Shown: positions 1 to 64,000 of the stretch, one piece after another
Layout: every line of letters starts with the position of its first letter
How positions within the stretch are numbered: position 1 is the first letter of the stretch
Assembly (NCBI RefSeq): GCF_003977755.1
Contig: NZ_RQWN01000002.1
Location: forward strand, 558,001 to 622,000
Source: Haloterrigena salifodinae
GTDB lineage: Archaea > Halobacteriota > Halobacteria > Halobacteriales > Natrialbaceae
Direction of reading: 5' to 3'
Length of the DNA: 64,000 nt
Notes under the pieces: generated by a model
The model's database searches: none
Seen by the model: only the letters and a program-made list of their open reading frames with translations
Told to the model about the DNA's origin: nothing
Translations under genes and position numbers: made by a program

Positions 1-306
1 CAGTAGCGCCGCTTGCTCGGGTGTGAGACCGTAGCGGCCCGTCTCAGGATCGTAGGTGACGTATCCGCCGGCCGCTCCCGCATTGAGCCACTCGGTGACG
101 TACGGTTCCACGGTGTCGGTCCGCTCGGCCAACTCGGCAGGCGAGACCGGTCCGCCGTCGGCTAACGCCTCGTAGAGGCCGAGCCTGTCGCCGATAACGA
201 TCAGCGGCGCGTAGTAGGCCACTCCTAGTTCGTTGACGGCCATTCCGACGAGTTCATCCAACTGTTCTTCGTCGACCGGTTCGTCGGCGGTAGTCGGTAG
301 TGCCAT
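1..306 (-). CDS. N-terminal part of a class I SAM-dependent methyltransferase (runs off the window)
   Basis: The start ATG is at 306-304 on the minus strand, and the frame stays open for 102 codons to the window edge. The visible protein has an acidic N-tail and then a winged-helix-like domain (from about residue 25, AYYAPLIVIGDRLGLYEAL, followed by SPAELAERTDTVEPYVTEWL). That arrangement is typical of the dimerisation/wHTH domain before the Rossmann methyltransferase domain in Rv2258c-like and O-methyltransferase-like proteins. The SAM-binding domain itself lies outside the window, so the substrate is unknown. The gene is divergent from the FilR1-type regulator at 458, with about 150 bases of shared upstream DNA. 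Confidence 0.75.
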   Translation of the reverse strand, partial: MALPTTADEPVDEEQLDELVGMAVNELGVAYYAPLIVIGDRLGLYEALADGGPVSPAELAERTDTVEPYVTEWLNAGAAGGYVTYDPETGRYGLTPEQAALL

Positions 307-457
307 ATCTGGACAGTGGACGGCGAACGTGTTGGCCTCATTCACGGAGATTCCGTTTCACGGACTGAACGCCGTTTCAGTGCGTGAGAGTGACTGTCTC
401 ATCACGTACGAGATAGAGCTACTACCGTTGCTACCCTATCTCGAGCTAGTGACTGAC

Positions 458-1354
458 ATGGACGTTCCCGAAGACGACCAACTCACGTTCAATCCACCGG
501 CATCGCCGATCGTAGAGGCGGTCATGCAGAACGCGCGGAACCAGCAATACCTCGGTAAGCGCCTCAACGCGGCAGGCACCCGCGCCGACCCGGACCATCT
601 CGGCGACATCGTCCGGCACGGGCCGGTTCTCGAGGCGCTCCGAGCGGAGCCCCTGGATCGCCGCGAGATTGAGGATCGCCTCGACGTTTCGCGGGCGACG
701 AGCCACCGCCTGACGAGGTGGCTCGACGAACAGGGGTTCGTCGAGAAGACGGACGGTCGGTTCCGGTTGACGGGTCGCGGCGAGGCGGTCACCGACGAAG
801 TTCTCCGATTCGAGGCGAACGTGAGCACCGTCCACCGGATGGGACCGCTGTTGGACGTGATCTGTCCGCACCACGCTGAGTTCGCCATCGAACCGATGAT
901 CGATTCGACCGTGACGGTCGCTGAACCGACCGTCCCGGACCGACCTGCCGAGCGGTTGATCTCGCTCGTCGGCGAGTCGGAAACGTTCCGGGGGTTCAAC
1001 ACGACGCATCTGGCGCCGCTGATGATCGGCGAGTTCTACCAGCGAGTATTTGACGGCACCGAAGCTGAACTCATTTACCCACCGGACATCGCCGAGAGGC
1101 TGCGTGAAACGTATCCGACCCGCGTGACTGAGGCGGTCGATCGTGGACGGTTGACCCTCCGGACTCGCGAGAAACTCCCGTACGGACTCGCGCTCTTCGA
1201 CGAACGCGTCGGACTCGGCGGATACGACGACGACACAGGGCTGATGCAGGTGTTCGTCGACACGGACTCGCCCATGGCCCGCGAGTGGGCCGAACGGGTC
1301 TACGCGTCGATTCAGGCGGACTCTACGCGACTCGACAGTCGGATAGAGCAGTGA
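458..1354 (+). CDS. Winged-helix transcriptional regulator with FilR1-type sensor domain
   Basis: This is a 298-residue protein. A winged helix at about residues 45-105 (LDRREIEDRLDVSRATSHRL, wing around FRLTGRGEAV) is followed by a C-terminal domain of about 180 residues of the kind found in the methanogen regulator FilR1 and its many haloarchaeal paralogues (formerly DUF1724). The family binds DNA, and the C-terminal domain is presumed to sense a ligand that is rarely known. The ATG at 458 is chosen because homology-like sequence begins there and the upstream in-frame 75 codons look non-coding. It is divergent from the methyltransferase gene, a plausible target. A perfect hairpin follows the stop. 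Confidence 0.8.
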   Translation: MDVPEDDQLTFNPPASPIVEAVMQNARNQQYLGKRLNAAGTRADPDHLGDIVRHGPVLEALRAEPLDRREIEDRLDVSRATSHRLTRWLDEQGFVEKTDGRFRLTGRGEAVTDEVLRFEANVSTVHRMGPLLDVICPHHAEFAIEPMIDSTVTVAEPTVPDRPAERLISLVGESETFRGFNTTHLAPLMIGEFYQRVFDGTEAELIYPPDIAERLRETYPTRVTEAVDRGRLTLRTREKLPYGLALFDERVGLGGYDDDTGLMQVFVDTDSPMAREWAERVYASIQADSTRLDSRIEQ

Positions 1355-1423
1355 CACCCCGCTCGCAAGAGCGGATGGATATCAGTACAATCTATTACTC
1401 GTTTTTCCTCTCAAACCGCTAAA

Positions 1424-1444
1424 TTCGGGCGTCCCACGCCCGAA
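1424..1444. terminator. Perfect hairpin after the regulator gene
   Basis: TTCGGGCG, loop TCCCA, CGCCCGAA: an 8-bp perfect stem 70 bases past the stop of the regulator gene, with a T-rich stretch (around 1411-1416) just before it. Its position between two co-directional genes suggests a transcript end, but archaeal termination depends mainly on T-runs, so the role is inferred. Confidence 0.4.
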
Positions 1445-1667
1445 ATATTGATTCGGTCGTCCGTCGAACTAGAGCCTGTCGCGCTCCTTGTCAAAGCGAG
1501 CAAGACCGACCGCTCGAGCACACTCGAAAGCAAGCGGCGGCCGTCGGGCTCTCGGCCAATACCGGTAACGATAGTGACACAAACCCGCGGTTAACGACGG
1601 CTTGACGAGCCCCACCGTGCAGACGCACGCCCCGAGCATTTACCCGCTAATCCGGTACCCGGCGGTG

Positions 1668-2954
1668 ATGGTCCGAACCGAAGCTAACAGAAACCGCTGG
1701 TTGATCGCGCTCTCGGCAATCGCGATCCACCTCTCCATCGGATCGATTTACGCGTACAGCGTCTATCAGAACCCGCTTCGCGACGAGCTAGGGTGGGCGA
1801 TATCCGACGTCTCGCTGGCCTTTACCGTCGCGATCGTCTTCCTCGCGCTCTCGGCGGCATTCCTTGGGGGGTTCGTCGAAAACCACGGCCCGCGGACCTC
1901 GGGACTGATCGCCGCCGGAACGTTCGGCCTCGGAATCATCGGCGCCGGCGTGAGCGTCCAACTCGAGAGCTACGCCGCGTTCGTCCTGACGTTCGGCGTG
2001 ATCAGCGGGATCGGCATCGGACTCGGATACATCACGCCGATTTCGACGCTCGTCCAGTGGTTCCCCGACCGCCGCGGGATGGCCACCGGGATGGCGGTGA
2101 TGGGCTTCGGCGCCGGCGCGCTCGTGACCGGTCCGGTCGCGAACTACGTCATGGAGACCGCCAGCATCCCTGTCACCTTCTACGGACTCGGCGTGGCCTA
2201 CTTCCTCCTGATGGCCGCCGGCGCGAGCTATCTGAAGAAGCCGCCGGTCGACTGGGTTCCGGACGGAATCGACGAAAGTGAACTCGACACTGCCAACAAC
2301 GAGAAGGGCGTCTCCGTCAACACCGACCTCGCGGAACTCACCGGCAGCGAGGCCCTGCGGACGCCGCGGTTCTACCTCGTGTGGCTGGTCATGTTCATCA
2401 ACATCTCGGCCGGGATCATGCTGCTGTCGGTCGCGTCGCCGATGACGCAGGTCATCGCGCAGGTTGACGCGGCGACCGCGGCCTCGGTCGTCGGCCTCAT
2501 CGGCATCTTCAACGGCGGCGGCCGGATCTTCTGGGCGACCGCCTCCGACTACATCGGCCGGACGAGCACGTACGGCGTGTTCTTCGGCCTCCAGATCGCC
2601 GCGTTCCTGCTGATGCCCCAGATCACCCACCTCTGGCTGTTCGCGGGACTGCTGTTCCTCATCATCAGCGCGTACGGCGGCGGGTTCGCCTGTCTGCCGG
2701 CGTACCTGGGCGACCTGTTCGGGACGAAGGAACTCAGCGCCATCCACGGCTACACCCTGACGGCGTGGGGAGCCGCGGGCGTCGCAGGCCCGATGCTCAT
2801 CTCCGAGATCGTCGAACGGACCGGTAGCTACGTCATGGCCTTCTACATCATCACCGGCGCGCTGGTCGTCGGGCTGACCGCCGTGGGCGTCCTGTACTAC
2901 CGGATCGAGGACGTCCGAGAGTCATCCCCCAGAGCCGACCCGCAGGCGACCTGA
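1668..2954 (+). CDS. OFA-family MFS transporter, probable formate carrier
   Basis: A major facilitator protein of about 428 residues with 12 predicted membrane helices in two bundles of six, split by a charged loop near residues 205-230. The N-terminal pattern (LSIGSIYAYSVYQNPL, then GWAISDVSLAFT) and the loop-2 motif (WFPDRRGMATGMAVMGFGAG) are those of the oxalate/formate antiporter (OFA) family. The ATG at 1668 begins with a charged MVRTEANRNRW stretch directly before helix 1. The upstream in-frame ATG-less extension is Pro/Thr-rich and unlikely. The next two large genes make a formate dehydrogenase, which strongly suggests that the substrate is formate; oxalate or another small carboxylate remains possible. 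Confidence 0.85.
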   Translation: MVRTEANRNRWLIALSAIAIHLSIGSIYAYSVYQNPLRDELGWAISDVSLAFTVAIVFLALSAAFLGGFVENHGPRTSGLIAAGTFGLGIIGAGVSVQLESYAAFVLTFGVISGIGIGLGYITPISTLVQWFPDRRGMATGMAVMGFGAGALVTGPVANYVMETASIPVTFYGLGVAYFLLMAAGASYLKKPPVDWVPDGIDESELDTANNEKGVSVNTDLAELTGSEALRTPRFYLVWLVMFINISAGIMLLSVASPMTQVIAQVDAATAASVVGLIGIFNGGGRIFWATASDYIGRTSTYGVFFGLQIAAFLLMPQITHLWLFAGLLFLIISAYGGGFACLPAYLGDLFGTKELSAIHGYTLTAWGAAGVAGPMLISEIVERTGSYVMAFYIITGALVVGLTAVGVLYYRIEDVRESSPRADPQAT

Positions 2955-3127
2955 TCGCCTCGAGTCGCGCCGGCGCAACTACTCGAGCGTCTTCGCCCCG
3001 AGGCCGGACAACCGTTCGCGTCGACACGCGACCGCACTACTGCGGAACCTGTCGGCTCCCACTGCGGGACCTGTCGATTCCCGTGGCAGTGAGAAACGCT
3101 ATCCGTGCCGTCCGCAAACGGTGGGGT

Positions 3128-3289
3128 ATGTTCGGCGATCGAACGCCGTCGGAAGCGACCGAAACGGAACGCGAAAGCGGGCGACGCGTCGGGGCAGTGG
3201 CGCTGTTGCTCGTCGCGATACTCGGCGCCCTCGCGGTAGCGCTCGGAGCGCGCCGCAGGGAGCGATCGACGCTGGAACCCCCGTTCTGA
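3128..3289 (+). CDS. Small single-pass membrane protein
   Basis: A 53-residue protein starting at ATG 3128, with an acidic/charged N-terminus, one strongly hydrophobic helix (residues about 21-41, VGAVALLLVAILGALAVALG) and an Arg-rich C-terminus, so the C-terminus should face the cytoplasm. It lies between the transporter and the formate dehydrogenase genes on the same strand. No family is recognised. The clean membrane-helix pattern and codon use support a real gene, but the short length leaves doubt. Confidence 0.45.
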   Translation: MFGDRTPSEATETERESGRRVGAVALLLVAILGALAVALGARRRERSTLEPPF

Positions 3290-3414
3290 TCCGACACCAC
3301 GTACGGATCCCCAGACTGATCGCTGCAAGCCAGTAGCGTGATTGACACGCCGGAGATCCGCACGTCCCCGTTCAGGGTGTGCTTTTTCGTATCCCGGGAC
3401 CGGAGACGGAGGCA

Positions 3415-5043
3415 ATGGATGAACGGACCGAGTCGACGGACGAAGCGGCCATCGTTCGCGTCGCCGGCGGGTCGGAGAGCGAACGACGAAAACAGCGCGC
3501 GCTGGACGAGCTTCGCTCGGCGGCCGAGGAAACCCGCGTCCTCGAGACCGGACCGACCGGCGTTCGGGAGCTAGAGCCGCTCGTTCTTCTCACCGACGGC
3601 GGTCAGACGGCCTTCTATTCCGCGCCGGTCGTCGGCCGGCTCGAATCGCTCGTCGAGACGGTAGAGCGCGGCGAACTCCCAACCGACGACCCCGTGACGG
3701 TCGTCGACCACGAGCCGGCGCCGGCGTCGCTTCCGACGCCCGAGGACGGGCCGCTCGCGGTGGGTCGGCGCCGCGTCCTCGGCCGCTGTGGCTGGGTCGA
3801 TCCCACGTCGGTTCCCGACGAGTCGGCGGCCGAACTGGTCGGCGACGATCCCGACGAGGCGCTCTCGCGGGTCCGCGACGTGGGACTGCTCGGCCGCGGT
3901 CGCGGCGACTGGAGCGTCGACGATCCCGTTACCGAGGAGTGGGAGCTAGCCCGCGAGACGGCCGCGGAGGGGTCTGACGAGCCCGACTCCGAGGCCGACG
4001 ACCCGGTCGTCGTCGTCAACGCCAACGAGAGCGACGACCGCAACGCGACCGATCGGACGCTGCTCGAGGCCGTGCCGGGCGAGGTACTCGACGGGGCCCT
4101 CGCCGTCGCCGAACTGGTCGGTGCCGACGACGTCGTCGTCTACTGTAACGAGAACGACGATCGAGCCCGCGAGCGCGTCCACGAGGCCGCCCGCAACGCC
4201 GAGGAGCGATTCGCCGAACGCCTCGACCGGGAGCGCGGACCCGAGGTCGTCGTCGGACCGGATCGGTTCATCGCCGGCGAGCCGACGATGGCCCTCGAGG
4301 CCATGGAGGGCAACGACCGCCTCGAGGCTCGCCTCCGGCCGCCGTCGCCGGCCGAGCATGGCCTCTACGGGCGACCGACCGTCGTCCACACCCCGCGGAC
4401 GATGGCGCAGGCTCGCCGCGCGATGCTCCACCCCGAGGAGTTCGACGCGGACGACGCCGACCCCGGCACCCGGCTGGTCACCGTCACGGGCGACGTCGAC
4501 GCGGCGGCGACCGTGGAGCTCCCGACCGGCGGGAATCTGGCCGACGCTCGAGAGGCCGTCTCCCTCGAGGGGCAGTTCAAGATGGCCTGCGTCGGCGGCC
4601 AGTTCGGCGGGCTCACGCGGTCGCTCTCGCAGTCGCCGTCGGCGCCCGCCCTTGCCGGCGCCGGGCTCGGAACTGAGGGCGTGGTCGAACTATTGAACGA
4701 GGACAACTGCGTGCTCGCGACGGCCGGGCGGCGAGCGAACTTCGCGATGGAGTCGAACTGCGGGCGCTGCGTCACCTGTCGCGAGGGTAGTCAGGAACTC
4801 ACAAACATGCTTCGAGATATCTACGACGGCCATTACCAAGATGCAAAGATACGCGAATTGACCCGCGTGATGGGCGAAACGAGCATCTGCCACTTCGGCC
4901 GCACGGCGATCCGCCCGGCCGTCACGGGGATGCGCGAGTTCGAGCGGGAGGTGGCCGCTCACACCGAGGGTCGCTGTCCCAGCGGCGAGTGCGAGGGCGC
5001 GATGACGCAGACCGCCGGACACCAGACGGAGGGGAACCGATGA
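3415..5043 (+). CDS. NuoF-like subunit of formate dehydrogenase
   Basis: A 542-residue protein of the NuoF/HoxF/FdhB group, which passes electrons between NADH/FMN and Fe-S clusters. Residues 1-100 look like the thioredoxin-like domain that often precedes NuoF, but its cluster cysteines are missing (GPTGVRELEPLV where relatives have GCxGxCxxEPLV). The FMN/NADH signatures are also eroded: GLLGRGRGDW near residue 159 instead of GLRGRGGAGFPTG, and NANESDDRNATDR near 202 instead of NADExEPGTxKDR. The SLBB-like region and the C-terminal [4Fe-4S] site are intact (C449, C452, C455, C492). The gene overlaps fdhF by ATGA, so the two are translationally coupled. The start at 3415 removes a short unsupported extension. 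Whether it still uses NAD is unclear. Confidence 0.85.
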   Translation: MDERTESTDEAAIVRVAGGSESERRKQRALDELRSAAEETRVLETGPTGVRELEPLVLLTDGGQTAFYSAPVVGRLESLVETVERGELPTDDPVTVVDHEPAPASLPTPEDGPLAVGRRRVLGRCGWVDPTSVPDESAAELVGDDPDEALSRVRDVGLLGRGRGDWSVDDPVTEEWELARETAAEGSDEPDSEADDPVVVVNANESDDRNATDRTLLEAVPGEVLDGALAVAELVGADDVVVYCNENDDRARERVHEAARNAEERFAERLDRERGPEVVVGPDRFIAGEPTMALEAMEGNDRLEARLRPPSPAEHGLYGRPTVVHTPRTMAQARRAMLHPEEFDADDADPGTRLVTVTGDVDAAATVELPTGGNLADAREAVSLEGQFKMACVGGQFGGLTRSLSQSPSAPALAGAGLGTEGVVELLNEDNCVLATAGRRANFAMESNCGRCVTCREGSQELTNMLRDIYDGHYQDAKIRELTRVMGETSICHFGRTAIRPAVTGMREFEREVAAHTEGRCPSGECEGAMTQTAGHQTEGNR

Positions 5044-8000
5044 GCAGCGAGGACCCGGCGAGCCACGTCGACGACGTGGAAACCGAACGGCGACCGACCG
5101 CCGTCGAGAAGCTCCCTTCGGTGCCGAACGTGTCCGATCCGCGGCCGAGTACGCCGCTCACGGAGCAGTTCGAGACCGGGACCGCCAACGACCCGGACGT
5201 CCGCTCCGGAGACGGCAAGGACGGAATGACCCACCTCACGGTCGACGGGACGCCCGTCTCGGTGCCGCCGGGCTCGACGATCATCGACGCGGTCGAGTCC
5301 GTCGAACCGGCCGACGAGCTGGCCGCGCTCTGTTACTACGACCGCGACACCGAACAGGCCGACGCGATCGGGCCGCGCGGCGAGTGTCGGACCTGCACCG
5401 TCCACACGGAAGAACACGGACTCGTGACGTCCTGCTCGCATCCCGTCGAGGAAGGGATGACGGTCCGAACCGACGAGGACGACGCAGCCGAGGCGCGCGA
5501 GGTCAACCTCGACCTGCAGCTGTCGGATCACAACCTTCGCTGTACGACCTGCGGCCAGAACGGCCGCTGCGAACTGCAGGACACCTCCATCGAGCAGGGC
5601 GTCGAGGAACCGCGGTGGGGCGTCTTCGAGGACCGCGACCAGTACGAACCGCTCGACGACACCTCGCCGGCCATCCAGATCGACCGCAACAAGTGCATCC
5701 TCTGTAACCGCTGCGTCGAGGCCTGCAATGACGTGCAGGTCGAGGGCGTTCTTCGGATGGAGGGCAACGGCCAGGACACCCGCATCGCCTTCCAGAACGG
5801 CGAGGAGACCTTCGACGAGTCCACCTGCGTCTCCTGTGGCCACTGCGCGACTGTCTGCCCGACCGGCGCCCTGGTCGAGCAGGGGCTGACCGACGCCGCG
5901 ACGATCCCCCTGCCCGGCTTCACCCAGGAGAACTCGATCGGCAAGGTCCTCGAGAGCCCGAAGGCCGAAACGGCCGACCAGACGGAGGCGCCGAACCGTG
6001 ATCTCCCATACGACGTCGAGGGCCGAGCGAAGCCCGAGGAGGACCTCTCCGGCGTCGCCCGCTTCATGTCGATCGCGAGAGCGCGCGCCGAGGACTCGAA
6101 GCGGCAGATGAGCCACACCTTGAAGGAGGTCGGCGACCGCGCCCTCGAGGAGTTCGAACACGTCTCCGAGGGGATCGCCAGCGAGGCGATGCCAGCCGGC
6201 CAACTGTTCAACGTCGCGACGACCATCGGCGACGCGCGCCTCTCGCGAATCGAGAAGGCCGAGACCACCTGCAACTACTGCGCCGTCGGCTGTCGGTTCG
6301 AACTCTACGGCAAGGACGGCGAAGTGCTCGGCGTCCGGCCCGCCGACCCGGACTCGGCGCCGGCGAACGACTTCTCGACCTGCGTGAAGGGGAAATTCGG
6401 CTACGACTACGTCGACGCCGACGATCGCCTCGAGAAACCCCTCGTTCGAAAAGAGAACGCGCCGGACGGCCCGGTCGGCCGCGAGGGCTTCCGCGAGGCG
6501 TCGTGGAAGGAAGCCATCGAGCGCGTCTACGAGGGGCTCTCGGAGATCCGCGACGAACACGGCAGCGAGAGCCTCTCGGTCATCTCTTCGTCGAAGACGA
6601 CCAACGAGGAGAACTTCTTGAACCAGAAGTTCGCCCGGCAGGTCCTGGGGACGCCCCACGTCGACAACTGCGCGCGGCTCTGTCACTCCTCGACGGTGGC
6701 GGCCCTCCAGCAGACGGTCGGCTACGGCGCGATGACCAACCGGATCAACGAGGACATCGGGGAGACCGACTGCTATCTCATCACCGGCTCGAACACGACC
6801 GAGTCCCACCCCGTCCTCGCGACGCGGATCAAACAGAACGTCCGCGACGGGGCGGATCTCATCGTCATCGATCCCCGGGAGATGGGGCTGGCCGAGCACG
6901 CCGACCAGTACATCCGGACGACCCCCGGCGAGGACGTGGCCTGGATGAACGGGATGATCCGGTACATCATCGAGAACGACCTTCACGACGAGGAGTTCAT
7001 CGAGGAGCGGACCAAACACTTCGACGAACTGAAGGAGAAGGTCGAACCGTTCACGCCCGAGCAGGTCGAGGAGCTGACGGCCGTCCCCGCCGAGGAACTG
7101 AAGAAGGCCGCCGAGACGATCGCCACCGCCGATACCTGCATCTTCGGCTGGGCGATGGGGCTGACCCAGCACACGACCGGGACGCGCAACGTGCTGGCCA
7201 TCGCCGACCTCGCGCTGGTGACGGGCAATCTCGGCAAGCCCCGCGCCGGGCTCTCGGCGTTCCGCGGCCAGAACAACGTCCAGGGCGGCGGGGGCGACAT
7301 GGGACCGGCCCCGCACAGGCTTCCGGGGTATCAAGACCTCGGCGACGAGGAGGTCCTCCAGAAGTTCGAGGACGAGTGGGGCGAGCGCCCGCCGAACGAC
7401 GTCGGGCTCCGCCTCCCGGAGCAGTTCCACGCCGTCAACGACGGCGACCTTCAGGGCATGTTCATCATGGGCGAAAACCCCGTCCTCTCGGAGCCGGACC
7501 TCGACAACGCCGAGCGGGCGCTGACGAAGCTCGACTTCCTCGCCGTCCAGGACATCTTCCTGACCGAGTCGGCCGAGTACGCCGACGTGGTGCTCCCGGC
7601 CGCCTCCGCCGCCGAGAAGGACGGGACCTTCACCAATACGGAGCGGCGCATCCAGCGGGTCCGACCCGCCGTCGACTCGCCGGGGAAAGCGAAACCGGAC
7701 CAGGAGATCCTCATCCAGCTCGCCCGGCGGTTCGGCTACGACTGGGAGTACGACTCGGCGGCCGACGTGATGGACGAAATCAATTCCCTCGTCCCCATCT
7801 ACGGCGGCGTCACCTACGATCGACTCGAGGAGGAGACCAAAGGAATCCAGTGGCCCTGCTTCGACGAGGACGATCCCGGCACGCCGTACCTCTACGAGGA
7901 CGAGTTCAACTTCGAGGACGGGAAGGCCCGTTTCGTCCCCGCCGACTACGCCAAGCCGCCGGACATGCCCGACGAGGAGTACCCGATCACGCTCTCCTCG

Positions 8001-8432
8001 GGGCGAGTCCTGTACCACTGGCACACCGGCACGATGACTCGCCGGGTGGGGACGCTCATGAACCACGTCCCGGAGAGTTTCGTGACGATCCACCCGGAGA
8101 TGGCCGACCAGTTGGGCATCGACGACCAGGAGTACGTCCGCGTCCAGTCCCGGCAGGGCGAGATCGTCGTGAAGGCCAACGTCGAGGACACCTCCGATCC
8201 CGGCGTCGTCTTCATCCCGATGCACTTCCCGCAGGGAGCGATCAACAAGCTCACCCAGCATGAACTCGACCCGACGTCGTTCATCCCGCAGTACAAGGTG
8301 ACGAGCGTCCGGATCACGCCGCTCGACGTTCCCCCCGAGGAGGCGGCCAACGTCGTCTCACCGACGCCCGGCCAACTCGAGGGGCAGGGCGGCGATCCAG
8401 AGGACGTCGGCGGTCGTAGCGCGGACGACTGA
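5040..8432 (+). CDS. fdhF: Formate dehydrogenase alpha subunit, molybdopterin, NuoG-fused, cysteine type
   Basis: An 1130-residue protein that oxidises formate to CO2 at a Mo/W-bis-MGD centre. In order it carries a [2Fe-2S] ferredoxin domain (C98, C116, C119, C132), a NuoG-type His-Cys cluster (H164, C168, C171, C177), two [4Fe-4S] ferredoxin clusters (C219/222/225/229 and C263/266/269/273), the [4Fe-4S] site of the molybdopterin oxidoreductase domain (C411, C414, C418, C448), the catalytic loop CARLCHSS with C548 next to a His (where some enzymes have selenocysteine), and a C-terminal dinucleotide-binding domain from about residue 995. Its start overlaps the NuoF-like gene. The architecture is that of soluble NAD-linked formate dehydrogenases. 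No fdhD-like sulfurtransferase gene is in the window. Confidence 0.93.
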   Translation: MSSEDPASHVDDVETERRPTAVEKLPSVPNVSDPRPSTPLTEQFETGTANDPDVRSGDGKDGMTHLTVDGTPVSVPPGSTIIDAVESVEPADELAALCYYDRDTEQADAIGPRGECRTCTVHTEEHGLVTSCSHPVEEGMTVRTDEDDAAEAREVNLDLQLSDHNLRCTTCGQNGRCELQDTSIEQGVEEPRWGVFEDRDQYEPLDDTSPAIQIDRNKCILCNRCVEACNDVQVEGVLRMEGNGQDTRIAFQNGEETFDESTCVSCGHCATVCPTGALVEQGLTDAATIPLPGFTQENSIGKVLESPKAETADQTEAPNRDLPYDVEGRAKPEEDLSGVARFMSIARARAEDSKRQMSHTLKEVGDRALEEFEHVSEGIASEAMPAGQLFNVATTIGDARLSRIEKAETTCNYCAVGCRFELYGKDGEVLGVRPADPDSAPANDFSTCVKGKFGYDYVDADDRLEKPLVRKENAPDGPVGREGFREASWKEAIERVYEGLSEIRDEHGSESLSVISSSKTTNEENFLNQKFARQVLGTPHVDNCARLCHSSTVAALQQTVGYGAMTNRINEDIGETDCYLITGSNTTESHPVLATRIKQNVRDGADLIVIDPREMGLAEHADQYIRTTPGEDVAWMNGMIRYIIENDLHDEEFIEERTKHFDELKEKVEPFTPEQVEELTAVPAEELKKAAETIATADTCIFGWAMGLTQHTTGTRNVLAIADLALVTGNLGKPRAGLSAFRGQNNVQGGGGDMGPAPHRLPGYQDLGDEEVLQKFEDEWGERPPNDVGLRLPEQFHAVNDGDLQGMFIMGENPVLSEPDLDNAERALTKLDFLAVQDIFLTESAEYADVVLPAASAAEKDGTFTNTERRIQRVRPAVDSPGKAKPDQEILIQLARRFGYDWEYDSAADVMDEINSLVPIYGGVTYDRLEEETKGIQWPCFDEDDPGTPYLYEDEFNFEDGKARFVPADYAKPPDMPDEEYPITLSSGRVLYHWHTGTMTRRVGTLMNHVPESFVTIHPEMADQLGIDDQEYVRVQSRQGEIVVKANVEDTSDPGVVFIPMHFPQGAINKLTQHELDPTSFIPQYKVTSVRITPLDVPPEEAANVVSPTPGQLEGQGGDPEDVGGRSADD

Positions 8433-8488
8433 CGTCGGCTGACGACGTCGCTGCGCTCTCGAACTCGCCTTCGCTCTCACTCCCGCGC

Positions 8489-9643
8489 TCAGTTCGAGTC
8501 GGCCAGTCCCAACCGTTCGTCGCCCATCCGTCGCCCGCGGGCGACGAGCCGATCCCCGTACTCGGTGCGAGAGTCGTTCCACGTCGACAGCGCCGCGGAA
8601 CGTGCGTCGTGTCGATCGAGGGCTCGCTCGAGCGCGATGGCGTCGCCGGCGGCCTTCGCCGTGCCCGCGGCGGTGTGGGGCCGAGCGACGAACGCGGCGT
8701 CGCCGAGCAGGCAGACGCGGTCGACGACCATTTCGGGGACCGTCAGGTCGTAAATCGCCTGCACGAACGGGGTCGGGGTCTCGGCGACGATTCTCGAGAA
8801 GACGGGCGGCAGCACATCGCTCGCACGCTCGAGTTGCTGAGTTCGGACCGGCTCGCGGAGCGCGCCGGGCGGGACGGTGATCTCTCGCTCGGCGTCCGTC
8901 GCGTCGGTGAAGACGGCGGACCGATCACGGTTCTCGAGCGTGTCGTACCAGACCCAGTTGAGCCGTCGCTCGCCCGGCGCAGTCCCGCCGTCGTCGCCGG
9001 GAATGAAGTACGCCAGAACGAGTAGCTCCTGTCCCTGGTAGAAGACGAAGGCATCGTCGAAACGGTCGGCGACCGCCGGTGCCAGGTCGGACTCGTCGAC
9101 GACGCCGCGCCAGGCGACGTAGTCGGCGAACTCGGGACCCGCTTCGGGGAAGAGTTGGCGGCGCGTCGACGACTGGCCACCCTCGGCCGCGACCACCAGG
9201 TCGGCCTCGCGTTCGTCGCCGGCCGCGAATTCGGCGGTCGCCGTCGCGGGATCGACGCCGACTACCTCGCGTCCCATCCGATAGCGGTCGTCCGGAAACG
9301 CCTCGCGCAGTCGTCGGTAGACGGCGTCCCACGACGTGAACACCATCGAGTTGGGACGCGACGTTTCGACGTCGCCGTCCCGCGCGAGAAAGCGGCGCTC
9401 GCTCGAGGTCGTCGCGATCGCGCCGGGGTCGACGACGTCGCGACGCTCGAGGAACCGGCGCACGTTCTCCTGGACGACGATTCCGGCCCCGCGACCGCGG
9501 AGGTCGCCCGTCGACTGCTCGTAGATCGTCGGCTCGTGGCCCGCGTCCTCGAGGGCGAGCCCGGCGAAGAGCCCGCCCATCGAGCCGCCGGAGACGGTTA
9601 CCGACAGCGAGTCCGTCGATCGCCGGCTGCGTCGCCGAGACAC
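8489..9643 (-). CDS. FAD-dependent monooxygenase
   Basis: About 384 residues, PHBH/UbiH-like fold. It has an N-terminal FAD Rossmann motif (VSGGSMGGLFAGLALEDAGH), the second FAD-contacting region (DLVVAAEGGQSSTRR) and the C-terminal GD motif (VCLLGDAAFVARPHTAAG). Such enzymes hydroxylate aromatic or other substrates with NAD(P)H and O2; the substrate here is unknown. The start is uncertain. The ATG at 9712 would add a low-complexity leader, while the in-frame GTG at 9643 gives a normal short N-terminus before the first beta strand and is preferred. It is convergent with fdhF, with only about 56 bases between the stops. Confidence 0.82.
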   Translation of the reverse strand: MSRRRSRRSTDSLSVTVSGGSMGGLFAGLALEDAGHEPTIYEQSTGDLRGRGAGIVVQENVRRFLERRDVVDPGAIATTSSERRFLARDGDVETSRPNSMVFTSWDAVYRRLREAFPDDRYRMGREVVGVDPATATAEFAAGDEREADLVVAAEGGQSSTRRQLFPEAGPEFADYVAWRGVVDESDLAPAVADRFDDAFVFYQGQELLVLAYFIPGDDGGTAPGERRLNWVWYDTLENRDRSAVFTDATDAEREITVPPGALREPVRTQQLERASDVLPPVFSRIVAETPTPFVQAIYDLTVPEMVVDRVCLLGDAAFVARPHTAAGTAKAAGDAIALERALDRHDARSAALSTWNDSRTEYGDRLVARGRRMGDERLGLADSN

Positions 9644-9812
9644 GCCGGTGTCTCGCGGACCGACGGCTGAAAGGGCTTTGGCTGCGATGGACGGGGCGGG
9701 GACGGCCGGCACTCTCGACGTGTGCTCGACACCTGAGCCGTCGACTCCGAAAAATCAGTCGCTGCGGACGATCCGCTGTCTTCGCGATCCATTCACGGCG
9801 CCGCCGACCGTC

Positions 9813-10010
9813 TCAGTCCGATGGCGGAGCCGCCGTCGGCGCGGCGTCTTCCGACGGAGCGATCCGGCGGAAGTCGCCGTCACCGCAGGTGCACTCCTCC
9901 GAGACACCGATCGGTCTGATCGTGCCGTCCGGCTGTTGTTCGGAGACGAACACCGATTCACAGGAGCGACACACTGCGACGATCCTCGTCCCGGATTCTG
10001 ACCTGCTCAT
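9813..10010 (-). CDS. Small haloarchaeal zinc-ribbon protein
   Basis: A 65-residue protein with two knuckles: CRSC near residue 14 and ECTCG near residue 40, then a disordered Ala/Pro/Asp tail. The spacing suggests one structural zinc site. Haloarchaea encode many such single zinc-ribbon proteins; some affect swarming, biofilm or metabolism, but none can be assigned here. The second of two adjacent ATGs (10010) is used, because the first only adds one Met. Confidence 0.6.
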   Translation of the reverse strand: MSRSESGTRIVAVCRSCESVFVSEQQPDGTIRPIGVSEECTCGDGDFRRIAPSEDAAPTAAPPSD

Positions 10011-10017
10011 CAAGTAC

Positions 10018-10314
10018 GAAAACGAGCCGATGGGGCATCACCATTGCTCCAAGTTATTTTGGCTCGTTTCGACATCGAAGACGCGAGACGATTGAAACCA
10101 GGGTCTGGACGACCTCTCGAGGGAGGATTTGAAAATCAGCTGCGTGGGAGGACGGCGGACCGACCTCGGCCGGCTGCTCGAGGGCTGTCATCCCTGTCGC
10201 TGCTGATTAGAAGTGTCACTACCGGAGTCTCGAACGAGCGCCAGCGTCGGGCCACGCGGCGCCGTCGTTCCCGCGGCGGTTCCGTGGGACGAACGAGTCG
10301 AACGGGAGAACGAC
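10018..10314. other. Intergenic stretch with no gene seen
   Basis: This lies between the zinc-ribbon gene and the end of the MaoC gene, both minus strand. No convincing coding frame is present. A small inverted repeat, GAGTCG at 10295-10300 and CGACTC at 10311-10316, overlaps the MaoC stop codon and could mark its transcript end. Confidence 0.4.
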
Positions 10315-10974
10315 TCAGGAGTCGGGTTGTTCGTCGATGACCACGACCGCCTCGCCGTCGATGACCGTCGTTCCGTCGGCGTTCTCGACGGTCGTGTGCA
10401 GGCGGTAGCGGGTGTCGCCCAGTCCCTCGACGATCTCGCAGGCGGCGGTGACGGTCTCGCCGATCTCGACGGGGGCCTGAAACTCGAGGTCCTGCGAGAG
10501 GTAGATCGTCAGTCCGGGGAACCGGGCCAGGGCGGCGCTGATCGTTCCGGCGACGAGCGTGCCGTGGGCGATCCGGCCGCCGAACTGGGTGTCGGTGGCG
10601 AACTCGTCGGACAGGTGCAGGCGGTTCGTGTCTCCCGAGACCTGCGCGAACGCGGAGACGTCGGTCTCCGCGATCGGCTTCGTAAATCGGACGTAGTCGC
10701 CGACGCCGAGGTCGTCGTAGCTGTCGGTCGAACGCTCCATGATCCACGCCTCGTCACTGTACGCAACTTCGACGACCGGTGTCTCGACGGTCTCTGGCTC
10801 GCCGTCCGCCGTCGGGCCCTCGGCGCCCGACGACGTGGTCAGGCCCATCGCGGCAAGGACGGCGTTGTTCGCTTCCACGTAACTGTTGACGACGTGTTTC
10901 GAAACGCTCGACCACTGCTGGTTCGGCGTCATCGTGCTGTCGGTAGCGTCGGAGTCCGGACAGTTACTGCTCAT
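10315..10974 (-). CDS. MaoC-family (R)-specific enoyl-CoA hydratase-like protein
   Basis: A 219-residue protein. Residues 1-75 are an acidic tail followed by a helical segment (QQWSSVSKHVVNSYVEANNAVLAAMGL), and the rest is a single hot-dog domain with the hydratase motif SGDTNRLHLSDEFATDTQFG then GRIAHG, where the Asp and His are the catalytic pair. The family hydrates trans-enoyl-CoA to (R)-3-hydroxyacyl-CoA; in haloarchaea such proteins often feed polyhydroxyalkanoate synthesis. No pha genes are nearby, so that link is not shown here. The start at 10974 is taken from the acidic N-terminus normal for this lineage; an upstream Arg-rich extension is rejected. Confidence 0.85.
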   Translation of the reverse strand: MSSNCPDSDATDSTMTPNQQWSSVSKHVVNSYVEANNAVLAAMGLTTSSGAEGPTADGEPETVETPVVEVAYSDEAWIMERSTDSYDDLGVGDYVRFTKPIAETDVSAFAQVSGDTNRLHLSDEFATDTQFGGRIAHGTLVAGTISAALARFPGLTIYLSQDLEFQAPVEIGETVTAACEIVEGLGDTRYRLHTTVENADGTTVIDGEAVVVIDEQPDS

Positions 10975-11256
10975 AGGTTCTCGAGTGTGTGTGGGTCCAG
11001 TCGGCGTCTCGGCTCGGCCCGGGCCGTTTTTCGGACGGCTAACTCTTTGTAGCATCGCCAAAACACGTTGGTAGTGTCGGGCGCACTGTAATCGGGTGCT
11101 GACAGTCGCGGGCCGAGTCGGGTCCGCGGCCGACCGCCGACCTCGCAGCCGGGTACGGGTCCGTGGGTGGTCGACTCGGATTCGCACATCAGAGATGGAT
11201 CTTCGTCCCCGTGCGGATAGAAAAACTTAGGACTGTGCTGTAAAGTGACTGATCAC

Positions 11257-12045
11257 ATGAAATCCCGTCGAGCCGCGGTCGTTCTCGCTGTGCTCGTGGT
11301 CGTCCTCACGAGCGGCTGCGTCGCCGTCGCACCGCCCACGAACGAACCCGAGCCGGAGTCTCTCTTCGAGTCGACGTTCGTCCACAGCGACGACCTCGAG
11401 GACGTCTCCGGCAAGGTCACGGTAACGGTCAACGGCAGCAACGGCACGAGCACCGAGACGCTTCGCGTCGCCGAACGACCCTACGTCGACTACCGAGACG
11501 AGGTACTCGAGTCGACGACCCCCGGCCGAGTGGGCGACCAGTACGTCTCGAACGCGTCGGCGACGTGGTGGTACTATCCCCAGTCGGAGATGGCACAGCG
11601 GTTCGAACCGAACGAGTCCTTCGACAACGACGCGGTGCGGGCCGACCGCGCCGAGCAGGCCGCCGACTACAGCCAGTGGTACGACCTCGAGTACGAGGGA
11701 ACGGAGGAGATCGCCGATCGCGAGGCCCACGTGCTCGACGTCGAGGCGAAGGAGGAAGCCGTCGAGCGCGGCATCTCGGTGCTCGTCGGCGATACAGAGT
11801 ACGTCTACGCGGTCGAGACGGTCGAGGCACCCGACGATCTCACCATCGTCGAACAGCAGCTCTGGATCGACTCTGAGTACGACTATCCGCTGAAGGAACG
11901 GCTGGTCTACGAGGGGCCGAACGGCGAGCGCCACGAGCTGGTCCACGAGTTCGAGACGGTCTCGTTCAACGAGGGGCTCGACGACGAGACGTTCGCGTTC
12001 GAGCCGCCCGAAGACGCCGTCGTCCAAGAACTCCCGTCAGAGTAG
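11257..12045 (+). CDS. LolA-like exported lipoprotein
   Basis: A 262-residue protein with an N-terminal signal (MKSRRAAVVLAVLVVVLTSG), lipobox Cys at VLTSGC, and a beta-rich domain resembling the outer-membrane lipoprotein sorting protein (LolA/LolB/DUF4367) fold that is common in haloarchaea. It should sit on the outside of the cell membrane via a lipid anchor. An A-rich box at 11221-11229 lies about 30 bases before the ATG and fits a leaderless promoter. Haloarchaea have no outer membrane, so the role is probably lipid or hydrophobic ligand binding; the ligand is unknown. Confidence 0.75.
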   Translation: MKSRRAAVVLAVLVVVLTSGCVAVAPPTNEPEPESLFESTFVHSDDLEDVSGKVTVTVNGSNGTSTETLRVAERPYVDYRDEVLESTTPGRVGDQYVSNASATWWYYPQSEMAQRFEPNESFDNDAVRADRAEQAADYSQWYDLEYEGTEEIADREAHVLDVEAKEEAVERGISVLVGDTEYVYAVETVEAPDDLTIVEQQLWIDSEYDYPLKERLVYEGPNGERHELVHEFETVSFNEGLDDETFAFEPPEDAVVQELPSE

Positions 12046-12081
12046 CGTCCGTCGAAGCCGGTTCCCGACCGCCGATCGGGG

Positions 12082-13014
12082 TTATTCGGCCGGCTGGCCG
12101 ATGTGTCGCCCTTCCTTGGGTTGGAATCCGCCCTCGAGCGTGCGAACCGGATAGGGGATGTCGATCCCCTCCTCGTCGAAGCGCCGTTTGACCGCGGTGA
12201 CGTACTCGCCGCGCGTTCGGACGAAGTCGGCTCGAGACGGGTTCGCGATCCAGAACCGCGACTGGAGGCCGACGTCGGAGTCCCCGAGTTCCGTCAGTCG
12301 GACGGAGGGTGCGGGGTCGTCCATGATGTCGGGGTGGCGCTCGGCTTCGTCGACGATGATCTCGGTCGCCCGTTCGATGTCGTCGTCGTAGCCGATCCCG
12401 AAGACGAACTTCAGTCGGAGTTTGTCGGCGTCGACCGGGTTCTTGAGTACGTTGTCGGTGAGCGCCGAGTTCGGCACCGTGAGCAACTCGTTGTCGAACG
12501 TCCGGACGCGAGTCACGCGGAGGCTGATGTCCTCGACGACGCCGGCGTAGTCGCCGTTGTCCCACTCGATCCAGTCGCCGATCCGGAACGGCTTGTCGGT
12601 GTAGATGAACACGCCCGCGACGAAGTTCGAGATCACGTTCTGCATGGCGAGACCGATCGCCAGCGCCCCGGCCGCCGCGATGCCGGCCATCGACACGAGG
12701 AAGTTTCCGAAGCCGGCGAAACCGAAGGCGACGGCGATTCCGAAAAAGAGCACGCCGAACCGCGATAACATCAACAGCGGGTTCTTGGCGTGTTTGTCGA
12801 GGCCCCGTCTGTCGAGCGCCCGTCGGATCAGCGGCAAGACGACCGTCCGACCGACGAACCAGATGGCGACGACGGCGACCGCGAACCGGAGCACGCTCGC
12901 AGCGCTCGCGGCTAGCGCGCCGTCGGCGATTCCCGCCTCCTCGAGCGTGCGACCGATCGGACCTAACCCGTTCGCCTGTGCGAGAACGCGGGCGGGATCG
13001 GCCGCGGGGCTCAT
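12082..13014 (-). CDS. mscS: MscS-family mechanosensitive ion channel
   Basis: A 310-residue protein with three membrane helices. TM3 is the pore helix, rich in Gly/Ala (SMAGIAAAGALAIGLAMQNV), followed by the MscS beta domain (DKPFRIGDWIEWDNGDYAGV, then VPNSALTDNVLKNP) and the C-terminal alpha/beta domain. The family releases solutes on hypo-osmotic shock, a clear need in brine. The ATG at 13014 overlaps the stop of the YhbY gene by ATGA, so the channel is translated with the RNA-processing genes upstream. Confidence 0.9.
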   Translation of the reverse strand: MSPAADPARVLAQANGLGPIGRTLEEAGIADGALAASAASVLRFAVAVVAIWFVGRTVVLPLIRRALDRRGLDKHAKNPLLMLSRFGVLFFGIAVAFGFAGFGNFLVSMAGIAAAGALAIGLAMQNVISNFVAGVFIYTDKPFRIGDWIEWDNGDYAGVVEDISLRVTRVRTFDNELLTVPNSALTDNVLKNPVDADKLRLKFVFGIGYDDDIERATEIIVDEAERHPDIMDDPAPSVRLTELGDSDVGLQSRFWIANPSRADFVRTRGEYVTAVKRRFDEEGIDIPYPVRTLEGGFQPKEGRHIGQPAE

Positions 13015-13259
13015 CGATAGAAGACGGCAGTGTGTCCGCGCGTCTCGATCAGTTCGGCGTTGACGCGGTCGGCGAGATCGGCCGCCTTCTCCTCGGTCGA
13101 ACTGCCGGCCCGCGCCGCGCGGAGGAGTTTGACCTTCACGAGATCGCGGTCGTCGAGCTGGTCGTCGAGTTCGTCGACGACCGCGTCGATACCGCTCTTG
13201 CCGACCCAGACGGTGACGTCGAGGTCGTGTGCCTGCTGTTTGAGGGCTTGCGTATCCAT
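13011..13259 (-). CDS. YhbY/CRM-domain RNA-binding protein
   Basis: An 82-residue single CRS1-YhbY (CRM) domain: ALKQQAHDLDVTVWVGKSGI, with the conserved VGKSG loop that is the GxxG RNA contact, and the C-terminal ELIETRGHTAVFYR strand. The family associates with pre-50S ribosomes or structured RNAs. It lies in one operon between RNase P subunit 4 and mscS. The ATG at 13259 is preferred to the GTG two codons upstream. Confidence 0.9.
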   Translation of the reverse strand: MDTQALKQQAHDLDVTVWVGKSGIDAVVDELDDQLDDRDLVKVKLLRAARAGSSTEEKAADLADRVNAELIETRGHTAVFYR

Positions 13260-13366
13260 AGCCACCTCTACCCGTCCGAGCCGTTTGAATCTTCTCGAAT
13301 CGGAACGGTAGGGAAACGGGCACTCTCGAGGCCCTGACTGGGCCCCGTGCGTCGGCGTTTCGAACC

Positions 13367-13648
13367 CTACTGATCTTCGTACGGATACCGCGTGTGGGCC
13401 CCGCAGTCGCAGGTGATCACGACGTGGCCGTCCTGCAGTCGAACGCGGGCGTTTCGGCCGGGCCGAAGGTACGCGTCGCAGCGGTCGCAGGTGAAGCGTC
13501 GAAACGTCCGCGGCAGCGTGAGCCGGTTTCGTTCCGCCACGCGGCGCGCGAGGCGAACGTAGTAGCGGGCCCGATCGTGCTCGTCGTCGGCAGCCGCCGC
13601 TCGAGCCAGGTCGTGGAGGCGCTCGATCCGTTCGGCGGCGACGTCCAT
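13367..13648 (-). CDS. rnp4: Ribonuclease P protein component 4
   Basis: A 93-residue Rpr2/Rpp21 homologue: an N-terminal helical hairpin (AAERIERLHDLARAAAADD, ARYYVRLARRVAERNRL) and a zinc ribbon with C54, C57, C80 and C82. It is part of the archaeal RNase P holoenzyme that trims tRNA 5' ends. A good Shine-Dalgarno (GGGAGG) lies four bases before the ATG at 13648, which decides the start against longer frames. It is first in the rnp4-yhbY-mscS operon. Confidence 0.92.
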   Translation of the reverse strand: MDVAAERIERLHDLARAAAADDEHDRARYYVRLARRVAERNRLTLPRTFRRFTCDRCDAYLRPGRNARVRLQDGHVVITCDCGAHTRYPYEDQ

Positions 13649-13870
13649 ACCCTCCCTTTCGGCGGTTCGCCTATTGATGTTGTGTTCTCGCAGTCGATGA
13701 TCGAGTCCGATCGCCGACGAACGCGGTCGCGGCGTCGTCGAGATCCGGCCCGTCCGTCCGTTCTGTCCTGCGTCATCAATTGCCATACATTGCATCCTCC
13801 AGCCGGAAATACGGCCGATTGGAAAAGTTTTTGACCGTGCCCCATAGCCGATTGTAGTACGCAATATTGT

Positions 13871-13876
13871 TATATA
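13871..13876 (+). promoter_or_regulatory. TATA box and Shine-Dalgarno of the solute-binding protein gene
   Basis: TATATA lies 34 bases before the ATG at 13905, in an AT-rich patch between divergent genes. GAGGTG at 13889-13894 lies about ten bases before the ATG and matches the 16S tail. Confidence 0.5.
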
Positions 13877-13904
13877 TCAACAGCAAAGAGGTGTAATAGA
13901 CTGA

Positions 13905-15728
13905 ATGAATTGTAACCCAACCGATCCTGTTGATGGCGTCGATCGACGCTCCGTTCTAGCTGCGGGCGCAGCCGGGCTCTCGCTCTCTCTGAGCGGCTGC
14001 ATCGATACGGTCAGACGCGTCGTCGATCAGGACGGTACCGACCAATTGTCGCTCTCCATCGTGACAGTCCCCGCGGACGCCGACCGAGAAAGTATCCGGA
14101 TCGCCTATCACCTCGAGTCCCACCTCGAGTCGCTCGGCGTGGACGTGACCCTCAAGGCGCGCTCTCCTACCGACTTCCTCAAAACGGTCCTGATCGACCA
14201 CGACTTCGATATCTACGTCGGTCAGCATCCCGCCGATTACGATCCGGACTTCCTCTATGAAGCCCTTCACTCCACGTACGCAAACGAGGCCGGCTGGCAG
14301 AACCCCTTCGGGTTCGACAGCATGGCCTTCGACACCCTGCTGGAGGATCAACGCCGGGCCGATGGTGAGAAGCGCAAGCAACGCTTAGCAAATGTACTCC
14401 GCGGTGTTGCAGACGAGAAACCGTTCGATCCGATCTGTCGTCCCGACGAGATCCGGGTCGCCAACACCACCCGCTTCGACGGCTGGGGTCAGGGTCACCT
14501 CGCGACGCGACGCGGCTATCTCGGCCTCGAGCCAGATGCCGGCGTCGAGCGATTGAACGCGCTCGTGACCGACGCCAGACCGTCGGTCAACGTCAACCCG
14601 ATCTCGGCGACGGTCCGGGAACGGGGGACGGTCGTCGACCTGCTGTACGACTCGCTCGGCACCGTCGTCGACGGCGAGGTCCTGCCGTGGCTCGCCGACT
14701 CCTGGGAGTGGGTCACGGGTTCCGAAGCGAACGAGGCTGACGCCGAGGAGACGACCGAGCCGACCCGACCGACGACGACCGCGCGGGTTTCGCTCCGCGA
14801 GGACTGTCGGTTCCACGACGGCAAACCGGTTACCGCGGCGGACGTCGAGTTCACCTACCAGTTCTTCCAGGATACCGTACTCGGCCGCGCGTCGCCGTCG
14901 CCGCCGCCCCGCTATCGCGGTCACGCGAGCGCGATCGACGATATCGAAATCGAGGACGAGTACACGCTGCGGATCACTGCGGCCGCCGGCACGGACGTCT
15001 GTGAACGCGCGTTTACCGCCCCGATCCTCCCGAAACACGTCTGGCAATCGGAACTCGAGGACCGGCTCAGCAACTCTCAGGAGTTTTCGGCGCCGCAAGG
15101 ATCCTGGAGTCTGGTCACCAGCGACTCGATCGATCCGACCGGGAGCGGTCCCTACCAGTTCAAGAACAATTCCGAACGGGACCACCTCACGCTCGAGCGG
15201 TTCAACGATCACTTCACGCTGCGCGAGGACGTCGAGAGCGACCACCTTCTCGCGCCGCTCGTCGACGAGCTCCGATTTACCGTCGATCCCGGCAGCCCGT
15301 CTTCCATCTCGCGGGTCGCCAGCGGCAACGCCGACGTCACGTCGTCGATGCTCGAAGCGTACTCGCTCAGCGACATTCCCGAGAACGACCCCGACGTCGA
15401 ACGGCTCGAGTCGTCCTCGTGGACGTTCTACCACATCGGGTTCAACGCGCGGGCGCCGCCGTGTAGCAACCTCCACTTCCGACGCGCGATCTGTCGGCTG
15501 ATCGACAAGGAGTGGATCGCGAGCGAAGTCTTCGGCGGTCACGCGGAGCCGCTCGCGGCGCCGGTGACCGAGGAGTGGACGCCCGATGATCTCGCGTGGG
15601 ACGGCGCGGACCCCGAGACGCCGTTCGCCGGTACCGACGGGACGCTCAACGTCAACGCGGCGCACGACGCGTTTCAGGCGGCCGGCTACTACACCGACGA
15701 CGAGAATCGACTGCAGGGGCGATACTGA
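13905..15728 (+). CDS. Circularly permuted family 5 solute-binding lipoprotein
   Basis: A 607-residue Tat-exported lipoprotein (DRRSVLAAGAAGLSLSLSGC) of the peptide/nickel-binding SBP family 5. The order of the fold is rotated. Residues about 47-205 match what is normally the C-terminal lobe (SLSIVTVPADADRESIRIAY, LESLGVDVTLKA, HDFDIYVGQHPADYDPDFLY, FDTLLEDQRRADGEKRKQRL). Residues about 227-600 then carry the usual N-terminal beginning (NPISATVRERGTVVDLLYDS, PWLADSWEW, FHDGKPVTAADVEFTYQFF) and run through to DAFQAAGYYTDDENRL, which in relatives directly precedes the segment found at the N-terminus here. No ABC permease is adjacent. The stop overlaps the ATG of the PAP2 gene, so the two are coupled. 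Ligand unknown. Confidence 0.85.
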   Translation: MNCNPTDPVDGVDRRSVLAAGAAGLSLSLSGCIDTVRRVVDQDGTDQLSLSIVTVPADADRESIRIAYHLESHLESLGVDVTLKARSPTDFLKTVLIDHDFDIYVGQHPADYDPDFLYEALHSTYANEAGWQNPFGFDSMAFDTLLEDQRRADGEKRKQRLANVLRGVADEKPFDPICRPDEIRVANTTRFDGWGQGHLATRRGYLGLEPDAGVERLNALVTDARPSVNVNPISATVRERGTVVDLLYDSLGTVVDGEVLPWLADSWEWVTGSEANEADAEETTEPTRPTTTARVSLREDCRFHDGKPVTAADVEFTYQFFQDTVLGRASPSPPPRYRGHASAIDDIEIEDEYTLRITAAAGTDVCERAFTAPILPKHVWQSELEDRLSNSQEFSAPQGSWSLVTSDSIDPTGSGPYQFKNNSERDHLTLERFNDHFTLREDVESDHLLAPLVDELRFTVDPGSPSSISRVASGNADVTSSMLEAYSLSDIPENDPDVERLESSSWTFYHIGFNARAPPCSNLHFRRAICRLIDKEWIASEVFGGHAEPLAAPVTEEWTPDDLAWDGADPETPFAGTDGTLNVNAAHDAFQAAGYYTDDENRLQGRY

Positions 15729-16576
15729 TGTTAGCCGAGGTACTGACGCAAGTGGCGATCGTCATCGGGTTCGTCCTCCCGGTTGCGACCGGAGTGTTCA
15801 TCGGCCGGGAGCGACTGTCGCAGACGGTTTCGGAGCTTCGTCCGCGGCTACGGACGTCCGCACCGGCGCTCCTGCTTCTGGGCTCCGTACTGGTTCTCAA
15901 CCGGTATATGCGCCAAAATGAGCCGAACGTCGGGTTCTACATGACCGAGACGATCCGCTCGATCGAGGGCGAGTTCGTCCTGATCTTCCAGGACATCGCG
16001 ACCCCGCTGCTCACCGAATACTTCACGGCGAGCTACATCTACGGCTACACGTTCCTGTTGCTCTTCACGCCGCTAGCGTACTTTGCGCTCTCGGATACCA
16101 CGATGTTCCGCCGTCTGCTGACAGCCTACTCGTTGAACTACGCGCTCGGCGTCGTCCTGTACGTGCTGGTCATCGCGTACGGGCCGCGGAACATCCTCCC
16201 CGAGTTCGTCGCTGAGACGATGCTGTACGACAACAATCCGAAGTACCAGTACCTCACTGGGGAGGTCAACCGCAATACCAACGTCTTCCCGTCGCTTCAC
16301 ACCTCGCTCTCCGCGACGGTCGGCATCTTCGCCTACTACACGCGCGATGAGTATCCGAAGTGGTTCCCCGTCGCCGTCTTCATCGCGATCAGCGTCATCA
16401 TCTCGACGATGTATCTGGCGATCCACTGGGGGACGGACGTCTTCTTCGGGTTGGTCCTCGCGAGCGTCTGCGTCGCCCTCTCCAATATGCTCGTCGGCCG
16501 CTGGTCGCTTACCGACCTCTTCGATCGGCTGGACGACGACTCGCTCGACGCCGTCCGCGACCGGCTGGGACGCTAA
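15728..16576 (+). CDS. PAP2-superfamily membrane phosphatase
   Basis: A 282-residue protein with about six to seven membrane helices and the PAP2 motifs of the inositol phosphorylceramide synthase-like branch: NVFPSLHTSLSATVG (motif 2, catalytic His) and STMYLAIHWGTDVFFGLVLA (motif 3, His and Asp). These enzymes hydrolyse or transfer phosphate groups on lipid phosphates at the outer face of the membrane. It starts on the last base of the preceding solute-binding protein gene. That pairing suggests the two proteins act on the same extracellular or lipid-linked substrate, though this is inference. Confidence 0.85.
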   Translation: MLAEVLTQVAIVIGFVLPVATGVFIGRERLSQTVSELRPRLRTSAPALLLLGSVLVLNRYMRQNEPNVGFYMTETIRSIEGEFVLIFQDIATPLLTEYFTASYIYGYTFLLLFTPLAYFALSDTTMFRRLLTAYSLNYALGVVLYVLVIAYGPRNILPEFVAETMLYDNNPKYQYLTGEVNRNTNVFPSLHTSLSATVGIFAYYTRDEYPKWFPVAVFIAISVIISTMYLAIHWGTDVFFGLVLASVCVALSNMLVGRWSLTDLFDRLDDDSLDAVRDRLGR

Positions 16577-16802
16577 TTTTGTGGCCGACCACGGTCGCGG
16601 GCCGGCACTTGTTCCGATTCGTCGCCGACGGCTGTACTTCGAGAAACCGTCTCCAAAGCCGCTGTAGTCGCTGATATCGGACCCGTGACCGCGGGCGGAC
16701 GCGTCGCTGGCCGGTGCAGAACGGAGCGATCGGCGCCGGCGCCGATCGACGGCAGAAACGACGTCGTTCAGTTGCAGTTGCAGTCGATAGTCGGCAGTCG
16801 GC

Positions 16803-17177
16803 TCAGTTGTCCTCGAGCGCGTCGGCGATCCGCTTGAGTGCGCGGGTCTGGTCGCGCATCTCGTCGCGGAGCTGGCGGACTTCGCGGACAAGTTCCTCGT
16901 TGCCGACGCTCTCCTCCTCGCGACCGCCGGGGCCGCCGCCCATGCCGCCGGGGCCGCCCGGGCCGCCGCCCATCATTCCGCCCATCATCTGCGCGAAGGG
17001 GTTGCCGCCGCCGCCCATGCCGCCGGGGCCACCGCCGCCGCCGAACGGGCTCTCGGGCGGCTCGCCCTCACCTTCGCCCTCTTCGGCGCGTTTCTCGCGG
17101 ATTTCCTCGACTCGCTCCCGGAAGGATTTCTCCTCGCCCTCGTCGCCGTTGGCGTCGGATTCGTTTTCGTCGGACAT
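16803..17177 (-). CDS. Gly/Met-rich conserved haloarchaeal protein with C-terminal coiled coil
   Basis: 124 residues: an acidic N-terminus, a charged helix (SFRERVEEIREKRAEEGEGE), a low-complexity middle (about residues 47-88) made almost only of Gly, Met and Pro, and a C-terminal helix with heptad spacing (ELVREVRQLRDEMRDQTRAL). No catalytic motif is visible. The ATG at 17177 gives the acidic start normal for such proteins. It is divergent from the zinc-ribbon gene at 17305. Function unknown; the layout suggests an oligomeric or scaffold-like protein. Confidence 0.65.
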   Translation of the reverse strand: MSDENESDANGDEGEEKSFRERVEEIREKRAEEGEGEGEPPESPFGGGGGPGGMGGGGNPFAQMMGGMMGGGPGGPGGMGGGPGGREEESVGNEELVREVRQLRDEMRDQTRALKRIADALEDN

Positions 17178-17304
17178 ACCCTCGGATTCAGGATCGCCGC
17201 GGAAAAGGATTGCCATGTTTTCGACTTCGAGCGCCGCCGGCCGATCGATCGCGTTCGGCCAGTGCGTGCACAAGAGGGAACTGGCGTAGCGTGGTACGGC
17301 ATCT

Positions 17305-17649
17305 ATGCCCGAGCCCACCACCGACCGAGAGCCGATCGTCAGCGAGGGACGGTACGCAGTCGTCGCCGCCGCCGATGCCGACGCGGCCGACTACTGGTTC
17401 GTCGCCGACGACGGCGACCACGCCGTTCCGCTCGAGGACGCGACGCTCCACGACGCCGCGACCGTCCTCTCGCGGGTTCGAAACATGCGGACCGATCCCG
17501 AGAGAACGGGGACGGAAACGGCGTCGGGCGACGGCACGGAACTGACCTGCCACGACTGCGGCGAGACGTGGACCTACACCGGGTCGGACGAGCACGCGGC
17601 CTGTCCAAACTGCGAGACGGAGGTCCCGGTGGAGGGAATCGGGCCGTAA
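17305..17649 (+). CDS. Conserved haloarchaeal protein with C-terminal zinc ribbon
   Basis: A 114-residue protein. An N-terminal beta-rich domain (EGRYAVVAAADADAADYWFV) with an acidic surface is followed by a zinc ribbon with two CxxC pairs, CHDCGETW and CPNCETEVP. It probably binds one zinc ion. No enzymatic motif is seen. The gene stands alone on the plus strand between two unrelated genes. Confidence 0.7.
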   Translation: MPEPTTDREPIVSEGRYAVVAAADADAADYWFVADDGDHAVPLEDATLHDAATVLSRVRNMRTDPERTGTETASGDGTELTCHDCGETWTYTGSDEHAACPNCETEVPVEGIGP

Positions 17650-17829
17650 GGACGCGGCTAGGGTCGGTTCCCGTTCCTCGCGTGATCGACCTCAAGACGC
17701 ACCGTCAGCAGTCAACCACGAGCACCAAGGCCGAACGCTTGTAGCGGGAGTGGCCCAACGGATCGTCGTGAGTTCGAAACCGCTGGACGGAATCGCTGTC
17801 GGCGACGCCGCCACCGTCGGTGACCGACC

Positions 17830-18465
17830 GTGACGCCGGAGTTGACCAGACGCGAAGCGATCGCCGGACTCGGAAGCGCGGTCGCCGTCGGGAGCGGGAC
17901 CGGCCTTGCGAGCGCGGCGGAGTCGCCCGCCGACGCGGTCGTCGACCTCGAGCGTGACAGCGAGGCCGACTATCCGCGCTGTCTCTACAAACCCGACAGT
18001 GACGACGAGTGGAACCCCGTGTTGCCGATCAACATCCACGCGCAGGACTCGAGCGGTGGGGCGGCGCTGTCGACGGTCGAAGACAGCTTCTCCGGATTCG
18101 GGAACCTCGAGTGGACGCGGGTCTTCCCCGACGCGACCGCACGGGCGTGGGACGGCGAGCGGGAGGAACTCGTCCCGCCGGACCACTCGTTTCGGCGGCC
18201 GCGACTGGGCGACGAGTGGAACCACGTCCACATCTGGGCAGTCGACGAGGATCGGGTCGCGATCCACGCCCATCTGGACGTCGTCGATCTCACGTCCTCG
18301 CACTTCCACCGGGGCGACCGGTACGGCGACGCAGCCGCGGAAGCCGCCGCTCACCTCGCCGACGAGGGCTGGGAGATGGAGACCCCCTATAGCATCGAGT
18401 ACGGCGTCGAGGACGACCGACTCGAGCGCTGGGGCGACACCGGCGACGTGAAACTGGTCTATTAG
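17830..18465 (+). CDS. Tat-exported hypothetical protein
   Basis: A 211-residue protein with a GTG start at 17830 and a Tat signal (TRREAIAGLGSAVAVGSGTG) lacking a lipobox, so it is probably released or loosely bound outside. The mature part is acidic and rich in Trp, His and Asp (NHVHIWAVDEDRVAIHAHLD, SSHFHRGDRYGDAA), which could point to metal or sugar binding, but no family is recognised. It is convergent with the DUF2797 gene; strong hairpins lie in between. Confidence 0.7.
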   Translation: MTPELTRREAIAGLGSAVAVGSGTGLASAAESPADAVVDLERDSEADYPRCLYKPDSDDEWNPVLPINIHAQDSSGGAALSTVEDSFSGFGNLEWTRVFPDATARAWDGEREELVPPDHSFRRPRLGDEWNHVHIWAVDEDRVAIHAHLDVVDLTSSHFHRGDRYGDAAAEAAAHLADEGWEMETPYSIEYGVEDDRLERWGDTGDVKLVY

Positions 18466-18567
18466 AGCGGCCTCGAGTTCTTCTTCAGCGAGCTACTGAT
18501 CGGCGTGCGGTGGCGCGCGCTGTGCCGCGGTGAGCCACTGGTGAGCCGCGACACGGACTTGCGCGAG

Positions 18568-18615
18568 GTCTTCGCGAGCCCCGCGAGCGAAGACTTGTCA
18601 GAGCTTGCTCTGACA
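18568..18615. terminator. Two adjacent perfect hairpins between convergent genes
   Basis: Hairpin 1: GTCTTCGC (18568-18575) pairs with GCGAAGAC (18587-18594), loop of 11. Hairpin 2: TGTCAGAGC (18596-18604) pairs with GCTCTGACA (18607-18615), loop of 2. They sit in the 314-base gap between convergent genes ending at 18465 and 18780, where a bidirectional transcription end is expected. Otherwise the gap holds no gene. Confidence 0.45.
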
Positions 18616-18779
18616 GCGGATGAGTGAGGGAACGAAGTGACCGAACGAATCGGCTGGGAAGGGAGTGGCTACTCCTCGTTGCCACGAGTAGCGGTACTCT
18701 CGAGAACAGTCTTCTTCACAAAACACTCGAGAAAGTCACCAAGAGACTGCTCGAGAGGGAAACCAACCAAATACATCGA

Positions 18780-19535
18780 CTAGCCGAACGAGCCGAGCGA
18801 GGACTGCAGGTTCCGGTTCGTCTCGCCTACAGTCACGTCGTAGCCGACCAGATCCCGAATATCGACGGCGTAGGTCGTCCCGCCGGTCTCGAGCACCAAT
18901 AGTCGCCCCTTCACGCCGACGACGGTCCCCGAGGCGATGGTCTCGGGCACCGGCTGGGCCTCGAGACCCAGCCCGTAGTCGAAGTCGAACCGGTCGATGA
19001 CGTCGAACTCGGTCAGCACGTCGTCCCACGCGCTTTCGTCGACCGTCGCGGCAAGCGAAGCCACCTTCGTCGGCGTTCGGACGCGGTCGACCAGCCGCTC
19101 GGCGATCTCGGCCTCGAGTTCGCGGGCGATCCGGCCGTTCGAGACGGTGTGGATGTGGGCTGCCCGATCGGCGCCCTGCTCGCGCAGGCGGGTCTCGAGG
19201 CGGCGGGACTTGGTGACGCCGACCTTGAACGTGTCCGGTGCGAAGGCGGCGACGTAGACCGCGTGCTCCTCGTAGCAGTCCATCTCGTCTTTCAGACAGG
19301 TGCCAGTACAGCGGGCACAGACCCACGTGCTCGTGTGGAACTCGCAGTAGGGCGCTGACGGTCGGTCGCAGTCGACGTGGCCGCCGTCATCGTCGATCGT
19401 CCCGGCGCAGTGGCGCTCGCCGAGCGCGTAGCCGAGCTCGGCGCCGGCCTCGAGCGGCCGCCCCTCGACCGCGTCGCCGTCGCTGACCAGCAGCATCGAT
19501 CCGCGGCCGCTCGGTTCGTAGCCGACCAGTTGCAC
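18780..19535 (-). CDS. DUF2797 family protein
   Basis: A 251-residue protein. After an N-terminal beta region (LVGYEPSGRGSMLLVSD) it has a Cys/His cluster (ERHCAG, VDCDRPSAPYCEFHT, VCARCTGTC), a probable zinc site of six or more ligands, then an alpha/beta domain with KVGVTKSRRLETRLREQGAD, which resembles a GIY-YIG-like core and is the DUF2797 signature, and a C-terminal beta barrel (GVKGRLLVLETGGTTYAVDI). The family is found in archaea and actinobacteria; its biochemical role is not established. Confidence 0.82.
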   Translation of the reverse strand: MQLVGYEPSGRGSMLLVSDGDAVEGRPLEAGAELGYALGERHCAGTIDDDGGHVDCDRPSAPYCEFHTSTWVCARCTGTCLKDEMDCYEEHAVYVAAFAPDTFKVGVTKSRRLETRLREQGADRAAHIHTVSNGRIARELEAEIAERLVDRVRTPTKVASLAATVDESAWDDVLTEFDVIDRFDFDYGLGLEAQPVPETIASGTVVGVKGRLLVLETGGTTYAVDIRDLVGYDVTVGETNRNLQSSLGSFG

Positions 19536-19731
19536 GCCCGCGGGTTCGGGCTGGGCGCAAATAGGCGTAGCGCTCCCGGTCCTCGAGAGCGCGCCGGATC
19601 GAACGCAGCCGCAACTGACCGCGGTTACGGCCGCTGTTACTCTGTGCGCGTTCGTGGGTCATGCTCGGGCTACGTACGGGTACGGCCCGGATTCCAGACG
19701 TTCACAGCCGACGTACCTTACAGTATACAAA

Positions 19732-19739
19732 TTATATAA
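19732..19739 (+). promoter_or_regulatory. TATA box of the phoD-like gene
   Basis: TTATATAA in an AT-rich patch, 38 bases before the ATG at 19777. It is the only AT-rich stretch in the divergent region shared with the DUF2797 gene. Confidence 0.5.
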
Positions 19740-19776
19740 GCTATTGTTGGAATCCGGTGCGGAAAGTATCGCAGTC

Positions 19777-21969
19777 ATGACGGACACACACGTTGACGAG
19801 CGAACCGAAGCGGGGACGGACAATCGACGGGCGTTTCTGCAGACGATCGGGCTGGCAACGACGGCCGGCTTGATGGGTACGGCGGCCGGAGAATCGGATT
19901 CGGCAGAGTCGACGACCGCGAGTAGCGACGCCGACCTCGTGTCGCTCTCTCACGGCGTCGCGGTCGGCGACGTCACCGCCACGACGGCGGTCGTCTGGGC
20001 GCGAGCGGCCGAGGCGGCGACGATCCACGTCGCCTACAGCCCCGACCAGTCGTTCGACCGCGTCGGCTACGATCGGACGACCGTCGACGCCGAGACCGAC
20101 ACCACGGGCCAGCTCCGACTCGAGTCCCTCGAGTCGAACACGCGCTACCGATACCACGTCTGGGCGACGGCGGGGGAGACCGCCTACCGGCCGCTGAACG
20201 GTCGAACGGGCGGACCGAAGGGACGCAGCCCCGGAGGGTCGAAAGGGAAAGGAAAAGGGAACGACGACCATCCCGGAAAGGGTCGCGGACCGAAGAAGCG
20301 ACCGGACGAGGACGGTCGCGGCGACGGCGATCGGATCGCCGACGCGATCCCCGAGGCGGTCGAAAGCGGGACGTTCGTCACGGCCCCGGCGCCTGACGAC
20401 GAGGCGGCCGTCTCCTTCGCCTGGAGCGGCGACACGTGGGGCTATGGCGACGACCCCGTCGAACCGCCGTTTCCGGGGCTGCGGACGATCGCCGAGTGCG
20501 ATCCGGACTTCTTCCTCTACCACGGGGACACGATCTACGCCGACGCGCTGACGCCGGCCGGCAAGGTCACCGAGGACACCCCGATTGACGAGGCCCTCGA
20601 GATCTACCGCGGGAAGTACAAGGAGATGCGCGATCCGCCGGCCGAGGTCGCCGAGCAGACTAACCTGCAGGAACTGCTGCAGTCGACGTCGGTCTACACC
20701 GTCTGGGACGACCACGAGGTCATCAACAACTTCGCGGGGCCGATCGAGCCGCTGATGCCCGAGGGGCGACGGGCCTTCCGCGAGTACTGGCCGCTGGACC
20801 GTGACGACGACGCCGATCCCGGCGAATCAAACCGGTTCTACGACTCCTTCCGCTGGGGGAAACACGTCGAACTGTTCCTCATCGACACGCGCCAGTACCG
20901 CGATCCGAACGTCGATCTGGACTCGAAGACGCTGCTCGGACGGGAGCAACTCGAGTGGCTGAAGGGAGCGCTCGCCGACTCCGACGCGACGTGGAAGCTC
21001 CTCGCCTCGCCGGCCCCGCTGGGCTATCCCTCCGACTCGTGGGCGACCGAGGCGGACCCGACCGGCTACGAGGCGGAACTGCTCGAGGTCGTCGAACACG
21101 TCCAGACGGAGCCGGTTTCGAACCTGGTCGTCGTCGCGGGCGACGTCCACAAGTCGGTCGTGAGCGCGTACGACCCGGACGACGACGGCGAGTTCGAATT
21201 CTTCGAGGCCGTCGCCGGACCGCTGGGCGCACCCGCGGGCGAGCCCGACGATCTTTATCCCGCGCTCAACCCGACGGAGTTCTTCGCGAAGGGTGAGTAC
21301 CGGAACTTCGCCACCGTCGACGTCGCCGAGTCGGGCGAGACCCTCACGATCGGCATCTACGACGAGCACGGGACCGAACAGTTCACGAAGACGATCAGCA
21401 CGTCCGATATCGACGCCGCGGCCGATCCCGAGAACCCGGACCGCATCGAGAGCACCTTCGACGAGGACGCCGAGGGCTGGCTCGTCTCCCAGAACGGCGG
21501 GAGCAACCGGCCGGTCTACCACGGGACCGGCGGCAACCCCGGCGGCCACATCGGCGACGCGGAAAACAAGGGCGGCGTCGCCTGGTACTACCAGGCGCCG
21601 TTCGAGTACCTCGGCGACCGCGAGGCGTTCTACGGCGGGACCCTCTCGTTCGATCTCCGGCAGGAGCCGGCCGACCAGCAGTTCGACGCCGAGCCCGTCG
21701 AGGGCGGCGACGTGCTGTTGCAAAGCGGCGATCGCAAACTCGTCTACGAGTTCCGCGGCGCCGACGACGACCCCGGCGAGGAGTGGACCTCCTACGAGGT
21801 GTCGCTCTCGGCCGACGAGCCCTGGATCGGTCTGACGAGCCGGGAGCCACTCGCTACCGAGGAACGGTTCCGCGAGGTCCTCGCCGACCTCGAGGTACTG
21901 CGCATCCGCGGCGAGTACCGCTCCGGCGACGACACCAGCTACCTCGACAACGTCGTCCTGACGAAGTAG
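19777..21969 (+). CDS. phoD: Alkaline phosphatase D-like exported protein with laminin-B-like C-terminal domain
   Basis: 730 residues. It has a Tat signal (NRRAFLQTIGLATTAGLMG), an N-terminal Fn3-like PhoD_N domain (VAVGDVTATTAVVWARA) interrupted by a Gly/Lys-rich linker (residues about 145-180), and then the PhoD metallophosphatase domain with its metal ligands (SFAWSGDTWGY, DFFLYHGDTIYAD, TVWDDHEVINNF, VVVAGDVHKS). Residues about 560-730 are a beta domain with APFEYLGDREAFYGGTLSFD, the pattern of laminin B (IV-A) domains. PhoD enzymes cleave phosphodi- and monoesters outside the cell. The extra domain probably binds polymer or surface material. The start at 19777 is set by the Tat signal and the upstream TATA box. 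Confidence 0.88.
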   Translation: MTDTHVDERTEAGTDNRRAFLQTIGLATTAGLMGTAAGESDSAESTTASSDADLVSLSHGVAVGDVTATTAVVWARAAEAATIHVAYSPDQSFDRVGYDRTTVDAETDTTGQLRLESLESNTRYRYHVWATAGETAYRPLNGRTGGPKGRSPGGSKGKGKGNDDHPGKGRGPKKRPDEDGRGDGDRIADAIPEAVESGTFVTAPAPDDEAAVSFAWSGDTWGYGDDPVEPPFPGLRTIAECDPDFFLYHGDTIYADALTPAGKVTEDTPIDEALEIYRGKYKEMRDPPAEVAEQTNLQELLQSTSVYTVWDDHEVINNFAGPIEPLMPEGRRAFREYWPLDRDDDADPGESNRFYDSFRWGKHVELFLIDTRQYRDPNVDLDSKTLLGREQLEWLKGALADSDATWKLLASPAPLGYPSDSWATEADPTGYEAELLEVVEHVQTEPVSNLVVVAGDVHKSVVSAYDPDDDGEFEFFEAVAGPLGAPAGEPDDLYPALNPTEFFAKGEYRNFATVDVAESGETLTIGIYDEHGTEQFTKTISTSDIDAAADPENPDRIESTFDEDAEGWLVSQNGGSNRPVYHGTGGNPGGHIGDAENKGGVAWYYQAPFEYLGDREAFYGGTLSFDLRQEPADQQFDAEPVEGGDVLLQSGDRKLVYEFRGADDDPGEEWTSYEVSLSADEPWIGLTSREPLATEERFREVLADLEVLRIRGEYRSGDDTSYLDNVVLTK

Positions 21970-22049
21970 GGAACTCGGCCGGCCTCGAGTCGGCCGATCA
22001 GCCGCGTCGCGAGCGAAGAGCTATCCCGTTCACCTGCGAACCCACGTCC

Positions 22050-22409
22050 ATGACACTCGAGGGGACGCTCGAGGCGGACGTATCGACGGCCGACGGCGGA
22101 CCGCGACCGGGCGACGTCGCGTTCGCGTTTACCGTAACTAACGCCGGCTCTGAGCCCGTCGAACTGCAGTTCTCGGACATGTGTAAGGCGGAGTTCGTCG
22201 TTCGCGACGGCGACCGGGAGGTCTGGCGCTTTACCGAGGGGCGGATGTTCGCCCAGATGCTCAGCCGGGAGGCGCTCGCACCCGGGGAGTCGTCGACCTA
22301 CGAGGCCGAGTGGGAACGACCGCGGCCGGGCGCGTACACCGCGACCGCCGAGTTGCGGGCCCAGGAGGCGTCGTGCGAGGCCCACACGCCGCTCGCCGTT
22401 CCGGAGTGA
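22050..22409 (+). CDS. BsuPI-like immunoglobulin-fold protein
   Basis: A 119-residue protein matching the BsuPI proteinase-inhibitor fold: FAFTVTNAGSEPVELQFSDM, then VWRFTEGRMFAQMLSREALA and an APGESSTYEAEW turn before the last strands. No signal peptide, so it is cytoplasmic. The Bacillus protein inhibits an intracellular serine protease; in archaea the target is unknown. The ATG at 22050 fits the start of the fold. It follows phoD on the same strand with 80 bases between, so it may be cotranscribed. Confidence 0.75.
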   Translation: MTLEGTLEADVSTADGGPRPGDVAFAFTVTNAGSEPVELQFSDMCKAEFVVRDGDREVWRFTEGRMFAQMLSREALAPGESSTYEAEWERPRPGAYTATAELRAQEASCEAHTPLAVPE

Positions 22410-22515
22410 TCGGCCGCGTCCGTCCGAACGAGGTTCTCATTTCTGAAATCAGTTTTCCCAACTATGCAACACTCGTTCGCGTTTCGGAGTAGAACTATTG
22501 GGCTTCTCCATAGGG

Positions 22516-22522
22516 TATAAAT
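22516..22522 (+). promoter_or_regulatory. TATA box of cbiX
   Basis: TATAAAT lies 24-30 bases before the ATG at 22546, the classic haloarchaeal spacing for a leaderless mRNA, and so also supports that start. Confidence 0.65.
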
Positions 22523-22545
22523 TGGCTCCGTCCGAACGGTCGGCC

Positions 22546-23445
22546 ATGCAAGCGCTGGTCATCGCGGCGCACGGCTCGCACCTGAATCCCGACGCCTCGG
22601 ACCCAACCTACGCCCACGCGGACACCGTCCGCGAGACGGGCGCGTTCGACGAGGTCCGCGAGGCCTTCTGGAAGGAGGAACCGCACTTCCGCGAGGTGAT
22701 CCGCACCTTGGAGTCCGACGAGGTGTTCGTCGTCCCCCTCTTCATCAGCGAGGGCTACTTCACCGAGCAGGTTATCCCCCGCGAACTCCGCCTGGAGGAG
22801 TGGGACCCCGAGAAGTGGGACTCCGACGGCACGAGCGCCTCGCAGGTCACCCTCGAGGCCGAGGATGTCGGCAAGACGATCCACTACTGCGGTCCGGTCG
22901 GGACCCACGACGCGATGACGGACGTGATCGTCCAGCGCGCCGAGTCCGTCACAGGGGATCCCGACGTCGGCGACGGGGTCGGGCTAGCCGTCGTCGGCCA
23001 CGGCACCGAGCGCAACGAGAACTCCGCGAAGGCCATCGAGTACCACACCGAGCGCATCCGCGAGATGGACCGGTTCGACGAAGCCAAGGCGCTGTTCATG
23101 GACGAGGAACCTGAGGTCGACGACGTGACCGACTACTTCGAGACCGAGGACATCGTCGTCGTCCCGCTCTTTATCGCCGACGGCTACCACACCCAGGAGG
23201 ACATCCCCGAAGACATGGGGCTGACCGAGGACTACCGGCTGGGCTGGGATGTGCCGAGCGACGTCGACGGCCACCGGATCTGGTACGCCGGCGCCGTCGG
23301 CACCGAGGGGCTGATGGCCGACGTAATCCTGGAGCGCGCGGCCGACGCCGGCGCCGATATCGGCGACGCGGTCGAGTCCGTCCGCGAGGCGGCCAGCCTC
23401 GAGACCGGCGCCGATCCCGAACCGAGCGCGGAGCCGGGTGACTGA
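22546..23445 (+). CDS. cbiX: Sirohydrochlorin cobaltochelatase-type protein CbiX
   Basis: A 299-residue protein with two CbiX-like halves: ALVIAAHGSHLNPDASDPTY and VGLAVVGHGTERNENSAKA, each starting with the catalytic His of class II chelatases (AHG and GHG), and each with a VVPLFISEGYFT / VVPLFIADGYHT strand. It inserts cobalt into sirohydrochlorin for cobalamin. The next gene, two bases downstream, is a DR2241-type partner. In Deinococcus the chelatase and DR2241 domains are in one protein, which argues that these two form a complex. A leaderless start follows from the TATA box. Confidence 0.88.
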   Translation: MQALVIAAHGSHLNPDASDPTYAHADTVRETGAFDEVREAFWKEEPHFREVIRTLESDEVFVVPLFISEGYFTEQVIPRELRLEEWDPEKWDSDGTSASQVTLEAEDVGKTIHYCGPVGTHDAMTDVIVQRAESVTGDPDVGDGVGLAVVGHGTERNENSAKAIEYHTERIREMDRFDEAKALFMDEEPEVDDVTDYFETEDIVVVPLFIADGYHTQEDIPEDMGLTEDYRLGWDVPSDVDGHRIWYAGAVGTEGLMADVILERAADAGADIGDAVESVREAASLETGADPEPSAEPGD

Positions 23446-23447
23446 TC

Positions 23448-24605
23448 GTGACGGCGACACCGGCCAGCGTCGAGGCGCTGCTCGAGACCGTCGACGACGG
23501 CGCGGTCGCATTCGACGGCTTCCGGGTCGAGCGCGCCGCGGACGACTACGCGCTCGAGACCCCCGACGAGGAGTGGACCGGCCTCGCGGCCGACGACCTC
23601 GCGGACGCCCTCGAGCCGCTTTCCGACTACGTCACGAACTGGCGCTACTGGCAGCGGTCCGTCGGCGGCGAGGGAACCGCCCGCCGGGCGTTCCTCCGGT
23701 GGTGTGAGCGCGCGCCGCTCGAGGTCGAGGAAGTCGGCGACGAGGAGACCGACGCCTATCCGTCGGTCGACGACCCCCTGTCCGTCCCCGAGCGCTACGA
23801 CGCACTTCGGGACGGCCTCGACCGCGAGTGGGGCCAACTGTGTATCACCGCGCGACTCGTCGACGACGCCGACGACGACCCCGCCGGCGAGCGCGTCTAC
23901 GACCTCTGGCACGTCGACGACGCCGGCAGCGACCTCGCCGACCTCGAGGTGTACGACGATCCGCGCGACGCCCGCGAGATCGCGACCTACGATGGAGACG
24001 GCCGCTACCGGCCGCTGAAGACGGCGCCGACGCTTCCCTCGGGGTGGGCCTTCACCGGCCTCTCCGGCGGGGAGCTCGTCGAGACCGTCGAGTTCTTCTA
24101 CCCCGCGACGGTCGCCAACTGGCACCGCGAACTGCGAGGGACGCTCGACGTCGACCACTGGACCAAGACCGCCGAGCGCCAGACCGGTATCTACGACGTC
24201 TTAGACGAAATGCCCCGCGAGGGCGTCGAGTGGATGGCCGAGGCTTGCTGCGTCGACTCGCAGTGCCTGCGCCGGCGCGAGTGGGAGTTCGACGAGGACG
24301 ACGAGCTCGACGTCGACGGCGGCGACGGCCCGTTCCCCTGCCGAGAGCCGTGTTCGCTGGTCGTTGCCGCCGCCCGCAAGTGGACCATCCTCGAGTCCGA
24401 GCAGGAACGCACCTACGAACTCGAGTTGACCGCCAGCGAGTACAACCAGCTCGCGGAGCTGATCGACGCCGTCGCTGAGGGCCGAACCGACGAGATCCGC
24501 GAAGCCGACGTCAACGACGGCGCGAACCGCTACCGGGCGCGCTACCTGCGGGCCAAGCGGTTCGACGAAGAGGGGAACCTCGAGGCCAAACGAATCGACG
24601 ACTGA
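23448..24605 (+). CDS. DR2241-family protein, partner of the cobaltochelatase
   Basis: A 385-residue acidic protein starting with GTG two bases after cbiX. It matches the non-chelatase domains of Deinococcus DR2241. The central part has aromatic-rich beta regions (TNWRYWQRSVGG, VEFFYPATVANWHRELRG). Residues about 265-305 hold EACCVDSQCLRRREWEF and PFPCREPCSL, a set of cysteines that can ligate one [4Fe-4S] cluster as reported for DR2241. The C-terminal helix-turn region is charged. It probably supplies a redox or substrate-holding function to CbiX; direct evidence is lacking. Confidence 0.82.
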   Translation: MTATPASVEALLETVDDGAVAFDGFRVERAADDYALETPDEEWTGLAADDLADALEPLSDYVTNWRYWQRSVGGEGTARRAFLRWCERAPLEVEEVGDEETDAYPSVDDPLSVPERYDALRDGLDREWGQLCITARLVDDADDDPAGERVYDLWHVDDAGSDLADLEVYDDPRDAREIATYDGDGRYRPLKTAPTLPSGWAFTGLSGGELVETVEFFYPATVANWHRELRGTLDVDHWTKTAERQTGIYDVLDEMPREGVEWMAEACCVDSQCLRRREWEFDEDDELDVDGGDGPFPCREPCSLVVAAARKWTILESEQERTYELELTASEYNQLAELIDAVAEGRTDEIREADVNDGANRYRARYLRAKRFDEEGNLEAKRIDD

Positions 24606-24655
24606 GACTGACCGCCGGGTACTCGATACTCGGATCCCGGCCGTCGCGTCACCGC

Positions 24656-25237
24656 CTACCAAACCAACAGCAACAGCACCGCGACGACGCCGGCGACGAC
24701 GACCACAGCGGCAGCGGTGGCGACGGGACCGCCGATCGAAGCCGCGGTCAGCGTCCCGATCGCGGCCATGACGAGGCCGAGGACGGCGATCGCGAGCGTC
24801 CCCGGATCGAGCCCGTTCGAGGAGAGAAGCCGGTCGAGACCCGTCGGCGACGGGCCCGAGTCCGGGCGTCTGGGTTCGGCGAACGATTCGTCCACGTCGA
24901 CCCCGTCCGGCACGGGACCGACGGTGACGGGAACGACGACGGATTCGGCGCCGTAGCCGGTCAGCACCTCGAGCGCGCCGTCGATCGGCTCGTCGATCGC
25001 CTCCGCGGAGACGCGGACGGGGACGACCGTCTCGCCGTCGCCCTCGACGTAGTAGTTCGGCGTCTCGAGCGCGGCGATTCGCTCGAGGCCGCCGTCAAGC
25101 CGGCAGTGGACGTGCGCGGGGGCGCCGTGGCTCTCCAGGCGCAGGTCGAAGGAGCCGCGGGTCTCTACGCTGTCGACGCTCGGTTCGAGCGAGTCGGACG
25201 AGCCGCGGTTGACGTGGACGGTGACCTCGGTTGACAC
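24656..25237 (-). CDS. Conserved haloarchaeal membrane protein with external beta domain
   Basis: 193 residues from a GTG at 25237. The first 135 residues are beta-rich without Cys (TEVTVHVNRGSSDSLEPSVD, GDGETVVPVRVSAEAID), followed by a Pro-rich linker and two C-terminal membrane helices (TLAIAVLGLVMAAIGTLTAA and VATAAAVVVVAGVVAVLLLL). No signal peptide, so the beta domain should be cytoplasmic. No function is recognised. The GTG lies 16 bases after the Trm112-like gene, so they form an operon. Confidence 0.65.
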   Translation of the reverse strand: MSTEVTVHVNRGSSDSLEPSVDSVETRGSFDLRLESHGAPAHVHCRLDGGLERIAALETPNYYVEGDGETVVPVRVSAEAIDEPIDGALEVLTGYGAESVVVPVTVGPVPDGVDVDESFAEPRRPDSGPSPTGLDRLLSSNGLDPGTLAIAVLGLVMAAIGTLTAASIGGPVATAAAVVVVAGVVAVLLLLVW

Positions 25238-25253
25238 GAATGGCGTTCCCCGG

Positions 25254-25451
25254 TTAGGCCGGCGTCTCTTCGCGCATGTCCGGCGGCAGCAGGTTCGGAA
25301 TGCCGTCTTCGATCGGGTAGCGCTCGCCGCACTCGGTACAGACGAGGTCGCCGCCAATGATTTCGTCCGCATCGTCGCGGTCGGCGTCCTCGAGTTCCAG
25401 CTCGTGTTTGTCCAGCGGACAACAGAGGATCTCCAGCAACGACTCTTGCAT
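25254..25451 (-). CDS. Trm112-like zinc protein, methyltransferase activator
   Basis: 65 residues: MQESLLEILCCPLDKHELEL, then LVCTECGERYPIEDGIPNLL, the Trm112/UPF0434 fold with four Cys for zinc. In Haloferax, Trm112 binds and activates several SAM methyltransferases acting on tRNA and translation factors. A Trm9-like methyltransferase lies at 37921 in this window and is a reasonable partner. It is upstream of the membrane protein gene and follows purA on the same strand. Confidence 0.9.
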   Translation of the reverse strand: MQESLLEILCCPLDKHELELEDADRDDADEIIGGDLVCTECGERYPIEDGIPNLLPPDMREETPA

Positions 25452-25531
25452 AGTACGAACGGTGGCCGCATCCAGCAAAAGGTTTCGGGAACGCGGGCGC
25501 GACCCGGCGGCCGAGTCCCCGAATCGTCGCG

Positions 25532-26911
25532 TTACTCGTAGGGGTTCTCGACGACGACGGTCTCCTCGCGACCGGGGCCGACGCCGACGGCGTAGATGGG
25601 GACGTCGAGTTCGTCGCTGATGAACTCGAGGTAGGTGCGGGCGTTCTCGGGGATGGCGTCGTACCCCTCGTCGGCGACCTCGCTCCAGTCGACCTCGGGC
25701 CAGCCCTCGAAGCTCCGGAGGTTCGCCTCGCACCGGCCCCACTCCTCGGTCGTCGAGGGGATCGTTCGGACCTCCTCGCCGTCGAGTTCGTAGGTGTAGC
25801 CCACCTGTACCTCGTCGAGCCCCGCGAGCACGTCGATGTGGTTGACCGCGAGACCGGTGAAGCCGTTCGCGCGGGTGGCGTGGCGAAGCATCGGCAGGTC
25901 GAGCCAGCCGACGCGTCGGGGACGGCCGGTGACGGTACCGTACTCGCCGCCCTCGTCGCGGATGTACGTCGCGAGGTCCTCGTTTCGCCCCTCGGTCTCC
26001 TCGTCGTAGCCTGGCGTGTCACCGACGACGCCGCCGAGTTCGGTCGGAAGCGGACCGCTCCCGACGCGCGTGAGGTAGGCCTTGACGATCCCGATGATCT
26101 CTCCGTCGCCGACGACGCCGGGGCCGAGCCCCGTTCCCGTCGCGGCGCCACCTGCCGTCGGGTTCGACGACGTAACGTACGGGTAGTTGCCGTGGTCGAT
26201 GTCGATGAGCGTTCCCTGTGCGCCCTCGAACATGACGTTCTGTCCGTCGGCGATGGCGTCCGAGAGGAACGTGCCGGCGTTGACGGTCATATTCTCCTCC
26301 TCGAGGCGCTCGCCGAAGTCACGAAACTCCTCGTAGAGCGCGTCCACGTCGAACGCGTCGGGATCGTCGAGGTCGTCGACGTCGATGTCGTAGACCTCCT
26401 CGACGAGCGCGCGCTTCTGCGGGACGACATACTCGAGTCGCTCGCGGAGGACGTCGGGGTCCAGCAGGTCCCCGATGCGAACGCCGCGGCGCCCGGCCTT
26501 GTCCTCGTAGGTCGGCCCGATACCGCGGCCGGTTGTCCCGACCTCCTGGTCGGATTCGCTCTTCACGTCCTCCTCGATGCCGTCGAGGACGCGGTGGAAC
26601 GGCAGGATGGCGTGGGCGCGCTCCGCGATCCGGACATCTGGATCGAGTCCCTTCTCTTGAAGCGTGTTCAGTTCGTCGAACAGCGTTCGCAGATTGACGA
26701 CGCAGCCGTTACCGAGGACGCCGACCTTCCCCCGAACAGCGCCGGACGGGACGAGCGATAGTTTGTACTCCTCACCGTCGTGAACGACGGTGTGGCCTGC
26801 GTTGTCGCCGCCCTGATACCGGGCGACGACGTCAGCGGGGTCGCCATAGACGTCGACGACTCCGCCCTTGCCTTCGTCGCCGAGTTGCGACCCGACGATA
26901 GTGACGGTCAT
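25532..26911 (-). CDS. purA: Adenylosuccinate synthase
   Basis: 459 residues. It makes adenylosuccinate from IMP, aspartate and GTP in AMP synthesis. The N-terminal GTP loop GSQLGDEGKGGVVD, the catalytic Asp/His pair (GDEGKG, GHTVV), the TTGRGIGPTYEDKAGRRGVR switch region and the C-terminal VGVGPGREETVV guanine-binding segment are all present. The ATG at 26911 is the start, as it places MTVTIVGSQ at the N-terminus and has a TATA-like box 26-31 bases upstream. Confidence 0.96.
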   Translation of the reverse strand: MTVTIVGSQLGDEGKGGVVDVYGDPADVVARYQGGDNAGHTVVHDGEEYKLSLVPSGAVRGKVGVLGNGCVVNLRTLFDELNTLQEKGLDPDVRIAERAHAILPFHRVLDGIEEDVKSESDQEVGTTGRGIGPTYEDKAGRRGVRIGDLLDPDVLRERLEYVVPQKRALVEEVYDIDVDDLDDPDAFDVDALYEEFRDFGERLEEENMTVNAGTFLSDAIADGQNVMFEGAQGTLIDIDHGNYPYVTSSNPTAGGAATGTGLGPGVVGDGEIIGIVKAYLTRVGSGPLPTELGGVVGDTPGYDEETEGRNEDLATYIRDEGGEYGTVTGRPRRVGWLDLPMLRHATRANGFTGLAVNHIDVLAGLDEVQVGYTYELDGEEVRTIPSTTEEWGRCEANLRSFEGWPEVDWSEVADEGYDAIPENARTYLEFISDELDVPIYAVGVGPGREETVVVENPYE

Positions 26912-26936
26912 AACAGCGGCGGGTTCTTGCCGTGCC

Positions 26937-26942
26937 GATAAA
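26937..26942 (-). promoter_or_regulatory. TATA box of purA
   Basis: Reads TTTATC on the minus strand, about 28 bases before the purA ATG, so the mRNA is likely leaderless. Confidence 0.55.
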
Positions 26943-27234
26943 CAGATTACGGTATGGACGGGCCCCCGGAACGGGCTGTACACCGTCGCGAGTAGAGCCG
27001 CGAGACGATCCGGGTTCGAACGATACGCTCTTATCGGTGGCCGCGAGACCACACCTCGTGGTCGATCGCGTCCGGTCGGCGGGTCCAAATCCGAGTTCGA
27101 ATCCGGACGCGTTGCGAACGTTCATTAACGATTTCGGGGTTTCGGGCGCGGACCACCCACCGGAACCCGAAGCGTTAACTACTGACAGGAATGATCGTTC
27201 AGTTGAGAGTGGCCTGACAGTCGCCGAGAGTAAC

Positions 27235-27241
27235 TTTTAAA
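27235..27241 (+). promoter_or_regulatory. TATA box of the winged-helix regulator
   Basis: TTTTAAA, centred about 31 bases before the ATG at 27269, preceded by an A-rich BRE-like AGTAAC. Predicts a leader of only a few bases. Confidence 0.6.
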
Positions 27242-27268
27242 GGTCCCAAAGACAAGTTAACAAATGCC

Positions 27269-27574
27269 ATGATAGACCGACTTGAGAAGGAAGTTGATAT
27301 GCTGGAACGACATCTTCAGGTCCTGAAGATGGTCATCGAGAACGAGCCGATCGGAATCGTGAAGATGTCCAACGAGACGGGTTACCCCCACCACAAGGTC
27401 CGCTACTCCCTGCGCGTCCTCGAGGAGGAGAACCTCATCGAGCCCTCCAGTCAGGGTGCGATCAAGACCGAGCGCACCGCGGAGTTCGTCGACGAACTCG
27501 ACGACAAGCTCGACGACATCATGGACAAGCTCGACGGCATGAAGATCGAAGACGTCGCCGAAATCGAAGGCTAG
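27269..27574 (+). CDS. Conserved haloarchaeal winged-helix protein
   Basis: 101 residues, highly charged. A helical N-terminus (EKEVDMLERHLQVLKMVIEN) leads into a winged helix (IGIVKMSNETGYPHHKVRYS, recognition helix, then LRVLEEENLIEPSSQGAIKT) and an amphipathic C-terminal helix (FVDELDDKLDDIMDKLDGMK) likely to dimerise. It is a very conserved type among haloarchaea and reads as a DNA-binding regulator; target genes are unknown. The strong promoter fits an abundant protein. Confidence 0.78.
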   Translation: MIDRLEKEVDMLERHLQVLKMVIENEPIGIVKMSNETGYPHHKVRYSLRVLEEENLIEPSSQGAIKTERTAEFVDELDDKLDDIMDKLDGMKIEDVAEIEG

Positions 27575-27854
27575 TCTCTCTCCCCACGCTCTCGATACGC
27601 GCCGCCCGAACGGTTCGAGTCGCTTCGAGGCTCGGGGAAACGTTTTGCCGCGCGAGCCGCCCGTCCGACCGCCACGGCACGCCGACCGCGACGGATCGAC
27701 CGGACCGGTCGACTACCTCCGGTTTTCGCACAGCTACGCACCGCTAACAGTCGCGACGTTATTCGGCAGCACTACTGCGAAAGCGTCGTCAATACGTGTC
27801 CGACGACGAGCGGAAAACGGCGTTCTGAAACGGTGATAGCTGCCCGCGGCCCGC

Positions 27855-30569
27855 CTACAACTCGGGGACGTTCATGTGGAACCCTTCGGAACGGGACTCG
27901 ACCAGACAGAGGTGATAGCCCGTCTTCCGGGAGAGGTTGACGTAACTCATCTTCGAGCCGCGGCTCAGCAGCCCCCCGCTGGTCGCCTGCTCGGCCACCT
28001 CGAGCGCGCCGGGTTCGAAGTAACTCGAGGTGACGACGACCGCCGCCGCCAGGTCCGGATAGTTGGCCTTGACCGCCGAGGCGGCCTCCTCCATCTCCTC
28101 GAGCATCCCCTGTGTCGCGGGCTCGCGCGAGTCGTTCAGGTTCGCGACCAGCAGCGGGTTCCCCATCTTGTCGAAGGCGACGACGTCGAAGCGGACCTGC
28201 TCGGGGACGTCCTCGGTCTCGTCGTCCTGCAGCGAGATCGTCGCGTCCAGTTCGGCGCGGTCGATCTGCGGGATCGCGTCGTAGAGATCGCCCAGCCCGT
28301 CGGCGTTGCCGGTGTCGCGAATCTCGAACAGAACGGTGCTGGTGAGCCAATCGACGAACCGGTGTTCCATCGTCCCGGCGAGGAACTCCTCGTAAGGCTG
28401 ACCGTCGACGGCTACGTCGGCTGCGTCGAACCCAGTGTGGTGCTCGAGTCGCAGGTTCGCGGCGACGTCCGAACGGTCGCTCTCGCCGCCGTGAGCCGAC
28501 TCGAGGGTCGGCTGGCTCTTCGAGGCGTACCGCACGAAGAGGTTCGTGTCGGCCAGCGCCCGGTCGGCCGAGAGCTGCGTGCTCGCGGCCGCCGTCGCCT
28601 CGGTCCCGGTGTCGGCCTCGCGGGCTCGCTCCAGTTCGGTCTCGAGTTCCTCGATCCGGGACCGAAGGCGGTCGATCGTCGAGGAGAGTTCCTCGTTTTC
28701 CGACTGCAGCCGATCGCGTTCGGCCTCGAGTTCCTCGGCCGCGGCGACGAGTTCGTCGCGTTGCTCTTCGAGCGTCTCGACGCGCTCCTCGAGTTCGGCT
28801 ACGCGGTCGTCGTTGGCGTCGCTCGCTTCAGCAGCCGCCGGGCCGGCGTCGGCGCTGGACCCGCCGCTGGGGGCGTCGGCCCGCTCTGCTTTCTGCGGCC
28901 GGCGCTTCCGGGCGGCGTTGGTCTCCTGTGGCTGCCGGCTCGACTGCTGTCGCGTCGCCTCCCCGGCTGTCCGGCGGCGCTGGCCGTTCTGATCCGTTTC
29001 GGTCTCGCGGCGCGCGCGGCTCCGCTGGCCCGTCTCGGCGCGGCTGGCCGCCCGACTCGAGTCGTCGGACTGGCTGTTGTCCGGATCGATCGACGGAATG
29101 CTGCGCGTCTCGCGCCACTGCGCTTCCTGATCGAACCGTTCGTCGGTCTCCTCGGCGTCCTCGGCGTCCGGCTCCGGAGCCGCCGTCACCGCCGGCTCTG
29201 CCGTTGCGGCTGTGGTCGGGTCCGGTTTGGATGTCGCGGCATCCGTCGGATCCGACTTCGGAACGGCGTCCGCCGTCGCCCCAGCGTCAGCCGCTCCGGC
29301 GTCGTCGTCCGACGGCGAGTCCGCGACGTCGTCTTCGGTCCAGGAGATGTCGTTTTGCTCGAGTTGCTCTGCGGCAGCTTCGACCTCGGCGAGGTCCGGA
29401 CTGGTGCCGGCGGTGGCCCCCGTCTCAGCGTCGGGCTCGGCATCGGCATCGGCATCGGCGTCGGCGTCGGACGCCGAACGGGCTCGAGCGCCCTCGTCGA
29501 CGGTCTCGGTCCGTGCTTCGGTCGTCGTCTCCGCCGGCTGGGTTCGATCGTCCGCCGACGGCCGGTCGCGTTCGTCGACCGACTCGGCTGCGTCGACCGG
29601 TTCGTCCGCGACCGATCGATCGCCGACGGCGCCGACCGGCTCGGCCGCGTCGGCCGACTCCGCGTCGGTGATCCCGCTTGAGGCGGGGTCCGAGTCGAGC
29701 GGCTCCGCGTCGGTCGCGGTGATCCCCGACGGCTCGGTCGATGGGTCGCTGTCGGGCGCGTCCGCCGCGGCGTCGTCGGTCGTCGTGCCGCCGATCGTGA
29801 CGTCCTCGAGCGGCGCGCTCGCGGCTCCGTCGGCCTCGGTCTCGGTCTCAGTCTCGGCGGGGCCGGGCTCCGGCTCCGAGCCGGAGATGTCGATCGAGTC
29901 GAGGGCCGACTCGGTCGGATCGGCGCTCGGTTCGGCCCGCGCGTCGGCGGCGCCGGAGTTCGCTCCCGTCGCGGGACTCGAGTTGCCGGCGTTTCCGTCG
30001 CTGGCGTCGCTCGCGCTCGAGTCCGGTTGCGTTCCCGGAACGTCGGTGACCTCGATCTCGACGTCGCGAACCTCGTAGATCCCGACCTCGTCTGCGGCCC
30101 GTTCGAACGCCTCGTCGCCAGTGAAGAGGCGTTCGGCGTTCCCGACGTAGGCGGCAGCCATCCGGCGACCGCCGTAGTAGACGGCGTAGTAATCGCCGCT
30201 GAGGACGTTCTCGCTCAATTCGACGTAGCCCGTAAACGAGCCGCTCTGGAGGGTCTCGTCGACCTCTCGGAGCGGCGTCTCGTTGGTGTAGTACTTTGCT
30301 CGCGTCTCGCCGCCGTGCTCTTCCATCGTACAGAGCAGCGGGAGCGCGGGATCAGGTGCCTCGTAGCGGGTGCCCGACGCGGCCTCGAAGTCCTCGATAG
30401 CGCCATCGAGGACTCCGACGATGCGGCCGTTTAACATGAACAGCCACGTGCCGGCGGCGGAGACGGCGCCGGAGAAATCGGCGTCGGCGAGATCGGAGAG
30501 ACCGTCGTAGCCGCCGCTGAACGGGCGGAAATCCCATTGTTCGACGCGCTCTTGCGTGCGCGGTTCCAT
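27855..30569 (-). CDS. Long acidic coiled-coil protein of haloarchaea
   Basis: 904 residues. Residues 1-180 form a conserved alpha/beta domain (WDFRPFSGGYDGLSDLADAD, GDYYAVYYGGRRMAAAYVGN). Residues about 180-600 are disordered and extremely rich in Asp, Glu, Ala, Ser and Thr with few hydrophobics. About 600-670 is a coiled coil (ELEERVETLEEQRDELVAAA). The last 210 residues are a folded domain with an alternating strand pattern (VRFDVVAFDKMGNPLLVANL, AAAVVVTSSYFEPG) that resembles the core of PD-(D/E)XK nuclease-like folds but lacks the catalytic E-x-K. It ends with a strand containing HLCLVESRSEGFHMNVPEL. Function unknown. Stands alone. Confidence 0.7.
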   Translation of the reverse strand: MEPRTQERVEQWDFRPFSGGYDGLSDLADADFSGAVSAAGTWLFMLNGRIVGVLDGAIEDFEAASGTRYEAPDPALPLLCTMEEHGGETRAKYYTNETPLREVDETLQSGSFTGYVELSENVLSGDYYAVYYGGRRMAAAYVGNAERLFTGDEAFERAADEVGIYEVRDVEIEVTDVPGTQPDSSASDASDGNAGNSSPATGANSGAADARAEPSADPTESALDSIDISGSEPEPGPAETETETEADGAASAPLEDVTIGGTTTDDAAADAPDSDPSTEPSGITATDAEPLDSDPASSGITDAESADAAEPVGAVGDRSVADEPVDAAESVDERDRPSADDRTQPAETTTEARTETVDEGARARSASDADADADADAEPDAETGATAGTSPDLAEVEAAAEQLEQNDISWTEDDVADSPSDDDAGAADAGATADAVPKSDPTDAATSKPDPTTAATAEPAVTAAPEPDAEDAEETDERFDQEAQWRETRSIPSIDPDNSQSDDSSRAASRAETGQRSRARRETETDQNGQRRRTAGEATRQQSSRQPQETNAARKRRPQKAERADAPSGGSSADAGPAAAEASDANDDRVAELEERVETLEEQRDELVAAAEELEAERDRLQSENEELSSTIDRLRSRIEELETELERAREADTGTEATAAASTQLSADRALADTNLFVRYASKSQPTLESAHGGESDRSDVAANLRLEHHTGFDAADVAVDGQPYEEFLAGTMEHRFVDWLTSTVLFEIRDTGNADGLGDLYDAIPQIDRAELDATISLQDDETEDVPEQVRFDVVAFDKMGNPLLVANLNDSREPATQGMLEEMEEAASAVKANYPDLAAAVVVTSSYFEPGALEVAEQATSGGLLSRGSKMSYVNLSRKTGYHLCLVESRSEGFHMNVPEL

Positions 30570-30680
30570 ACCACAACAAGCGGGAACCGCACCAAATACG
30601 TTTCGCCTAGATACAGTCTGCTTTTAGATACTGTCTCCGTTACTTCGAGGAGATCGGTGCCGGTCGCGGCGGAGCGTCGA

Positions 30681-30959
30681 TCAGATTTTGGACTCGGCGT
30701 CCTCGGCGAGTTCCTTCATCCGCTTGCCGATCCGGCCAGCGCTCGAGAACTCGTCCTCGCTCATTCCCTTCGCCAAGGCGTTGCCGAGCACGAAGACGGC
30801 GTGTTTGTGCTCGCTTTTCGATTTGTGGACGTGGGAGGGATCGACGTCCAACTGGCGGTACGGCTCGAACAGTTCCTCATCGACGTCCTCCCGCTGGGCG
30901 AAGTACTCCATAATGACGACGAGTTCTTCGTGTAGCTCGAGGAGTTCGTCTTTATGCAT
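30681..30959 (-). CDS. UPF0058 family protein
   Basis: 92 residues, all helical: MHKDELLELHEELVVIMEYF, then PSHVHKSKSEHKHAVFVLGN with a cluster of His and Lys, and a C-terminal helix. This family is archaeal, very conserved in haloarchaea and of unknown role; the His cluster could bind metal. Single gene. Confidence 0.88.
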   Translation of the reverse strand: MHKDELLELHEELVVIMEYFAQREDVDEELFEPYRQLDVDPSHVHKSKSEHKHAVFVLGNALAKGMSEDEFSSAGRIGKRMKELAEDAESKI

Positions 30960-31028
30960 GGTCGCGTATACGAAGGGTTCGGGCTTAAGCGTTGTGTGCG
31001 AGACAGGTACAATACCCGAACGGAGCGC

Positions 31029-31706
31029 TCAGTCCGCCGATTTCTCCCGATTGGAGGAGTCCCGTCGATACCGCTCCGCGGCCAGTGCGAACACCCAGCT
31101 TCCGAAGGCGACGGCCGCGACGAATTCTGGGATGGCGAACCACGCCGACGGCCCCTCGGCGCCGGCGCGGCTCGCGAGCCACCCGAGCCAACAGAGCGGG
31201 TGGACGATGCCGAGCCAGACGGAGACGAGACCGAGTCGGACGTCGCCGGCGAGCACGAGTCCGCTTCCGTACACCCACTGTGCAAACGGCGCGATCCCGA
31301 AGAACAGTAGGGCGACCGGCGTGTGGAATTCGGTGTCGAGATAGAACGCGTCGTGACCGAGGAAGAAGACGCCGATACCGACCAGGGCGGCCGTCGCCGC
31401 CCACAGCAGGGCGGCGCCGAGGCGCTCGAGGCCGTTCCGTGCCGCCAGCCAGAGCCGCCAGCCGAAGGGGACGCCCAGCAAGCCGCCGAGGATCAGCCCG
31501 CCGTTGAACAGCGGAAAGGTCTGGGTCTCGTAGCGCCCCATCTCCGAGAGCGCTCGAGCGCGCCAGGAGAACGTCTCCGGGGCGGCCACCAGCGTCGCGA
31601 GCACGATCGCGCCGAGGGCGACGACGGGGGCGGCGAGCCCGCACGCCGTCGCGGCGCGTCGCCGGGAGAGCGCGTCCATGCGTTCGAAATTACGCGAGGC
31701 GGACAT
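31029..31706 (-). CDS. DUF998 membrane protein
   Basis: 225 residues with about six membrane helices (ACGLAAPVVALGAIVLATLV; FNGGLILGGLLGVPFGWRLW; ALLWAATAALVGIGVFFLGH and others). The FSWRARALSEMG stretch after helix 1 and the conserved HDAFYLDTEFHTPVALLFFG segment fit DUF998, a widespread polytopic family without known function. Two ATGs are possible (31706 and 31679); the first is used. It lies downstream of the ABC ATPase gene on the same strand, about 56 bases away, and might be cotranscribed. Confidence 0.78.
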   Translation of the reverse strand: MSASRNFERMDALSRRRAATACGLAAPVVALGAIVLATLVAAPETFSWRARALSEMGRYETQTFPLFNGGLILGGLLGVPFGWRLWLAARNGLERLGAALLWAATAALVGIGVFFLGHDAFYLDTEFHTPVALLFFGIAPFAQWVYGSGLVLAGDVRLGLVSVWLGIVHPLCWLGWLASRAGAEGPSAWFAIPEFVAAVAFGSWVFALAAERYRRDSSNREKSAD

Positions 31707-31762
31707 CAAGCTGTCCCCACCGGAGACCGAGACGGAACAAGGGATTCGGGCGACGGCGGAAC

Positions 31763-32884
31763 TCAGTCTGCGGGGAACCAGGCGAGGTCGTGGTCGGCGG
31801 TGACGCGGACGGCGACGCGTTCGCCGACGTCGATCCGGTCGGCGTGGTTGTGCATACACTCGAGGGTCTCGCCCGATTCGAGTTCGACGCGGTAGAGCGC
31901 GGTCGGCCCGAGATACCGCCGGTAAACGACGCGACCGTCGGCCGCTCCGCTGTCGGCCGGCGCGGCCGTCACGTCGTCGGGACGGACGAGCAGATCGACG
32001 GTTGCACCGTCGTGTCGTCCGGTCAGGTCAGTAACGGCGTCGCGGCGGACGCGACCGATGGCGGTGTCGACGCCGTCGGCGCGGACCTCGCCCGCGAGGA
32101 AGCTGGCGTGACCGAGAAAGCCGGCGACGAAGCGGGAGTCCGGCCGCTGGAAAACCGTCTGGGGTCGATTGATCTGTTCGATACCGCCGTCGCACAGTAC
32201 GGCGACGCGGTCCGAGATCGACAGCGCCTCCTCCTGGTCGTGGGTCACGGAGACCGCGGTGACGCCGGTCTCCGTGATGATCCGGCGGACCTCCTCGCGC
32301 ATCTCCACGCGGAGGCCGGCGTCCAGATTCGAGAACGGCTCGTCGAGCAACAGCAGCTCCGGTTCGGGCGCGAGCGCGCGGGCCAGCGCGATCCGCTGTT
32401 GCTGGCCGCCGGAGAGTTCGTCCGGATAGGCGCCGCCCTGAGTCTCGAGGCCGACGAGGTCAAGCAGTTCGTCGACGCGCGCGTCGCGTTCCCGCTCGTC
32501 CCGGTCCCGGAGGCCGAAAGCGACGTTCTCGCGGGCAGTCAGATGGGGAAACAGCGCGAACTCCTGGAAGACGACGCCGACGTCGCGTTCTTCCGGCGGA
32601 ACGAACCGATCGGCCCCCGTGACGCGCTCGCCCTGGAGATCGATCCGGCCGGCGTCGGGTCGCTCGAGGCCGGCGACGAGACGAAGCGTCGTCGTCTTGC
32701 CACAGCCCGACGGACCCAGCAGCGTCAGGATCTCGCCCTCGCGGACCGACAGCGAGAGGTCCGAGATGACCGTCTCGGCGCCGTAGCGCTTGGCGACGCT
32801 CTCGAGTTCGAGCACCGTGTCGCCGCTCCCGAGAGCCGGTCGTCGATCGCCGGTCGCCGTCGTGTGTAGTTGTCCGTTCGCCAT
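31763..32884 (-). CDS. ABC transporter ATP-binding protein, PotA/FbpC-like, orphan
   Basis: 373 residues. Walker A GPSGCGKTT (57-65), Q-loop VVFQEFALFPHL, signature LSGGQQQR (147-154), Walker B LLLLDEPFSNLDA and the H-loop VSVTHDQEEAL are all present, followed by a C-terminal TOBE domain of about 130 residues as in iron, spermidine and thiamine importers. The start at 32884 is preferred because GGGGAG lies just before it; an ATG six codons upstream is also possible. No permease or binding protein gene is adjacent, so it must serve a transporter encoded elsewhere. Confidence 0.88.
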   Translation of the reverse strand: MANGQLHTTATGDRRPALGSGDTVLELESVAKRYGAETVISDLSLSVREGEILTLLGPSGCGKTTTLRLVAGLERPDAGRIDLQGERVTGADRFVPPEERDVGVVFQEFALFPHLTARENVAFGLRDRDERERDARVDELLDLVGLETQGGAYPDELSGGQQQRIALARALAPEPELLLLDEPFSNLDAGLRVEMREEVRRIITETGVTAVSVTHDQEEALSISDRVAVLCDGGIEQINRPQTVFQRPDSRFVAGFLGHASFLAGEVRADGVDTAIGRVRRDAVTDLTGRHDGATVDLLVRPDDVTAAPADSGAADGRVVYRRYLGPTALYRVELESGETLECMHNHADRIDVGERVAVRVTADHDLAWFPAD

Positions 32885-32976
32885 CGATCGCTCCCCTGGC
32901 ATCCGTCGGTCTCTACTCGATTGGAACGTCGATAAAACCCGTATAGCTGCCGGTCAGTTCCGAGCGGGTGGGAATT

Positions 32977-33447
32977 CTAGAGTTCGACGCCGCTGGGGAT
33001 CAGGCTGTGTTGGCGAAGCAGGTTGCCTTCGTCGTCGTAGACGAGAAAGGTCCGTTTGTCGTAGGTGACGAAGCTGTCGCCGTCGAGCGTGATTTCGACC
33101 TCGTAGCGGCCGTCGTCCTCGGTCGCGTCCTCCCCGTAGCCCCGGGCCGCCTGAATGAACTGGAGGACGTCGTCGGCGTCCTCGTTGAGTTCGAGAATGA
33201 ACTCGCCGGTGACCCGGTTGGTCACACTGACGACGCCCGCGGTGTCGGTATCCAGCGGTTCCTGTAGTCGGAGTGCGACGTCGGTCTCCGCCGCCTCGAG
33301 AACGTCGCCGTTGGGGCCGGTAAGGCGCTCGCGAAGCATCGTCTCCGGGCCGGTAAAGTCGATCGATACCGAGGGTTTGCTCGGTTCGCCGTCGGTTTCG
33401 ACCCAGTCGATATTGCTGACGTTTAATGTGAAATGCTCGCGCCTCAT
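32977..33447 (-). CDS. DUF5793-like haloarchaeal protein
   Basis: 156 residues beginning MRREHFTLNVSNIDWVETDG. The protein is beta-rich, acidic, lacks Cys and has no signal peptide. The segments ETDVALRLQEPLDTDTAGVV and FVTYDKRTFLVYDDEGNLLR suggest two related beta domains. It matches a family seen throughout haloarchaea and labelled only as a domain of unknown function; DUF5793 is a probable but not certain name. It is divergent from the pilus genes. Confidence 0.65.
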   Translation of the reverse strand: MRREHFTLNVSNIDWVETDGEPSKPSVSIDFTGPETMLRERLTGPNGDVLEAAETDVALRLQEPLDTDTAGVVSVTNRVTGEFILELNEDADDVLQFIQAARGYGEDATEDDGRYEVEITLDGDSFVTYDKRTFLVYDDEGNLLRQHSLIPSGVEL

Positions 33448-33681
33448 TCCGTACCCCTCGCTTCGCACTCACACCGTATCAACGTAACGCACGACCGGTT
33501 ACCGATTCGGCCGATCGATTCCCCGACGTCGGCGGGGCGCACGCCGCCGACTCGCTCGAGCACCGATCGAACGGCCATCTCACTTATGCCCCTCGCCGCG
33601 CGACATGCCACGAGAACGACCCCGCTCGCGAGCCGCGTCGACGCCGCGGTTTACGTCCGACGCTCGCGAGCCGACTTCATC

Positions 33682-35550
33682 ATGTCCGACCAGCGCGATA
33701 CCGACCCGGTCGATTCGATCGCAGCCAACGGGAGCGACGGCGACGGCGACGGCAACGGCGACAGTGTCGGCGGCCGCCTCGAGTCGACGCTCGCGAGCGC
33801 CCGCCGAACGCTCCGCCGACTCCGCGAGACGCTGCAGGGCTCGGAGATTCGGGTGCCGAACTACGATCCGTCGGCGCACGGCCCGCTGGTGACGTTCGAC
33901 GGGATCGACGGCCTCGAGGAGGTCGACTGCTACTGGGTCGACGCGCCGTTTTCGTTCGTCACAATCGGCCGCGACCGGTCCGCGAACGAGTACCGCTACC
34001 ACGCCGTCGAGCCGACGCTGCGGGACGACGAGGCGAGCCTGCTCGAGACGCTGTTCGAGGACGTCCGCGACCCTCTCATCTACCGCGAGGACGGGCGAAG
34101 CGATGCCCCGGAGCCGCGAGCCGCGAGTCGCGAGGACGGGATCGAGGCGCTCCTGCGCGAGACGATCCGCGAGTACTTAGAGCGCTACGGCGCGGACGTC
34201 GACACGGCGACCTTCTACCGGCTCTTCTACTACGTCCACCGGAACTTCCGTGGCTACGGGCGACTCGAGCCGATCATGCACGACCCCCGCGTCGAGGATA
34301 TCTCGTGTGACGGCTACGACCTCCCGATCTTCGTCTACCACGACGAGTATACCGACATCGAGACGAACGTCTCCTTCGGCGCGGACGAACTCGACGGCTT
34401 CGTCGTGCGCCTCGCCCAGCATTCGGGGCGACACATCTCCATCGGCGACCCGATGGTCGAGACGACGCTGCCTGACGGTTCGCGCGCGGAACTGGCGCTG
34501 GGTCGGGAGGTGACCCCGCGCGGCTCGGCCTTCACCGTCCGGAAGTACGCCGACGAGCCGTTCACGCCGATCGACCTGCTCGAGTACGGCACCTTCAGTG
34601 TCGAGCAACTGGCCTACCTCTGGCTGGCGATCGAACACAACAAGAGCCTCATCTTCGCCGGCGGGACGGCCTCGGGGAAGACGACGAGCATGAACGCCGT
34701 CTCGATGTTCATCCCGCCGCGAGCGAAGGTGTTGACGATCGAGGACACCCGCGAACTCCAGCTCTCCCACGACAACTGGCTCTCCTCGGTCACCCGCGAG
34801 CGCATCCACGAGGGGAGCGACGTCACGATGTACGACCTCCTGCGGTCGGCGCTGCGCCACCGCCCGGAGTACATCGTCGTCGGCGAGGTCCGCGGCGAGG
34901 AGGCGATCACCCTCTTTCAGGCGATGAACACCGGCCACACCACCTACTCGACGATGCACGCCGACTCCGTCCAGACGGCGATCAATCGCTTAGAGAACGA
35001 GCCGATCGACGTCCCCCGCCCGATGGTCGGCAGCCTCGACATCCTCTCGGTCCAGACGCTGACCCGCCTCAACGACGGCCGCGTTCGCCGGAACAAGGTC
35101 CTGGCCGAGATCGACGGGATCGACCAGCGGACGGGCGAACTCGACTACTCGACGGCCTACACCTGGGAGGGCGACACCGACACGTTCCGGTCGTCGGGCA
35201 GCGCCGTTCTCGAGGAGATCCGGGACGACCGCGGCTGGAGCCAGCGCGATCTGCTCGCCGAACTCGAGCGCCGCGAACGCTTCCTCGAGTACCTGCGGGC
35301 GAACGGGATCGCCGACTACCGGCGCTTTACCGCGCTAGTCAACGAGTACTACGCCGACCGGGAAGGCGTACTCGAGCGGATCGACGCGGCGGCATCCGAT
35401 ACCGACGGTGATCCGGCCTCCGGCTTCGAACCGGACTCCGACTCCGGTCGCGACTCCGAATCCGGACTCGAGTTCGGATCCGACGCTGGAACCGAGACCA
35501 GGATCGGACGGACCGGCATCGACCGACAGACCGAGAGCGACGGGTCCTGA
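33682..35550 (+). CDS. pilB: Type IV pilus assembly ATPase, PilB/GspE-like
   Basis: 622 residues. A variable acidic N-terminus is followed by the archaeal secretion-ATPase N-domain (YYVHRNFRGYGRLEPIMHDP, DISCDGYDLPIFVYH) and the motor domain: Walker A FAGGTASGKTTSMNAV, Asp box IEDTRELQL, Walker B YIVVGEVRGEEAI and the His box NTGHTTYSTMHADS. It powers assembly of archaeal type IV pili or archaellum-like filaments. The next gene, six bases downstream, is the membrane platform PilC. Pilin genes are not in the window. The ATG at 33682 opens the usual Asp-rich N-terminus. Confidence 0.92.
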   Translation: MSDQRDTDPVDSIAANGSDGDGDGNGDSVGGRLESTLASARRTLRRLRETLQGSEIRVPNYDPSAHGPLVTFDGIDGLEEVDCYWVDAPFSFVTIGRDRSANEYRYHAVEPTLRDDEASLLETLFEDVRDPLIYREDGRSDAPEPRAASREDGIEALLRETIREYLERYGADVDTATFYRLFYYVHRNFRGYGRLEPIMHDPRVEDISCDGYDLPIFVYHDEYTDIETNVSFGADELDGFVVRLAQHSGRHISIGDPMVETTLPDGSRAELALGREVTPRGSAFTVRKYADEPFTPIDLLEYGTFSVEQLAYLWLAIEHNKSLIFAGGTASGKTTSMNAVSMFIPPRAKVLTIEDTRELQLSHDNWLSSVTRERIHEGSDVTMYDLLRSALRHRPEYIVVGEVRGEEAITLFQAMNTGHTTYSTMHADSVQTAINRLENEPIDVPRPMVGSLDILSVQTLTRLNDGRVRRNKVLAEIDGIDQRTGELDYSTAYTWEGDTDTFRSSGSAVLEEIRDDRGWSQRDLLAELERRERFLEYLRANGIADYRRFTALVNEYYADREGVLERIDAAASDTDGDPASGFEPDSDSGRDSESGLEFGSDAGTETRIGRTGIDRQTESDGS

Positions 35551-35556
35551 TCAGCC

Positions 35557-37656
35557 ATGTCGGTATCGACCTTCCTGCCGCTCGCGCTCGCCGCGCTCTG
35601 CTGTGCGCCCATCCTCGCGGCCAGATACCACGACGGCGTCGACCGGCGGTTGACGCGGGCCGCGATCGGGCTCTTCGGCGGGTACGTCGACGAGTTCCGC
35701 GACGAACATCCCGACAGGCAGGCGGCGCTGCGAGCTGCCCACGTGCCGGTGACCTACCGCGAGTACGGCGCAACGACGGTCTGCTACGCCGGCCTCTTTG
35801 CGATCCTCGGCTCGGTGCTCGGCATCTACGTCATTTGGGGCCTGTTGCTCGTGCTCTCGGTCGATCCCGAGACGCTCCGGGCGGCGTTGCCGAGCGCCCT
35901 CGCGTTCCTCGCGAACCTCGGTGGCGTGCCCTCGCTGTCGCTCGTCGAACTGTTCGGACTGTTGCTCGCCTCCTGTCTCACGCTCGGCGCGGTCGTCGGC
36001 GGCGGCGCGTACTGGTTCCGGTGGTGGTACCCGCGCTACGTCGCCGACGAGCGCGCCCGGCGGATCGAGACGGCGCTGCCCTCGACTGTCGCCTTCCTCT
36101 ACGCCCTCTCTCGCAGCGGGATGGCGTTTCCGAAGGCGATCCGCATCGTCGCCGCCCACGAGGCGACCTACGGCGAGGCCGCCGCGGAGTTCGACGTCGC
36201 GGTCCGCAACATGGACACCTTCGGCGTCGACGTGGTCTCCGCCCTCCAAACGATGGGCCGACGCTCGCCGAGCCCCCAGTTTCGCGAGTTCAGCGAGAAT
36301 CTGGTCAGCGTCCTCCAGAGCGGCCACAGCCTCTCTGATTTCCTCGAACGCCAGTATCACGACTACCAGGAGGAAGCCGAGTCCCAGCAGGAACGGACCC
36401 TCGGACTGCTCTCGACGCTCGCCGAAGCCTACGTGACGGTGCTGGTCGCGGGTCCGCTCTTTCTCATCACGATCCTCGTCGTCATCGGGATCGCCGTCGG
36501 CGACACGCTCGAGCCGCTGCGGGCGCTGATCTACTTTATCCTGCCCGTCGGCAACCTCGCGTTCGTGATCTACCTGAGCGTCGTCACCGACAAACTGACC
36601 CCCGGCTCGGCGGCGAGCGACGCGGGCGAGGCTCCGTCGTCGGACCTCCCGGGAGATATCGCGCGTGAGGCGCGGCCCGACGGTGGGTCCGTCGATAGCG
36701 GCGCCGTCGGTGCCGACACCCACCCGAACGACGAACGCCTCCGGTACTACCGGCGGCTCCGCGGCCTGCGCGAGCGATTCGGGGATCCGGTTCGGACGCT
36801 GCTCGAGCGCCCGGCGCTCTCGCTCGCGATCACCGTTCCGGTCGCCCTCGCGGGCGTACTGTGGCGGTTCCCGGCGGCGCTCGAGGGGGGGTTCGACGTC
36901 GCGGCGATCGACGACGCGATCGCGGCGGGGCTGCTGGTCGTCCTGACCGGCTTCGCGATCTGTTACGAGGGCCACCGGCGCCGGATCGACGCGGTCGAGG
37001 CGGCCGTCCCGGATCTGCTCGACCGACTCGCGAGCGTCAACGAAGCCGGCATGTCGTTGGTCTCGGCGGTCGACCACGTCCGCGGCTCGGAGTTGGGACC
37101 GCTCGGCGCCGAACTCGATCGCGTCTGGGCGGACGTCCAGTGGGGCGCCGACCTCCAGACCGCGTTCGCCCGACTCGAGCGGCGGGTGCGGACCCGGACG
37201 ACCGCCCGCGTCGTGACCCTGCTCACCGAGGCGATGACCGCGAGCGGGAACCTCGCGACTGTCCTCCGGATCGCTGCCCGACAGGCCGCGGCCGACCGGC
37301 GACTCGAGCGCGAGCGCAAACAGGCGATGGTCGAGTACACCATCGTCGTCTACGTCTCGTACCTGGTCTTCCTGTTTATCATCGCGGTGCTCGCGGCGTC
37401 TTTGCTGCCGAACCTGCCCGCGGCGGGAGCCGATACCGCGACCGCAACCGGATCCACCGCGGTCGACGGACTCGGCGGCTTCTCGGACTCCGATCGGGCG
37501 ACCTACGACACGCTGTTCTACCACGCGACGCTCGTTCAGGGGCTGCTCTCGGGGCTGATCGCCGGCCAGTTGAGCACGGGGGATATCCGCGGCGGCGCGA
37601 AACACGCGGCGGTCATGGTCGGCCTCTCGATCCTCCTCTTCGCCGTCGTGGTCTGA
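35557..37656 (+). CDS. pilC: Type IV pilus membrane platform protein, PilC/TadC-like
   Basis: 699 residues with two T2SSF domains, each a helical bundle before a membrane-helix pair: the first ETALPSTVAFLYALSRSGMA to AYVTVLVAGPLFLITILVVI, the second EAAVPDLLDRLASVNEAGMS to YTIVVYVSYLVFLFIIAVLA. In all about nine membrane helices. It anchors the PilB ATPase and the growing filament. The linker around residues 350-380 is acidic and disordered. Co-directional with pilB, six bases after its stop, so one transcript. Confidence 0.92.
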   Translation: MSVSTFLPLALAALCCAPILAARYHDGVDRRLTRAAIGLFGGYVDEFRDEHPDRQAALRAAHVPVTYREYGATTVCYAGLFAILGSVLGIYVIWGLLLVLSVDPETLRAALPSALAFLANLGGVPSLSLVELFGLLLASCLTLGAVVGGGAYWFRWWYPRYVADERARRIETALPSTVAFLYALSRSGMAFPKAIRIVAAHEATYGEAAAEFDVAVRNMDTFGVDVVSALQTMGRRSPSPQFREFSENLVSVLQSGHSLSDFLERQYHDYQEEAESQQERTLGLLSTLAEAYVTVLVAGPLFLITILVVIGIAVGDTLEPLRALIYFILPVGNLAFVIYLSVVTDKLTPGSAASDAGEAPSSDLPGDIAREARPDGGSVDSGAVGADTHPNDERLRYYRRLRGLRERFGDPVRTLLERPALSLAITVPVALAGVLWRFPAALEGGFDVAAIDDAIAAGLLVVLTGFAICYEGHRRRIDAVEAAVPDLLDRLASVNEAGMSLVSAVDHVRGSELGPLGAELDRVWADVQWGADLQTAFARLERRVRTRTTARVVTLLTEAMTASGNLATVLRIAARQAAADRRLERERKQAMVEYTIVVYVSYLVFLFIIAVLAASLLPNLPAAGADTATATGSTAVDGLGGFSDSDRATYDTLFYHATLVQGLLSGLIAGQLSTGDIRGGAKHAAVMVGLSILLFAVVV

Positions 37657-37765
37657 CATTCCGGCGAGACGGATGTCTTGCCGACCTCGCGGAAGCCTGC
37701 TCCCGCTCAACGGCAGTCTCTTCGGATCCATCCGCGGTGGCCAGATCAGCCAACCGGCACGGGTA

Positions 37766-37878
37766 GGACTGAACGGGGCGATCCGCTGGCGCCGGCGCCA
37801 GTGGATCGGGGCTTTCGGTGGGACTGAACGGGGCAGACACACTCGACCGCTCAGGATCGAGCGTGTCTGGGGCTTTCG
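37766..37878. repeat. Two-unit tandem repeat carrying two different palindromes
   Basis: Unit 1 is GGACTGAACGGGGC (37766-37779), palindrome (37780-37807), GGGGCTTTCG (37808-37817). Unit 2 has the same edges at 37821-37834 and 37869-37878 around a different palindrome (37835-37868). Palindrome 1 has two 14-base arms (GATCCGCTGGCGCC) with one G-T mismatch and no loop. Palindrome 2 has 12-base arms (AGACACACTCGA) with one mismatch and a 10-base loop. Each palindrome is flanked by direct GGGGC copies. Taken without the palindromes, the edges form a tandem repeat of about 22 bases. It lies in the gap between pilC and a methyltransferase gene. Confidence 0.85.
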
Positions 37879-37920
37879 CGTTGCGAACGGTTTTTGCGCA
37901 TTCCCCGACGAACACCGACG

Positions 37921-38631
37921 ATGGCCGAGGAGCAGGAGTCCGACCTCGAGGACGACGCACAGCGACGGGCCGCCGTCCGCGACACCTACGATCGCATCGC
38001 CGACCACTTCGCGTCCACGCGAGAGTACGCCTGGCCCGAAGTCGAGGCGTTCGTCGAGAAAGTGGCCGACGACCTCGAGACCGACGGGAACGAGTCCGCG
38101 GTCGGCCTCGACCTCGGCTGTGGCAACTGTCGGCACGCCGAACTGCTGGCCGACCACTGCAGGACTGTCGTCGGCCTCGACGCCAGTCGGGGGCTCCTCG
38201 AGACCGGGCGCGAACGCGCCCTCGAGCGCGGGTTCGCGGTCGCGCTCTGCCAGGGCGACGCCGGACGGCTGCCGTTGGCCGACGACAGCGTCGACGTCGC
38301 GGTCTACGTCGCGACGCTGCATCACCTGCCGACCCGGCGCGCTCGACGCGACAGCCTCGACGAACTCGCGCGAGTCCTCGCGCCGGGGGGCCGCGCCCTC
38401 GTCAGCGCGTGGTCGACCGCCCACGATCGCTTCGACGCCGACGAGGGATTCGACACCACCGTCGAGTGGACCCTCCCCGGCGGCGAGACCGTCGATCGCT
38501 TCTACCACATCTACGCGCCCGACGAGTTCGAGGCCGCCCTCGAGGCCAGCGCGCTCGAGGTCGTCACCTGGGAACTCTCGAACGGGAACTGTTACGCGAC
38601 GGTGACCGCAGCAGGCGGCGAACCGCAGTAA
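37921..38631 (+). CDS. Class I methyltransferase, Trm9-like
   Basis: 236 residues with the Rossmann motif I GLDLGCGNCRHAELLADHC, motif II VVGLDASRGLLETGRERA, and post-I/IV regions DSVDVAVYVATLHHLPTRRA and GGRALVSAWS. These match the Trm9/ALKBH8 family that methylates the carboxymethyl group of wobble-uridine modifications. Such enzymes need Trm112, and a Trm112-like gene is at 25254 in this window. The start at 37921 gives an acidic N-terminus; an upstream in-frame ATG lies too close to the repeat array. Confidence 0.85.
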   Translation: MAEEQESDLEDDAQRRAAVRDTYDRIADHFASTREYAWPEVEAFVEKVADDLETDGNESAVGLDLGCGNCRHAELLADHCRTVVGLDASRGLLETGRERALERGFAVALCQGDAGRLPLADDSVDVAVYVATLHHLPTRRARRDSLDELARVLAPGGRALVSAWSTAHDRFDADEGFDTTVEWTLPGGETVDRFYHIYAPDEFEAALEASALEVVTWELSNGNCYATVTAAGGEPQ

Positions 38632-38898
38632 CCCGAACACGATCGGCCGAGAGCCGCCGGTTCGGCCGTCTGTTGTCCGTTTATGACCGATGGATAAACT
38701 TTCTCCGGCGACGTTTCGACGGGACAACTAGTAGTTATCGTCGCCCGAAACATACTTGAAAGAGTTCCGAGGTGTCGGTAGAACATCCGGTTTTAGAACA
38801 CAATACGGAAAATTCCCATCCATATTCTACTAATTTCCATCTCGAGTTCAGGGGATGGATGTGTAAGACCACTCTTACTTCCGTGAATGGGCGACGGG

Positions 38899-38904
38899 TT
38901 TTAT
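38899..38904 (+). promoter_or_regulatory. TATA-like box of the beta-propeller gene
   Basis: TTTTAT lies 32-37 bases before the ATG at 38936. The AT-rich stretch upstream (38755-38840) contains no gene. Confidence 0.45.
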
Positions 38905-38935
38905 GGTACCCTCGTCCTCCAGCGCCAAATGCGCT

Positions 38936-39931
38936 ATGACGCGACTCACGCGACGCTCGACGCTGCAGTTCGCAGGCGCATCGCTTGTCGCAGCTACCGT
39001 CCCCGCAACCGCATCCGCATCCGAAGACGGCTGGACGGCCGTCGAGACTCCCATCGATAGTACGCTCCACGACGTCGCGTACACGGCGACGAACGCTCAC
39101 GCGGTCGCCGAGGGCGGTACCGTTCTCGAGCGGACCGACGCCGGCTGGGAGGTCGTCTTGCAGGGTGGTCCGACCGGCAACGGGAACGACCTCTACGGAG
39201 TCGACGTGACGGACGATGGCGAGCGACTCTGGATCGTCGGCGCCAGCGGCGCAATCGGCGAATATGACGTCACCACCGGCAACCTCGTCGATCGCTCTGC
39301 GCCGAACGACTACACGGCCAACTTCAACGACATCGCCGTCACTGGCCCCGCAGGTGACGCGGACGTCTACGTTGCCGACGACTCCGGCTCGATCCACTAC
39401 AGCTTCCAGAACGGCGAGGAAGGCACCTGGGAGTACGTGGTTCCCGGCAGCGGCTCCGGTCTGAAGGCGATCGAGTTCTTCGGCGACCGCGCGGGCCACG
39501 CCATCGACACCAACGGCCGCGTCTACGCCACCGACGACACCGTCGAGGAAACCTCGACGAGCAGCCAGCCGTCGTCGACGGCTGACGACGGCGTCACGTG
39601 GAATCCGATCGGCATCGAGGACGCCGACTCCACGTTCTACGGCCTCGACAGCGACGCTGCCGACGACGTCACCGTCAGCGGCGGTAACGCCTCGATCTTC
39701 GAGTACGACGGCAGCCAGTGGGTTCCCGAGAGCCTCGGCGACGCCGACCTCTTCGACGTCGAGACCGGCGGCGACGAGGGGTACACCGTCGGCTCCGGCG
39801 GCGTCATCTTCGAACTCGACGGCGGCGAGTGGACGCTGAACCAGACGCCGGTCGGCGAGAACCTGACCGCCCTCGCCGACGGCCCCACCGCGATCGCCGT
39901 CGGCTCCAGCGGCACCGTCCTCGAGCGATAA
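38936..39931 (+). CDS. Tat-exported beta-propeller-like protein
   Basis: 331 residues with a Tat signal (TRLTRRSTLQFAGASLVAAT) and no lipobox. The mature protein consists of about six repeats of roughly 45-50 residues with the shape LYGVDVTDDGERLWIVGASG AIGEYD, FNDIAVTGPAGDADVYVADD, and TFYGLDSDAADDVTVSGGN. These resemble the blades of photosystem-stability-factor/BNR-like propellers. It should be secreted and bind a partner or polymer; no catalytic residues stand out. It ends 294 bases before the tubulin-like gene on the same strand, but that gene has its own promoter. Confidence 0.72.
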   Translation: MTRLTRRSTLQFAGASLVAATVPATASASEDGWTAVETPIDSTLHDVAYTATNAHAVAEGGTVLERTDAGWEVVLQGGPTGNGNDLYGVDVTDDGERLWIVGASGAIGEYDVTTGNLVDRSAPNDYTANFNDIAVTGPAGDADVYVADDSGSIHYSFQNGEEGTWEYVVPGSGSGLKAIEFFGDRAGHAIDTNGRVYATDDTVEETSTSSQPSSTADDGVTWNPIGIEDADSTFYGLDSDAADDVTVSGGNASIFEYDGSQWVPESLGDADLFDVETGGDEGYTVGSGGVIFELDGGEWTLNQTPVGENLTALADGPTAIAVGSSGTVLER

Positions 39932-40120
39932 TCCGGCCCGTTCGCCTCCGCTCCGCCGCTCCCAGCTGCAGTTCTCCTAGCGTCCAACCTCACGCGCTCA
40001 CACCGTCCTGTCGGTAACTCGCTCGAATGACTGCGCTCGTCCCCTTGAGTGCTGTATGGTAGCCACAATATTTTCTCTCATTGGAAAGTTAATCCACAAC
40101 TATTGTTAGTCATATTGTCC

Positions 40121-40151
40121 AATTCTGACAAAGCCTGTATTTGTCGGAATT
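40121..40151. promoter_or_regulatory. Inverted repeat upstream of the tubulin-like operon
   Basis: AATTCTGACAAA (40121-40132) pairs over 12 bases, with one G-T, to TTTGTCGGAATT (40140-40151), loop of seven. It ends 30 bases before the TATA box at 40182. An operator for a dimeric regulator is the simplest reading; a terminator of the upstream propeller gene (190 bases away) is less likely. Confidence 0.55.
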
Positions 40152-40181
40152 AGGACCTCTCGAGTACAATCTGCCATAGAG

Positions 40182-40187
40182 TATAAG
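40182..40187 (+). promoter_or_regulatory. TATA box of the tubulin-like operon
   Basis: TATAAG, 39-44 bases before the ATG at 40226. An earlier ATG at 40190 would touch the TATA box itself, so it cannot be the start of the transcript from this promoter; that decides for 40226. Confidence 0.55.
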
Positions 40188-40225
40188 TAATGTGGACTGA
40201 ATTTCCAGACGATAACGACTGTCAT

Positions 40226-43200
40226 ATGAATTTACCAGAACGAATCTTCTCAGTCGGGGGTGCAGGAAAGCAAATCGCGTTGGAGCTACTCGAATCGGAG
40301 TGGGTCCTTCGCGAGATTCTGCAGCCACGACGGAATCCGCAGTCCGTGCGCGTAACAATTCTTGATACGGCCGAAGAAGAGGAGAACTCGGACCGAGAGC
40401 GAATCGCCGATATTCGCGAACGGGTCGCGACGCTGAAATCGGAGCTTCGGGAGACCGGAACCGGTCGTCCCGGCGACATCTCGATCGAGTACAAGATGAT
40501 CACCCGGAACATCCAACTCAACGACCAGAACGATCTGATCGGTGAGACCGCGGTGCCGCGGATCGCGGCCGGGAACGGGATGGACGAAAACGACTGGTGG
40601 GTCGAGGAACAGCACATCAACGAGAACCTCGACTTCGCGACCGGCGTCGTCCGGAAACGAGGGCTCGGAAAGGCCATGTACTACAAGGCCTACGCGGAGG
40701 ACGACGAACTGTCGACCTACATCGACCTCCCGGACAAGGGGAAGGTCGCCGTTCTCGCCGGACTCGGCGGCGGCACCGGCTCCGGGATCGTCATCGATCT
40801 GGCGCGTCACCTCCAGAAGAAACAGCGAACCGCGGAGATCACGCTGTTCGGCATCCTCCCGAACCACACCGAGGGGATCCGAGAGAACGCAAACGCCTTC
40901 GCCGCCCTCTCGGAACTCGAGTACCTCAACCTGATCGACGAACCCGCGTTCAAGGATCGCGTCCTCCTGCCGATCGATCCGACGGGCTTCGACGGCAAGG
41001 GCGGGAACAAGATCCAGAACGGGCAGCTGTTACAGGAGTTCGACGAAGCGATCGTCTACCTGATCGCCGCCTACTACAATACCGTCGGCACCGAGGACCC
41101 GTTCGCGGACTCGCCGACGTACGCGCCGTTCACGATCGGGATCCCCCAGATCCTCCGGTACAACGTCGAAGCGATCAACGAGGGACGGACCGCCCTTCGC
41201 GAGATCCTCTCGGCCAAGGAGGAAGCCGTGCAGGCCGAACGAGACATCTACACGCAGATCGAACGGTTCCTCGACAACCACTACGACGGCCCCAGCGGCG
41301 AGGGCCTCCGGGACCTCGACCGCGCGGACTTGAACGAGCGCTTCGACGAACTCCGATCGCTCCTCGACTTCGAACTGTTCAACGAACTCGAGTACGAGTC
41401 GGTCTCGATCTTCTCGGAGATCATCTCGGACGCCGAAAAGGAAAGCGAGGATATCTCCGAGCGGATCGACATCATCTCGGGGTCGCTCCGGGCCGTCGAT
41501 ACCGCCGGTCAGCAGGCCGGGCGGTTCGTCGACAACATCGACGAGAACCTCGCCGAAGCGCTCGAAGCGGACCTGAAGGCGATCGTCCAGCGACACCGAC
41601 TGCTCGTCCAGAAGCAGTCGATCGACGACAGCCGCGTCAGAGACGCCGTCGAGTACCTCATTAACAACGACGACGGCAGCGGCAACCCCGGTGTGAAACT
41701 CAACCGCCTCGAGACGCAGCTCTCCGATATTTCCGACCAGCGCGCCCGACTCGAGGACGAACTCGAGGAAACCGTCGAGGAACTCGAGCGACTCGAAGCG
41801 GAGCAGGCCGAGGAGATCGACCGGAAGGTTCGCGACTGGGAACGCGACGTGACCCAGACGCTCGAGCAGTACCAGGCGGTCGACGTCGAGGCCATCCGCA
41901 GCGACCTCTCGGCGCTGACGCGCGAACTCGAGCAGTTCGTCTCGGAGACCGTCAACGCTCGAAACGACACCGACGTCGAGCAGGTCTCAACCCAGGAGAT
42001 AACCCAGCAACTCGACGGTATCGAAACCGAACTCGACCGCGTTGGGATCGACTTCCACGAACAGCGCAGCGACATCGAAACGTCGATAGCGGCCCTCAAG
42101 GAGACGCGGAAGGCGGCCTTGACGATGAACACCGAGGCGGGAACCATCGAAAAGCTCACGCCGTGGTCCGGAAAGACCGAGCAGGCGAAGGAGGAGGCCC
42201 ACCGCAACTTCCGCGTCCAGAAGAACAAGCTCGACGAGCGGGGCGTGTTCAGCGTCGGTCCGCCGGGTTCGTCGTTCAGCGCGGAGGTCGAGTACAACGA
42301 CGGCGCGCTCCTCGACGAACTGCAGGCGCGAACGCGCGAACTCGAGGACGAAATCGTCAACGAACTCGCCCACCGACTCGAGTCGTTCGGCGCGGACCGC
42401 CGCCGCGAGATCGAATCGGAACTCGATCATGGCGCCGACTTCGGTCGCCTCCGGGAGATCGCTCGCGAGGCGTTCAAAGCCGAAATCGGCGGCACCGACG
42501 ACGTTCGAGAACGCAAGGCGGATCTCGAGGACGAACTCGAGGAACTCGAGCAGGGGTACGAGACCTACGAGGCGACGGTTGACCTCTTCGAGGAACTCAA
42601 CCAGCGCCGCGAGGCGTACGCGAACCGCCTCGCCGAGTTCAACCGGAAACGCAACGAGTACGACGCGGAAACGTCGACCCGCTCGGTCGCGACCGAGCGC
42701 GACGAGTCGGTGTACGTCAAGAACATCAAGCCGAACGACGTCTTCCGGGCGACCGGCGACGAGGGGATCGGCGACAGCGATCTGTTTAACAGCCGCGAGG
42801 AGAACCAGCGGGTCCACAGCTCCCTCGAGGATCTCGTCGAGAACGTCTTCAACGAACAGTACTCCGGGATCAAGAAGCGGAGCTTCAGCAAGGGCCGACA
42901 GCGGTACAACGATATCAAGGTCCGCGTCGGCGTGTTGAGCCAGGCGGTCCATCAGATCGATCCGGACGCCCTCGACTTCGAGAACCAGTTCAACAGCGCG
43001 TTCGATCTCGGTGCGAGCGGCAACCGCGTCGAGAACCCGTACACGACCTGGCAGCACGATATCGGCGACAGCTGGGACATCGGCGTGAGCGCCTTTATCG
43101 ACGGCATCTTCCTCGACAACCTGCGGAAGATGGTTCAGGCCGACGGCTACCGCTCCGGCTACGAGAAGCGTTGGTCCGAACTGGGTGACGACATCCTCAT

Positions 43201-43462
43201 CCACCACAACCACGGGCTCGAGGAGGGCTACTACGTCCGACGGAACGAGATGCTCAACATGGAGAGCGACGACGACGTCGGCTTCTATCTCCAGGACGAA
43301 CCCGACATCGTTCAGGGGCTGTTGGACGAGTACGTCGACGTCGTGTCCGTGGCTGATGAGGTGGACGGCGACGACGGCACCGATACCGATACCGATACCG
43401 ATACCGACGAACGGACGACTGCAGACGATCAGACCTACGAGTTCAGCGGTGGAGTGCAATGA
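40226..43462 (+). CDS. Divergent tubulin/FtsZ-like protein with long coiled coils
   Basis: 1078 residues. The N-terminal domain carries the nucleotide-binding pattern of the tubulin superfamily: SVGGAGKQIA at 9-18 and the tubulin signature GGGTGSG at 181-187, then ITLFGILPNHTEGIRENANA and IPQILRYNVEAINEGRTALR as in the T6 region. It fits the tubulin-like family found outside cell division (Tubulin_2-like). Long helices follow, with coiled coils at about 490-630 and 770-820, then a folded C-terminal domain and an Asp/Thr-rich tail. It has no membrane segment. ATGA overlap with the next gene shows tight coupling. Unlike FtsZ or CetZ it has a huge extension. The role is inferred to be polymer-based, with the membrane GTPase as partner. 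Confidence 0.8.
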   Translation: MNLPERIFSVGGAGKQIALELLESEWVLREILQPRRNPQSVRVTILDTAEEEENSDRERIADIRERVATLKSELRETGTGRPGDISIEYKMITRNIQLNDQNDLIGETAVPRIAAGNGMDENDWWVEEQHINENLDFATGVVRKRGLGKAMYYKAYAEDDELSTYIDLPDKGKVAVLAGLGGGTGSGIVIDLARHLQKKQRTAEITLFGILPNHTEGIRENANAFAALSELEYLNLIDEPAFKDRVLLPIDPTGFDGKGGNKIQNGQLLQEFDEAIVYLIAAYYNTVGTEDPFADSPTYAPFTIGIPQILRYNVEAINEGRTALREILSAKEEAVQAERDIYTQIERFLDNHYDGPSGEGLRDLDRADLNERFDELRSLLDFELFNELEYESVSIFSEIISDAEKESEDISERIDIISGSLRAVDTAGQQAGRFVDNIDENLAEALEADLKAIVQRHRLLVQKQSIDDSRVRDAVEYLINNDDGSGNPGVKLNRLETQLSDISDQRARLEDELEETVEELERLEAEQAEEIDRKVRDWERDVTQTLEQYQAVDVEAIRSDLSALTRELEQFVSETVNARNDTDVEQVSTQEITQQLDGIETELDRVGIDFHEQRSDIETSIAALKETRKAALTMNTEAGTIEKLTPWSGKTEQAKEEAHRNFRVQKNKLDERGVFSVGPPGSSFSAEVEYNDGALLDELQARTRELEDEIVNELAHRLESFGADRRREIESELDHGADFGRLREIAREAFKAEIGGTDDVRERKADLEDELEELEQGYETYEATVDLFEELNQRREAYANRLAEFNRKRNEYDAETSTRSVATERDESVYVKNIKPNDVFRATGDEGIGDSDLFNSREENQRVHSSLEDLVENVFNEQYSGIKKRSFSKGRQRYNDIKVRVGVLSQAVHQIDPDALDFENQFNSAFDLGASGNRVENPYTTWQHDIGDSWDIGVSAFIDGIFLDNLRKMVQADGYRSGYEKRWSELGDDILIHHNHGLEEGYYVRRNEMLNMESDDDVGFYLQDEPDIVQGLLDEYVDVVSVADEVDGDDGTDTDTDTDTDERTTADDQTYEFSGGVQ
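43381..43404 (+). repeat. Hexanucleotide microsatellite inside the tubulin-like gene
   Basis: Four perfect CGATAC units encode the DTDTDTDT stretch near the C-terminus. In-frame, so copy change would only alter the tail length. Confidence 0.8.
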
Positions 43463-44916
43463 TCACAGCCGCCGTCACCACACTCAACCGACACCGGGAG
43501 AAGGTCTCGCTGGTCGGCTACTTCGTCGTCATGCTCGGGCTGACGCTCCCGCTGGCGACGATGCTGGGGTCGGCCTACGAGGATGGGAAGCTCACGCGGT
43601 CGCTGATCGATCTCCACCTCCTCGTCGACGCGATCGATCTCGAGGGGGTGAGCGTCTTCCTCCTGGGGATCTTCATCGGGTTACTGATCCTGTTAACGAT
43701 CGATCCGAAGAAGCGCTGGCAGGGGTATCTCCTCTGGATCGGACTGGTCATTTCGTTGCTCGGCCTCTGGACGATCGGACTGTTCATTCCGAACATCGAC
43801 TTCACGTCGACGACGAACCTCGGTTGGCTCGCGGTCGGGATCCTGCTCGGACTCGTTCTCGGCGGCGGTCGGAAGTTGCTTCGGACCCAGACCGCACAGG
43901 CCTTCGAATTCCGCAGCGCTGCGAAGGGGATCTATCTGATAGTCGCCCTGCTGATCGTCAGCGCGTTGATCGAAACGCACCTCGTGTATCCGACGATCTT
44001 CGAAATCACCGCCGACGGCGTCTCGATCGTCTCTTCCGAGACGTCGGGCGTCTCGGTCGAGACCGACGGGCTCGCCCGGAACGCGGTGCTGAGCGGGATC
44101 TTTATCCTTACGGTCAGACGGTTCATCCAGTACGACTCCGAAGAGGACTTCTTCGTTCTCGGTCCACGCGGCTCCGGGAAGAGCCTCTTCCTCATCGGCG
44201 CGTACCTCGAGGCCCTGAACCGCGGCCGGAACGACGAAGCGACCAAGCAGACGCCGCTGCAGCCGAGCCAAGAACTCATGAAGATGGTCGAGAACCTCGA
44301 CCAGCGATCCGAGGGCTGGCTCATCGAGGCGACGGGTCGCGGCGAGATCAAGGACCTCGCGTTCCAGTACGTTCACGGCTCGACGTTCCCGAAGAACGTG
44401 AAGGTCTCGAGCATCGACTACGCGGGCGAGTATCTGAGCCGACTCCCCGACGCGCTGTCCGGCGCCGTCACCGAGGATGACGCCGACAACACGCTGTTAC
44501 GGCTCTCGGACGGCGTCGAAGACGCGGACACGCTGATCCTGCTGGTTGACCTCGAGCGGTACGCCAACGGCGAGTCGCTCGACATCTCGGAGTACTTCAG
44601 CATTCTCCAGGCAGCCAACGATAAGGGCATCTTCGTCGTGGCGACGAAGGCCGACGTCTTCATCGAGGACTTCCAGAAGGAACAGGGGATCGAACCCCAC
44701 CTCGCGTTCGACGAGTTCAAGGACTTCGTCAATCAGCGGCTCCGCCAGAGCGAACAGATCGATAGCCTCATTCGTCAGACCGCCGGCGCCGAGATTCACC
44801 CCGTTTACTATCAGACGACGGAGAACGAGAACGGCGATCGCGTTCCGATGCGCGACGAGACCGGCTCGGTCATGACGATCGGATTCGACCGCCTGCTCAA
44901 TGAACTCGGACGGTGA
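43459..44916 (+). CDS. Polytopic membrane protein with Ras-like GTPase domain
   Basis: 485 residues. Five predicted membrane helices lie within residues 17-175 (VSLVGYFVVMLGLTLPLATM; VSVFLLGIFIGLLILLTI; LLWIGLVISLLGLWTIGLFI; LGWLAVGILLGLVLGG; IYLIVALLIVSALIETHLV), with a short segment near 208. The cytoplasmic part is a P-loop domain: G1 GPRGSGKS (235-242), G3 SIDYAGEYL near 317-325, G4 VVATKADV near 392. The G3 and G4 motifs make it a TRAFAC GTPase rather than an ATPase; it resembles the membrane-linked GTPases noted in predicted conflict systems (double-GTPase families). The start overlaps the tubulin-like stop by ATGA. Confidence 0.78.
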   Translation: MITAAVTTLNRHREKVSLVGYFVVMLGLTLPLATMLGSAYEDGKLTRSLIDLHLLVDAIDLEGVSVFLLGIFIGLLILLTIDPKKRWQGYLLWIGLVISLLGLWTIGLFIPNIDFTSTTNLGWLAVGILLGLVLGGGRKLLRTQTAQAFEFRSAAKGIYLIVALLIVSALIETHLVYPTIFEITADGVSIVSSETSGVSVETDGLARNAVLSGIFILTVRRFIQYDSEEDFFVLGPRGSGKSLFLIGAYLEALNRGRNDEATKQTPLQPSQELMKMVENLDQRSEGWLIEATGRGEIKDLAFQYVHGSTFPKNVKVSSIDYAGEYLSRLPDALSGAVTEDDADNTLLRLSDGVEDADTLILLVDLERYANGESLDISEYFSILQAANDKGIFVVATKADVFIEDFQKEQGIEPHLAFDEFKDFVNQRLRQSEQIDSLIRQTAGAEIHPVYYQTTENENGDRVPMRDETGSVMTIGFDRLLNELGR

Positions 44917-44921
44917 AACAC

Positions 44922-47138
44922 ATGTCAGAACTAACAATATACGATTCACACGGAAACCCCTATGGAGACAGCGGGAGAGGGCATTCGAACGATCGGATCG
45001 AGGAGTTCTTCTTCGGCGGCGTCAAGCTGTATCTCGACGCCGGCTCCCGGACGGAACTGGTCGTCTTCTTCCGCGCTCGAGAATCGAACGTCGGTCGCGC
45101 CGAACAGTTCTACGCCGTGTACACCACGCGAAACACGCGCAACCTGTTCGAGAACTTCACGTCGGAGCTCCGCCAGCGGGTCGAGACCGAGTACGGAATG
45201 TCGATCGAGACGTCGTCCGACGACGTCCGGGTGTACGAGGCCCTCGGCGGCCGGAACGACTCCGTCCCTGGCTCGGAGTTCGACCACTCCGTCGTCTCGA
45301 ACCTGCTGCAGTCGGGGAAACGGCTGCGGTTCGGCGTGTCGTCCGCGAGCGGTGCACTGGCCCTCTGCTCGAAGTACCTTCAGGGGTCGGCAAACCGGGT
45401 CGCGATCGCGGACAACACGTCGATCGACGCCCTCGAGAGCTGCGATCTGGCGGTCGAGGTCGGAACCCATCGGGGCCTCGAGCCGCTGGGTGAGACGAGC
45501 CGCCTGATGGACGAGCAGCGCCGGAGCATGGAGGGCCAGTTGATAAACGAGAAGGTCACGACGATCAAACAGGAGGTCGACGACCTCCGGACGAAGACCA
45601 GCAAGAGCGACGAGCAGATCCGAAACCGGCTCAAACGACAGCTATCGATCTTCGAGACGCCACCGCCGCCGTCAAGTACCGGCGGTCGGTTCGATGCGTT
45701 GCCAGACCTGAGCCGTCCCCAGAAGCTCGCCGGGGGCGTGGTCGTTCTCGTAATTCTGATCGCGCTCGTTTCGGTCGCGACCGCAGGGCTACTGGGATTC
45801 CCCACCCCGCTCGCGGATGCGCTCGGCTTTAGCGACGACGCGAACGAATCGGAGGCCGCTCTCGAGAACGTCACTGTGGAGGGGATCGAGATAGCGAACT
45901 TCGACGAGCAACAGAACATCACACTCTCCGGAGACGAATTGAATGTCGCCGGAGAGACGGATCGGGACGCGGTACGGATTACGTTCTCTCCCGACGGAGA
46001 TAGCGGAGATGTGAACACCACGTCCGACGTCGGAGACGACAATTCGTTTGACGAGACGCTATCCGGACTCGAGCCCGGCAGCGGTAAACTGCTCGTCGAA
46101 GTAGAGACGGACGACGGCGAGTTCGAGTCGGAGATCGACAAATCGGTGACGCTCGAATCCGAGAGCGAGACGGACGTTCCGACTCTCGAGACCGAGTCGG
46201 TCGGCGACGAGTCGTTCGACGACCTCGAAGAGGCTGAAAACGCAGCGGTGACGCTGTCTGACGGCGAGTTGACTATCGAAGGGGCGACGAATCAGGAGAC
46301 CGTCAAGGTCTCGTTCGAACCCGAGGACGGGAACGAGACAGTCTCCAACACGACGGCTGTCGGTGACGGCTCATTCACCGTCACGCTCTCCGGACTCGAG
46401 CCCGGCAGCGGCGAACTGCTCGTCGAGGCAGGGTCGGACGACGGCGAGTTCGAGTCGGAAATCAACCAGTCGGTGACAGTCGAACTCGAGCCCGAACCGA
46501 CTCTCGAGACCAATTCGGTCGGCGACGAGTCGTTCGAAGAGCTCCAAGCGGCTGAAAACGCAGCGGTGACGCTGTCGGGCGGCGAACTGGCTATCAGCGG
46601 GACGACGAACCAGAAGACCGTCCAGGTCTCGTTCGAACCCGAAACTGGGAACGACTCAACCATCAACTCGATCGATGTCGAAGACGGTTCCTTCACCGTC
46701 ACGCTCTCCGGACTCGAGCCCGGCAGTGGCGAACTGCTCGTCAAAGCAGGGTCGAACGACGGCGAGTTCGAGTCGGAAATCGACGAGTCGGTGACAGTCG
46801 AACTCGAGTCCGAACCGACCCTCGAGGATATTATGGTCGGCGACAAACGGTTCGACGAACTCGAGGAGAACGAGAACGTCACGGTCTCGGACGGCGAGTT
46901 GACCGTCGAGGGGTCGACGAATCAGGAGACCGTCAAGGTCTCGTTCGAACCCGAGGACGGGAACGAGACTGTCTCCAACACGACGGCTGTCAGCGACGGC
47001 TCGTTCACCGTCACGCTCTCCGGACTCGAATCCGGCAGCGGTGAACTCCTGGTCAAGACCGGACTCGACGACGAAACTGACGAAGCCGAAGTGGAACGTC
47101 GCGCGGCGATTCGGCTCGAGTCGAACGGTTCGAACTAA
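44922..47138 (+). CDS. Single-pass membrane protein with four outer beta-sandwich repeats
   Basis: 738 residues. Residues 1-265 are a cytoplasmic domain (FFFGGVKLYLDAGSRTELVV, NLFENFTSELRQRVETEYGM) ending in a helix (NEKVTTIKQEVDDLRTKTSK). One membrane helix follows at about 268-291 (LAGGVVVLVILIALVSVATA). The rest is four repeats of about 105 residues with NGETV/GSFTVTLSGLEPGSGELLVE cores, acidic and Ser/Thr-rich, on the outside. There is no signal peptide. GGTGA-like GGTGA lies seven bases before the ATG at 44922 as a Shine-Dalgarno; a GTG at 44913 overlapping the previous stop is the alternative. It is third in the operon and may carry a signal across the membrane to the GTPase and the tubulin-like protein. 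Confidence 0.75.
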   Translation: MSELTIYDSHGNPYGDSGRGHSNDRIEEFFFGGVKLYLDAGSRTELVVFFRARESNVGRAEQFYAVYTTRNTRNLFENFTSELRQRVETEYGMSIETSSDDVRVYEALGGRNDSVPGSEFDHSVVSNLLQSGKRLRFGVSSASGALALCSKYLQGSANRVAIADNTSIDALESCDLAVEVGTHRGLEPLGETSRLMDEQRRSMEGQLINEKVTTIKQEVDDLRTKTSKSDEQIRNRLKRQLSIFETPPPPSSTGGRFDALPDLSRPQKLAGGVVVLVILIALVSVATAGLLGFPTPLADALGFSDDANESEAALENVTVEGIEIANFDEQQNITLSGDELNVAGETDRDAVRITFSPDGDSGDVNTTSDVGDDNSFDETLSGLEPGSGKLLVEVETDDGEFESEIDKSVTLESESETDVPTLETESVGDESFDDLEEAENAAVTLSDGELTIEGATNQETVKVSFEPEDGNETVSNTTAVGDGSFTVTLSGLEPGSGELLVEAGSDDGEFESEINQSVTVELEPEPTLETNSVGDESFEELQAAENAAVTLSGGELAISGTTNQKTVQVSFEPETGNDSTINSIDVEDGSFTVTLSGLEPGSGELLVKAGSNDGEFESEIDESVTVELESEPTLEDIMVGDKRFDELEENENVTVSDGELTVEGSTNQETVKVSFEPEDGNETVSNTTAVSDGSFTVTLSGLESGSGELLVKTGLDDETDEAEVERRAAIRLESNGSN
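45865..47125 (+). repeat. Four tandem 318-base coding repeats
   Basis: Repeat starts near 45865, 46180, 46498 and 46818. The last three share long identical DNA stretches, for example FEPEDGNETVSNTTAV coded nearly identically at 46315 and 46945, so the array expanded recently; the first is diverged. Fit for copy-number change by recombination. Confidence 0.8.
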
Positions 47139-47158
47139 TCGATTACCGACGGCGGCTA

Positions 47159-47164
47159 TTTTTT
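47159..47164 (+). terminator. T-run after the tubulin-like operon
   Basis: TTTTTT, 21 bases past the last stop, the usual form of an archaeal intrinsic terminator. Confidence 0.5.
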
Positions 47165-47241
47165 CACGCAGGAGTAGATGAGGTCAGAAGAGTCGGTTCG
47201 TGTCAGTCCCACTCACGCCGACGCGAAGAAAAAGGAAGAGT

Positions 47242-47249
47242 CATAAATC
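47242..47249 (+). promoter_or_regulatory. TATA box of the tRNA gene
   Basis: CATAAATC, centred about 26 bases before the tRNA 5' end, preceded by an A/G-rich BRE-like run. Confidence 0.6.
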
Positions 47250-47271
47250 CCGGGCGAAAACAGAAGACTGC

Positions 47272-47342
47272 GCGCGGATGGTCTAGTGGTAGGACCTGAG
47301 CCTTCCAAGCTCATGGCCCGGGTTCAAATCCCGGTCCGCGCA
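47272..47342 (+). tRNA. tRNA-Gly (anticodon TCC)
   Basis: 71 bases folding into a full cloverleaf: acceptor GCGCGGA with TCCGCGC and discriminator A, D-arm GTC/GAC, anticodon stem TGAGC/GCTCA around loop CTTCCAA (anticodon TCC), T-arm CCGGG/CCCGG with loop TTCAAAT. No intron and no encoded CCA. A T-run follows at the 3' end. Confidence 0.97.
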
Positions 47343-47439
47343 CTTTTCGACGACGGACGTGAGGAGAACATGTACAAGAGGGATTTGAAGCACGCGAGTC
47401 GCAGTGTCTGAGCGCAGTGAGGACAATCGTCTCTCAGTC

Positions 47440-47462
47440 GAGTTCAAATCTCGGTCCGCGCA
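47440..47462 (+). repeat. att-like copy of the tRNA-Gly 3' end
   Basis: 23 bases that repeat the tRNA 3' end (47320-47342) with two changes. The two changes are complementary: GGG...CCC became GAG...CTC, so the T-arm can still pair. Such direct repeats mark integration sites of elements that target tRNA genes. The 97 bases between the copies hold no gene, so only a scar or one boundary is visible. Confidence 0.7.
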
Positions 47463-48858
47463 TTTCTGCTGCGAGTGCCTTCACGAGCAGCGGGGATCGT
47501 ATCAAGGGCACCGACTCAAAATCTCTACACTGAGTTCGTTTCCCGAGATCGTCCGTTCAGTGTCTTGAACTCGTCTCTCCTGTTGTCGATTCAGTATCAC
47601 TCTCGAGTGTAGTACCGTGTTTGGCAAAACACATCCCATAACGTCCGATATTGTGGGATTCCTCGTTATAAGGTGCCAAAACACACGGGCTGGGGTAGAA
47701 AACTCCCGTTTCTTTAGCTCCTTTGCCGTTCCATCAATCCTCCCTACATTATTTCGTCAATTGACGAACATAGTATTGGTTTCCCGTAATTACCAGAACG
47801 TAACTGATCGAGTAGTAGCATCTCCAGTAAAGAGTGTATTCGGCTAACATCGGCCTAACTACCATAGATGGGCACTAAGTTCACCTATTTCTTCCGAAAG
47901 TGGTTTGCTCCTTCACTAACTCGCAATGGAAATGTTATTAACAAATTTATATTTCCATGCCTCTACTAATAAATTACCGCCAGGAAGTACGTCGATTGTC
48001 GAATAAACCACGTTCAGTGGTTTTATGAGAGGTTAAACATCAGATTTATGGGGAATATTAGTATTACTCTATTTTATAATATGTCTTCATAAGTCGGTTT
48101 CTTGCTTTTCGGACCGAACTCGGGACCTGATATCGATGCAACACCGTCTGGAGCTCTTTACTCCATCGACGATAAGTACCAATCGTTGGGATTTCAGTTC
48201 TCGTACAAACTATCCTCTGAACCGAGTATAACCTCCGAATAGAGGCACATCGGGAAATATTGTCCGTTTCTGGGCTAATCACAACTTATGTGATAATAGT
48301 CACTCGATTACTCTTCTAACCAAGTGGAACGTGAGTCGATAGATCTTGTCAATATAATGAATAGGGTGTTATATCTAATCCCATATGGTATTCAATACAA
48401 AACAGATATTTGCTGACTGTTTCGCAAAGGTGTAGGTAAGAGGTATGAGTCGAATGCTGACTTCGTAAGCTGACGCCGTGTCACCCTCGATCTGCAGAAT
48501 TCAAACCGGACGGTACCGTAGTCCACAGGGGATTCAGTGGGAGCAACAGTTTGTGTCGATCGCTCTCAGCGAGTCTAACGGCACGAACGGCGCGGCCTCG
48601 TCGATCAGGTATCCCCAGCGAGTGCGAAGACGAAACCAGTGCCCTCGCGTTCACTCCTCGAGTAGTTGACAGTGTCCTTACGGACCGTTCCGCCGCAGTC
48701 GACCGGAGAATCTGCAGGTCGAAGACGGTCGGGACACCCTTCTGGCAGCCCCCGAACAGTCGTCCCGAGGCCGGTCTGCTCGATTCGATCGACGCGCGTT
48801 CCGTGGTCGGTCAGTTGTTCGCGACGATATCACGTCAGTCCTCGAGTGACAGAGGTTA
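47463..48858. other. AT-rich stretch of 1.4 kb without a recognisable gene
   Basis: GC content is clearly lower than in the flanks, most strongly from 47600 to 48480. Short open frames exist (for example 48064-48282 on the minus strand, 72 codons), but none has a domain pattern or haloarchaeal codon use. A hairpin AAACCAC/GTGGTTT with a T-run lies at 48005-48023. The part from 48480 is GC-richer and may be an old gene remnant. The position next to a duplicated tRNA end suggests the remains of an integrated element. Confidence 0.5.
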
Positions 48859-50540
48859 CTAATCCAGTCGTTCCGTGGGAGTAGTGCTCTCCGAAGACGA
48901 GTCGTACGTGGAATCGCCGGCACCGTTCCGAATCGAGGTCAGATCGATGCCTTTTCTCTTCGCATCGAATTTCGAAAGTCCGTAGACGACTCCGACGAGC
49001 AGGAGCACACACACCGGCAGCAAAGCCACTGGACTGGTTTCAAAGAACCCATATGTCAAGTAGAACAGAATCGAGACGATTGCGACGGTCACGGCGTAGT
49101 AACTCTGCGTGCGAACGTGTGCGATGAGGTCCGTCCCGGTAAACGTCGATGAGAGAACGGTAGTGTCGGAAATCGGAGAGGTGTGGTCGCCGAAGATCGC
49201 GCCGGAAAACACTGCCCCGACGACCACGGACGTGGAGCCGAACCCGCCGGTAAGTTCGAACGCGACCGGAATGGCGGTCGGCGTCAGGAGTCCCATCGTT
49301 GCCCAAGACGACCCCATCGTAAAGGAGATTACTGCTGCGACCAAAAAGACGAGCGCCGGGAAGATACCGGGCGAAAGGATGGTTTCGACCGAACTAGCGA
49401 CGTAGTTCCCGGTCCCGAGTGCGTTGGCGACGGTTCCGATCGTCCACGCTAATACGAGGATCGTTACTGCGGTCAACATGAGCCCGAATCCCTCGAGAAT
49501 CGCGTCGATACTTTCGTCGAGATCACAGAGATCGTACGCGAGTCCGATCGCTATCGCCGTCATCACCATCGCGAACGACCCCACATGAGGGCAGTCGTCC
49601 ATGCTCCGTCACCCGCGATAGTGACCATCTCTCGAACGAAGGACGTGATTTCGAGAGCGAATAGCGGCTCGAATACGGGTTGTCCGTTGTACCCGGTCCA
49701 CAACGCGCCCCCGATGGTGACGGCGAGTAACATCGAGATCGGGAGGAGGAAGGTCCGGAGCATCGGTCGGGTAGCGTTCGGTTCACTGAGGCTTTCGTTC
49801 ATGTCCTGCAAGGGGTCAGCATCAGGGGCACTAACTGCGCCGGTCGTCTGCGCTCGGTGCTCGGCGTCGAGCATTTCACCGTAGTCCCACTGCGTTGTAA
49901 CGATAATACCGACCATAACGATGGAGAGGATGGCGTACGCGTTGTAGGGGATCGATTGAAGATAGACAGTGAACACGTCCGGCGCCTGCGCGGCGCCCTC
50001 CGATTCGATGTTGCTGAACCCTTCGTTGATCATCGACAGCTGGAACGCGACCCAGCTCGAGATACCGATCGTCGCGACGGGCGCCGTCGTCGAGTCGACG
50101 ATATAAGACAGTTTCTCGCGAGAGATCCGAAGTCGATCCGATGCTTCGCGCATCGTATTTCCGACGATCGCCGTGTTCGCGTAGTCGTCGAAGAAAATTC
50201 CCATTCCGAGAATCCACGTCATCAGTCCGATTTTCCGTCGAGATTCGAGTCGCTCGACGGCCCAGTTCCGGACGGCGATAGCGCCGCCGAGTCGCCAGAT
50301 GAGGGCGACACCCGAACCGAGGAGAAGCGTGAACACCAGTATCTGAGCGTGGAAGCCGTCGTCGGCGATGATCGCCTCGATCAGCCAATCGAACGACTGA
50401 GCGATCCCGAAACTACCGGTATAAATGATTCCGCCCGCCCAGATGCCGATGAATAGCGAAGGGATGACGCGTTTCGTTGCGATTGCTAACACGATCGCCA
50501 GCAATGGCGGTCCTATCGATAATATTCCAAACTCGGACAT
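48859..50540 (-). pseudogene. NhaC-family Na+/H+ antiporter, split by a one-base frameshift
   Basis: Two consecutive frames together give one NhaC-type transporter of about 560 residues with 11-12 helices. The N-terminal part (50540 down to about 49563) has IGPPLLAIVLAIATKRVIPS and GMGIFFDDYANTAIVGNTMR; the C-terminal part has GSSWATMGLLTPTAIPVAFE and FGDHTSPISDTTVLSS. The break is at the CCCC run 49579-49582 (GGGG on the coding strand): one extra G joins ALMWG to SFAMVM exactly. The protein would exchange Na+ or H+ for a substrate; beside arginase and an aminotransferase gene an amino-acid substrate is plausible. Either a real mutation or an assembly deletion. Confidence 0.85.
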
Positions 50541-50562
50541 GGATGGTATGTTACTCCAAACC

Positions 50563-50569
50563 GTGATAA
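50563..50569 (-). promoter_or_regulatory. TATA box of the NhaC-type gene
   Basis: Reads GATTTATC on the minus strand, 23-29 bases before the ATG at 50540; predicts a leaderless mRNA. Confidence 0.5.
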
Positions 50570-51021
50570 ATCCTTTGATGAGCAGGCGAACAAGTACACG
50601 TGAGAGGTAGCGAGACGCGGTTTGAAATATACAAACGGAATCGAAAGGTGATTACAATAGTATGGTTGTATATCTTTGCTTCGACGACCGCTACGGGTTA
50701 GTGAGACTCGGTACTCGTTTTCGAATATCGACGCGACCATTCGTTTACCCCTCCCCGTACGGATGGAGCAGTAGTCATTCCGGCTCTCGCTGGAGGACTC
50801 GTGGCGGCGTCTTCCCGTCAGAATCGGTCGGCTAGGCTTCTGAATAGCACTGGTATCAGTCTATGATATATCCGAATTCGGTTTCCGTCGCGTTTCCCGA
50901 CGCTACGCTCGAGACGAGTTCGAGTCGCGCTCCGCTCGGCAATCGAATCTCCGAGGAGAGTCTGCAGAGCGAAACTCGATCGCTCCAGAAGCGTTCCGTC
51001 CGCGGTCGGAATCGAGTTACT
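50570..51021. other. Intergenic stretch between transporter and aminotransferase
   Basis: About 450 bases without a gene that can be defended. The part next to the aminotransferase stop (50856-51010) keeps a GC-rich, protein-like frame on the minus strand ending TETEFGYIID, but no start codon; it may be a remnant. The rest is AT-richer upstream DNA of the transporter. Confidence 0.35.
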
Positions 51022-52341
51022 TTACGCGGGCGACACCGGATCGGCGACCTCGTCGACGACGTCGTCGATGATGTCGACGCAGATGTCGATTTCGCGCTCT
51101 CGGACGTCGAGCGGCGGGAGCAGACGCAACGTCTTCGTACCACAGCCGAGGGTCAGTAGCCCGTGCCGGAGTGCCGTTTCCATCGCTTCGTCGCGGTGAT
51201 CCGCTGTATCGAACTCGACGGCGATCATCAGTCCGAGCCCGCGAACGTCGGTCAGAATGGACGTTTGCTCGGCCACTTCGCGAAGCCGATCTCGGAAGTA
51301 CGTTCCCAGTTCTGTCGCGTTATCCAGTAGGTTCTCCTCTTCGATGATCGAGAGCGTCAGAGCTCCTTGCATCGATGCGAGAATATCGCCAGCCCCCCAC
51401 GTCGAGGAGAGGCGCGCTTCCTCTTCGGGGAATATATCCGACCGGGAAATCGTCGCACCGACTCGGAGCGCCTTCGCGCTCGTGATAACGTCCGGTTCGA
51501 TGTCGAAGTGATCGACGGCCCACATCTCGCCGGTGCGACCGACCCCCGACTGGATTTCGTCGACGACGATCGGAATATCGTGTGTCGAGCAGATGTCGTC
51601 CAGCTCCGACATAAACGAGGCGGACGGCACGTTGTAGCCGCCCTCTCCCTGAATGGGCTCGAGAATGAGAAACCCGACCTCTTCCGGAGGGATGTGCCCC
51701 GAATCCCCGAGTTTCGTTCGGAGTCGATTGAGTCCGTGCTCGGAGTATTCGACGTCGTGGACGCCGCTGATCTCGGGAAACTTCCGCCGATAGACCGATT
51801 TCGAGCGATTCAGAGAGAGCGCGCCGAGCGTGCGCCCGTGGAACGCGTCGTCGAACGTAATGGCGTACTTCGGCGTCTCACAGTCGTCGTAGCAAATCTT
51901 CATCGCGTTTTCGACCGCTTCGGCGCCCGAGTTCGACAGGAACACGGTGTCCATGTCGTACTGACTGCTGATCTCGGTGAGTTCGTCCATGAGGTGTGCG
52001 GGGCCAGGTAACGAGGATTCCTCGGGCGTTCCACCCGTACTGACGTAGAAATCCTGTCCGGCGATCTTCATCGGGTCGACGAGATCGAACTCCCGTAACC
52101 GCTCCGTGAGAGTCGGGTGATTGTATCCGAGCGGCGCCGCGGCCACGTGACTCGTAAAGTCCATGAGGACGTTTCCGTCCGCGTCGGTACAGAACGGCCC
52201 CGTGGCGTCTTCGGTTACGTCCCAGACGAAGTCGTAGACGTACGTACTGGGGGCCGCCGTGTTCTGGTGAAACTCGACCCATCGTTTGCTCTTCGAACCC
52301 GGAAACGACGCTACTCGGGGGACTGTGTTCTCACGGTCCAT
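51022..52341 (-). CDS. Class III aminotransferase, probable ornithine aminotransferase
   Basis: 439 residues, PLP-dependent fold type I. The phosphate-binding region SNSGAEAVENAMKICYDD, the aromatic/His segment DDAFHGRTLGALSLNRSKS, the cofactor Asp in IPIVVDEIQSGVGRTG and the Schiff-base Lys in SAKALRVGA are all present. Family members act on GABA, acetylornithine, ornithine or lysine. With arginase directly upstream on the same strand and glutamate dehydrogenase before it, ornithine to glutamate semialdehyde is the likely reaction; GABA transaminase is the main alternative. It has its own TATA box. Confidence 0.85.
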   Translation of the reverse strand: MDRENTVPRVASFPGSKSKRWVEFHQNTAAPSTYVYDFVWDVTEDATGPFCTDADGNVLMDFTSHVAAAPLGYNHPTLTERLREFDLVDPMKIAGQDFYVSTGGTPEESSLPGPAHLMDELTEISSQYDMDTVFLSNSGAEAVENAMKICYDDCETPKYAITFDDAFHGRTLGALSLNRSKSVYRRKFPEISGVHDVEYSEHGLNRLRTKLGDSGHIPPEEVGFLILEPIQGEGGYNVPSASFMSELDDICSTHDIPIVVDEIQSGVGRTGEMWAVDHFDIEPDVITSAKALRVGATISRSDIFPEEEARLSSTWGAGDILASMQGALTLSIIEEENLLDNATELGTYFRDRLREVAEQTSILTDVRGLGLMIAVEFDTADHRDEAMETALRHGLLTLGCGTKTLRLLPPLDVREREIDICVDIIDDVVDEVADPVSPA

Positions 52342-52365
52342 ATCACGTACCACCGACGCGTGCCA

Positions 52366-52375
52366 CATAAAATAT
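52366..52375 (-). promoter_or_regulatory. TATA box of the aminotransferase gene
   Basis: Reads ATATTTTATG on the minus strand, 25-34 bases before the ATG at 52341, in the 92-base gap after arginase; the gene can thus be transcribed apart from the gdh-arginase operon. Confidence 0.55.
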
Positions 52376-52433
52376 CCGAATCATTTATGAGACCGCCGAT
52401 CGGCTCGGGGCGAGCGGTATACGACCCGTGGTA

Positions 52434-53354
52434 TCAGATAATACGATTCCCGAACGCGCTCGCGATGAGATCCGTCGCCGCCTCGGCCGTCGTGTTCTCG
52501 TCGTCGAGAAGCGGATTGACCTCCACGACGTCCATCGATCGCAACACGTCCTCGTCGGCGTCGCGTTCGGCGAGTCGCTCGAGCGCGAGATGCGCTTCCC
52601 GCTCGGTCGCTCCCCCGGGGACGGGCGTCCCGACGCCGGGAGCCGCGCGCGGGTCCAGCCAATCGAGATCCAGACTCACGTGAACGCCATCGGTACCGCT
52701 GGCTGCAATGTCGATGGCCTCGTCGACGATCGCAGAGATGCCGCGATCGTCGATATCGGCCATCGTATAGGCGGTGACGTCTGCTCGGCGCAACGCATCG
52801 CGCTCTTGCTCGTCGAGACTCCGCAGTCCGACGAGGACCGTGTTTTCTTCGGGGATCGACGGGGCGATCGACCAGTCCGCGTCGGCGAAATCCCGATGTC
52901 CGTGGGCTGCCGCGAGGGGCATCCCGTGGAAGTTTCCGCTGGGCGAGGTCGTGGGCGTGTTGTAATCACCGTGGGCGTCGAACCAGATGACGCCGGATTT
53001 CGCGTTCCGAGCGGTGCCGCGCAAGGTCCCGATCGCGATCGAGTGATCGCCGCCCAGAACGAGCGGCTTGGCGCCCTGTTGAAGCGCCTCCGCCACTCGA
53101 TCGGCGATAGCCGCGGTCGTCGACTGAATGGCATCGGCCGGTTCGGTTCTGGTCTCGGACACGGGCACGTCACCGATGTCGGTAACGGAAACGCCGGCCT
53201 CGGAGAGCGCGTCTTCGAGGCCGGCGTGTCTGATGGCGGCCGGGCCGAGGTCGGCCCCTCGACGGTTGCCACCGATATCGATCGGCGCACCGATGACTGC
53301 GACGTCCGACGAGACTGCTGAGTCGTGCAAATCGGATTCGAGTTGCATCGTCAT
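52434..53354 (-). CDS. rocF: Arginase
   Basis: 306 residues of the ureohydrolase family with all manganese ligands: [18 protein letters not shown] (DxHxD) and SLDLDWLDP (DxD). The substrate-side segment [12 protein letters not shown] is typical of arginase rather than agmatinase. It splits arginine into ornithine and urea. The ATG at 53354 overlaps the glutamate dehydrogenase stop by ATGA, so the two are coupled; this also selects it over ATG 53348 and TTG 53360. Confidence 0.88.
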
Positions 53355-54637
53355 GGCCAAAGCCCTCTAGCAGTTAAAGCTTCACCGATTCGTGACAGTG
53401 CGACGATGTAGGCGGCGGTTCGCCAGCGGACGTCTCGCTCCGCTACGGTCGCACGGACGCTGTTCCACGCGTCGACCATCTCGGAATCGAGTTCGGACTG
53501 GACCTCGTCGGGGGACCACTGCCGCCGATTGATGTCCTGGAGCCACTCGAAGTAGCTGACGGTAACGCCGCCCGCGTTGGCGAGTATGTCGGGAATCACG
53601 GGAACGTTCCGTTTCTCGAAGATTTCATCTGCGGCCGGCGTCGTCGGTCCGTTAGCGCCTTCGACGACGAGCTCGGCGCGGACGTCATCGGCGTTATCAG
53701 CCGTCAAGACGTCACCGACGGCAGCGGGGATCAGAAGGTCGACGTCAAGCGTGAGCAGTTCTTCGTTGGAAATGCGCTGCGGCGCGTCGTACTCGGAGAC
53801 GCCCCTCGGGTTCTCGTCGTGCGACGGAACATCGAACGTATCCAACCCGGTCGGGTCGTAGATACCGCCAGTAACGTCGCTGACGGCGACGACGTTCGCA
53901 CCCCATTCGTCGAGCCGGCGCGCCGCGTTCGCCCCGACTGATCCGTATCCCTGGATCGCAACGGTGGTCTCTTCGACCGGAACGTCGTAGTAATCGAGCG
54001 TCTCTCGAGCGACGACGGCAACGCCGCGTCCCGGTGCCGCTTCCCGACCGTGGCTCCCGCCGATAACGGTCGGTTTGCCGGTAACGACCCCGGGAACCGT
54101 CTCTCCCTGCTGCATCGAATAGGCGTCCATGAACCACGCCATCGTCTGGTCGTCAGTTCCCAGGTCGGGCGCAGGAATGTCTGTCGTCGGTCCGACGAAA
54201 TCCCGAAGCTCCTCGGCGAATCGACGTGTCAACCGCTCTCTTTCGTCCTCGCTGAGCGTCTGCGGATCGACGACGACGCCGCCTTTCGCCCCGCCGAACG
54301 GGAGGTCCATCACTGCACACTTCCACGTCATCAGCATCGCGAGTGCAGTCGACTCCTCGGTCGAAACGCCTGGATGGTAGCGAAGACCGCCCTTGAAGGG
54401 ACCGCGGATTTCGAAGTGTTGTACGCGACAGCCCGTGAACACCTCTACCTCACCGCTGTCTCGGCGGACGGGTATCGACACCTCGACGGTCTTCGATGGG
54501 TGGCTGAGTTGTTCGACCATGTCCGGCGAGAGGTCGAGAGCGGAGACGGCCCGTTCGAGGTGCTGGTGAACGGTCTCGAGCATCGATCTCTCTTCGGTCG
54601 CCGGTTCGGTATCTACCGTCGGAGTTGCGTGACTCAT
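53351..54637 (-). CDS. Glutamate dehydrogenase
   Basis: 428 residues. The catalytic region is complete: [38 protein letters not shown] (substrate Lys and catalytic Lys), [19 protein letters not shown], and the coenzyme-binding [16 protein letters not shown]. It interconverts glutamate with 2-oxoglutarate and ammonium. In this operon it would remove the amino groups collected by the aminotransferase. It is preceded four bases upstream by a small frameshifted zinc-ribbon gene and coupled downstream to arginase. Confidence 0.95.
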
Positions 54638-54640
54638 GGT

Positions 54641-54744
54641 TCAATCACTCGGCTGCCGCATCGCTGTCTGCCACGGACAGTTCTGACATCGCTGGTTCGC
54701 TCGCAGCTTTCCACCGCAGACTGGACAATGGGATGGTATCTCAT
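54641..54744 (-). pseudogene. Small CPxCG zinc-ribbon leader gene, apparently frameshifted
   Basis: From the ATG at 54744 the frame reads MRYHP. After one missing C in the CCC run (plus-strand GGG, 54730-54732) it would continue HCPVCGGKLRANQRCQNCPW and end TAMRQPSD at 54641, four bases before the gdh start. CPVCGG and CQNCPW form a two-knuckle zinc site. The uninterrupted frame with the cysteines has no start codon, hence the frameshift reading. The TATA box at 54774 lies at the right distance for this ATG, so it is the first gene of the gdh-arginase operon. A 34-residue product is expected if intact. Confidence 0.5.
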
Positions 54745-54773
54745 CTGATCGCGTTTCTCAGTGATACATGATC

Positions 54774-54786
54774 AATAATAAATATT
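54774..54786 (-). promoter_or_regulatory. AT-rich TATA element of the zinc-ribbon-gdh-arginase operon
   Basis: AATATTTATTATT on the minus strand, 30-42 bases before the ATG at 54744. It is the only strong AT block upstream of gdh. Confidence 0.5.
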
Positions 54787-55177
54787 GGTGTACAGTACTG
54801 GGGTCGTAGTCCTTTGCATATATCAAAGATCGCTCTCACGATAGATCGAAGCCAGGTTAGTCGTTCGCCGTGCCTATCGGCGAATTTCCGGTTTATTCTC
54901 GGCCGATACCGTCGTATCCGATTCGGCTTCGTGCCCATATATCAAAAGGGCACACCACACAGGAGGCTGCCGACAGCGACGCTGAGACGACACGAATGCG
55001 CGGGATTTTCCGTCCGACCCACAGAAGAATTACAGCTGTATGCTCGTAATTGAGTCCGCATCACGGATCGAGCTGCCGGTTATTTACCGAGTATCAGTGG
55101 CGTTGCTTAGCGTGGTCGGATGATCGCGACTGAACAGTCGCGCGTCTATTTGGAATGGTCAAATAGGCAGACGAGAT
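54787..55177. other. Intergenic stretch between the gdh operon and iclR
   Basis: About 390 bases. No convincing gene. It contains upstream DNA of the gdh operon, where an IclR-type regulator encoded next to it might bind. A palindrome-like TATTTGGAATGGTCAAATAG at 55147-55166 (ATTTG...CAAAT, gap of eight) near the iclR stop is the only visible candidate element. Confidence 0.35.
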
Positions 55178-55978
55178 TCATACGGTTCGATCGAACGTCA
55201 TCGTCTCCAGATTCACTTCGATGAGGTTCGCCGTTTCCATGACGAGTTCGGGGATTTCGGACTCAAACCGGTCGCCTTTCAACCTGCTCGTCGGTGCAGT
55301 GAGGCTGACGGCACCGACGACCGACTCGTCGCTATCGATGATAGGAGCGCCGACCGCCCGGAGTCCGCGAATCTCTTCCTCATCGTTTATCGCGTACCCG
55401 CACTTCTTTACCTCCTCGAGTTCGTCCCACAGTTGCTCGCGATCGACGATAGTGTTCTTCGTTTGGCGTTCGAGCCCTTGTCTGTCGATTATGTTTTCGA
55501 TCCGCTCCTCGGGCAGATGGGCGAGCACTGCCTTCCCGGACGCGCTATCGTGGAGGTACTGAGGCGTCTCCCGCATTTTATGGTGGTAATCGGTGCCGAC
55601 TGCCTGTTGGCCCCGACGTTCGTATATCGCCACCTCTCTCCCGTCGTCTTCGATAACGAGATGGACGTATTCTCCCGACGCTTCCGCGAGTTTGTCCACT
55701 TCCTGTTGTCCGGCAGTGTAGATATCGGTCGTATTCCGGACGTATTCTCCCATCGTAATAAACCGGTACCCGAGCTGATAGACGTTATCGTTCCGCACGA
55801 GGAGGCGGCAATCGACGAGCGTACTCAGATACGTGTGAATAGTGCCTCGCGAGAGATCGACGTGGCTCTCGATCTCTTGTAGCGATGCACCGTCCAGTTC
55901 TTGAACTACCTCGATAATCTCGCAGCCCCGCTGCAGAGACTTGATACGGCGCGGTTCCGCGTTCGACGAGTCGGTCAT
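55178..55978 (-). CDS. IclR-family transcriptional regulator
   Basis: 266 residues. N-terminal winged helix (GASLQEIESHVDLSRGTIHT, then LSTLVDCRLLVRNDNVYQLG) and C-terminal IclR ligand domain (GEYVHLVIEDDGREVAIYER, HDSASGKAVLAHLPEERIEN, CGYAINDEEEIRGLRAVGAP). It most likely controls the arginine/glutamate genes beside it, which lie on the same strand directly downstream. TTTAAA at 56000-56005 lies 22-27 bases before the ATG, so the mRNA is leaderless. Confidence 0.88.
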   Translation of the reverse strand: MTDSSNAEPRRIKSLQRGCEIIEVVQELDGASLQEIESHVDLSRGTIHTYLSTLVDCRLLVRNDNVYQLGYRFITMGEYVRNTTDIYTAGQQEVDKLAEASGEYVHLVIEDDGREVAIYERRGQQAVGTDYHHKMRETPQYLHDSASGKAVLAHLPEERIENIIDRQGLERQTKNTIVDREQLWDELEEVKKCGYAINDEEEIRGLRAVGAPIIDSDESVVGAVSLTAPTSRLKGDRFESEIPELVMETANLIEVNLETMTFDRTV

Positions 55979-55999
55979 ATCCTCTCCTGTGCATCCATG

Positions 56000-56005
56000 T
56001 TTAAA
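56000..56005 (-). promoter_or_regulatory. TATA box of iclR
   Basis: TTTAAA, 22-27 bases before the ATG at 55978. Confidence 0.55.
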
Positions 56006-57032
56006 GTGATTTGTATTTTCCCTGGCTATAAACGGAGTTGGTTCTGTAATTGGTCCAAAATTACGGCGTTCATCGGGGAATGATCGTGATATCCTAAAGT
56101 CGGTGCCCGAGTAGCAACGCGACCACCGTCCATCGTCGAGACGGATCCCGATGTTCCCGGCTTCGGGAGGCGGATAACGGCCTGATTAGCGAACGCGTCT
56201 CGCATCTCGAATACGGCCCCCTCGGTGAAGATCTCACGACGCCGAGCGGTTCGTCGGGCGGGTGACCCCGTCGTCCTCGGATCGTAGTGAGTAACGCGGG
56301 AGGGTACGGAGTTCGGGATCGATCGACTCATCCCGTTTCAGCGAGGGAAACACTGACCTCGGGACGAGAACGAGCAAGAAGGGCTAGTGGACATTACATA
56401 TCTCACATAAGAACCAGAATATACCAGACCTCATACTATTTCCGACCCTGTGTGTGTAGTGATTGCGAGGTGTTCCTAAACTATCCCTACATGCCCCAAT
56501 AATGAGTCCTGCGCACGTTCTGGATTACAACATCCGAACTACACTGGATCGTATTTTGAATCAAGAAGCAGGAGACGATAGCGGCGTAATCTATCTTAGA
56601 AGCGCTTTGAAGGCCGAGATAGATAGTAGACTTATTTCTAGACACTGTTTTTACACATCTACTATCTTAATAAGTATAAAATATGGTAGGCGGTTCTGAT
56701 CCGATAGCCAAAATCGAATTTCGAGCTGTCCAGTTTTGCTGCGATGGCGCTCAAGTTGTAGTGCGCTAACAGCAGCCGCCGCGATCAGTCGAGCGTCTCC
56801 GTATCGACGGTCGAATCGGCGCCCTCGTCGGACTCGTTGACCGCCGCGTCGTCCTCGAGCGCGTTCCGATCCCGTATCAACCAGTATCGAACGCACGGAT
56901 TGGTTCCCACAGCGTTACTACCCGCCGGTCGTACTCGGTCGGCCGGTCACCAGAACCGAACCAGTTCGAAAATTCGAATGAGTAATCCGTCGGGTGTCAA
57001 TGTCTTTGGTATTATGTATCAAACGGCGGCGT
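56006..57032. other. One-kilobase stretch without a clear gene
   Basis: No domain can be recognised on either strand. 56390-56700 is AT-rich. On the minus strand 56910-56785 (GTG start, 41 codons) reads VGTNPCVRYWLIRDRNALED and on to an acidic tail with typical haloarchaeal codon use; it may be a tiny gene or the remains of a gene's 3' end. 56090-56330 is GC-rich without a protein-like frame. Confidence 0.4.
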
Positions 57033-58016
57033 ATGAGTACCGATGCCCCGGTAACGACGCCTAACTACCGCGACCTCCCGGACGAGGAGTTCGAGGACCG
57101 CATTACCGACCTGTGGGAGCGGTACGCCGACTGCGATCTCTGCGCCTACGAGTGCTCCGTCGATCGGACCGCCGGTCAGGAGGGAACCTGCCGGGTCGAC
57201 GACACCGCGTACGTCTCAACGCACTTCCCTCATTTCGGCGAGGAGGACTGTCTAAAGGGCCACAACGGGAGCGGAACGATCTTCCTCGCGAACTGTAACA
57301 TGAAGTGCGTCTTCTGCCAGAACTTCGAGACCAGCCACGAGGCCGAGGGCGATCCCGCGACGTCAGAGGAAATCGCCGAGATGGCCCTCGAACTCGAGTC
57401 CCGCGGCTGCCACAACATCAATTTCGTCTCGCCGACCCACCACTCGCCGCATCTGGTCGAAGCCATCAAGATCGCGAAAGAGCGGGGACTGGACCTGCCG
57501 ATCGTCTGGAACTGCGGCGGCTACGAGCGCGCGGCGATCCTCGAGCGACTCGAGGGGATCGTCGACATCTACATGCCCGACGTGAAGTGGTCGGACGACG
57601 CGGCCGCGGCGAAATACTCGAAGGCACCGAACTACTGGGAAAACGTCACCGAGTCGCTACGGGAGATGCACCGACAGGTCGGCGATCTGGAACTCGACGA
57701 CACCGGCCTCGCGACGGGCGGGCTGCTCGTTCGTCACCTCGTGATGCCCAACCACGTCGAAAACGCCGAGCGCGTGCTGGAGTTCATCGCCGAGGAGGTC
57801 TCCCCGGAGACGTTCGTCGATATCATGGCTCAGTATCGCCCTCACTACAAGGCCGACGGGGAGGAATTCTACGAGGAGATCGGCCGGTCGATCACCGGAG
57901 ACGAGTACGAGGCCGTGATCGACCACGCCCGCGACGTCGGCCTCGAGCGACTCTACCTCGACCGGTCGATGCTCGAGAACCGGCCCGGCCTCCTCGATCG
58001 CCTGGCTCGACGCTGA
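57033..58016 (+). CDS. Radical SAM protein of the PflA-like COG1313 group
   Basis: 327 residues. The radical SAM motif CNMKCVFCQ holds the [4Fe-4S] ligands C88, C92 and C95. The N-terminal part adds CDLCAYEC (C34, C37, C41) and C53, typical for this group and possibly a second cluster or zinc site. Further motifs: FVSPTHHSPHLVEAIKIAKE and VWNCGGYERAAILERLEGIV. It resembles pyruvate formate-lyase activases, but its substrate is unknown and no glycyl-radical enzyme gene is near. The ATG at 57033 is preferred to an upstream one because MSTDAPVTTPNYRDLP is a normal start. Confidence 0.85.
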   Translation: MSTDAPVTTPNYRDLPDEEFEDRITDLWERYADCDLCAYECSVDRTAGQEGTCRVDDTAYVSTHFPHFGEEDCLKGHNGSGTIFLANCNMKCVFCQNFETSHEAEGDPATSEEIAEMALELESRGCHNINFVSPTHHSPHLVEAIKIAKERGLDLPIVWNCGGYERAAILERLEGIVDIYMPDVKWSDDAAAAKYSKAPNYWENVTESLREMHRQVGDLELDDTGLATGGLLVRHLVMPNHVENAERVLEFIAEEVSPETFVDIMAQYRPHYKADGEEFYEEIGRSITGDEYEAVIDHARDVGLERLYLDRSMLENRPGLLDRLARR

Positions 58017-58211
58017 CTGCTCGCGGTCGACTCGGTGACGTCGACGAAGCCCTCGAGAATCAGGCGTCTCCGGCAACGACTGGAGAACTGGTCGACGCCT
58101 ACAGCGACCGCGAGGTCGAGACGCAGTGGTGAATTCGCCGGAACGGAGGCTGTCCGAGCCCTTGCGAATCCGTTCACTGTCCCTACCCGCTTTCCGATCG
58201 ACCCGTCGCCC

Positions 58212-58838
58212 ATGAGCGAGTCCGCGACCAGATATTCGGCGGGCGACGAGGTAGCGACACCCGACGGCCGCGGCGTCGTGGCGGCCGTCCCGATCAACGA
58301 CGTCGAGTTCCCGCAGGGCGGCGGCGAGGACGATTACGCGGCCGTCGAGGCCGGCGACGACCCGCCGGCGTACGTCGTCGGTCTCGAGGCGGTCGGCTCG
58401 GCCGTCTACCGCGCCTCAAGCCTCGAGCAAAGCGACCTCGAGGCAGACGACGCCACCGAATCGACCGACGGCGACGCGGTGACCGACGTCGTCGACGAGG
58501 ACGTCAACGGATTGGATTATCTGCCTGAAGGGTGGGATCGGGACAGCGTCCTCGAGTACTGGTCGTCGATCGGCGGCTCCTGGGAGGAGTGCGCCCAAGA
58601 TCTGACCGACAAGTTCGACGCGGAGCGAGCGAAACAGCTCTGCTCGGCGATGAAAGACGAGGTCTTGCGGACCCAGCGGTGGCGAATAGATTCTAGCGCA
58701 CTCCGTCTCCTGTCCACACCCTCTCGTTCCCTCGTCGTCTTCCTGCCGCCCCTCGTTGTCGCTCTATCGTCCCGCCTCGAGCCATCAACCGACGGGCTCG
58801 ACCACTCAGTCCACGCTGTCCCGGAGCGCGTCCTCTAG
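58212..58838 (+). CDS. Conserved haloarchaeal acidic protein, C-terminal tail probably frameshifted
   Basis: 208 residues as read. Residues 1-60 form a small beta domain (AGDEVATPDGRGVVAAVPIN), then an acidic linker, then a helical C-terminal module (LDYLPEGWDRDSVLEYWSSI, TDKFDAERAKQLCSAMKDEV). After TQRWR (about residue 158) the sequence changes to an uncharged Ser/Leu/Pro-rich tail of about 50 residues that runs antisense into the DICT gene. One extra G at 58682-58684 would end the protein at WRNRF, stop 58694-58696. So the real gene is probably 58212-58696. Function unknown; no operon partner. Confidence 0.6.
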   Translation: MSESATRYSAGDEVATPDGRGVVAAVPINDVEFPQGGGEDDYAAVEAGDDPPAYVVGLEAVGSAVYRASSLEQSDLEADDATESTDGDAVTDVVDEDVNGLDYLPEGWDRDSVLEYWSSIGGSWEECAQDLTDKFDAERAKQLCSAMKDEVLRTQRWRIDSSALRLLSTPSRSLVVFLPPLVVALSSRLEPSTDGLDHSVHAVPERVL

Positions 58839-59567
58839 CTCCGCGACGAGGGTCGCGTCGTCGGTCCAGTACCCTTCGAACGTTTCGTCCGCTCGTTCCC
58901 GGGCGATCAGGCCGCCGGTCCGGAGTTCGTCGCCGCCGCCGTCGAAAGCGAGTACCCAGAACGTCCCGATCTCCGGGCCGGCGTCGGCGTGGACCGTCAC
59001 GCCGGGGATCGACGGCCGATCCCACTCGTCGGCAACGTAGGCGTGGACGTCCAGCGTCGACTCGCCGGCGAGGCGAACATACACCGGTGCCATCGCCTCG
59101 AGGGCGGCCGCTCGCTGGAAGCTGACCCGCAGGGTGCCGCTGCCGACGCGCCAGGCGCGGGCCTCGATCTCGCGGCTGATCGCGAGCAGCTGTCGCCGAT
59201 CGAGCGCCTGCCAGACCGTCGCCTCGAAGACCTCGATCACGCGGCGATAAGCACCGTCGTCCGTCTCGGCCCAGGGGGCGACGATCGGCGGCTCGAGAAA
59301 CTCCCGAGCGGCCTCGAGGCCGATCGCGGCGACGAACTCGCCGTCTTCGGCGCTCGCGGGTTCATCGCTCGTTTTCTCGGCGACTTCGCGGACGACGAGA
59401 AACCCCTCTTTGGTCGTGGCTGCAGCCGGCAGCGAGCGGTAGTCGACGGTGTCGACTCCCGTTTCTGTCTCGATCCGGTCGGCGATCGCGGGGCGAGGCT
59501 GGGGTGCGTAGATGGTAACCGTTCGCGCGGGCGCCTCGAGTCGGTCAAAGTAGTCGGAGAGCGTCAT
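58806..59567 (-). CDS. DICT-domain sensory protein
   Basis: 253 residues. The N-terminus (MTLSDYFDRLEAPARTVTIY, then IETETGVDTVDYRSLP) and the middle (FLVVREVAEKTSDEP, FEATVWQALDRRQLLAISRE, WRVGSGTLRVSFQR) match the DICT domain known from diguanylate cyclases and two-component proteins. No output domain is fused. Upstream on the same strand, 58 bases away, is a DUF7344-like winged-helix protein that could be its output partner. Confidence 0.82.
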   Translation of the reverse strand: MTLSDYFDRLEAPARTVTIYAPQPRPAIADRIETETGVDTVDYRSLPAAATTKEGFLVVREVAEKTSDEPASAEDGEFVAAIGLEAAREFLEPPIVAPWAETDDGAYRRVIEVFEATVWQALDRRQLLAISREIEARAWRVGSGTLRVSFQRAAALEAMAPVYVRLAGESTLDVHAYVADEWDRPSIPGVTVHADAGPEIGTFWVLAFDGGGDELRTGGLIARERADETFEGYWTDDATLVAELEDALRDSVD

Positions 59568-59625
59568 TGGTGGCGTTCGAGCGGCAGCGTCGTGTGTCCC
59601 CGCGCCTCGACTCCGAGTCGCCCCC

Positions 59626-59991
59626 TCACGGACCGGCCTCCGCCGCGCAGGCTCGCGCCGCCAGCTCCCGGATCGGCTCGGGACAGGACGCGAGGGAGAC
59701 TCGACCGGTTTCCTCGTCGTGAGTCACGATGTCGGCGTCGACCAGCTTCGGGATGTGAACCTGCCGCAGCTGTAGATACCACTGGTTCCGACACCGAGGC
59801 TCGATGACCCGACTGTCGTCCGCGTGGCTCCAGGCGGTGACCACGTCGGCAAGCTCCGACAGCGACGCCGTCTCATGCTCGAGCAGAAAGTAGAGGACGA
59901 GTCGGCGATCCCGCTCGCGAAGCGCCAGAAAGGCGTCGTCGAGCAGATCCGGACTCGCGGTCGGCTCGGCCGGCGACTGTTCGGGATCCAT
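59626..59991 (-). CDS. DUF7344-like winged-helix regulator
   Basis: 121 residues: DLLDDAFLALRERDRRLVLY, FLLEHETASLSELADVVTAW, then RCRNQWYLQLRQVHIPKLVD and the wing DADIVTHDEETGRVSL. This is the haloarchaeal winged-helix family that regularly sits next to DICT or HalX sensors. It probably binds DNA; the DICT gene behind it is likely in the same transcript and the same pathway. The ATG at 59991 starts the usual acidic tail. Confidence 0.82.
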   Translation of the reverse strand: MDPEQSPAEPTASPDLLDDAFLALRERDRRLVLYFLLEHETASLSELADVVTAWSHADDSRVIEPRCRNQWYLQLRQVHIPKLVDADIVTHDEETGRVSLASCPEPIRELAARACAAEAGP

Positions 59992-60282
59992 GCTCGTGAA
60001 TGCTACTCGGGATTGCCATGTTATCTCTTTCCCCTGTTTGTATCGGTAATATCTGTCACACTCAATCCGGGTGTAATGAACGCGGATTCGGGCGACGAAG
60101 AGCCGAACGCTGTGCCGTCGATCGTTGCCTCGAGTCGTCGTCTGCGATCGAAGAAGGGGATTAATCGCCGAGGCGACGGTCGGTCGAGACCCCGCGCAGG
60201 TCGACGGCTGCGGCGAAGACGACGACCGTCGATCCGGGGACAGTCGCCGGAACCTTAGTGGCCGGCGCGCGAACTGGCGGAC

Positions 60283-60831
60283 GTGGAGTACGACCTCTTG
60301 GGCTGGCCGCCCGACGGCCCCAAGCTCCGGCTCGACTACGAGCGGTTCAGCTACGCCGGCAAGTTCGTCATGACCAACACGGGGAAGGCGGTGGCCCGAA
60401 CCGACGACGAGATCGTCGCCGCCGTCGCGTTCAACGAGGACCGCACCGACGCGTCGACGCTGTGGCTGCGCTACGTGACCGTCGCCCGCGATCGGCGCGG
60501 CGAGGGGATCGGTCCCGAACTGCTCGCACGCGTCCGCGACCGCTCCCTCGAGCGGGGCTACGACCGGCTCCGGATCGCCGTCAACAACCCCTTCGCCTAC
60601 GAGGCGCTGTACCGAACGGGCTTCGCCTACACCGGGGAGACGACCGGGATCGCCGAACTGCTTCTCGAGCATCCGGCGCCGGTCGGCGCTTCGGACGGCG
60701 ACGCTCGAGCCCGGTATCAGGCCGGCCTCGACGAGTTTCGCGACCGCGATCTCTCCGAGGCGGAGGAACAGTTCCTCGAGTCACGGGAGGGGAGGAGACC
60801 GCCAGACTTCGAGACCGAGGGTGAGACGTAG
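60283..60831 (+). CDS. GNAT-family acetyltransferase
   Basis: 182 residues with a GTG start at 60283. The acetyl-CoA site is in YVTVARDRRGEGIGPELLAR, with strand LRIAVNNPFAYEALYRTGFA next to it, as in the GNAT fold. The N-terminal part (DYERFSYAGKFVMTNTGKAV) is typical of a haloarchaeal subgroup. The C-terminal 40 residues are acidic helix. Substrate unknown. Confidence 0.8.
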   Translation: MEYDLLGWPPDGPKLRLDYERFSYAGKFVMTNTGKAVARTDDEIVAAVAFNEDRTDASTLWLRYVTVARDRRGEGIGPELLARVRDRSLERGYDRLRIAVNNPFAYEALYRTGFAYTGETTGIAELLLEHPAPVGASDGDARARYQAGLDEFRDRDLSEAEEQFLESREGRRPPDFETEGET

Positions 60832-61023
60832 ACGCGGCCCGCTGAAACCGAACGAGTAGAACGCGGTCGATACGCTCTCTGCTCGAGTCCGATCTCGGCG
60901 GCCCCGGGAGAGTGCCAGCGCACAGGACTGATAGGATCAGAGTCGTACCGTGTTGATCCGCGACACGTCCTTCTGAGAAGTGAACCAGATACCTTTCGAT
61001 GACAGTTGGTGAACTCTTGCGTA

Positions 61024-61598
61024 ATGCATTATCGTAGAACACTTATCACGCTCGTCGTAATCGCAGCGTTGCTAACCGGTGTCACCAGCCCGGTCGCCGC
61101 TCACGAAACACAGTAGAGGGATACGACGTCACCTTCGGCGGGGCGGAAGAACCGCTCATCACCGGCGAGCGGATGTGGTTGGAGATCGAAATCGTCGATA
61201 ACGAGTCGGGAGAGCCCGTGGAGGGGCAGGCGGACGCACTGAGCCTGTACGTACAGAACGACGGAAACGATAGAAGTGAAATCAACCTGAGCGAAGTGCA
61301 CGGCGAAAGTGGCGTGTACGAGGCGCCAGTGATCTTCACGGAATCCGGGAACTATACCGTCCACTTAGAGGGAAGTGTCAAGGATACCGAGGTCCACACG
61401 CACTTCGAGACGAGCGTGCAGGATCACACCGAACTGGAATATCCGGATAACGGTTCGCAGGCGACGGACGACGGGATCGAATCGCAGACCGACGGGAATC
61501 AGACGGACGAGAGCGGCTTCGGGACCTCGAGCGTTGCTATCGCTGCGATCGGCGTCGTCGCGATCACCGGCGTGGCCCTCCGCCGCCATCGACGCTGA
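61024..61598 (+). pseudogene. Exported FixH/YtkA-like membrane-anchored protein, frameshifted after the signal peptide
   Basis: The ATG at 61024 opens a signal peptide (HYRRTLITLVVIAALLTGVT, cleavage after SPVAA) but meets TAG at 61114. One missing G before it (CAG-GTA) would lead directly into YDVTFGGAEEPLITGERMWL and the open frame to 61598. The repaired protein of about 190 residues has one immunoglobulin-like domain of the FixH/YtkA/CopC type (GEPVEGQADALSLYVQ, SGVYEAPVIFTESGNYTVHL), a Thr/Asn-rich stalk and a C-terminal membrane helix followed by RRHRR. It would be anchored outside the cell. Translation from the internal ATG at 61173 would lack the signal. Confidence 0.72.
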
Positions 61599-61730
61599 TC
61601 CGCGCTCCGGAATCCCCGCGTCCGTTACTGCACGGCGCTCGAGACCGTCGACACGATCGGCGGTCCGATCGCGAGTCGGCGTCATCGAGAAGCCAACAAT
61701 ACAAATTCCGGCCCTTCCAATAGCCCACTA

Positions 61731-62708
61731 ATGGGAAACGCTGCACTGCGAGACATCGCCGTTATCGAGGAGTTCCCCTTCTCCGAGATCGAGGGCGTCG
61801 TCGCCGTCGACGCCCACAACTGGCTCTACCGGTACCTGACGACGACGGTCAAGTGGACGGACAGCGACGTGTACACGACGTCCGACGGCACCGAGGTCGC
61901 CAACCTCGTCGGCATCGTCCAGGGGCTGCCCAAGTTCTTCGAGAACGACATCACGCCGGTGATGGTCTTCGACGGGGGCCCCTCCGAACTCAAGGAAGAC
62001 GAGATCGAGTCCCGCCGCGACCAGCGTCGCACCTATGAGGAGCAACTCGAGGTCGCCCGCGAGGAGGGCGACCAGGTCGCCATCGCGCAACTCGAGTCAC
62101 GGACCCAGCGGCTGACGCCGACGATCCAGGAGACCAGCCGCGAACTGCTCCGACGGCTCGACGTCCCGATCGTCGAGGCGCCCGCGGAGGGGGAAGCTCA
62201 GGCGGCCCACATGGTCCGCCGCGGCGACGCCGACTACGTGGGGTCGGAGGACTACGACGCCCTGCTGTTCGGCTCCCCGCTCACGCTGCGCCAACTGACG
62301 AGCAAGGGCGATCCCGAACTGATGGACCTCGAGGCGACCCTCGAGCACCACGACCTCACCTTAGAACAACTAATCGACGCGGCGATCCTCATCGGGACGG
62401 ACTTCAACGAGGGCGTCTCGGGGATCGGTCCGAAGACGGCGATCAAAGCCATCACCGAGCACGGCGACCTCTGGAGTGTCCTCGAGGAGCGGGGCGCCCA
62501 CATCGAGTACGGCGACCGGGTCAGACAGCTGTTCCGCGACCCCGACGTGACCGACGACTACGAGTTCGACACCGACCTCGATCCGGATCTCGAGGCCGCC
62601 CGCGAGTTCGTCTGCGAGGAGTGGCGCGTCGCGGAAGACGAGGTCGATCGCGGCTTCGAGCGCATCGAGGAGAGCGCCGCGCAGACGGGGCTGGATCGCT
62701 GGACCTGA
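61731..62708 (+). CDS. fen: Flap endonuclease FEN-1
   Basis: 325 residues. The Rad2/XPG metal-binding acids are in [49 protein letters not shown] and [20 protein letters not shown] (with the helix-two-turn-helix DNA motif). It removes 5' flaps in lagging-strand maturation and repair. The last residues QTGLDRWT fit a PCNA-binding PIP box with the final aromatic pair reduced. Single gene on the plus strand. Confidence 0.95.
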
Positions 62709-62792
62709 CGCCGGTCGATCCCTCACCCGTATCGCGGTATGCTCCGGATAATAAATGCCGACGCCGGGCTACGACGAAACGGGTGATATCCC

Positions 62793-63089
62793 ATGTCACG
62801 ACAGCCCGATGGCGACCGATCCCGAGGTAGCGATCGATCGACGCGGACGGGTGAGACCGCACCCCCATCAGGACGATGGCTGCTGTCGACCGTACTGCAG
62901 ACCGTCGTCGCCGTCGTCGGTCTCGCCGTCGTCCTGTACGCGCTGAGTCGAGCGTTCGGCATCGACCTCCTCGGCATGACCGCCGCCGCGCTTGCGACCC
63001 AGACCGGCCAGTGGATCGCGATCGCCGTGGTCGCGCTCATTGCCATGAGCGCGGCGATGCGAGCGGTACGCTCCGTTCGAGCGCCGTGA
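62793..63089 (+). CDS. Small two-helix membrane protein
   Basis: 98 residues: a disordered Ser/Arg/Asp-rich N-terminus of 28 residues, then two membrane helices (LSTVLQTVVAVVGLAVVLYA and GQWIAIAVVALIAMSAAMRA), the second ending in Arg residues. No family recognised. The clean membrane pattern and haloarchaeal codon use support it. It is convergent with the histidine kinase gene. Confidence 0.55.
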   Translation: MSRQPDGDRSRGSDRSTRTGETAPPSGRWLLSTVLQTVVAVVGLAVVLYALSRAFGIDLLGMTAAALATQTGQWIAIAVVALIAMSAAMRAVRSVRAP

Positions 63090-63165
63090 CGTGTCGCGGG
63101 ACGAATCGCTCCTCGCGTTCGTCCCCTGAACCCGATTTTACCCGTTTCGCCGACCGATCGTCGCT

Positions 63166-64000
63166 TCACTCGAGGTTTCGTTTCGGGAGCGTGATGTAGA
63201 ACGTCGACCCCGCGTCGGGTTCGGACTCGACGCGAATATCGCCGCCGTGATTCTCGGCGATCTCCTGGCACAGCGAGAGGCCGATCCCGGTGCCCGGATA
63301 CTCGTCGTCGTGGTGGAGGCGCTTGAACACCTCGAAGATGCGCTCGGTCTTCTCCGGCTCGATGCCGATTCCGTTGTCGGCGACCGCGAACTCCCAGCGG
63401 TCGTCCCGGTCCGCGGCGCTCACCTCGACCCGGGGCACCGCGCTCTCGTTGTACTTGATCCCATTCGAAACGAGGTTGCTGAACAGTTGCTCGAGTTGGT
63501 CGACGTCAGCGCGGACCGTCGGCAGCGAGTCGACGAGGATCTCGACGTCGTTCTCTGCGATCCGTAGCTGCAGATCGTCCTGGACGCGATCCAACACTTC
63601 GGTACAGTCGACCGGCTCGAACTCGCCGTCGGCGTGTTCGACCCGCGAGAAGGCCAGCAGATCGTCGATCATCTCGCGCATGCGGTCGGCGCCGTCGACC
63701 GCGAAATCGATAAACTCCCGGGCCTCGACGTCGAGGTCGTCCTTATATCGGTTCTCGAGCAGTTGCAGGTAGCTCGAGATCATCCGCAGGGGCTCCTGGA
63801 GGTCGTGGGAGGCGGCGTAGGCGAACTGCTTGAGCCGATCGTTGGACTGCTGGAGCCGGTCGACCGTCTCCTCGAGGTCCCGTTCGTACTGCTGGCGGTC
63901 AAGTTCGTACTTCACCCACTGGCCCATCAGGTGGTGTAACGTGCGTTCGGCCTCCGAGAACTCCTCGCGGGGCTCGGTCGAGACGAACCAGAAGGTCCGG
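63166..64000 (-). CDS. Histidine kinase, C-terminal part (5' end beyond the window)
   Basis: The frame is open from the window edge for 277 codons. The first visible residues (RTFWFVSTEPREEFSEAERT) look like the end of a GAF or PAS-type sensor. The kinase core follows: a coiled linker, HisKA with the phospho-His in YAASHDLQEPLRMISSYL, N box NLVSNGIKYNES, G1 VADNGIGIEPEK, and G2 YPGTGIGLSLCQEI. It has no attached receiver in the visible part. It would phosphorylate itself and then a response regulator; no regulator gene is in the window. An ATG at 63927 is internal. Confidence 0.9.
   Translation of the reverse strand, partial: RTFWFVSTEPREEFSEAERTLHHLMGQWVKYELDRQQYERDLEETVDRLQQSNDRLKQFAYAASHDLQEPLRMISSYLQLLENRYKDDLDVEAREFIDFAVDGADRMREMIDDLLAFSRVEHADGEFEPVDCTEVLDRVQDDLQLRIAENDVEILVDSLPTVRADVDQLEQLFSNLVSNGIKYNESAVPRVEVSAADRDDRWEFAVADNGIGIEPEKTERIFEVFKRLHHDDEYPGTGIGLSLCQEIAENHGGDIRVESEPDAGSTFYITLPKRNLE

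Follow-up and report, generated by a model that had tools for sequence, protein, structure and literature searches.

The locus studied here raises two connected questions: whether the gene at 13905..15728 encodes a solute-binding protein (SBP) of family 5 whose chain is circularly permuted, and what such a protein does when the next gene encodes a PAP2 membrane enzyme and not an ABC permease. The window, i.e., the whole stretch of DNA analyzed, comprises 64,000 nucleotides of a Haloterrigena salifodinae contig, and the following of its features bear on these questions.

13871..13877, plus strand: TATATAT, seen in the sequence 28 bases before the ATG, which we take to be a candidate promoter element by analogy to archaeal biology.
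13905..15728, plus strand: permuted family-5 solute-binding lipoprotein, 607 aa plus stop, ATG to TGA (PF00496; AlphaFold2).
13905..14030, plus strand: Tat-type signal peptide with twin Arg at residues 14-15 and lipobox Cys32 (RR at 14, SGC at 30-32).
14037..14534, plus strand: moved block, residues 45-210, i.e., the second half of the C-lobe and the old C-terminus, now N-terminal (phmmer; fragment model on 1xoc 355..520).
14535..15725, plus strand: residues 211-607, i.e., the old N-terminus, the N-lobe, and the first half of the C-lobe, now C-terminal (VIA-align on 1xoc 18..357).
15666..15725, plus strand: new C-terminus, AAGY...L turn (residues 588-607), the permutation point (sequence; end of the B profile).
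15728..16576, plus strand: PAP2_3 integral membrane enzyme, 282 aa (PF14378, 59.4 bits against a cut-off of 27), its ATG overlapping the SBP stop.

SBP_bac_5 (PF00496) is the sole Pfam-A family in the SBP gene, where it is found as two stretches with a score of 147.6 bits (cut-off 32.4). The better one aligns protein residues 258-600 with positions 1-283 of the 368-position profile, and in a whole-genome scan the profile end absent from it (287-362) was matched further upstream within the same ORF. A phmmer search against the PDB likewise aligned query residues 290-556 with residues 72-308 of Lmo0135 (5isu) and query residues 36-193 with residues 327-480 of the same chain. The canonical chain order of SBP_bac_5 (cluster C) is absent from the window SBP, the two blocks being exchanged. 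The RR and SGC motifs, presumably a Tat signal and a lipobox, recur in the subfamily: RR precedes the domain in 114 of 114 distinct members, and a lipobox-like motif is found in 110 of the 114.

The exchange is also visible in predicted structures. The AlphaFold2 model of the window SBP, for which 102 window and locus proteins were aligned as input, reaches a mean pLDDT of 91.4 and a pTM of 0.89, with values below 50 only in residues 1-42 (the signal peptide), and the best 50 structural matches listed for the whole model are all of the family-5 type. Model residues 211..607 superpose on AppA (1xoc) 18..357 (VIA-align: Z = 21.9, 331 residues, 3.0 Å) and on NikZ 1..328 (Z = 22.4), and residues 215..607 on DppA 1..346 (Z = 20.1). 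Residues 43-220, modelled by themselves, gave a weaker model (pLDDT 84.1, pTM 0.62) that lies on AppA 355..520 (Z = 8.2, 162 residues, 5.4 Å), on CtaP 355..523 (Z = 8.2), and on OppA 350..517 (Z = 8.0); all 50 matches listed for this N-terminal part are solute-binding proteins hit in their C-terminal third, and none of them places it on a different domain. These Z values are modest when taken alone, and their weight lies in their pointing to the same family and to exactly the part that the rest of the model lacks. As modelled, the two pieces add up to a single normal chain with its blocks exchanged. The permutation point falls in a turn within the C-lobe, the old termini meet near residue 210, and the predicted structure keeps the usual two lobes of the family, as two complementary pieces. 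The first-pass annotation had described a clean permutation, with a mature start in the segment that normally follows the AGY...L turn and a chain end at that turn, and both ends agree with the superpositions and with the position of the AAGY...L turn. It had, however, put the normal N-terminal start at residue 227; the motif NPISATV starts at residue 231, and the structure moves the start to about residue 211.

Two unrelated pieces joined by chance, or a misassembly, could in principle mimic such a protein. We consider this vanishingly improbable, because 119 of the 125 genomes of the same family match the window SBP at E ≤ 1e-40, in addition to which the N-terminal part is placed on the C-terminal third of solute-binding proteins in every listed match and a separate pair of proteins, described below, shows the complete exchange. 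Internal duplication was also considered and rejected: a comparison of the N-terminal part with the rest of the protein, where an unpermuted second copy might have been contained, gave a best E of only 3.6. With sequence, two complementary superpositions, and fixation in a clade in agreement, the window protein is almost certainly a circularly permuted family-5 SBP, as the first-pass annotation had held; that annotation had not noticed the PAP2 partner gene, the permuted relatives linked to ABC genes, or a second, independent permutation.

We investigated how widely the permuted order is distributed. With the window SBP as query, 179 of the 293 sampled genomes of the order match at E ≤ 1e-15, some of them through a more distant, ABC-linked kind, and a sample of the phylum (294 genomes, E ≤ 1e-8) includes 22 matching genomes outside the order, where none of the matches listed starts before query residue 241; these lie in the section that ordinary SBPs share. 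We then scored the order of two profiles in each ORF, profile A representing the moved part and profile B the rest. In the first batches (duplicates included), 182 ORFs were permuted and eight normal, and further normal-order ORFs were found among later controls, so the method detects both orders. A search of plasmids returned colinear relatives of the window SBP in Alphaproteobacteria, and all four alphaproteobacterial SBPs that were fetched, from Nitratireductor, Roseomonas, Ketogulonicigenium, and Microvirga, have the permuted order. Among the matches listed from 151 Chloroflexota genomes, one (from G637, fetched as L243) is permuted, and the others cover the common part only, or little more. 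The window genome itself has 16 SBP_bac_5 ORFs, of which four are clearly permuted, one (L171, at about 947 kb of contig C2) receives a weak permuted call with an A score of 30 and a long branch, and 11 are not permuted, seven of these having been judged by ORF layout alone.

Permutation has arisen more than once. Trees built on the A and B blocks separate the PAP2-linked proteins from all others by a single branch (support 100 and 99). These trees omit duplicates and L147, L052, L074, and L171 (L171 being restored in the support-99 tree), and the PAP2 group was randomly thinned, to 29 rows at first and to 12 in the support-99 tree, in whose 12-row list L058 and the L063-type rows without a neighbor were not all drawn; alignment A3 retains 102 of the 109 rows of A1. 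L165, from the window genome, and L154 are also permuted, with a B block that ends at profile position 311 or 309 compared with about 356, so that their break precedes the helix ending in AGY. These two group with L208, an unpermuted protein of another haloarchaeon (support 100), and L165 and L208 align completely in exchanged order, residues 246-553 with 97-405 (47% identity) and residues 52-240 with 412-598 (41%). L165 (L165:1459-3123, minus strand) lies outside the window, at about 391.8 kb of contig C2 of the window genome (G000), in a full ABC operon, and its unpermuted sister is at L208:1798-3606 (minus strand). A single origin of all permuted proteins (the main group plus L154 and L165) is rejected (log-likelihood lower by 234, AU test: P = 4.85e-06), while monophyly of the main permuted group is not (AU test: P = 0.279). 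With L165 and L154 placed beside an unpermuted sister and the single clade rejected, there were at least two independent permutations. In the free tree, six unpermuted rows stand beside the PAP2 group (support 82), and they may reflect a third origin, a reversal, or an error of the tree. L243 groups with L171 on long branches, and its permutation is possibly another origin; this Chloroflexota protein (L243:3989-5722, plus strand) ends at a GGYKV turn and is followed by DppB, DppC, and two ATPase genes.

Permuted SBPs differ sharply in their genomic setting. In the window subfamily, PAP2 is the next gene in 107 of 113 distinct loci, with nothing recognized in the remaining six and DppB next door in none of the 113, and a median of 11 bases separates the SBP stop from the start of the PAP2 match. 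For the remaining permuted SBPs, an Opp/Dpp permease gene comes next in 25 of 28 loci (DppB in 24 and DppC in one), with nothing recognized in three. The counts are of distinct loci for which 1 kb or more of downstream sequence was available; the subfamily was delimited by a B profile score above 340, a cut set after the neighbors had been seen, with L070, L136, and L147 assigned by hand, and the 113 loci, which were picked from match lists best first and then spread over families, are not a random sample. In the window, the last base of the SBP stop codon (TGA, 15726-15728) is also the first base of the PAP2 ATG (15728). Haloferax gibbonsii has the order SBP-PAP2, on a plasmid, and Natronorubrum bangense SBP-PAP2-SBP-PAP2; in Halarchaeum sp. 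a permuted SBP precedes two permease genes and one for an ATPase, and in the window genome another permuted SBP stands first, ahead of DppB, DppC, and two ATPase genes. The permuted SBPs of Alphaproteobacteria and Chloroflexota also belong to Opp/Dpp ABC operons of the ordinary kind.

Several further neighborhoods were recorded. One haloarchaeal locus carries tandem permuted SBPs (L161:3944-5773 and 5580-7751, plus strand) followed by DppC and an ATPase gene. Two alphaproteobacterial permuted SBPs (L181:5887-7572 and L182:5923-7599, both plus strand) lie in operons that, by annotation, also carry genes for an M28 or M20 peptidase and for hydantoinase/oxoprolinase, a setting suggestive of peptides or cyclic peptides as substrates. 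Upstream of the window SBP and facing away from it are genes for an MscS-type channel (12082-13323, minus strand) and RNase P component 4 (13367-13864, minus strand), both with profile scores below the curated cut-offs; the Natronorubrum bangense record has the same two neighbors plus a YhbY gene. Downstream, 16803-17321 (minus strand) is a Gly/Met/Pro-rich acidic ORF with a charged tail and no NCBIfam match, similar ORFs lying near the same locus in L039 and L088, and 19654-21969 (plus strand), a few kb beyond the pair, encodes a PhoD-like alkaline phosphatase (75.2 bits, below the cut-off of the model).

The PAP2 partner is likely an active enzyme, because the residues of its PSLH (P, S, L, H) and HW..D (H, W, D) motifs are kept in 107 of 108 aligned partners. 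Its nearest solved sequences are weak matches, to PgpB (E = 3.5e-4) and AUR1, an inositol phosphorylceramide synthase (E = 0.14). SBP and PAP2 distances over 108 pairs are strongly correlated (Mantel r = 0.893, with none of 999 permutations as high), and at seven loci with two units the choice of the nearer paralogue agrees between the two genes in 402 of 406 comparisons, which are mutually nonindependent. The SBP and PAP2 genes stay together through descent and duplication as a conserved unit, which no ABC permease gene adjoins. A search of 17 genomes found a strong PAP2 relative (best E of 1e-57 or better) in all 13 that have the SBP and in none of the four that had been chosen for lacking it; two of these four (G127 and G135) have no PAP2 relative, and the other two have distant ones only (G002, E = 3e-16; G013, E = 2e-14). 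Solitary PAP2 relatives without this SBP occur in about seven of the 17 genomes (e.g., at G000:C3:578635), and a quick look at the neighbors of six solitary copies showed no neighbor common to them. G146 has the SBP with no adjoining PAP2, yet PAP2 relatives are present elsewhere in that genome. At L257:2755-4978 (plus strand), in the window genome, a solitary PAP2_3 relative lies just downstream of a Tat-type multicopper-oxidase-family lipoprotein.

Tandem duplication of a gene followed by loss of the outer parts is a general route to circular permutation. The ancestor of the window SBP would have served an Opp/Dpp ABC importer, as most other permuted relatives still do, and a tandem duplication of its gene with loss of the two outer parts would have produced the permuted chain. 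In the window lineage the SBP would then have lost its importer and become an extracytoplasmic receptor subunit of the PAP2 enzyme, binding a solute in its cleft and delivering it to the active site of PAP2 on the outer side of the membrane; alternatively, closure of the SBP on its solute would switch the enzyme on. The enzyme itself would be a phosphatase or phosphotransferase acting on a lipid, a lipid-linked carrier, or the bound solute. Gene linkage, the conserved active site, and co-inheritance all favor the PAP2 protein as partner, and the SBP has probably exchanged an ABC importer for a PAP2 membrane enzyme; that it now serves as a receptor subunit of that enzyme is an evenly balanced proposition. 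The mycobacterial lipoprotein LpqW provides a precedent for an SBP scaffold employed outside transport. A more tentative suggestion is that the permuted SBP lipoprotein and PAP2_3 could be the two subunits of a lipid phosphatase or phosphotransferase that depends on ligand and works on the outer side of the haloarchaeal membrane, a new, ABC-free use of the SBP scaffold across much of the order. Since permuted relatives remain in ABC operons, the permutation was probably tolerated and not the cause of the change.

The main objection to a receptor subunit is that linkage and co-inheritance are also expected from a plain operon. Moreover, six of the 113 loci are without a recognized PAP2 gene, solitary PAP2 relatives exist, and an SBP is not necessarily encoded beside its permease. 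The window SBP could then still serve an ABC importer encoded elsewhere, with the cotranscribed PAP2 enzyme processing the same nutrient, e.g., by dephosphorylating it ahead of import. The cell does have permeases that work with permuted SBPs, because the window genome holds one of the Dpp-type operons in which 25 of the 28 other permuted SBPs are found; against this stand the absence of DppB next door at every subfamily locus and the retention of the PAP2 link through duplication and across families of the order, and we consider such an orphan SBP somewhat unlikely. A pure sensor, which would bind a solute and only regulate envelope lipid synthesis through PAP2, with no handover of substrate, would be a close analogue of LpqW, which has the SBP fold by a structural match obtained here and which, in the part of PMC3229680 consulted, channels a glycolipid intermediate in mycobacteria. 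This we rate as improbable; regulation and substrate delivery are not separated by the evidence, and the receptor-subunit reading allows both.

A search of the open-access literature, a scope outside which most subscription papers fall, yielded neither a permuted family-5 SBP nor a pairing of an SBP with PAP2. PMC8407117, taken up in this connection, concerns ATP-grasp in the part consulted. Nor is there a solved permuted chain among the structure matches listed (57 of 57, the best 60 of 102, and the best 60 of 105). The only natural permutation of a binding protein that the open-access search found in print belongs to another SBP fold class, and here it is family 5 (the oligopeptide/nickel type) that is permuted, in an archaeal order, in Alphaproteobacteria, and in one Chloroflexota protein among the matches listed. 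The L165/L208 pair, standing before and after the event, makes the permutation testable. The annotated plasmid entries examined label permuted SBPs plainly as 'ABC transporter substrate-binding protein', a name that hides both the permutation and the genetic tie of the window subfamily to PAP2, not to a transporter. A permuted SBP whose gene is tied to that of a PAP2 enzyme, and not placed beside an import pump, suggests that an old component of transport has been given another role, and if the pairing is functional, it would give the SBP scaffold a new kind of partner and offer a handle on haloarchaeal envelope lipid chemistry.

Compared with AppA, DppA, OppA, and NikZ (family 5, cluster C, PF00496), the window SBP shares the profile, the fold in two pieces, and the character of a lipoprotein or exported protein, but its block order is exchanged and its subfamily has no importer genes alongside. 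The neighboring gene shares its profile and the PSxH and H...D motifs with the PAP2_3, PgpB, and AUR1 phosphatases and phosphotransferases, although its sequence matches to PgpB and AUR1 are weak; to our knowledge, these enzymes have no SBP partner. The title of a 2006 paper on LpqW reportedly speaks of a hijacked SBP scaffold. LpqW (2grv_A) matches model residues 213..607 (Z = 19.7, 327 residues) and is not permuted, its matched chain range starting at its own N-terminal part. Like the proposed window SBP it carries the SBP scaffold on a lipoprotein, and in the consulted part of PMC3229680 it acts in envelope lipid synthesis; its membrane partner there is a mannosyltransferase pathway and not PAP2, with a link to PimE from genetics. 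The closest precedent for the permutation itself is TpMglB-2 (Tp0684, proposed cluster Bc), described in the accessible portion of PMC4990184 as a natural circular permutation of an SBP lipoprotein with the fold retained, for which its authors discuss tethering as a reason. The two proteins are alike in being circularly permuted SBP lipoproteins that keep their fold (predicted for the window SBP); unlike the window SBP, TpMglB-2 belongs, according to the same portion of PMC4990184, to the Type I sugar-binding class, is still in an ABC locus, and has a different permutation point, three N-lobe strands having moved to the C-terminus.

Follow-up and report, generated by a model that had tools for sequence, protein, structure and literature searches.

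What kind of genetic element consists of two adjacent units that share identical edges and enclose different, nearly perfect palindromes? The question is raised by an intergenic region of Haloterrigena salifodinae within the 64,000-nucleotide stretch of DNA that we analysed as a whole and call the window. An earlier note on this DNA had described the two units, and we verified them at 37766-37877, between a PilC-like gene and a methyltransferase gene; a repeat search joined both through an 18-nt direct repeat at 94% identity. The parts of the locus are as follows:

35557-37656, + strand: upstream gene, T2SSF / archaeal PilC-like (Pfam PF00482), preceded by a PilB3-like gene
37736-37755, + strand: dyad GGTGGCCAGATCAGCCAACC of the left module (relatives have the consensus CCGGYTGGTCAACCGG)
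37766-37779, + strand: left edge of unit 1, GGACTGAACGGGGC (family consensus GGGYGGGACTGAAAGGGGC; A-to-C change in GAAAG)
37780-37807, + strand: hairpin body of unit 1, 28-nt palindrome GATCCGCTGGCGCC/GGCGCCAGTGGATC
37808-37816, + strand: right edge of unit 1, GGGGCTTTC
37817-37820: spacer GGTG separating units 1 and 2
37821-37834, + strand: left edge of unit 2, GGACTGAACGGGGC
37835-37868, + strand: hairpin body of unit 2, 34-nt palindrome
37869-37877, + strand: right edge of unit 2, GGGGCTTTC, its end 43 bp upstream of the start codon of the methyltransferase
37880-37899, + strand: downstream promoter region GTTGCGAACGGTTTTTGCGC, outside the element, which abuts it
37921-38631, + strand: downstream gene, class I SAM-dependent methyltransferase (Pfam PF08241)

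Orthologues of the methyltransferase are present in 124 of the 125 family genomes and, as the earlier note had held, no neighbouring protein gene explains the palindromes. The promoter downstream of the window element (GTTGCGAACGSTTTTTGCGC) is nearly invariant across 30 orthologues. The RNA fold of 37740-37890 gave a z of -2.6, with 2 of 200 shuffles equally good. The window copies carry GAACG in place of GAAAG, which implies a weaker base helix. The body of unit 1 is conserved in three congeners, and G026 is altered on both arms (GAGCC/GGCTC). Downstream of the locus, at 40190-43462 of the window, lies a gene for a large tubulin-like protein (Pfam Tubulin_2).

Pattern searches showed that the two window units are short-form copies of a haloarchaeal hairpin-repeat family present in more than half of the genomes searched. 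The source genome contains the left edge 13 times with at most one mismatch (reversed pattern, 0) and seven tight, exact two-edge copies in three intergenic tandem groups (reversed-pattern control, 0), as well as several further copies with longer inserts. The tight two-edge pattern was found in 34 of the 125 family genomes, with 0 control matches, and the consensus edge GGACTGAAAGGGGC in 214 of the 391 Halobacteria genomes searched, with about 4 control matches in total. The right edge GGGGCTTTC lay within 450 bp in 257 of 285 distinct collected left-edge copies, a count that, as all family counts here, includes related sequences. The edges are neither unique in the genome nor the flanks of a simple terminator; they recur, in the genome and in relatives, around different palindromes. 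The weaker palindrome that had been noticed at 37736-37755 proved to be real and is part of the left module of the element, a module of much lower conservation: its motif occurs in 89 of 285 left flanks, compared with about 7 in shuffled flanks. Rfam covariance models yielded only sub-threshold matches to unrelated families and none at the gathering score. The edge sequence in a haloarchaeal context was not found in the open papers searched, and the main text of RepRanger (PMC12306157) does not mention haloarchaea by name. Sequence similar to the long form occurs in 31 plasmid records, haloarchaeal among the matches listed, where it is nearly always unannotated; the carriers include Halobaculum, Natrinema and Haloarcula.

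Units occur singly, in twos or threes, or as divergent pairs, dispersed over the genome, and their number varies within Haloarcula from 2 to 83, the latter, in one genome, being the maximum for GGACTGAAAGGGGC. Consecutive hairpins of tandem copies are separated by a constant 27-28 nt, a regularity that would suit a CRISPR-like repeat-spacer array with hairpins as spacers, one of the two readings first proposed. However, at most three units were seen together, copies are scattered genome-wide, nearly all inserts of at least 20 nt are self-complementary, viral contigs gave only chance-like edge matches and a phage search with one long form returned no match, so that we regard the chance of such an array as negligible. 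A viral source was rejected: in viral contigs the 15-mer edge appeared only in unrelated contexts and without the right edge. In G348 (L139, L158-L186), 56 of 83 edges belong to divergent pairs placed back to back. Most of these pairs surround a centre of 26-34 bp that contains the dyad CCGGTTGGTCAACCGG, and another inverted repeat is made up by the outer ends, ACAGCCAGAAAGCCCC / GGGGCTTTCTGGCTGT.

The sequences enclosed by the edges fall into several classes: no insert (site GGACTGAAAGGGGCTTTC), inserts of 2-11 nt, simple hairpins of 23-35 nt, to which the window units belong, inserts of 71-101 nt and longer nested forms. Among the 226 inserts of at least 20 nt, 187 had 7-8 of the 8 terminal pairs in Watson-Crick register, compared with 4% in a control in which the 5′ end of one insert was set against the 3′ end of another. 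The same inserts comprise 139 distinct 5′ octamers. Clustering gave 62 stem families, in 46 of which at least one member forms 9-10 of 10 pairs. Because many different 5′ octamers coexist with kept complementarity, the stem sequence is free and the pairing is not. The conjecture that the arms are kept paired is thereby upheld across species. Inside the long inserts lies an inner core, of which there are at least two kinds. The consensus structure of the class A core (107 sequences) has 83% Watson-Crick cells, compared with 56% when shuffled, and combines some nearly invariant core pairs with covarying stems beside them; in G348, both edges lie at most 75 bp from 27 of 30 class A cores, and the remaining three have further nested hairpins. 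A second core class, CAGCGACCCCTATCC..GGATATGTCGCTGAGCGACC, was seen inside the same edges at L123, L126, L127, L133, L141 and L268. A nested double-hairpin module, TTCGAAAGACGC..GCGTCTTTCGTGATGACGAGAGAGC..GCTCTCTCGAACCACG with variants, sits in different stems at L049, L050, L122, L178 and L185 and contains TGATGA, like a C box.

A typical unit folds into a 7-bp helix and a 13-bp stem with a GGG/GGG loop between them. Where the GAAAG/CTTTC helix passes into the variable stem, G-GGG-C faces G-GGG-C, so that the GGG/GGG loop is bounded by a G-C pair and a C-G pair. A symmetric 3x3 loop of G residues with such closing pairs places the same 5-mer on both sides, so that target duplication is not needed, and the two GGGGC copies make better sense as opposite strands of a single symmetric internal loop. 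The GGGGC flanks described previously are therefore present, and it is the word duplication that does not hold, the 5-mer being the same nearly everywhere. This bears on the other initial reading, according to which hairpin mini-elements entered a pre-existing 18-bp site and duplicated GGGGC on insertion. Orthologous empty (GGACTGAAAGGGGCTTTC) and filled sites differ exactly at GGGGC, as insertion would have it, but a target-site duplication should be specific to each site, edges and hairpin co-occur in genus after genus, and where the unit is absent the edge is absent too. Deletion between direct repeats also accounts for the empty sites, and a precise slippage deletion of the hairpin would leave just such GGACTGAAAGGGGCTTTC sequences. 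The weakened insertion reading is, in our estimate, very improbable.

The stems also carry information about the strand. Non-pairs of the outer stem were G-T rather than A-C in a ratio of 48:14, which clustering reduced to 40:13 (p = 3e-4), in a set of sequences that are not wholly independent. As G-T on one strand is A-C on the other, the excess indicates that the sense strand is the one read, single-stranded, and the data fit RNA and DNA equally. Covarying stems with a one-strand wobble bias are the mark of a structured RNA, and they are also expected for single-stranded DNA. The family might consist of structured RNAs, non-coding or cis-regulatory, that are transcribed from the sense strand and whose stems evolve fast while base and core are conserved, in keeping with the wobble excess, the invariant class A core pairs next to covarying stems and the fold of the typical unit. 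Against this reading, no Rfam family matches, no conserved promoter-like sequence was found upstream of the elements, the orientation of long forms is near-random, and 2 to 83 copies within one genus with presence or absence at orthologous sites would be unusual for an RNA gene. We consider an RNA family rather unlikely.

Another reading is a quadruplex-duplex hybrid, in which the four G-tracts of GGGYGGG ACTGAAA GGGG C[hairpin]G GGG assemble around the hairpin as an any-sequence loop, favoured by the molar KCl of the cell, and act at promoters. Such a structure would account for the pairing of bodies of any sequence; GGGNGGG precedes 243 of 285 copies, and in Haloferax volcanii G4 motifs are enriched upstream of start sites (PMC12873603). 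About 15% of copies nevertheless break a tract (e.g. GGGTGGACTG), unit 1 of the window among them, and the hybrid leaves the conserved GAAAG/CTTTC and the class A core unexplained, which makes it decidedly improbable.

Only 2 of 257 copies overlapped a gene called by a heuristic, codon-trained caller, and 68 of 257 lie between divergent genes. Long forms are oriented nearly at random relative to genes; by contrast, the next gene is on the same strand in 40 of 42 short-form copies (orthologues counted). The right edge of the short form ends 39-47 bp before the start codon at six unrelated genes, namely the methyltransferase and, with names assigned by eye, an amidohydrolase, a MobB-like, a radical SAM-like, a MenB-like and an epimerase-like gene. 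With leaderless transcripts, as is usual in haloarchaea, this spacing places the short form immediately upstream of the BRE/TATA, so that a cis role at promoters is plausible on positional grounds. Intrinsic transcription terminators could also appear as intergenic hairpins, some of them between co-directional genes and with a short CTTTC tail. The copies between divergent genes, the orientation of the short form towards the start of the next gene, the near-random orientation of the long form and the absence of a T-tract leave terminators with a very slim probability.

Comparison between relatives revealed that elements are present or absent as whole units at orthologous sites, as a transposon or MITE would be, with boundaries placed only approximately. 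At the window locus, G000, G024, G026 and G027 have tandem short hairpins, G025 has a divergent pair of long class A units at the same place next to a methyltransferase that is 95% identical, and in G023 and G107 the promoter follows immediately on the pilC stop codon, the edge being absent along with the unit. At an npdG-like locus of Haloarcula, 5 of the 30 orthologues read carry the element and the rest do not; in two of these five the right module and its flank are tandemly repeated. At these loci (L338, L339), before the gene, the right module GGGGCTTTCTGGCTGT stands in 4-5 tandem copies, each with about 28 bp of a flank that differs between the species; in L339 the copies have started to diverge. 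A fresh insertion with a clean boundary was not found among the orthologous sites compared. Within orthologous hairpins, 257 cells had changed on both sides and were Watson-Crick in both species, compared with 166 one-sided changes, and loops were inverted as often as not (38 vs 32 comparisons, which are not independent). Clear inversions were seen in window hairpin 2, whose loop approximates the reverse complement of that in the G024, G026 and G027 orthologues, in amidohydrolase hairpin 2 (G000/G027) and in HTH hairpin 2 (G024/G027). Compensatory change together with loop inversion is the published signature of replication template switching (PMC8794818); the hairpins of that study likewise show one-step compensatory changes and loop inversions, but they were described for rRNA genes and not for a dispersed repeat.

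We propose that the family is a dispersed, REP-like, non-autonomous repeat that is defined by structure and whose stems are rewritten partly by template switching, an explanation to which we give an even chance. Each unit is one long sense-strand hairpin with a GAAAG/CTTTC base helix, a GGG/GGG loop and a complementary stem of free letters, to which long forms add the conserved inner core. The element would depend on functions supplied elsewhere and spread as REPs do; whatever recognises it would see a single strand, of RNA or of DNA, and respond to the base and the structure, not to the letters of the stem. Template switching at the replicating hairpin would account in part for both the upkeep and the flipping of the stems, and the short form may have been retained as a cis element just upstream of the BRE/TATA of leaderless genes. 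The wobble bias alone does not decide for a REP-like repeat, because plain transcribed RNA gives the same bias. As with REP/BIME, the haloarchaeal elements are short palindromes, dispersed and extragenic, in many copies as singles, tandems and inverted pairs, with copy numbers that vary between relatives. REP stems, however, share sequence and accompany a RAYT (Y1) gene; here the 139 octamers show no shared stem sequence, and no linked Y1 transposase was found. No mobilising enzyme emerged from the search: the 67-copy genome G146 has no Y1 transposase (PF01797), and elements flank none of the Y1 genes of six high-copy genomes, a single edge pair lying near one Y1 locus, so that Y1 linkage was rejected. 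Linkage to TnpB at L140 was discarded as well, the gene being, by eye, a zinc-ribbon cupin.

Two other systems resemble the proposed repeat. The SMRs, PATEs and MITEs of Haloquadratum are small haloarchaeal repeats that lack a transposase and contain palindromes or inverted repeats, SMRs being about 80-110 bp long with copies of one type commonly more than 95% identical, and PATEs being related to IS605 ends (PMC3119063). Unlike in SMRs, only edges and core are conserved in the present family and the inverted repeat differs between copies. A second likeness, of architecture only, is to integron attC sites. These have constant short base boxes, a spacer at the centre that stays unpaired and a terminal structure that varies and may have any sequence, and are read as one DNA strand; the box sequences differ from ours and no cassette array was seen. 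A bolder form of our proposal, which we offer tentatively and regard as rather doubtful, is that of a clade-wide element recognised by shape, with a constant base and a stem of any sequence, that would be read as a single strand by a haloarchaeal protein or machinery, move among intergenic regions and have its stems continually rewritten and flipped by template switching in replication.

All in all, over half of the sampled haloarchaeal genomes carry a family of palindromic repeats for which Rfam has no match, which nearly all plasmid records listed leave unannotated and which was not met in the literature searched for its edge. Since the bodies diverge freely while pairing is kept, the family offers a natural experiment on selection for structure versus template switching, and the same property suits a hunt for a protein that would read a hairpin by its shape. 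The swing in copy number from 2 to 83 within Haloarcula means that a mobilising factor may be searched for by comparison of strains.

Follow-up and report, generated by a model that had tools for sequence, protein, structure and literature searches.

The closest described relatives of the locus analysed here are operons of the FtsZl1 family, in which an FtsZ-like protein is accompanied by a P-loop GTPase that in archaea is membrane-associated (Makarova and Koonin, 2010; PMC2875224). FtsZl1 proteins have an N-terminal FtsZ-like domain, an extended coiled coil and a helical C-terminus, with Huta_2051 (1051 aa) as the type protein, and a vWA protein or kinase is a frequent but not obligatory neighbour. 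The T6-H7 region and the C-terminal tubulin domain were not identified, and whether they are absent or unrecognised was left open. Two questions have stood since 2010, namely whether FtsZl1 has a complete tubulin fold and what role its GTPase partners play. A broader class of systems, which combine a tubulin, a double-GTPase and FNIII repeats, was described by Kaur et al. (2020; PMC7159879), with a glutamate in Walker B/G3 as a mark of the double-GTPases. Eukaryotic GTPase regulators with longin-DENN modules include DENND1, FLCN-FNIP and C9orf72-SMCR8 (PMC3521125; PMC8213707), and DENN has been described as a eukaryotic module (PMC3521125).

The window, a stretch of 64,000 nucleotides from Haloterrigena salifodinae, is haloarchaeal chromosomal DNA from contig C2 of an almost complete genome. 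Three tightly spaced, co-directional genes with intact open reading frames occupy positions 40226-47138 (all features are on the + strand), and they encode what the original prediction described: a 1078-residue protein with a GGGTGSG signature (P1, 40226..43462), a membrane GTPase of 485 residues (P2, 43459..44916) and a single-pass surface protein of 738 residues with four outer repeats (P3, 44922..47138). Homologues favour the ATG at 40226 as the P1 start over an upstream ATG at 40190, and the P2 start at 43459 overlaps the P1 stop by ATGA. Of the two start/stop overlaps first proposed, this one is real, whereas the GTGA overlap between P2 and P3 depends on a less likely GTG start at 44913; homologues instead share the ATG at 44922, 5 bases past the P2 stop, as the P3 start.

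P1 has the FtsZl1 layout, and its neighbour P2 corresponds to the membrane-associated P-loop GTPase partner of the archaeal FtsZl1 operons, while no vWA protein or kinase is found among the ten flanking genes. With the double-GTPase (DO-GTPase) systems the locus shares a TRAFAC-type GTPase with the G3 glutamate and transmembrane helices, linkage to a tubulin gene and a beta-sandwich repeat protein, and a mobile and patchy occurrence. It differs from the DO-GTPase/GAP1-N2 systems in having one GTPase only, no GAP1 protein, and a third protein whose inner domain is longin/DENN-like by predicted fold. GAP1-N2 scored above its cut-off in 0 of 21 and 0 of 148 genomes, and P3 homologues gave no GAP1 match at E <= 0.1, although P3 and GAP1 may be remotely homologous. 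One weak GAP1-N2 match was discarded, as it fell on a protein resembling a secreted papain-type protease. The original prediction held that a system of this make-up could not be named; the tubulin-GTPase pair and the broader class are in fact already known (PMC2875224; PMC7159879). What is new is that the tubulin fold is split and that the receptor has a longin-DENN-like domain, and an incomplete literature search gave no earlier report of either; the available part of the FtsZl1 paper does not describe the P3 inner domain.

P1 matches both Tubulin_2 (PF13809; 45.6 bits, cut-off 27) and Tubulin (PF00091; 36.1 bits, cut-off 33), and Tubulin_2 is matched by 34/34 P1 homologues at E <= 0.001. The N-terminal tubulin GTPase domain (residues 1-312, 40226..41161, delimited by model secondary structure) houses the T1 sequence GGAGK at residues 11-15, kept in most homologues, and the T4 GTP-binding loop GGGTGSG (residues 181-187, 40766..40786), in which five glycines are invariant among the 34 homologues and the other two positions are T/S and S/A. 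The AlphaFold2 model of P1, built from 34 sequences, has a mean pLDDT of 84.8; Foldseek matched it to TubZ, FtsZ, CetZ and tubulin with probability 1.00, and VIA-align superposed 317 of 330 residues on CetZ1 with a Z of 23.4, bearing out the tubulin fold first proposed. A helical and coiled-coil insert (residues ~314-890, 41165..42895, from model helices and structural matches) follows the GTPase domain. Structural matches resume past the insert, with most FtsZ chains ending at P1 residue 960-962, CetZ at ~984-989 and tubulin at ~1023. Because the FtsZ and CetZ alignments end far beyond the coiled coil, and from the helix/strand order of the model, the predicted fold begins in residues 1-312, is split by ~550 mostly helical residues and is completed in residues ~891-1045 (42896..43360), with the exact insertion point inferred from the model. 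The model thus supports the view that the missing fold elements of FtsZl1 are unrecognised rather than absent.

Like CetZ, FtsZ and TubZ, P1 combines the tubulin fold with the T4 signature, but it differs from them in its ~550-residue helical insert, in the linkage of its gene to a membrane GTPase and in having no recognisable T7. No invariant acidic residue corresponding to the T7 catalytic acid motif occurs within residues 285-300 across the 34 homologues, which makes GTP-driven polymerisation, or catalysis in a polymer, uncertain. The same genome contains other tubulin-signature matches (G000:C1:1699913, G000:C2:156090 and G000:C2:884159), which are probably FtsZ/CetZ paralogues; the stretch C2:884072-884314 also scores with Tubulin_2, near the cut-off.

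P2 is double-GTPase-like, with a membrane region (residues 18-223, 43510..44127) ahead of the GTPase motifs G1/Walker A GPRGSGKS (residue 235, 44161..44184), G3 DYAGE (residue 320, 44416..44430), in which Glu replaces the usual Gln to give DxxGE, and G4 TKAD (residue 396, 44644..44655; TKxD). All three motifs are kept in nearly all close homologues. The five helices first described are those given by hydropathy. A sixth, at ~205-223, is indicated by homologues, in several of which it is above threshold, and by the positive-inside rule; with it, the N-terminus would lie on the inner side of the membrane together with the GTPase. P2 carries the double-GTPase hallmark, and its class assignment is based on the motifs and on sub-threshold profiles: Pfam DO-GTPase2 scores 14.2 bits against a cut-off of 27 and matches weakly in 16/28 homologues. 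No phage record matches P2, and a virus origin is accordingly not favoured.

The inner part of P3 is where the locus may bear on the role of the GTPase partner. A cytoplasmic domain of residues 1-205 (44922..45536) precedes a transmembrane helix at about residues 265-290 (45714..45791, by hydropathy). AlphaFold2 modelled residues 1-205 with pLDDT values of 77-97 in 10-residue blocks, mostly above 90, and in the model the strands and helices succeed one another as in a longin domain with a small alpha/beta domain after it. The best Foldseek match to this domain was weak (E 0.045), but the rows near the top had a common theme and included FLCN, FNIP2, AP2 mu, TagF, GATOR1, Lst4, DENND10 and C9orf72-SMCR8 amid unrelated rows. 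VIA-align ranked DENND1A, DENND1B and DENND10 as the top three (Z 5.2-5.4, 167-174 residues, spanning 1-210); the structures, 6ekk and 3tw8 (Rab35 exchange factors) and 8p0v (DENND10), are all of DENN-module proteins. The rows with more than 160 aligned residues across P3 1-210 were these three DENND structures and TagF, and lower matches over residues 1-100 were to longin and roadblock proteins, including those of Mon1-Ccz1, GATOR1 and Sec22b. A Z of ~5 is below 8, the level at which the tool trusts a match. The resemblance of the P3 cytoplasmic domain to longin-DENN GTPase regulators is thus suggestive only. 

As in those regulators, the P3 model aligns over a longin domain and the alpha/beta domain that follows it, the longin part has an invariant arginine, and two P3 relatives hold two such modules per chain. 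P3 differs from them in its low Z, in being fused to a transmembrane helix and ectodomain, in lacking sequence similarity (its N-terminal 205 residues matched no convincing Pfam family, and no profile linked P3 to longin or DENN), and in the d-DENN, since the AlphaFold2 model has no third globular domain ahead of the linker and transmembrane helix. The invariant residue is Arg59 (45096..45098), in the loop between beta4 and beta5, which is kept in 20/20 close P3 homologues and aligned in 8/16 distant ones. In SMCR8, an arginine of the longin domain is the catalytic finger. Arg59 is a candidate arginine finger and might correspond to that residue. P3 homologues also show weak, sub-threshold HTH matches, which probably fall in the helical linker.

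Outside the membrane, P3 carries four beta-rich repeats of ~104 aa (45843..47111), seen as repeats in both protein and DNA, with pairwise identities of 39-74%. The fn3 profile scores 18.8 bits on P3, below its cut-off of 25, and across genomes the outer beta-sandwich domains vary among CarboxypepD_reg, PEGA, SpaA and Big_1. Among four sister genomes, pairwise dN/dS rises from 0.01-0.04 in the P1 tubulin domain to 0.06-0.12 in P2, 0.16-0.26 in the P3 inner domain and 0.43-0.63 in the P3 outer part, which is thus more than 10 times higher than the P1 tubulin domain. These values fit relaxed or diversifying selection on the outer part; being below 1, they decide neither and are no proof of positive selection. 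At loci L121-L127, the trio is followed in several genomes by more repeat-rich proteins of the P3 similarity cluster, and most of these loci also have a protein of ~205-225 aa (cluster c3).

The original prediction treated the three genes as a unit, and the neighbourhood survey supports this. Neither of the outcomes that the prediction named as fatal to it, rare co-occurrence and lack of a tubulin fold, was observed. Across a sample of 392 genomes from the order, 41 have P1, 48 have P2 and 33 have the P3 inner domain; P2 is present in 40/41 genomes with P1 and 33/33 with P3, and the gene order is conserved (hypergeometric p ~2e-45 for P1 and ~1e-36 for P3, phylogeny being ignored). Nearly all close versions keep the order P1-P2-P3, while their flanking genes differ. 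In the majority of distant versions, the P3 inner-domain profile locates the partner downstream of the GTPase gene; two of these versions carry the domain twice in a single chain. Six methanogen loci have a P1-like gene with a P2-like gene after it, and in five of the six a third protein comes next, whose start resembles the longin part by eye. Plasmids are among the replicons that carry the unit, and the full trio, with a match to the P3 inner-domain profile, is present on a Methanohalobium plasmid. Of 187 genomes of the phylum, 40 have a Tubulin_2 score above the cut-off. A single-protein scan gave 5 loci only. Pairwise distances for P1, P2 and the P3 inner domain correlate (r 0.92-0.97; 0.97 for P1-P2), a range that common descent of the host lineages would by itself also produce. 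In distant haloarchaeal loci (L140, L143 and L147-L152), a membrane GTPase paralogue without G1 stands beside the P1-like gene, mostly next to the active GTPase as an active/pseudo-GTPase couple, and in three methanogen loci (L195, L196 and L198) the genes are followed by a fourth one for a secreted protein whose repeats resemble PEGA on visual inspection.

Comparison with sister genomes delimits the unit at 39936..47203: in G026, window position 39935 is joined to 47204 with ~130 bp in between, and exactly 39936-47203 is missing. A second sister genome lacks the cassette together with the beta-propeller gene, and in a third genome, from another genus, the cassette is on a different contig, the corresponding site here being empty. 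These comparisons show the three-gene unit to be a clean accessory cassette, and it seems to be a mobile one. It is bordered by a tRNA-Gly(TCC) gene (47272..47343, ARAGORN). There is no support for integrase-type insertion at the tRNA, since the cassette is positioned 5′ of the tRNA-Gly rather than at its 3′ end, separate searches of the two border stretches revealed no repeats in either, and outside the genus no tRNA-Gly lies directly beside the cassette. A near-copy of about 23 bases of the tRNA-Gly 3′ end (47320-47343) is found ~120 bases downstream, at 47439-47462, and resembles the remnant of an attachment site. It opens a low-GC stretch at 47-57 kb with antiporter, aminotransferase, arginase, dehydrogenase and IclR genes, where the Na+/H+ antiporter gene (48859-50540) is split over two overlapping open reading frames (49563-50540 and 48859-49602), which suggests a frameshift.

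We propose that P1, P2 and P3 form one membrane-anchored signalling and assembly module, in which P3 switches P2 and P2 controls the assembly of P1, and we put the probability of this reading at about 0.45. P3 would present rapidly diversifying beta-sandwich repeats outside the cell and the longin-DENN-like domain inside, where the latter would bind P2 and alter its nucleotide cycle, either in a GAP-like manner through Arg59 or in a GEF-like manner. P2, held in the membrane by its five or six helices, would then recruit or release P1, whose coiled coil would project from within the fold, allowing a tubulin-like assembly at the membrane site engaged by P3. The modelled fold of the P3 inner domain suggests a GTPase regulator, and the step from P3 to P2 would follow from this resemblance and from the strict pairing of the two genes, which make it more specific than in the path from outer repeats through GTPase to tubulin that was first envisaged. 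The step from P2 to P1 may be read from pairing and co-divergence. We infer the direction of signalling, the polymerisation of P1 and the nature of what is sensed, a surface ligand varying between strains or attackers. The fuller proposal is that non-Asgard archaea possess a longin-DENN-type regulator, forming the cytoplasmic half of a surface receptor, and that this regulator acts as the switch of a membrane GTPase controlling a tubulin-like polymer; we regard it as doubtful.

Such a module might serve defence, cell shape or adhesion. A conflict or defence system of the kind described by Kaur et al. (2020), whose repeats detect an attacker (a virus or competing cell), whose GTPase sets a threshold and whose tubulin-like protein forms an abortive or blocking structure, would share the theme of a DxxGE GTPase near the membrane, a tubulin and beta-sandwich repeats, and would suit the patchy occurrence (41/392 genomes), the clean presence or absence at one site, the fast-evolving ectodomain and the plasmid copies. 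GAP1-N2, the second defining part of those systems, is nevertheless missing in the genomes searched, and the unit holds no toxin or nuclease effector. The PADLOC models gave weak matches only, the best being mad8 on P2 (17.7 bits), and the vicinity of a defence island, raised in the original prediction, was not seen among the genes flanking the cassette, which are type IV pilus, methyltransferase, beta-propeller and arginine catabolism genes. We regard defence as rather unlikely.

Much the same standing belongs to an apparatus for membrane remodelling, cell shape or surface attachment, with P3 as an adhesin or envelope anchor and P1 and P2 shaping the membrane beneath. Remodelling was the role put forward for FtsZl1 proteins on the basis of their contexts (PMC2875224), CetZ, the nearest solved relative of P1 by fold, acts in cell shape (PMC10606840), and both the surface-type domains of P3 and the strong purifying selection on P1 and P2 are in keeping with such a machine; against this, sister genomes within the genus do without the cassette, and no vWA protein or kinase adjoins it in the window. 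It is least probable that P2 and P3 alone form the functional core, as a GTPase-regulated surface receptor or transport aid with P1 as an optional partner. Five genomes (G007, G008, G022, G096 and G147), as well as more distant loci, do have P2 with P3 directly downstream and no P1, but 29 of the 33 genomes that match the P3 inner domain also contain P1, the distances of which track those of P2 (r 0.97).

The P1 model gives a concrete answer to the question of whether FtsZl1 has a complete tubulin fold, namely that the fold is split by the coiled coil, and the P3 domain provides a concrete, mutable hypothesis for the role of the GTPase partner. With three genes and one receptor, this minimal form lends itself to testing more readily than the large bacterial operons do. 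A longin-DENN-like regulator in P3, if that is what the inner domain is, would bear on the origin of the eukaryotic GTPase-regulator folds and, if the fuller proposal is true, non-Asgard archaea would possess a prokaryotic receptor-to-tubulin circuit made from folds that in eukaryotes operate membrane traffic.
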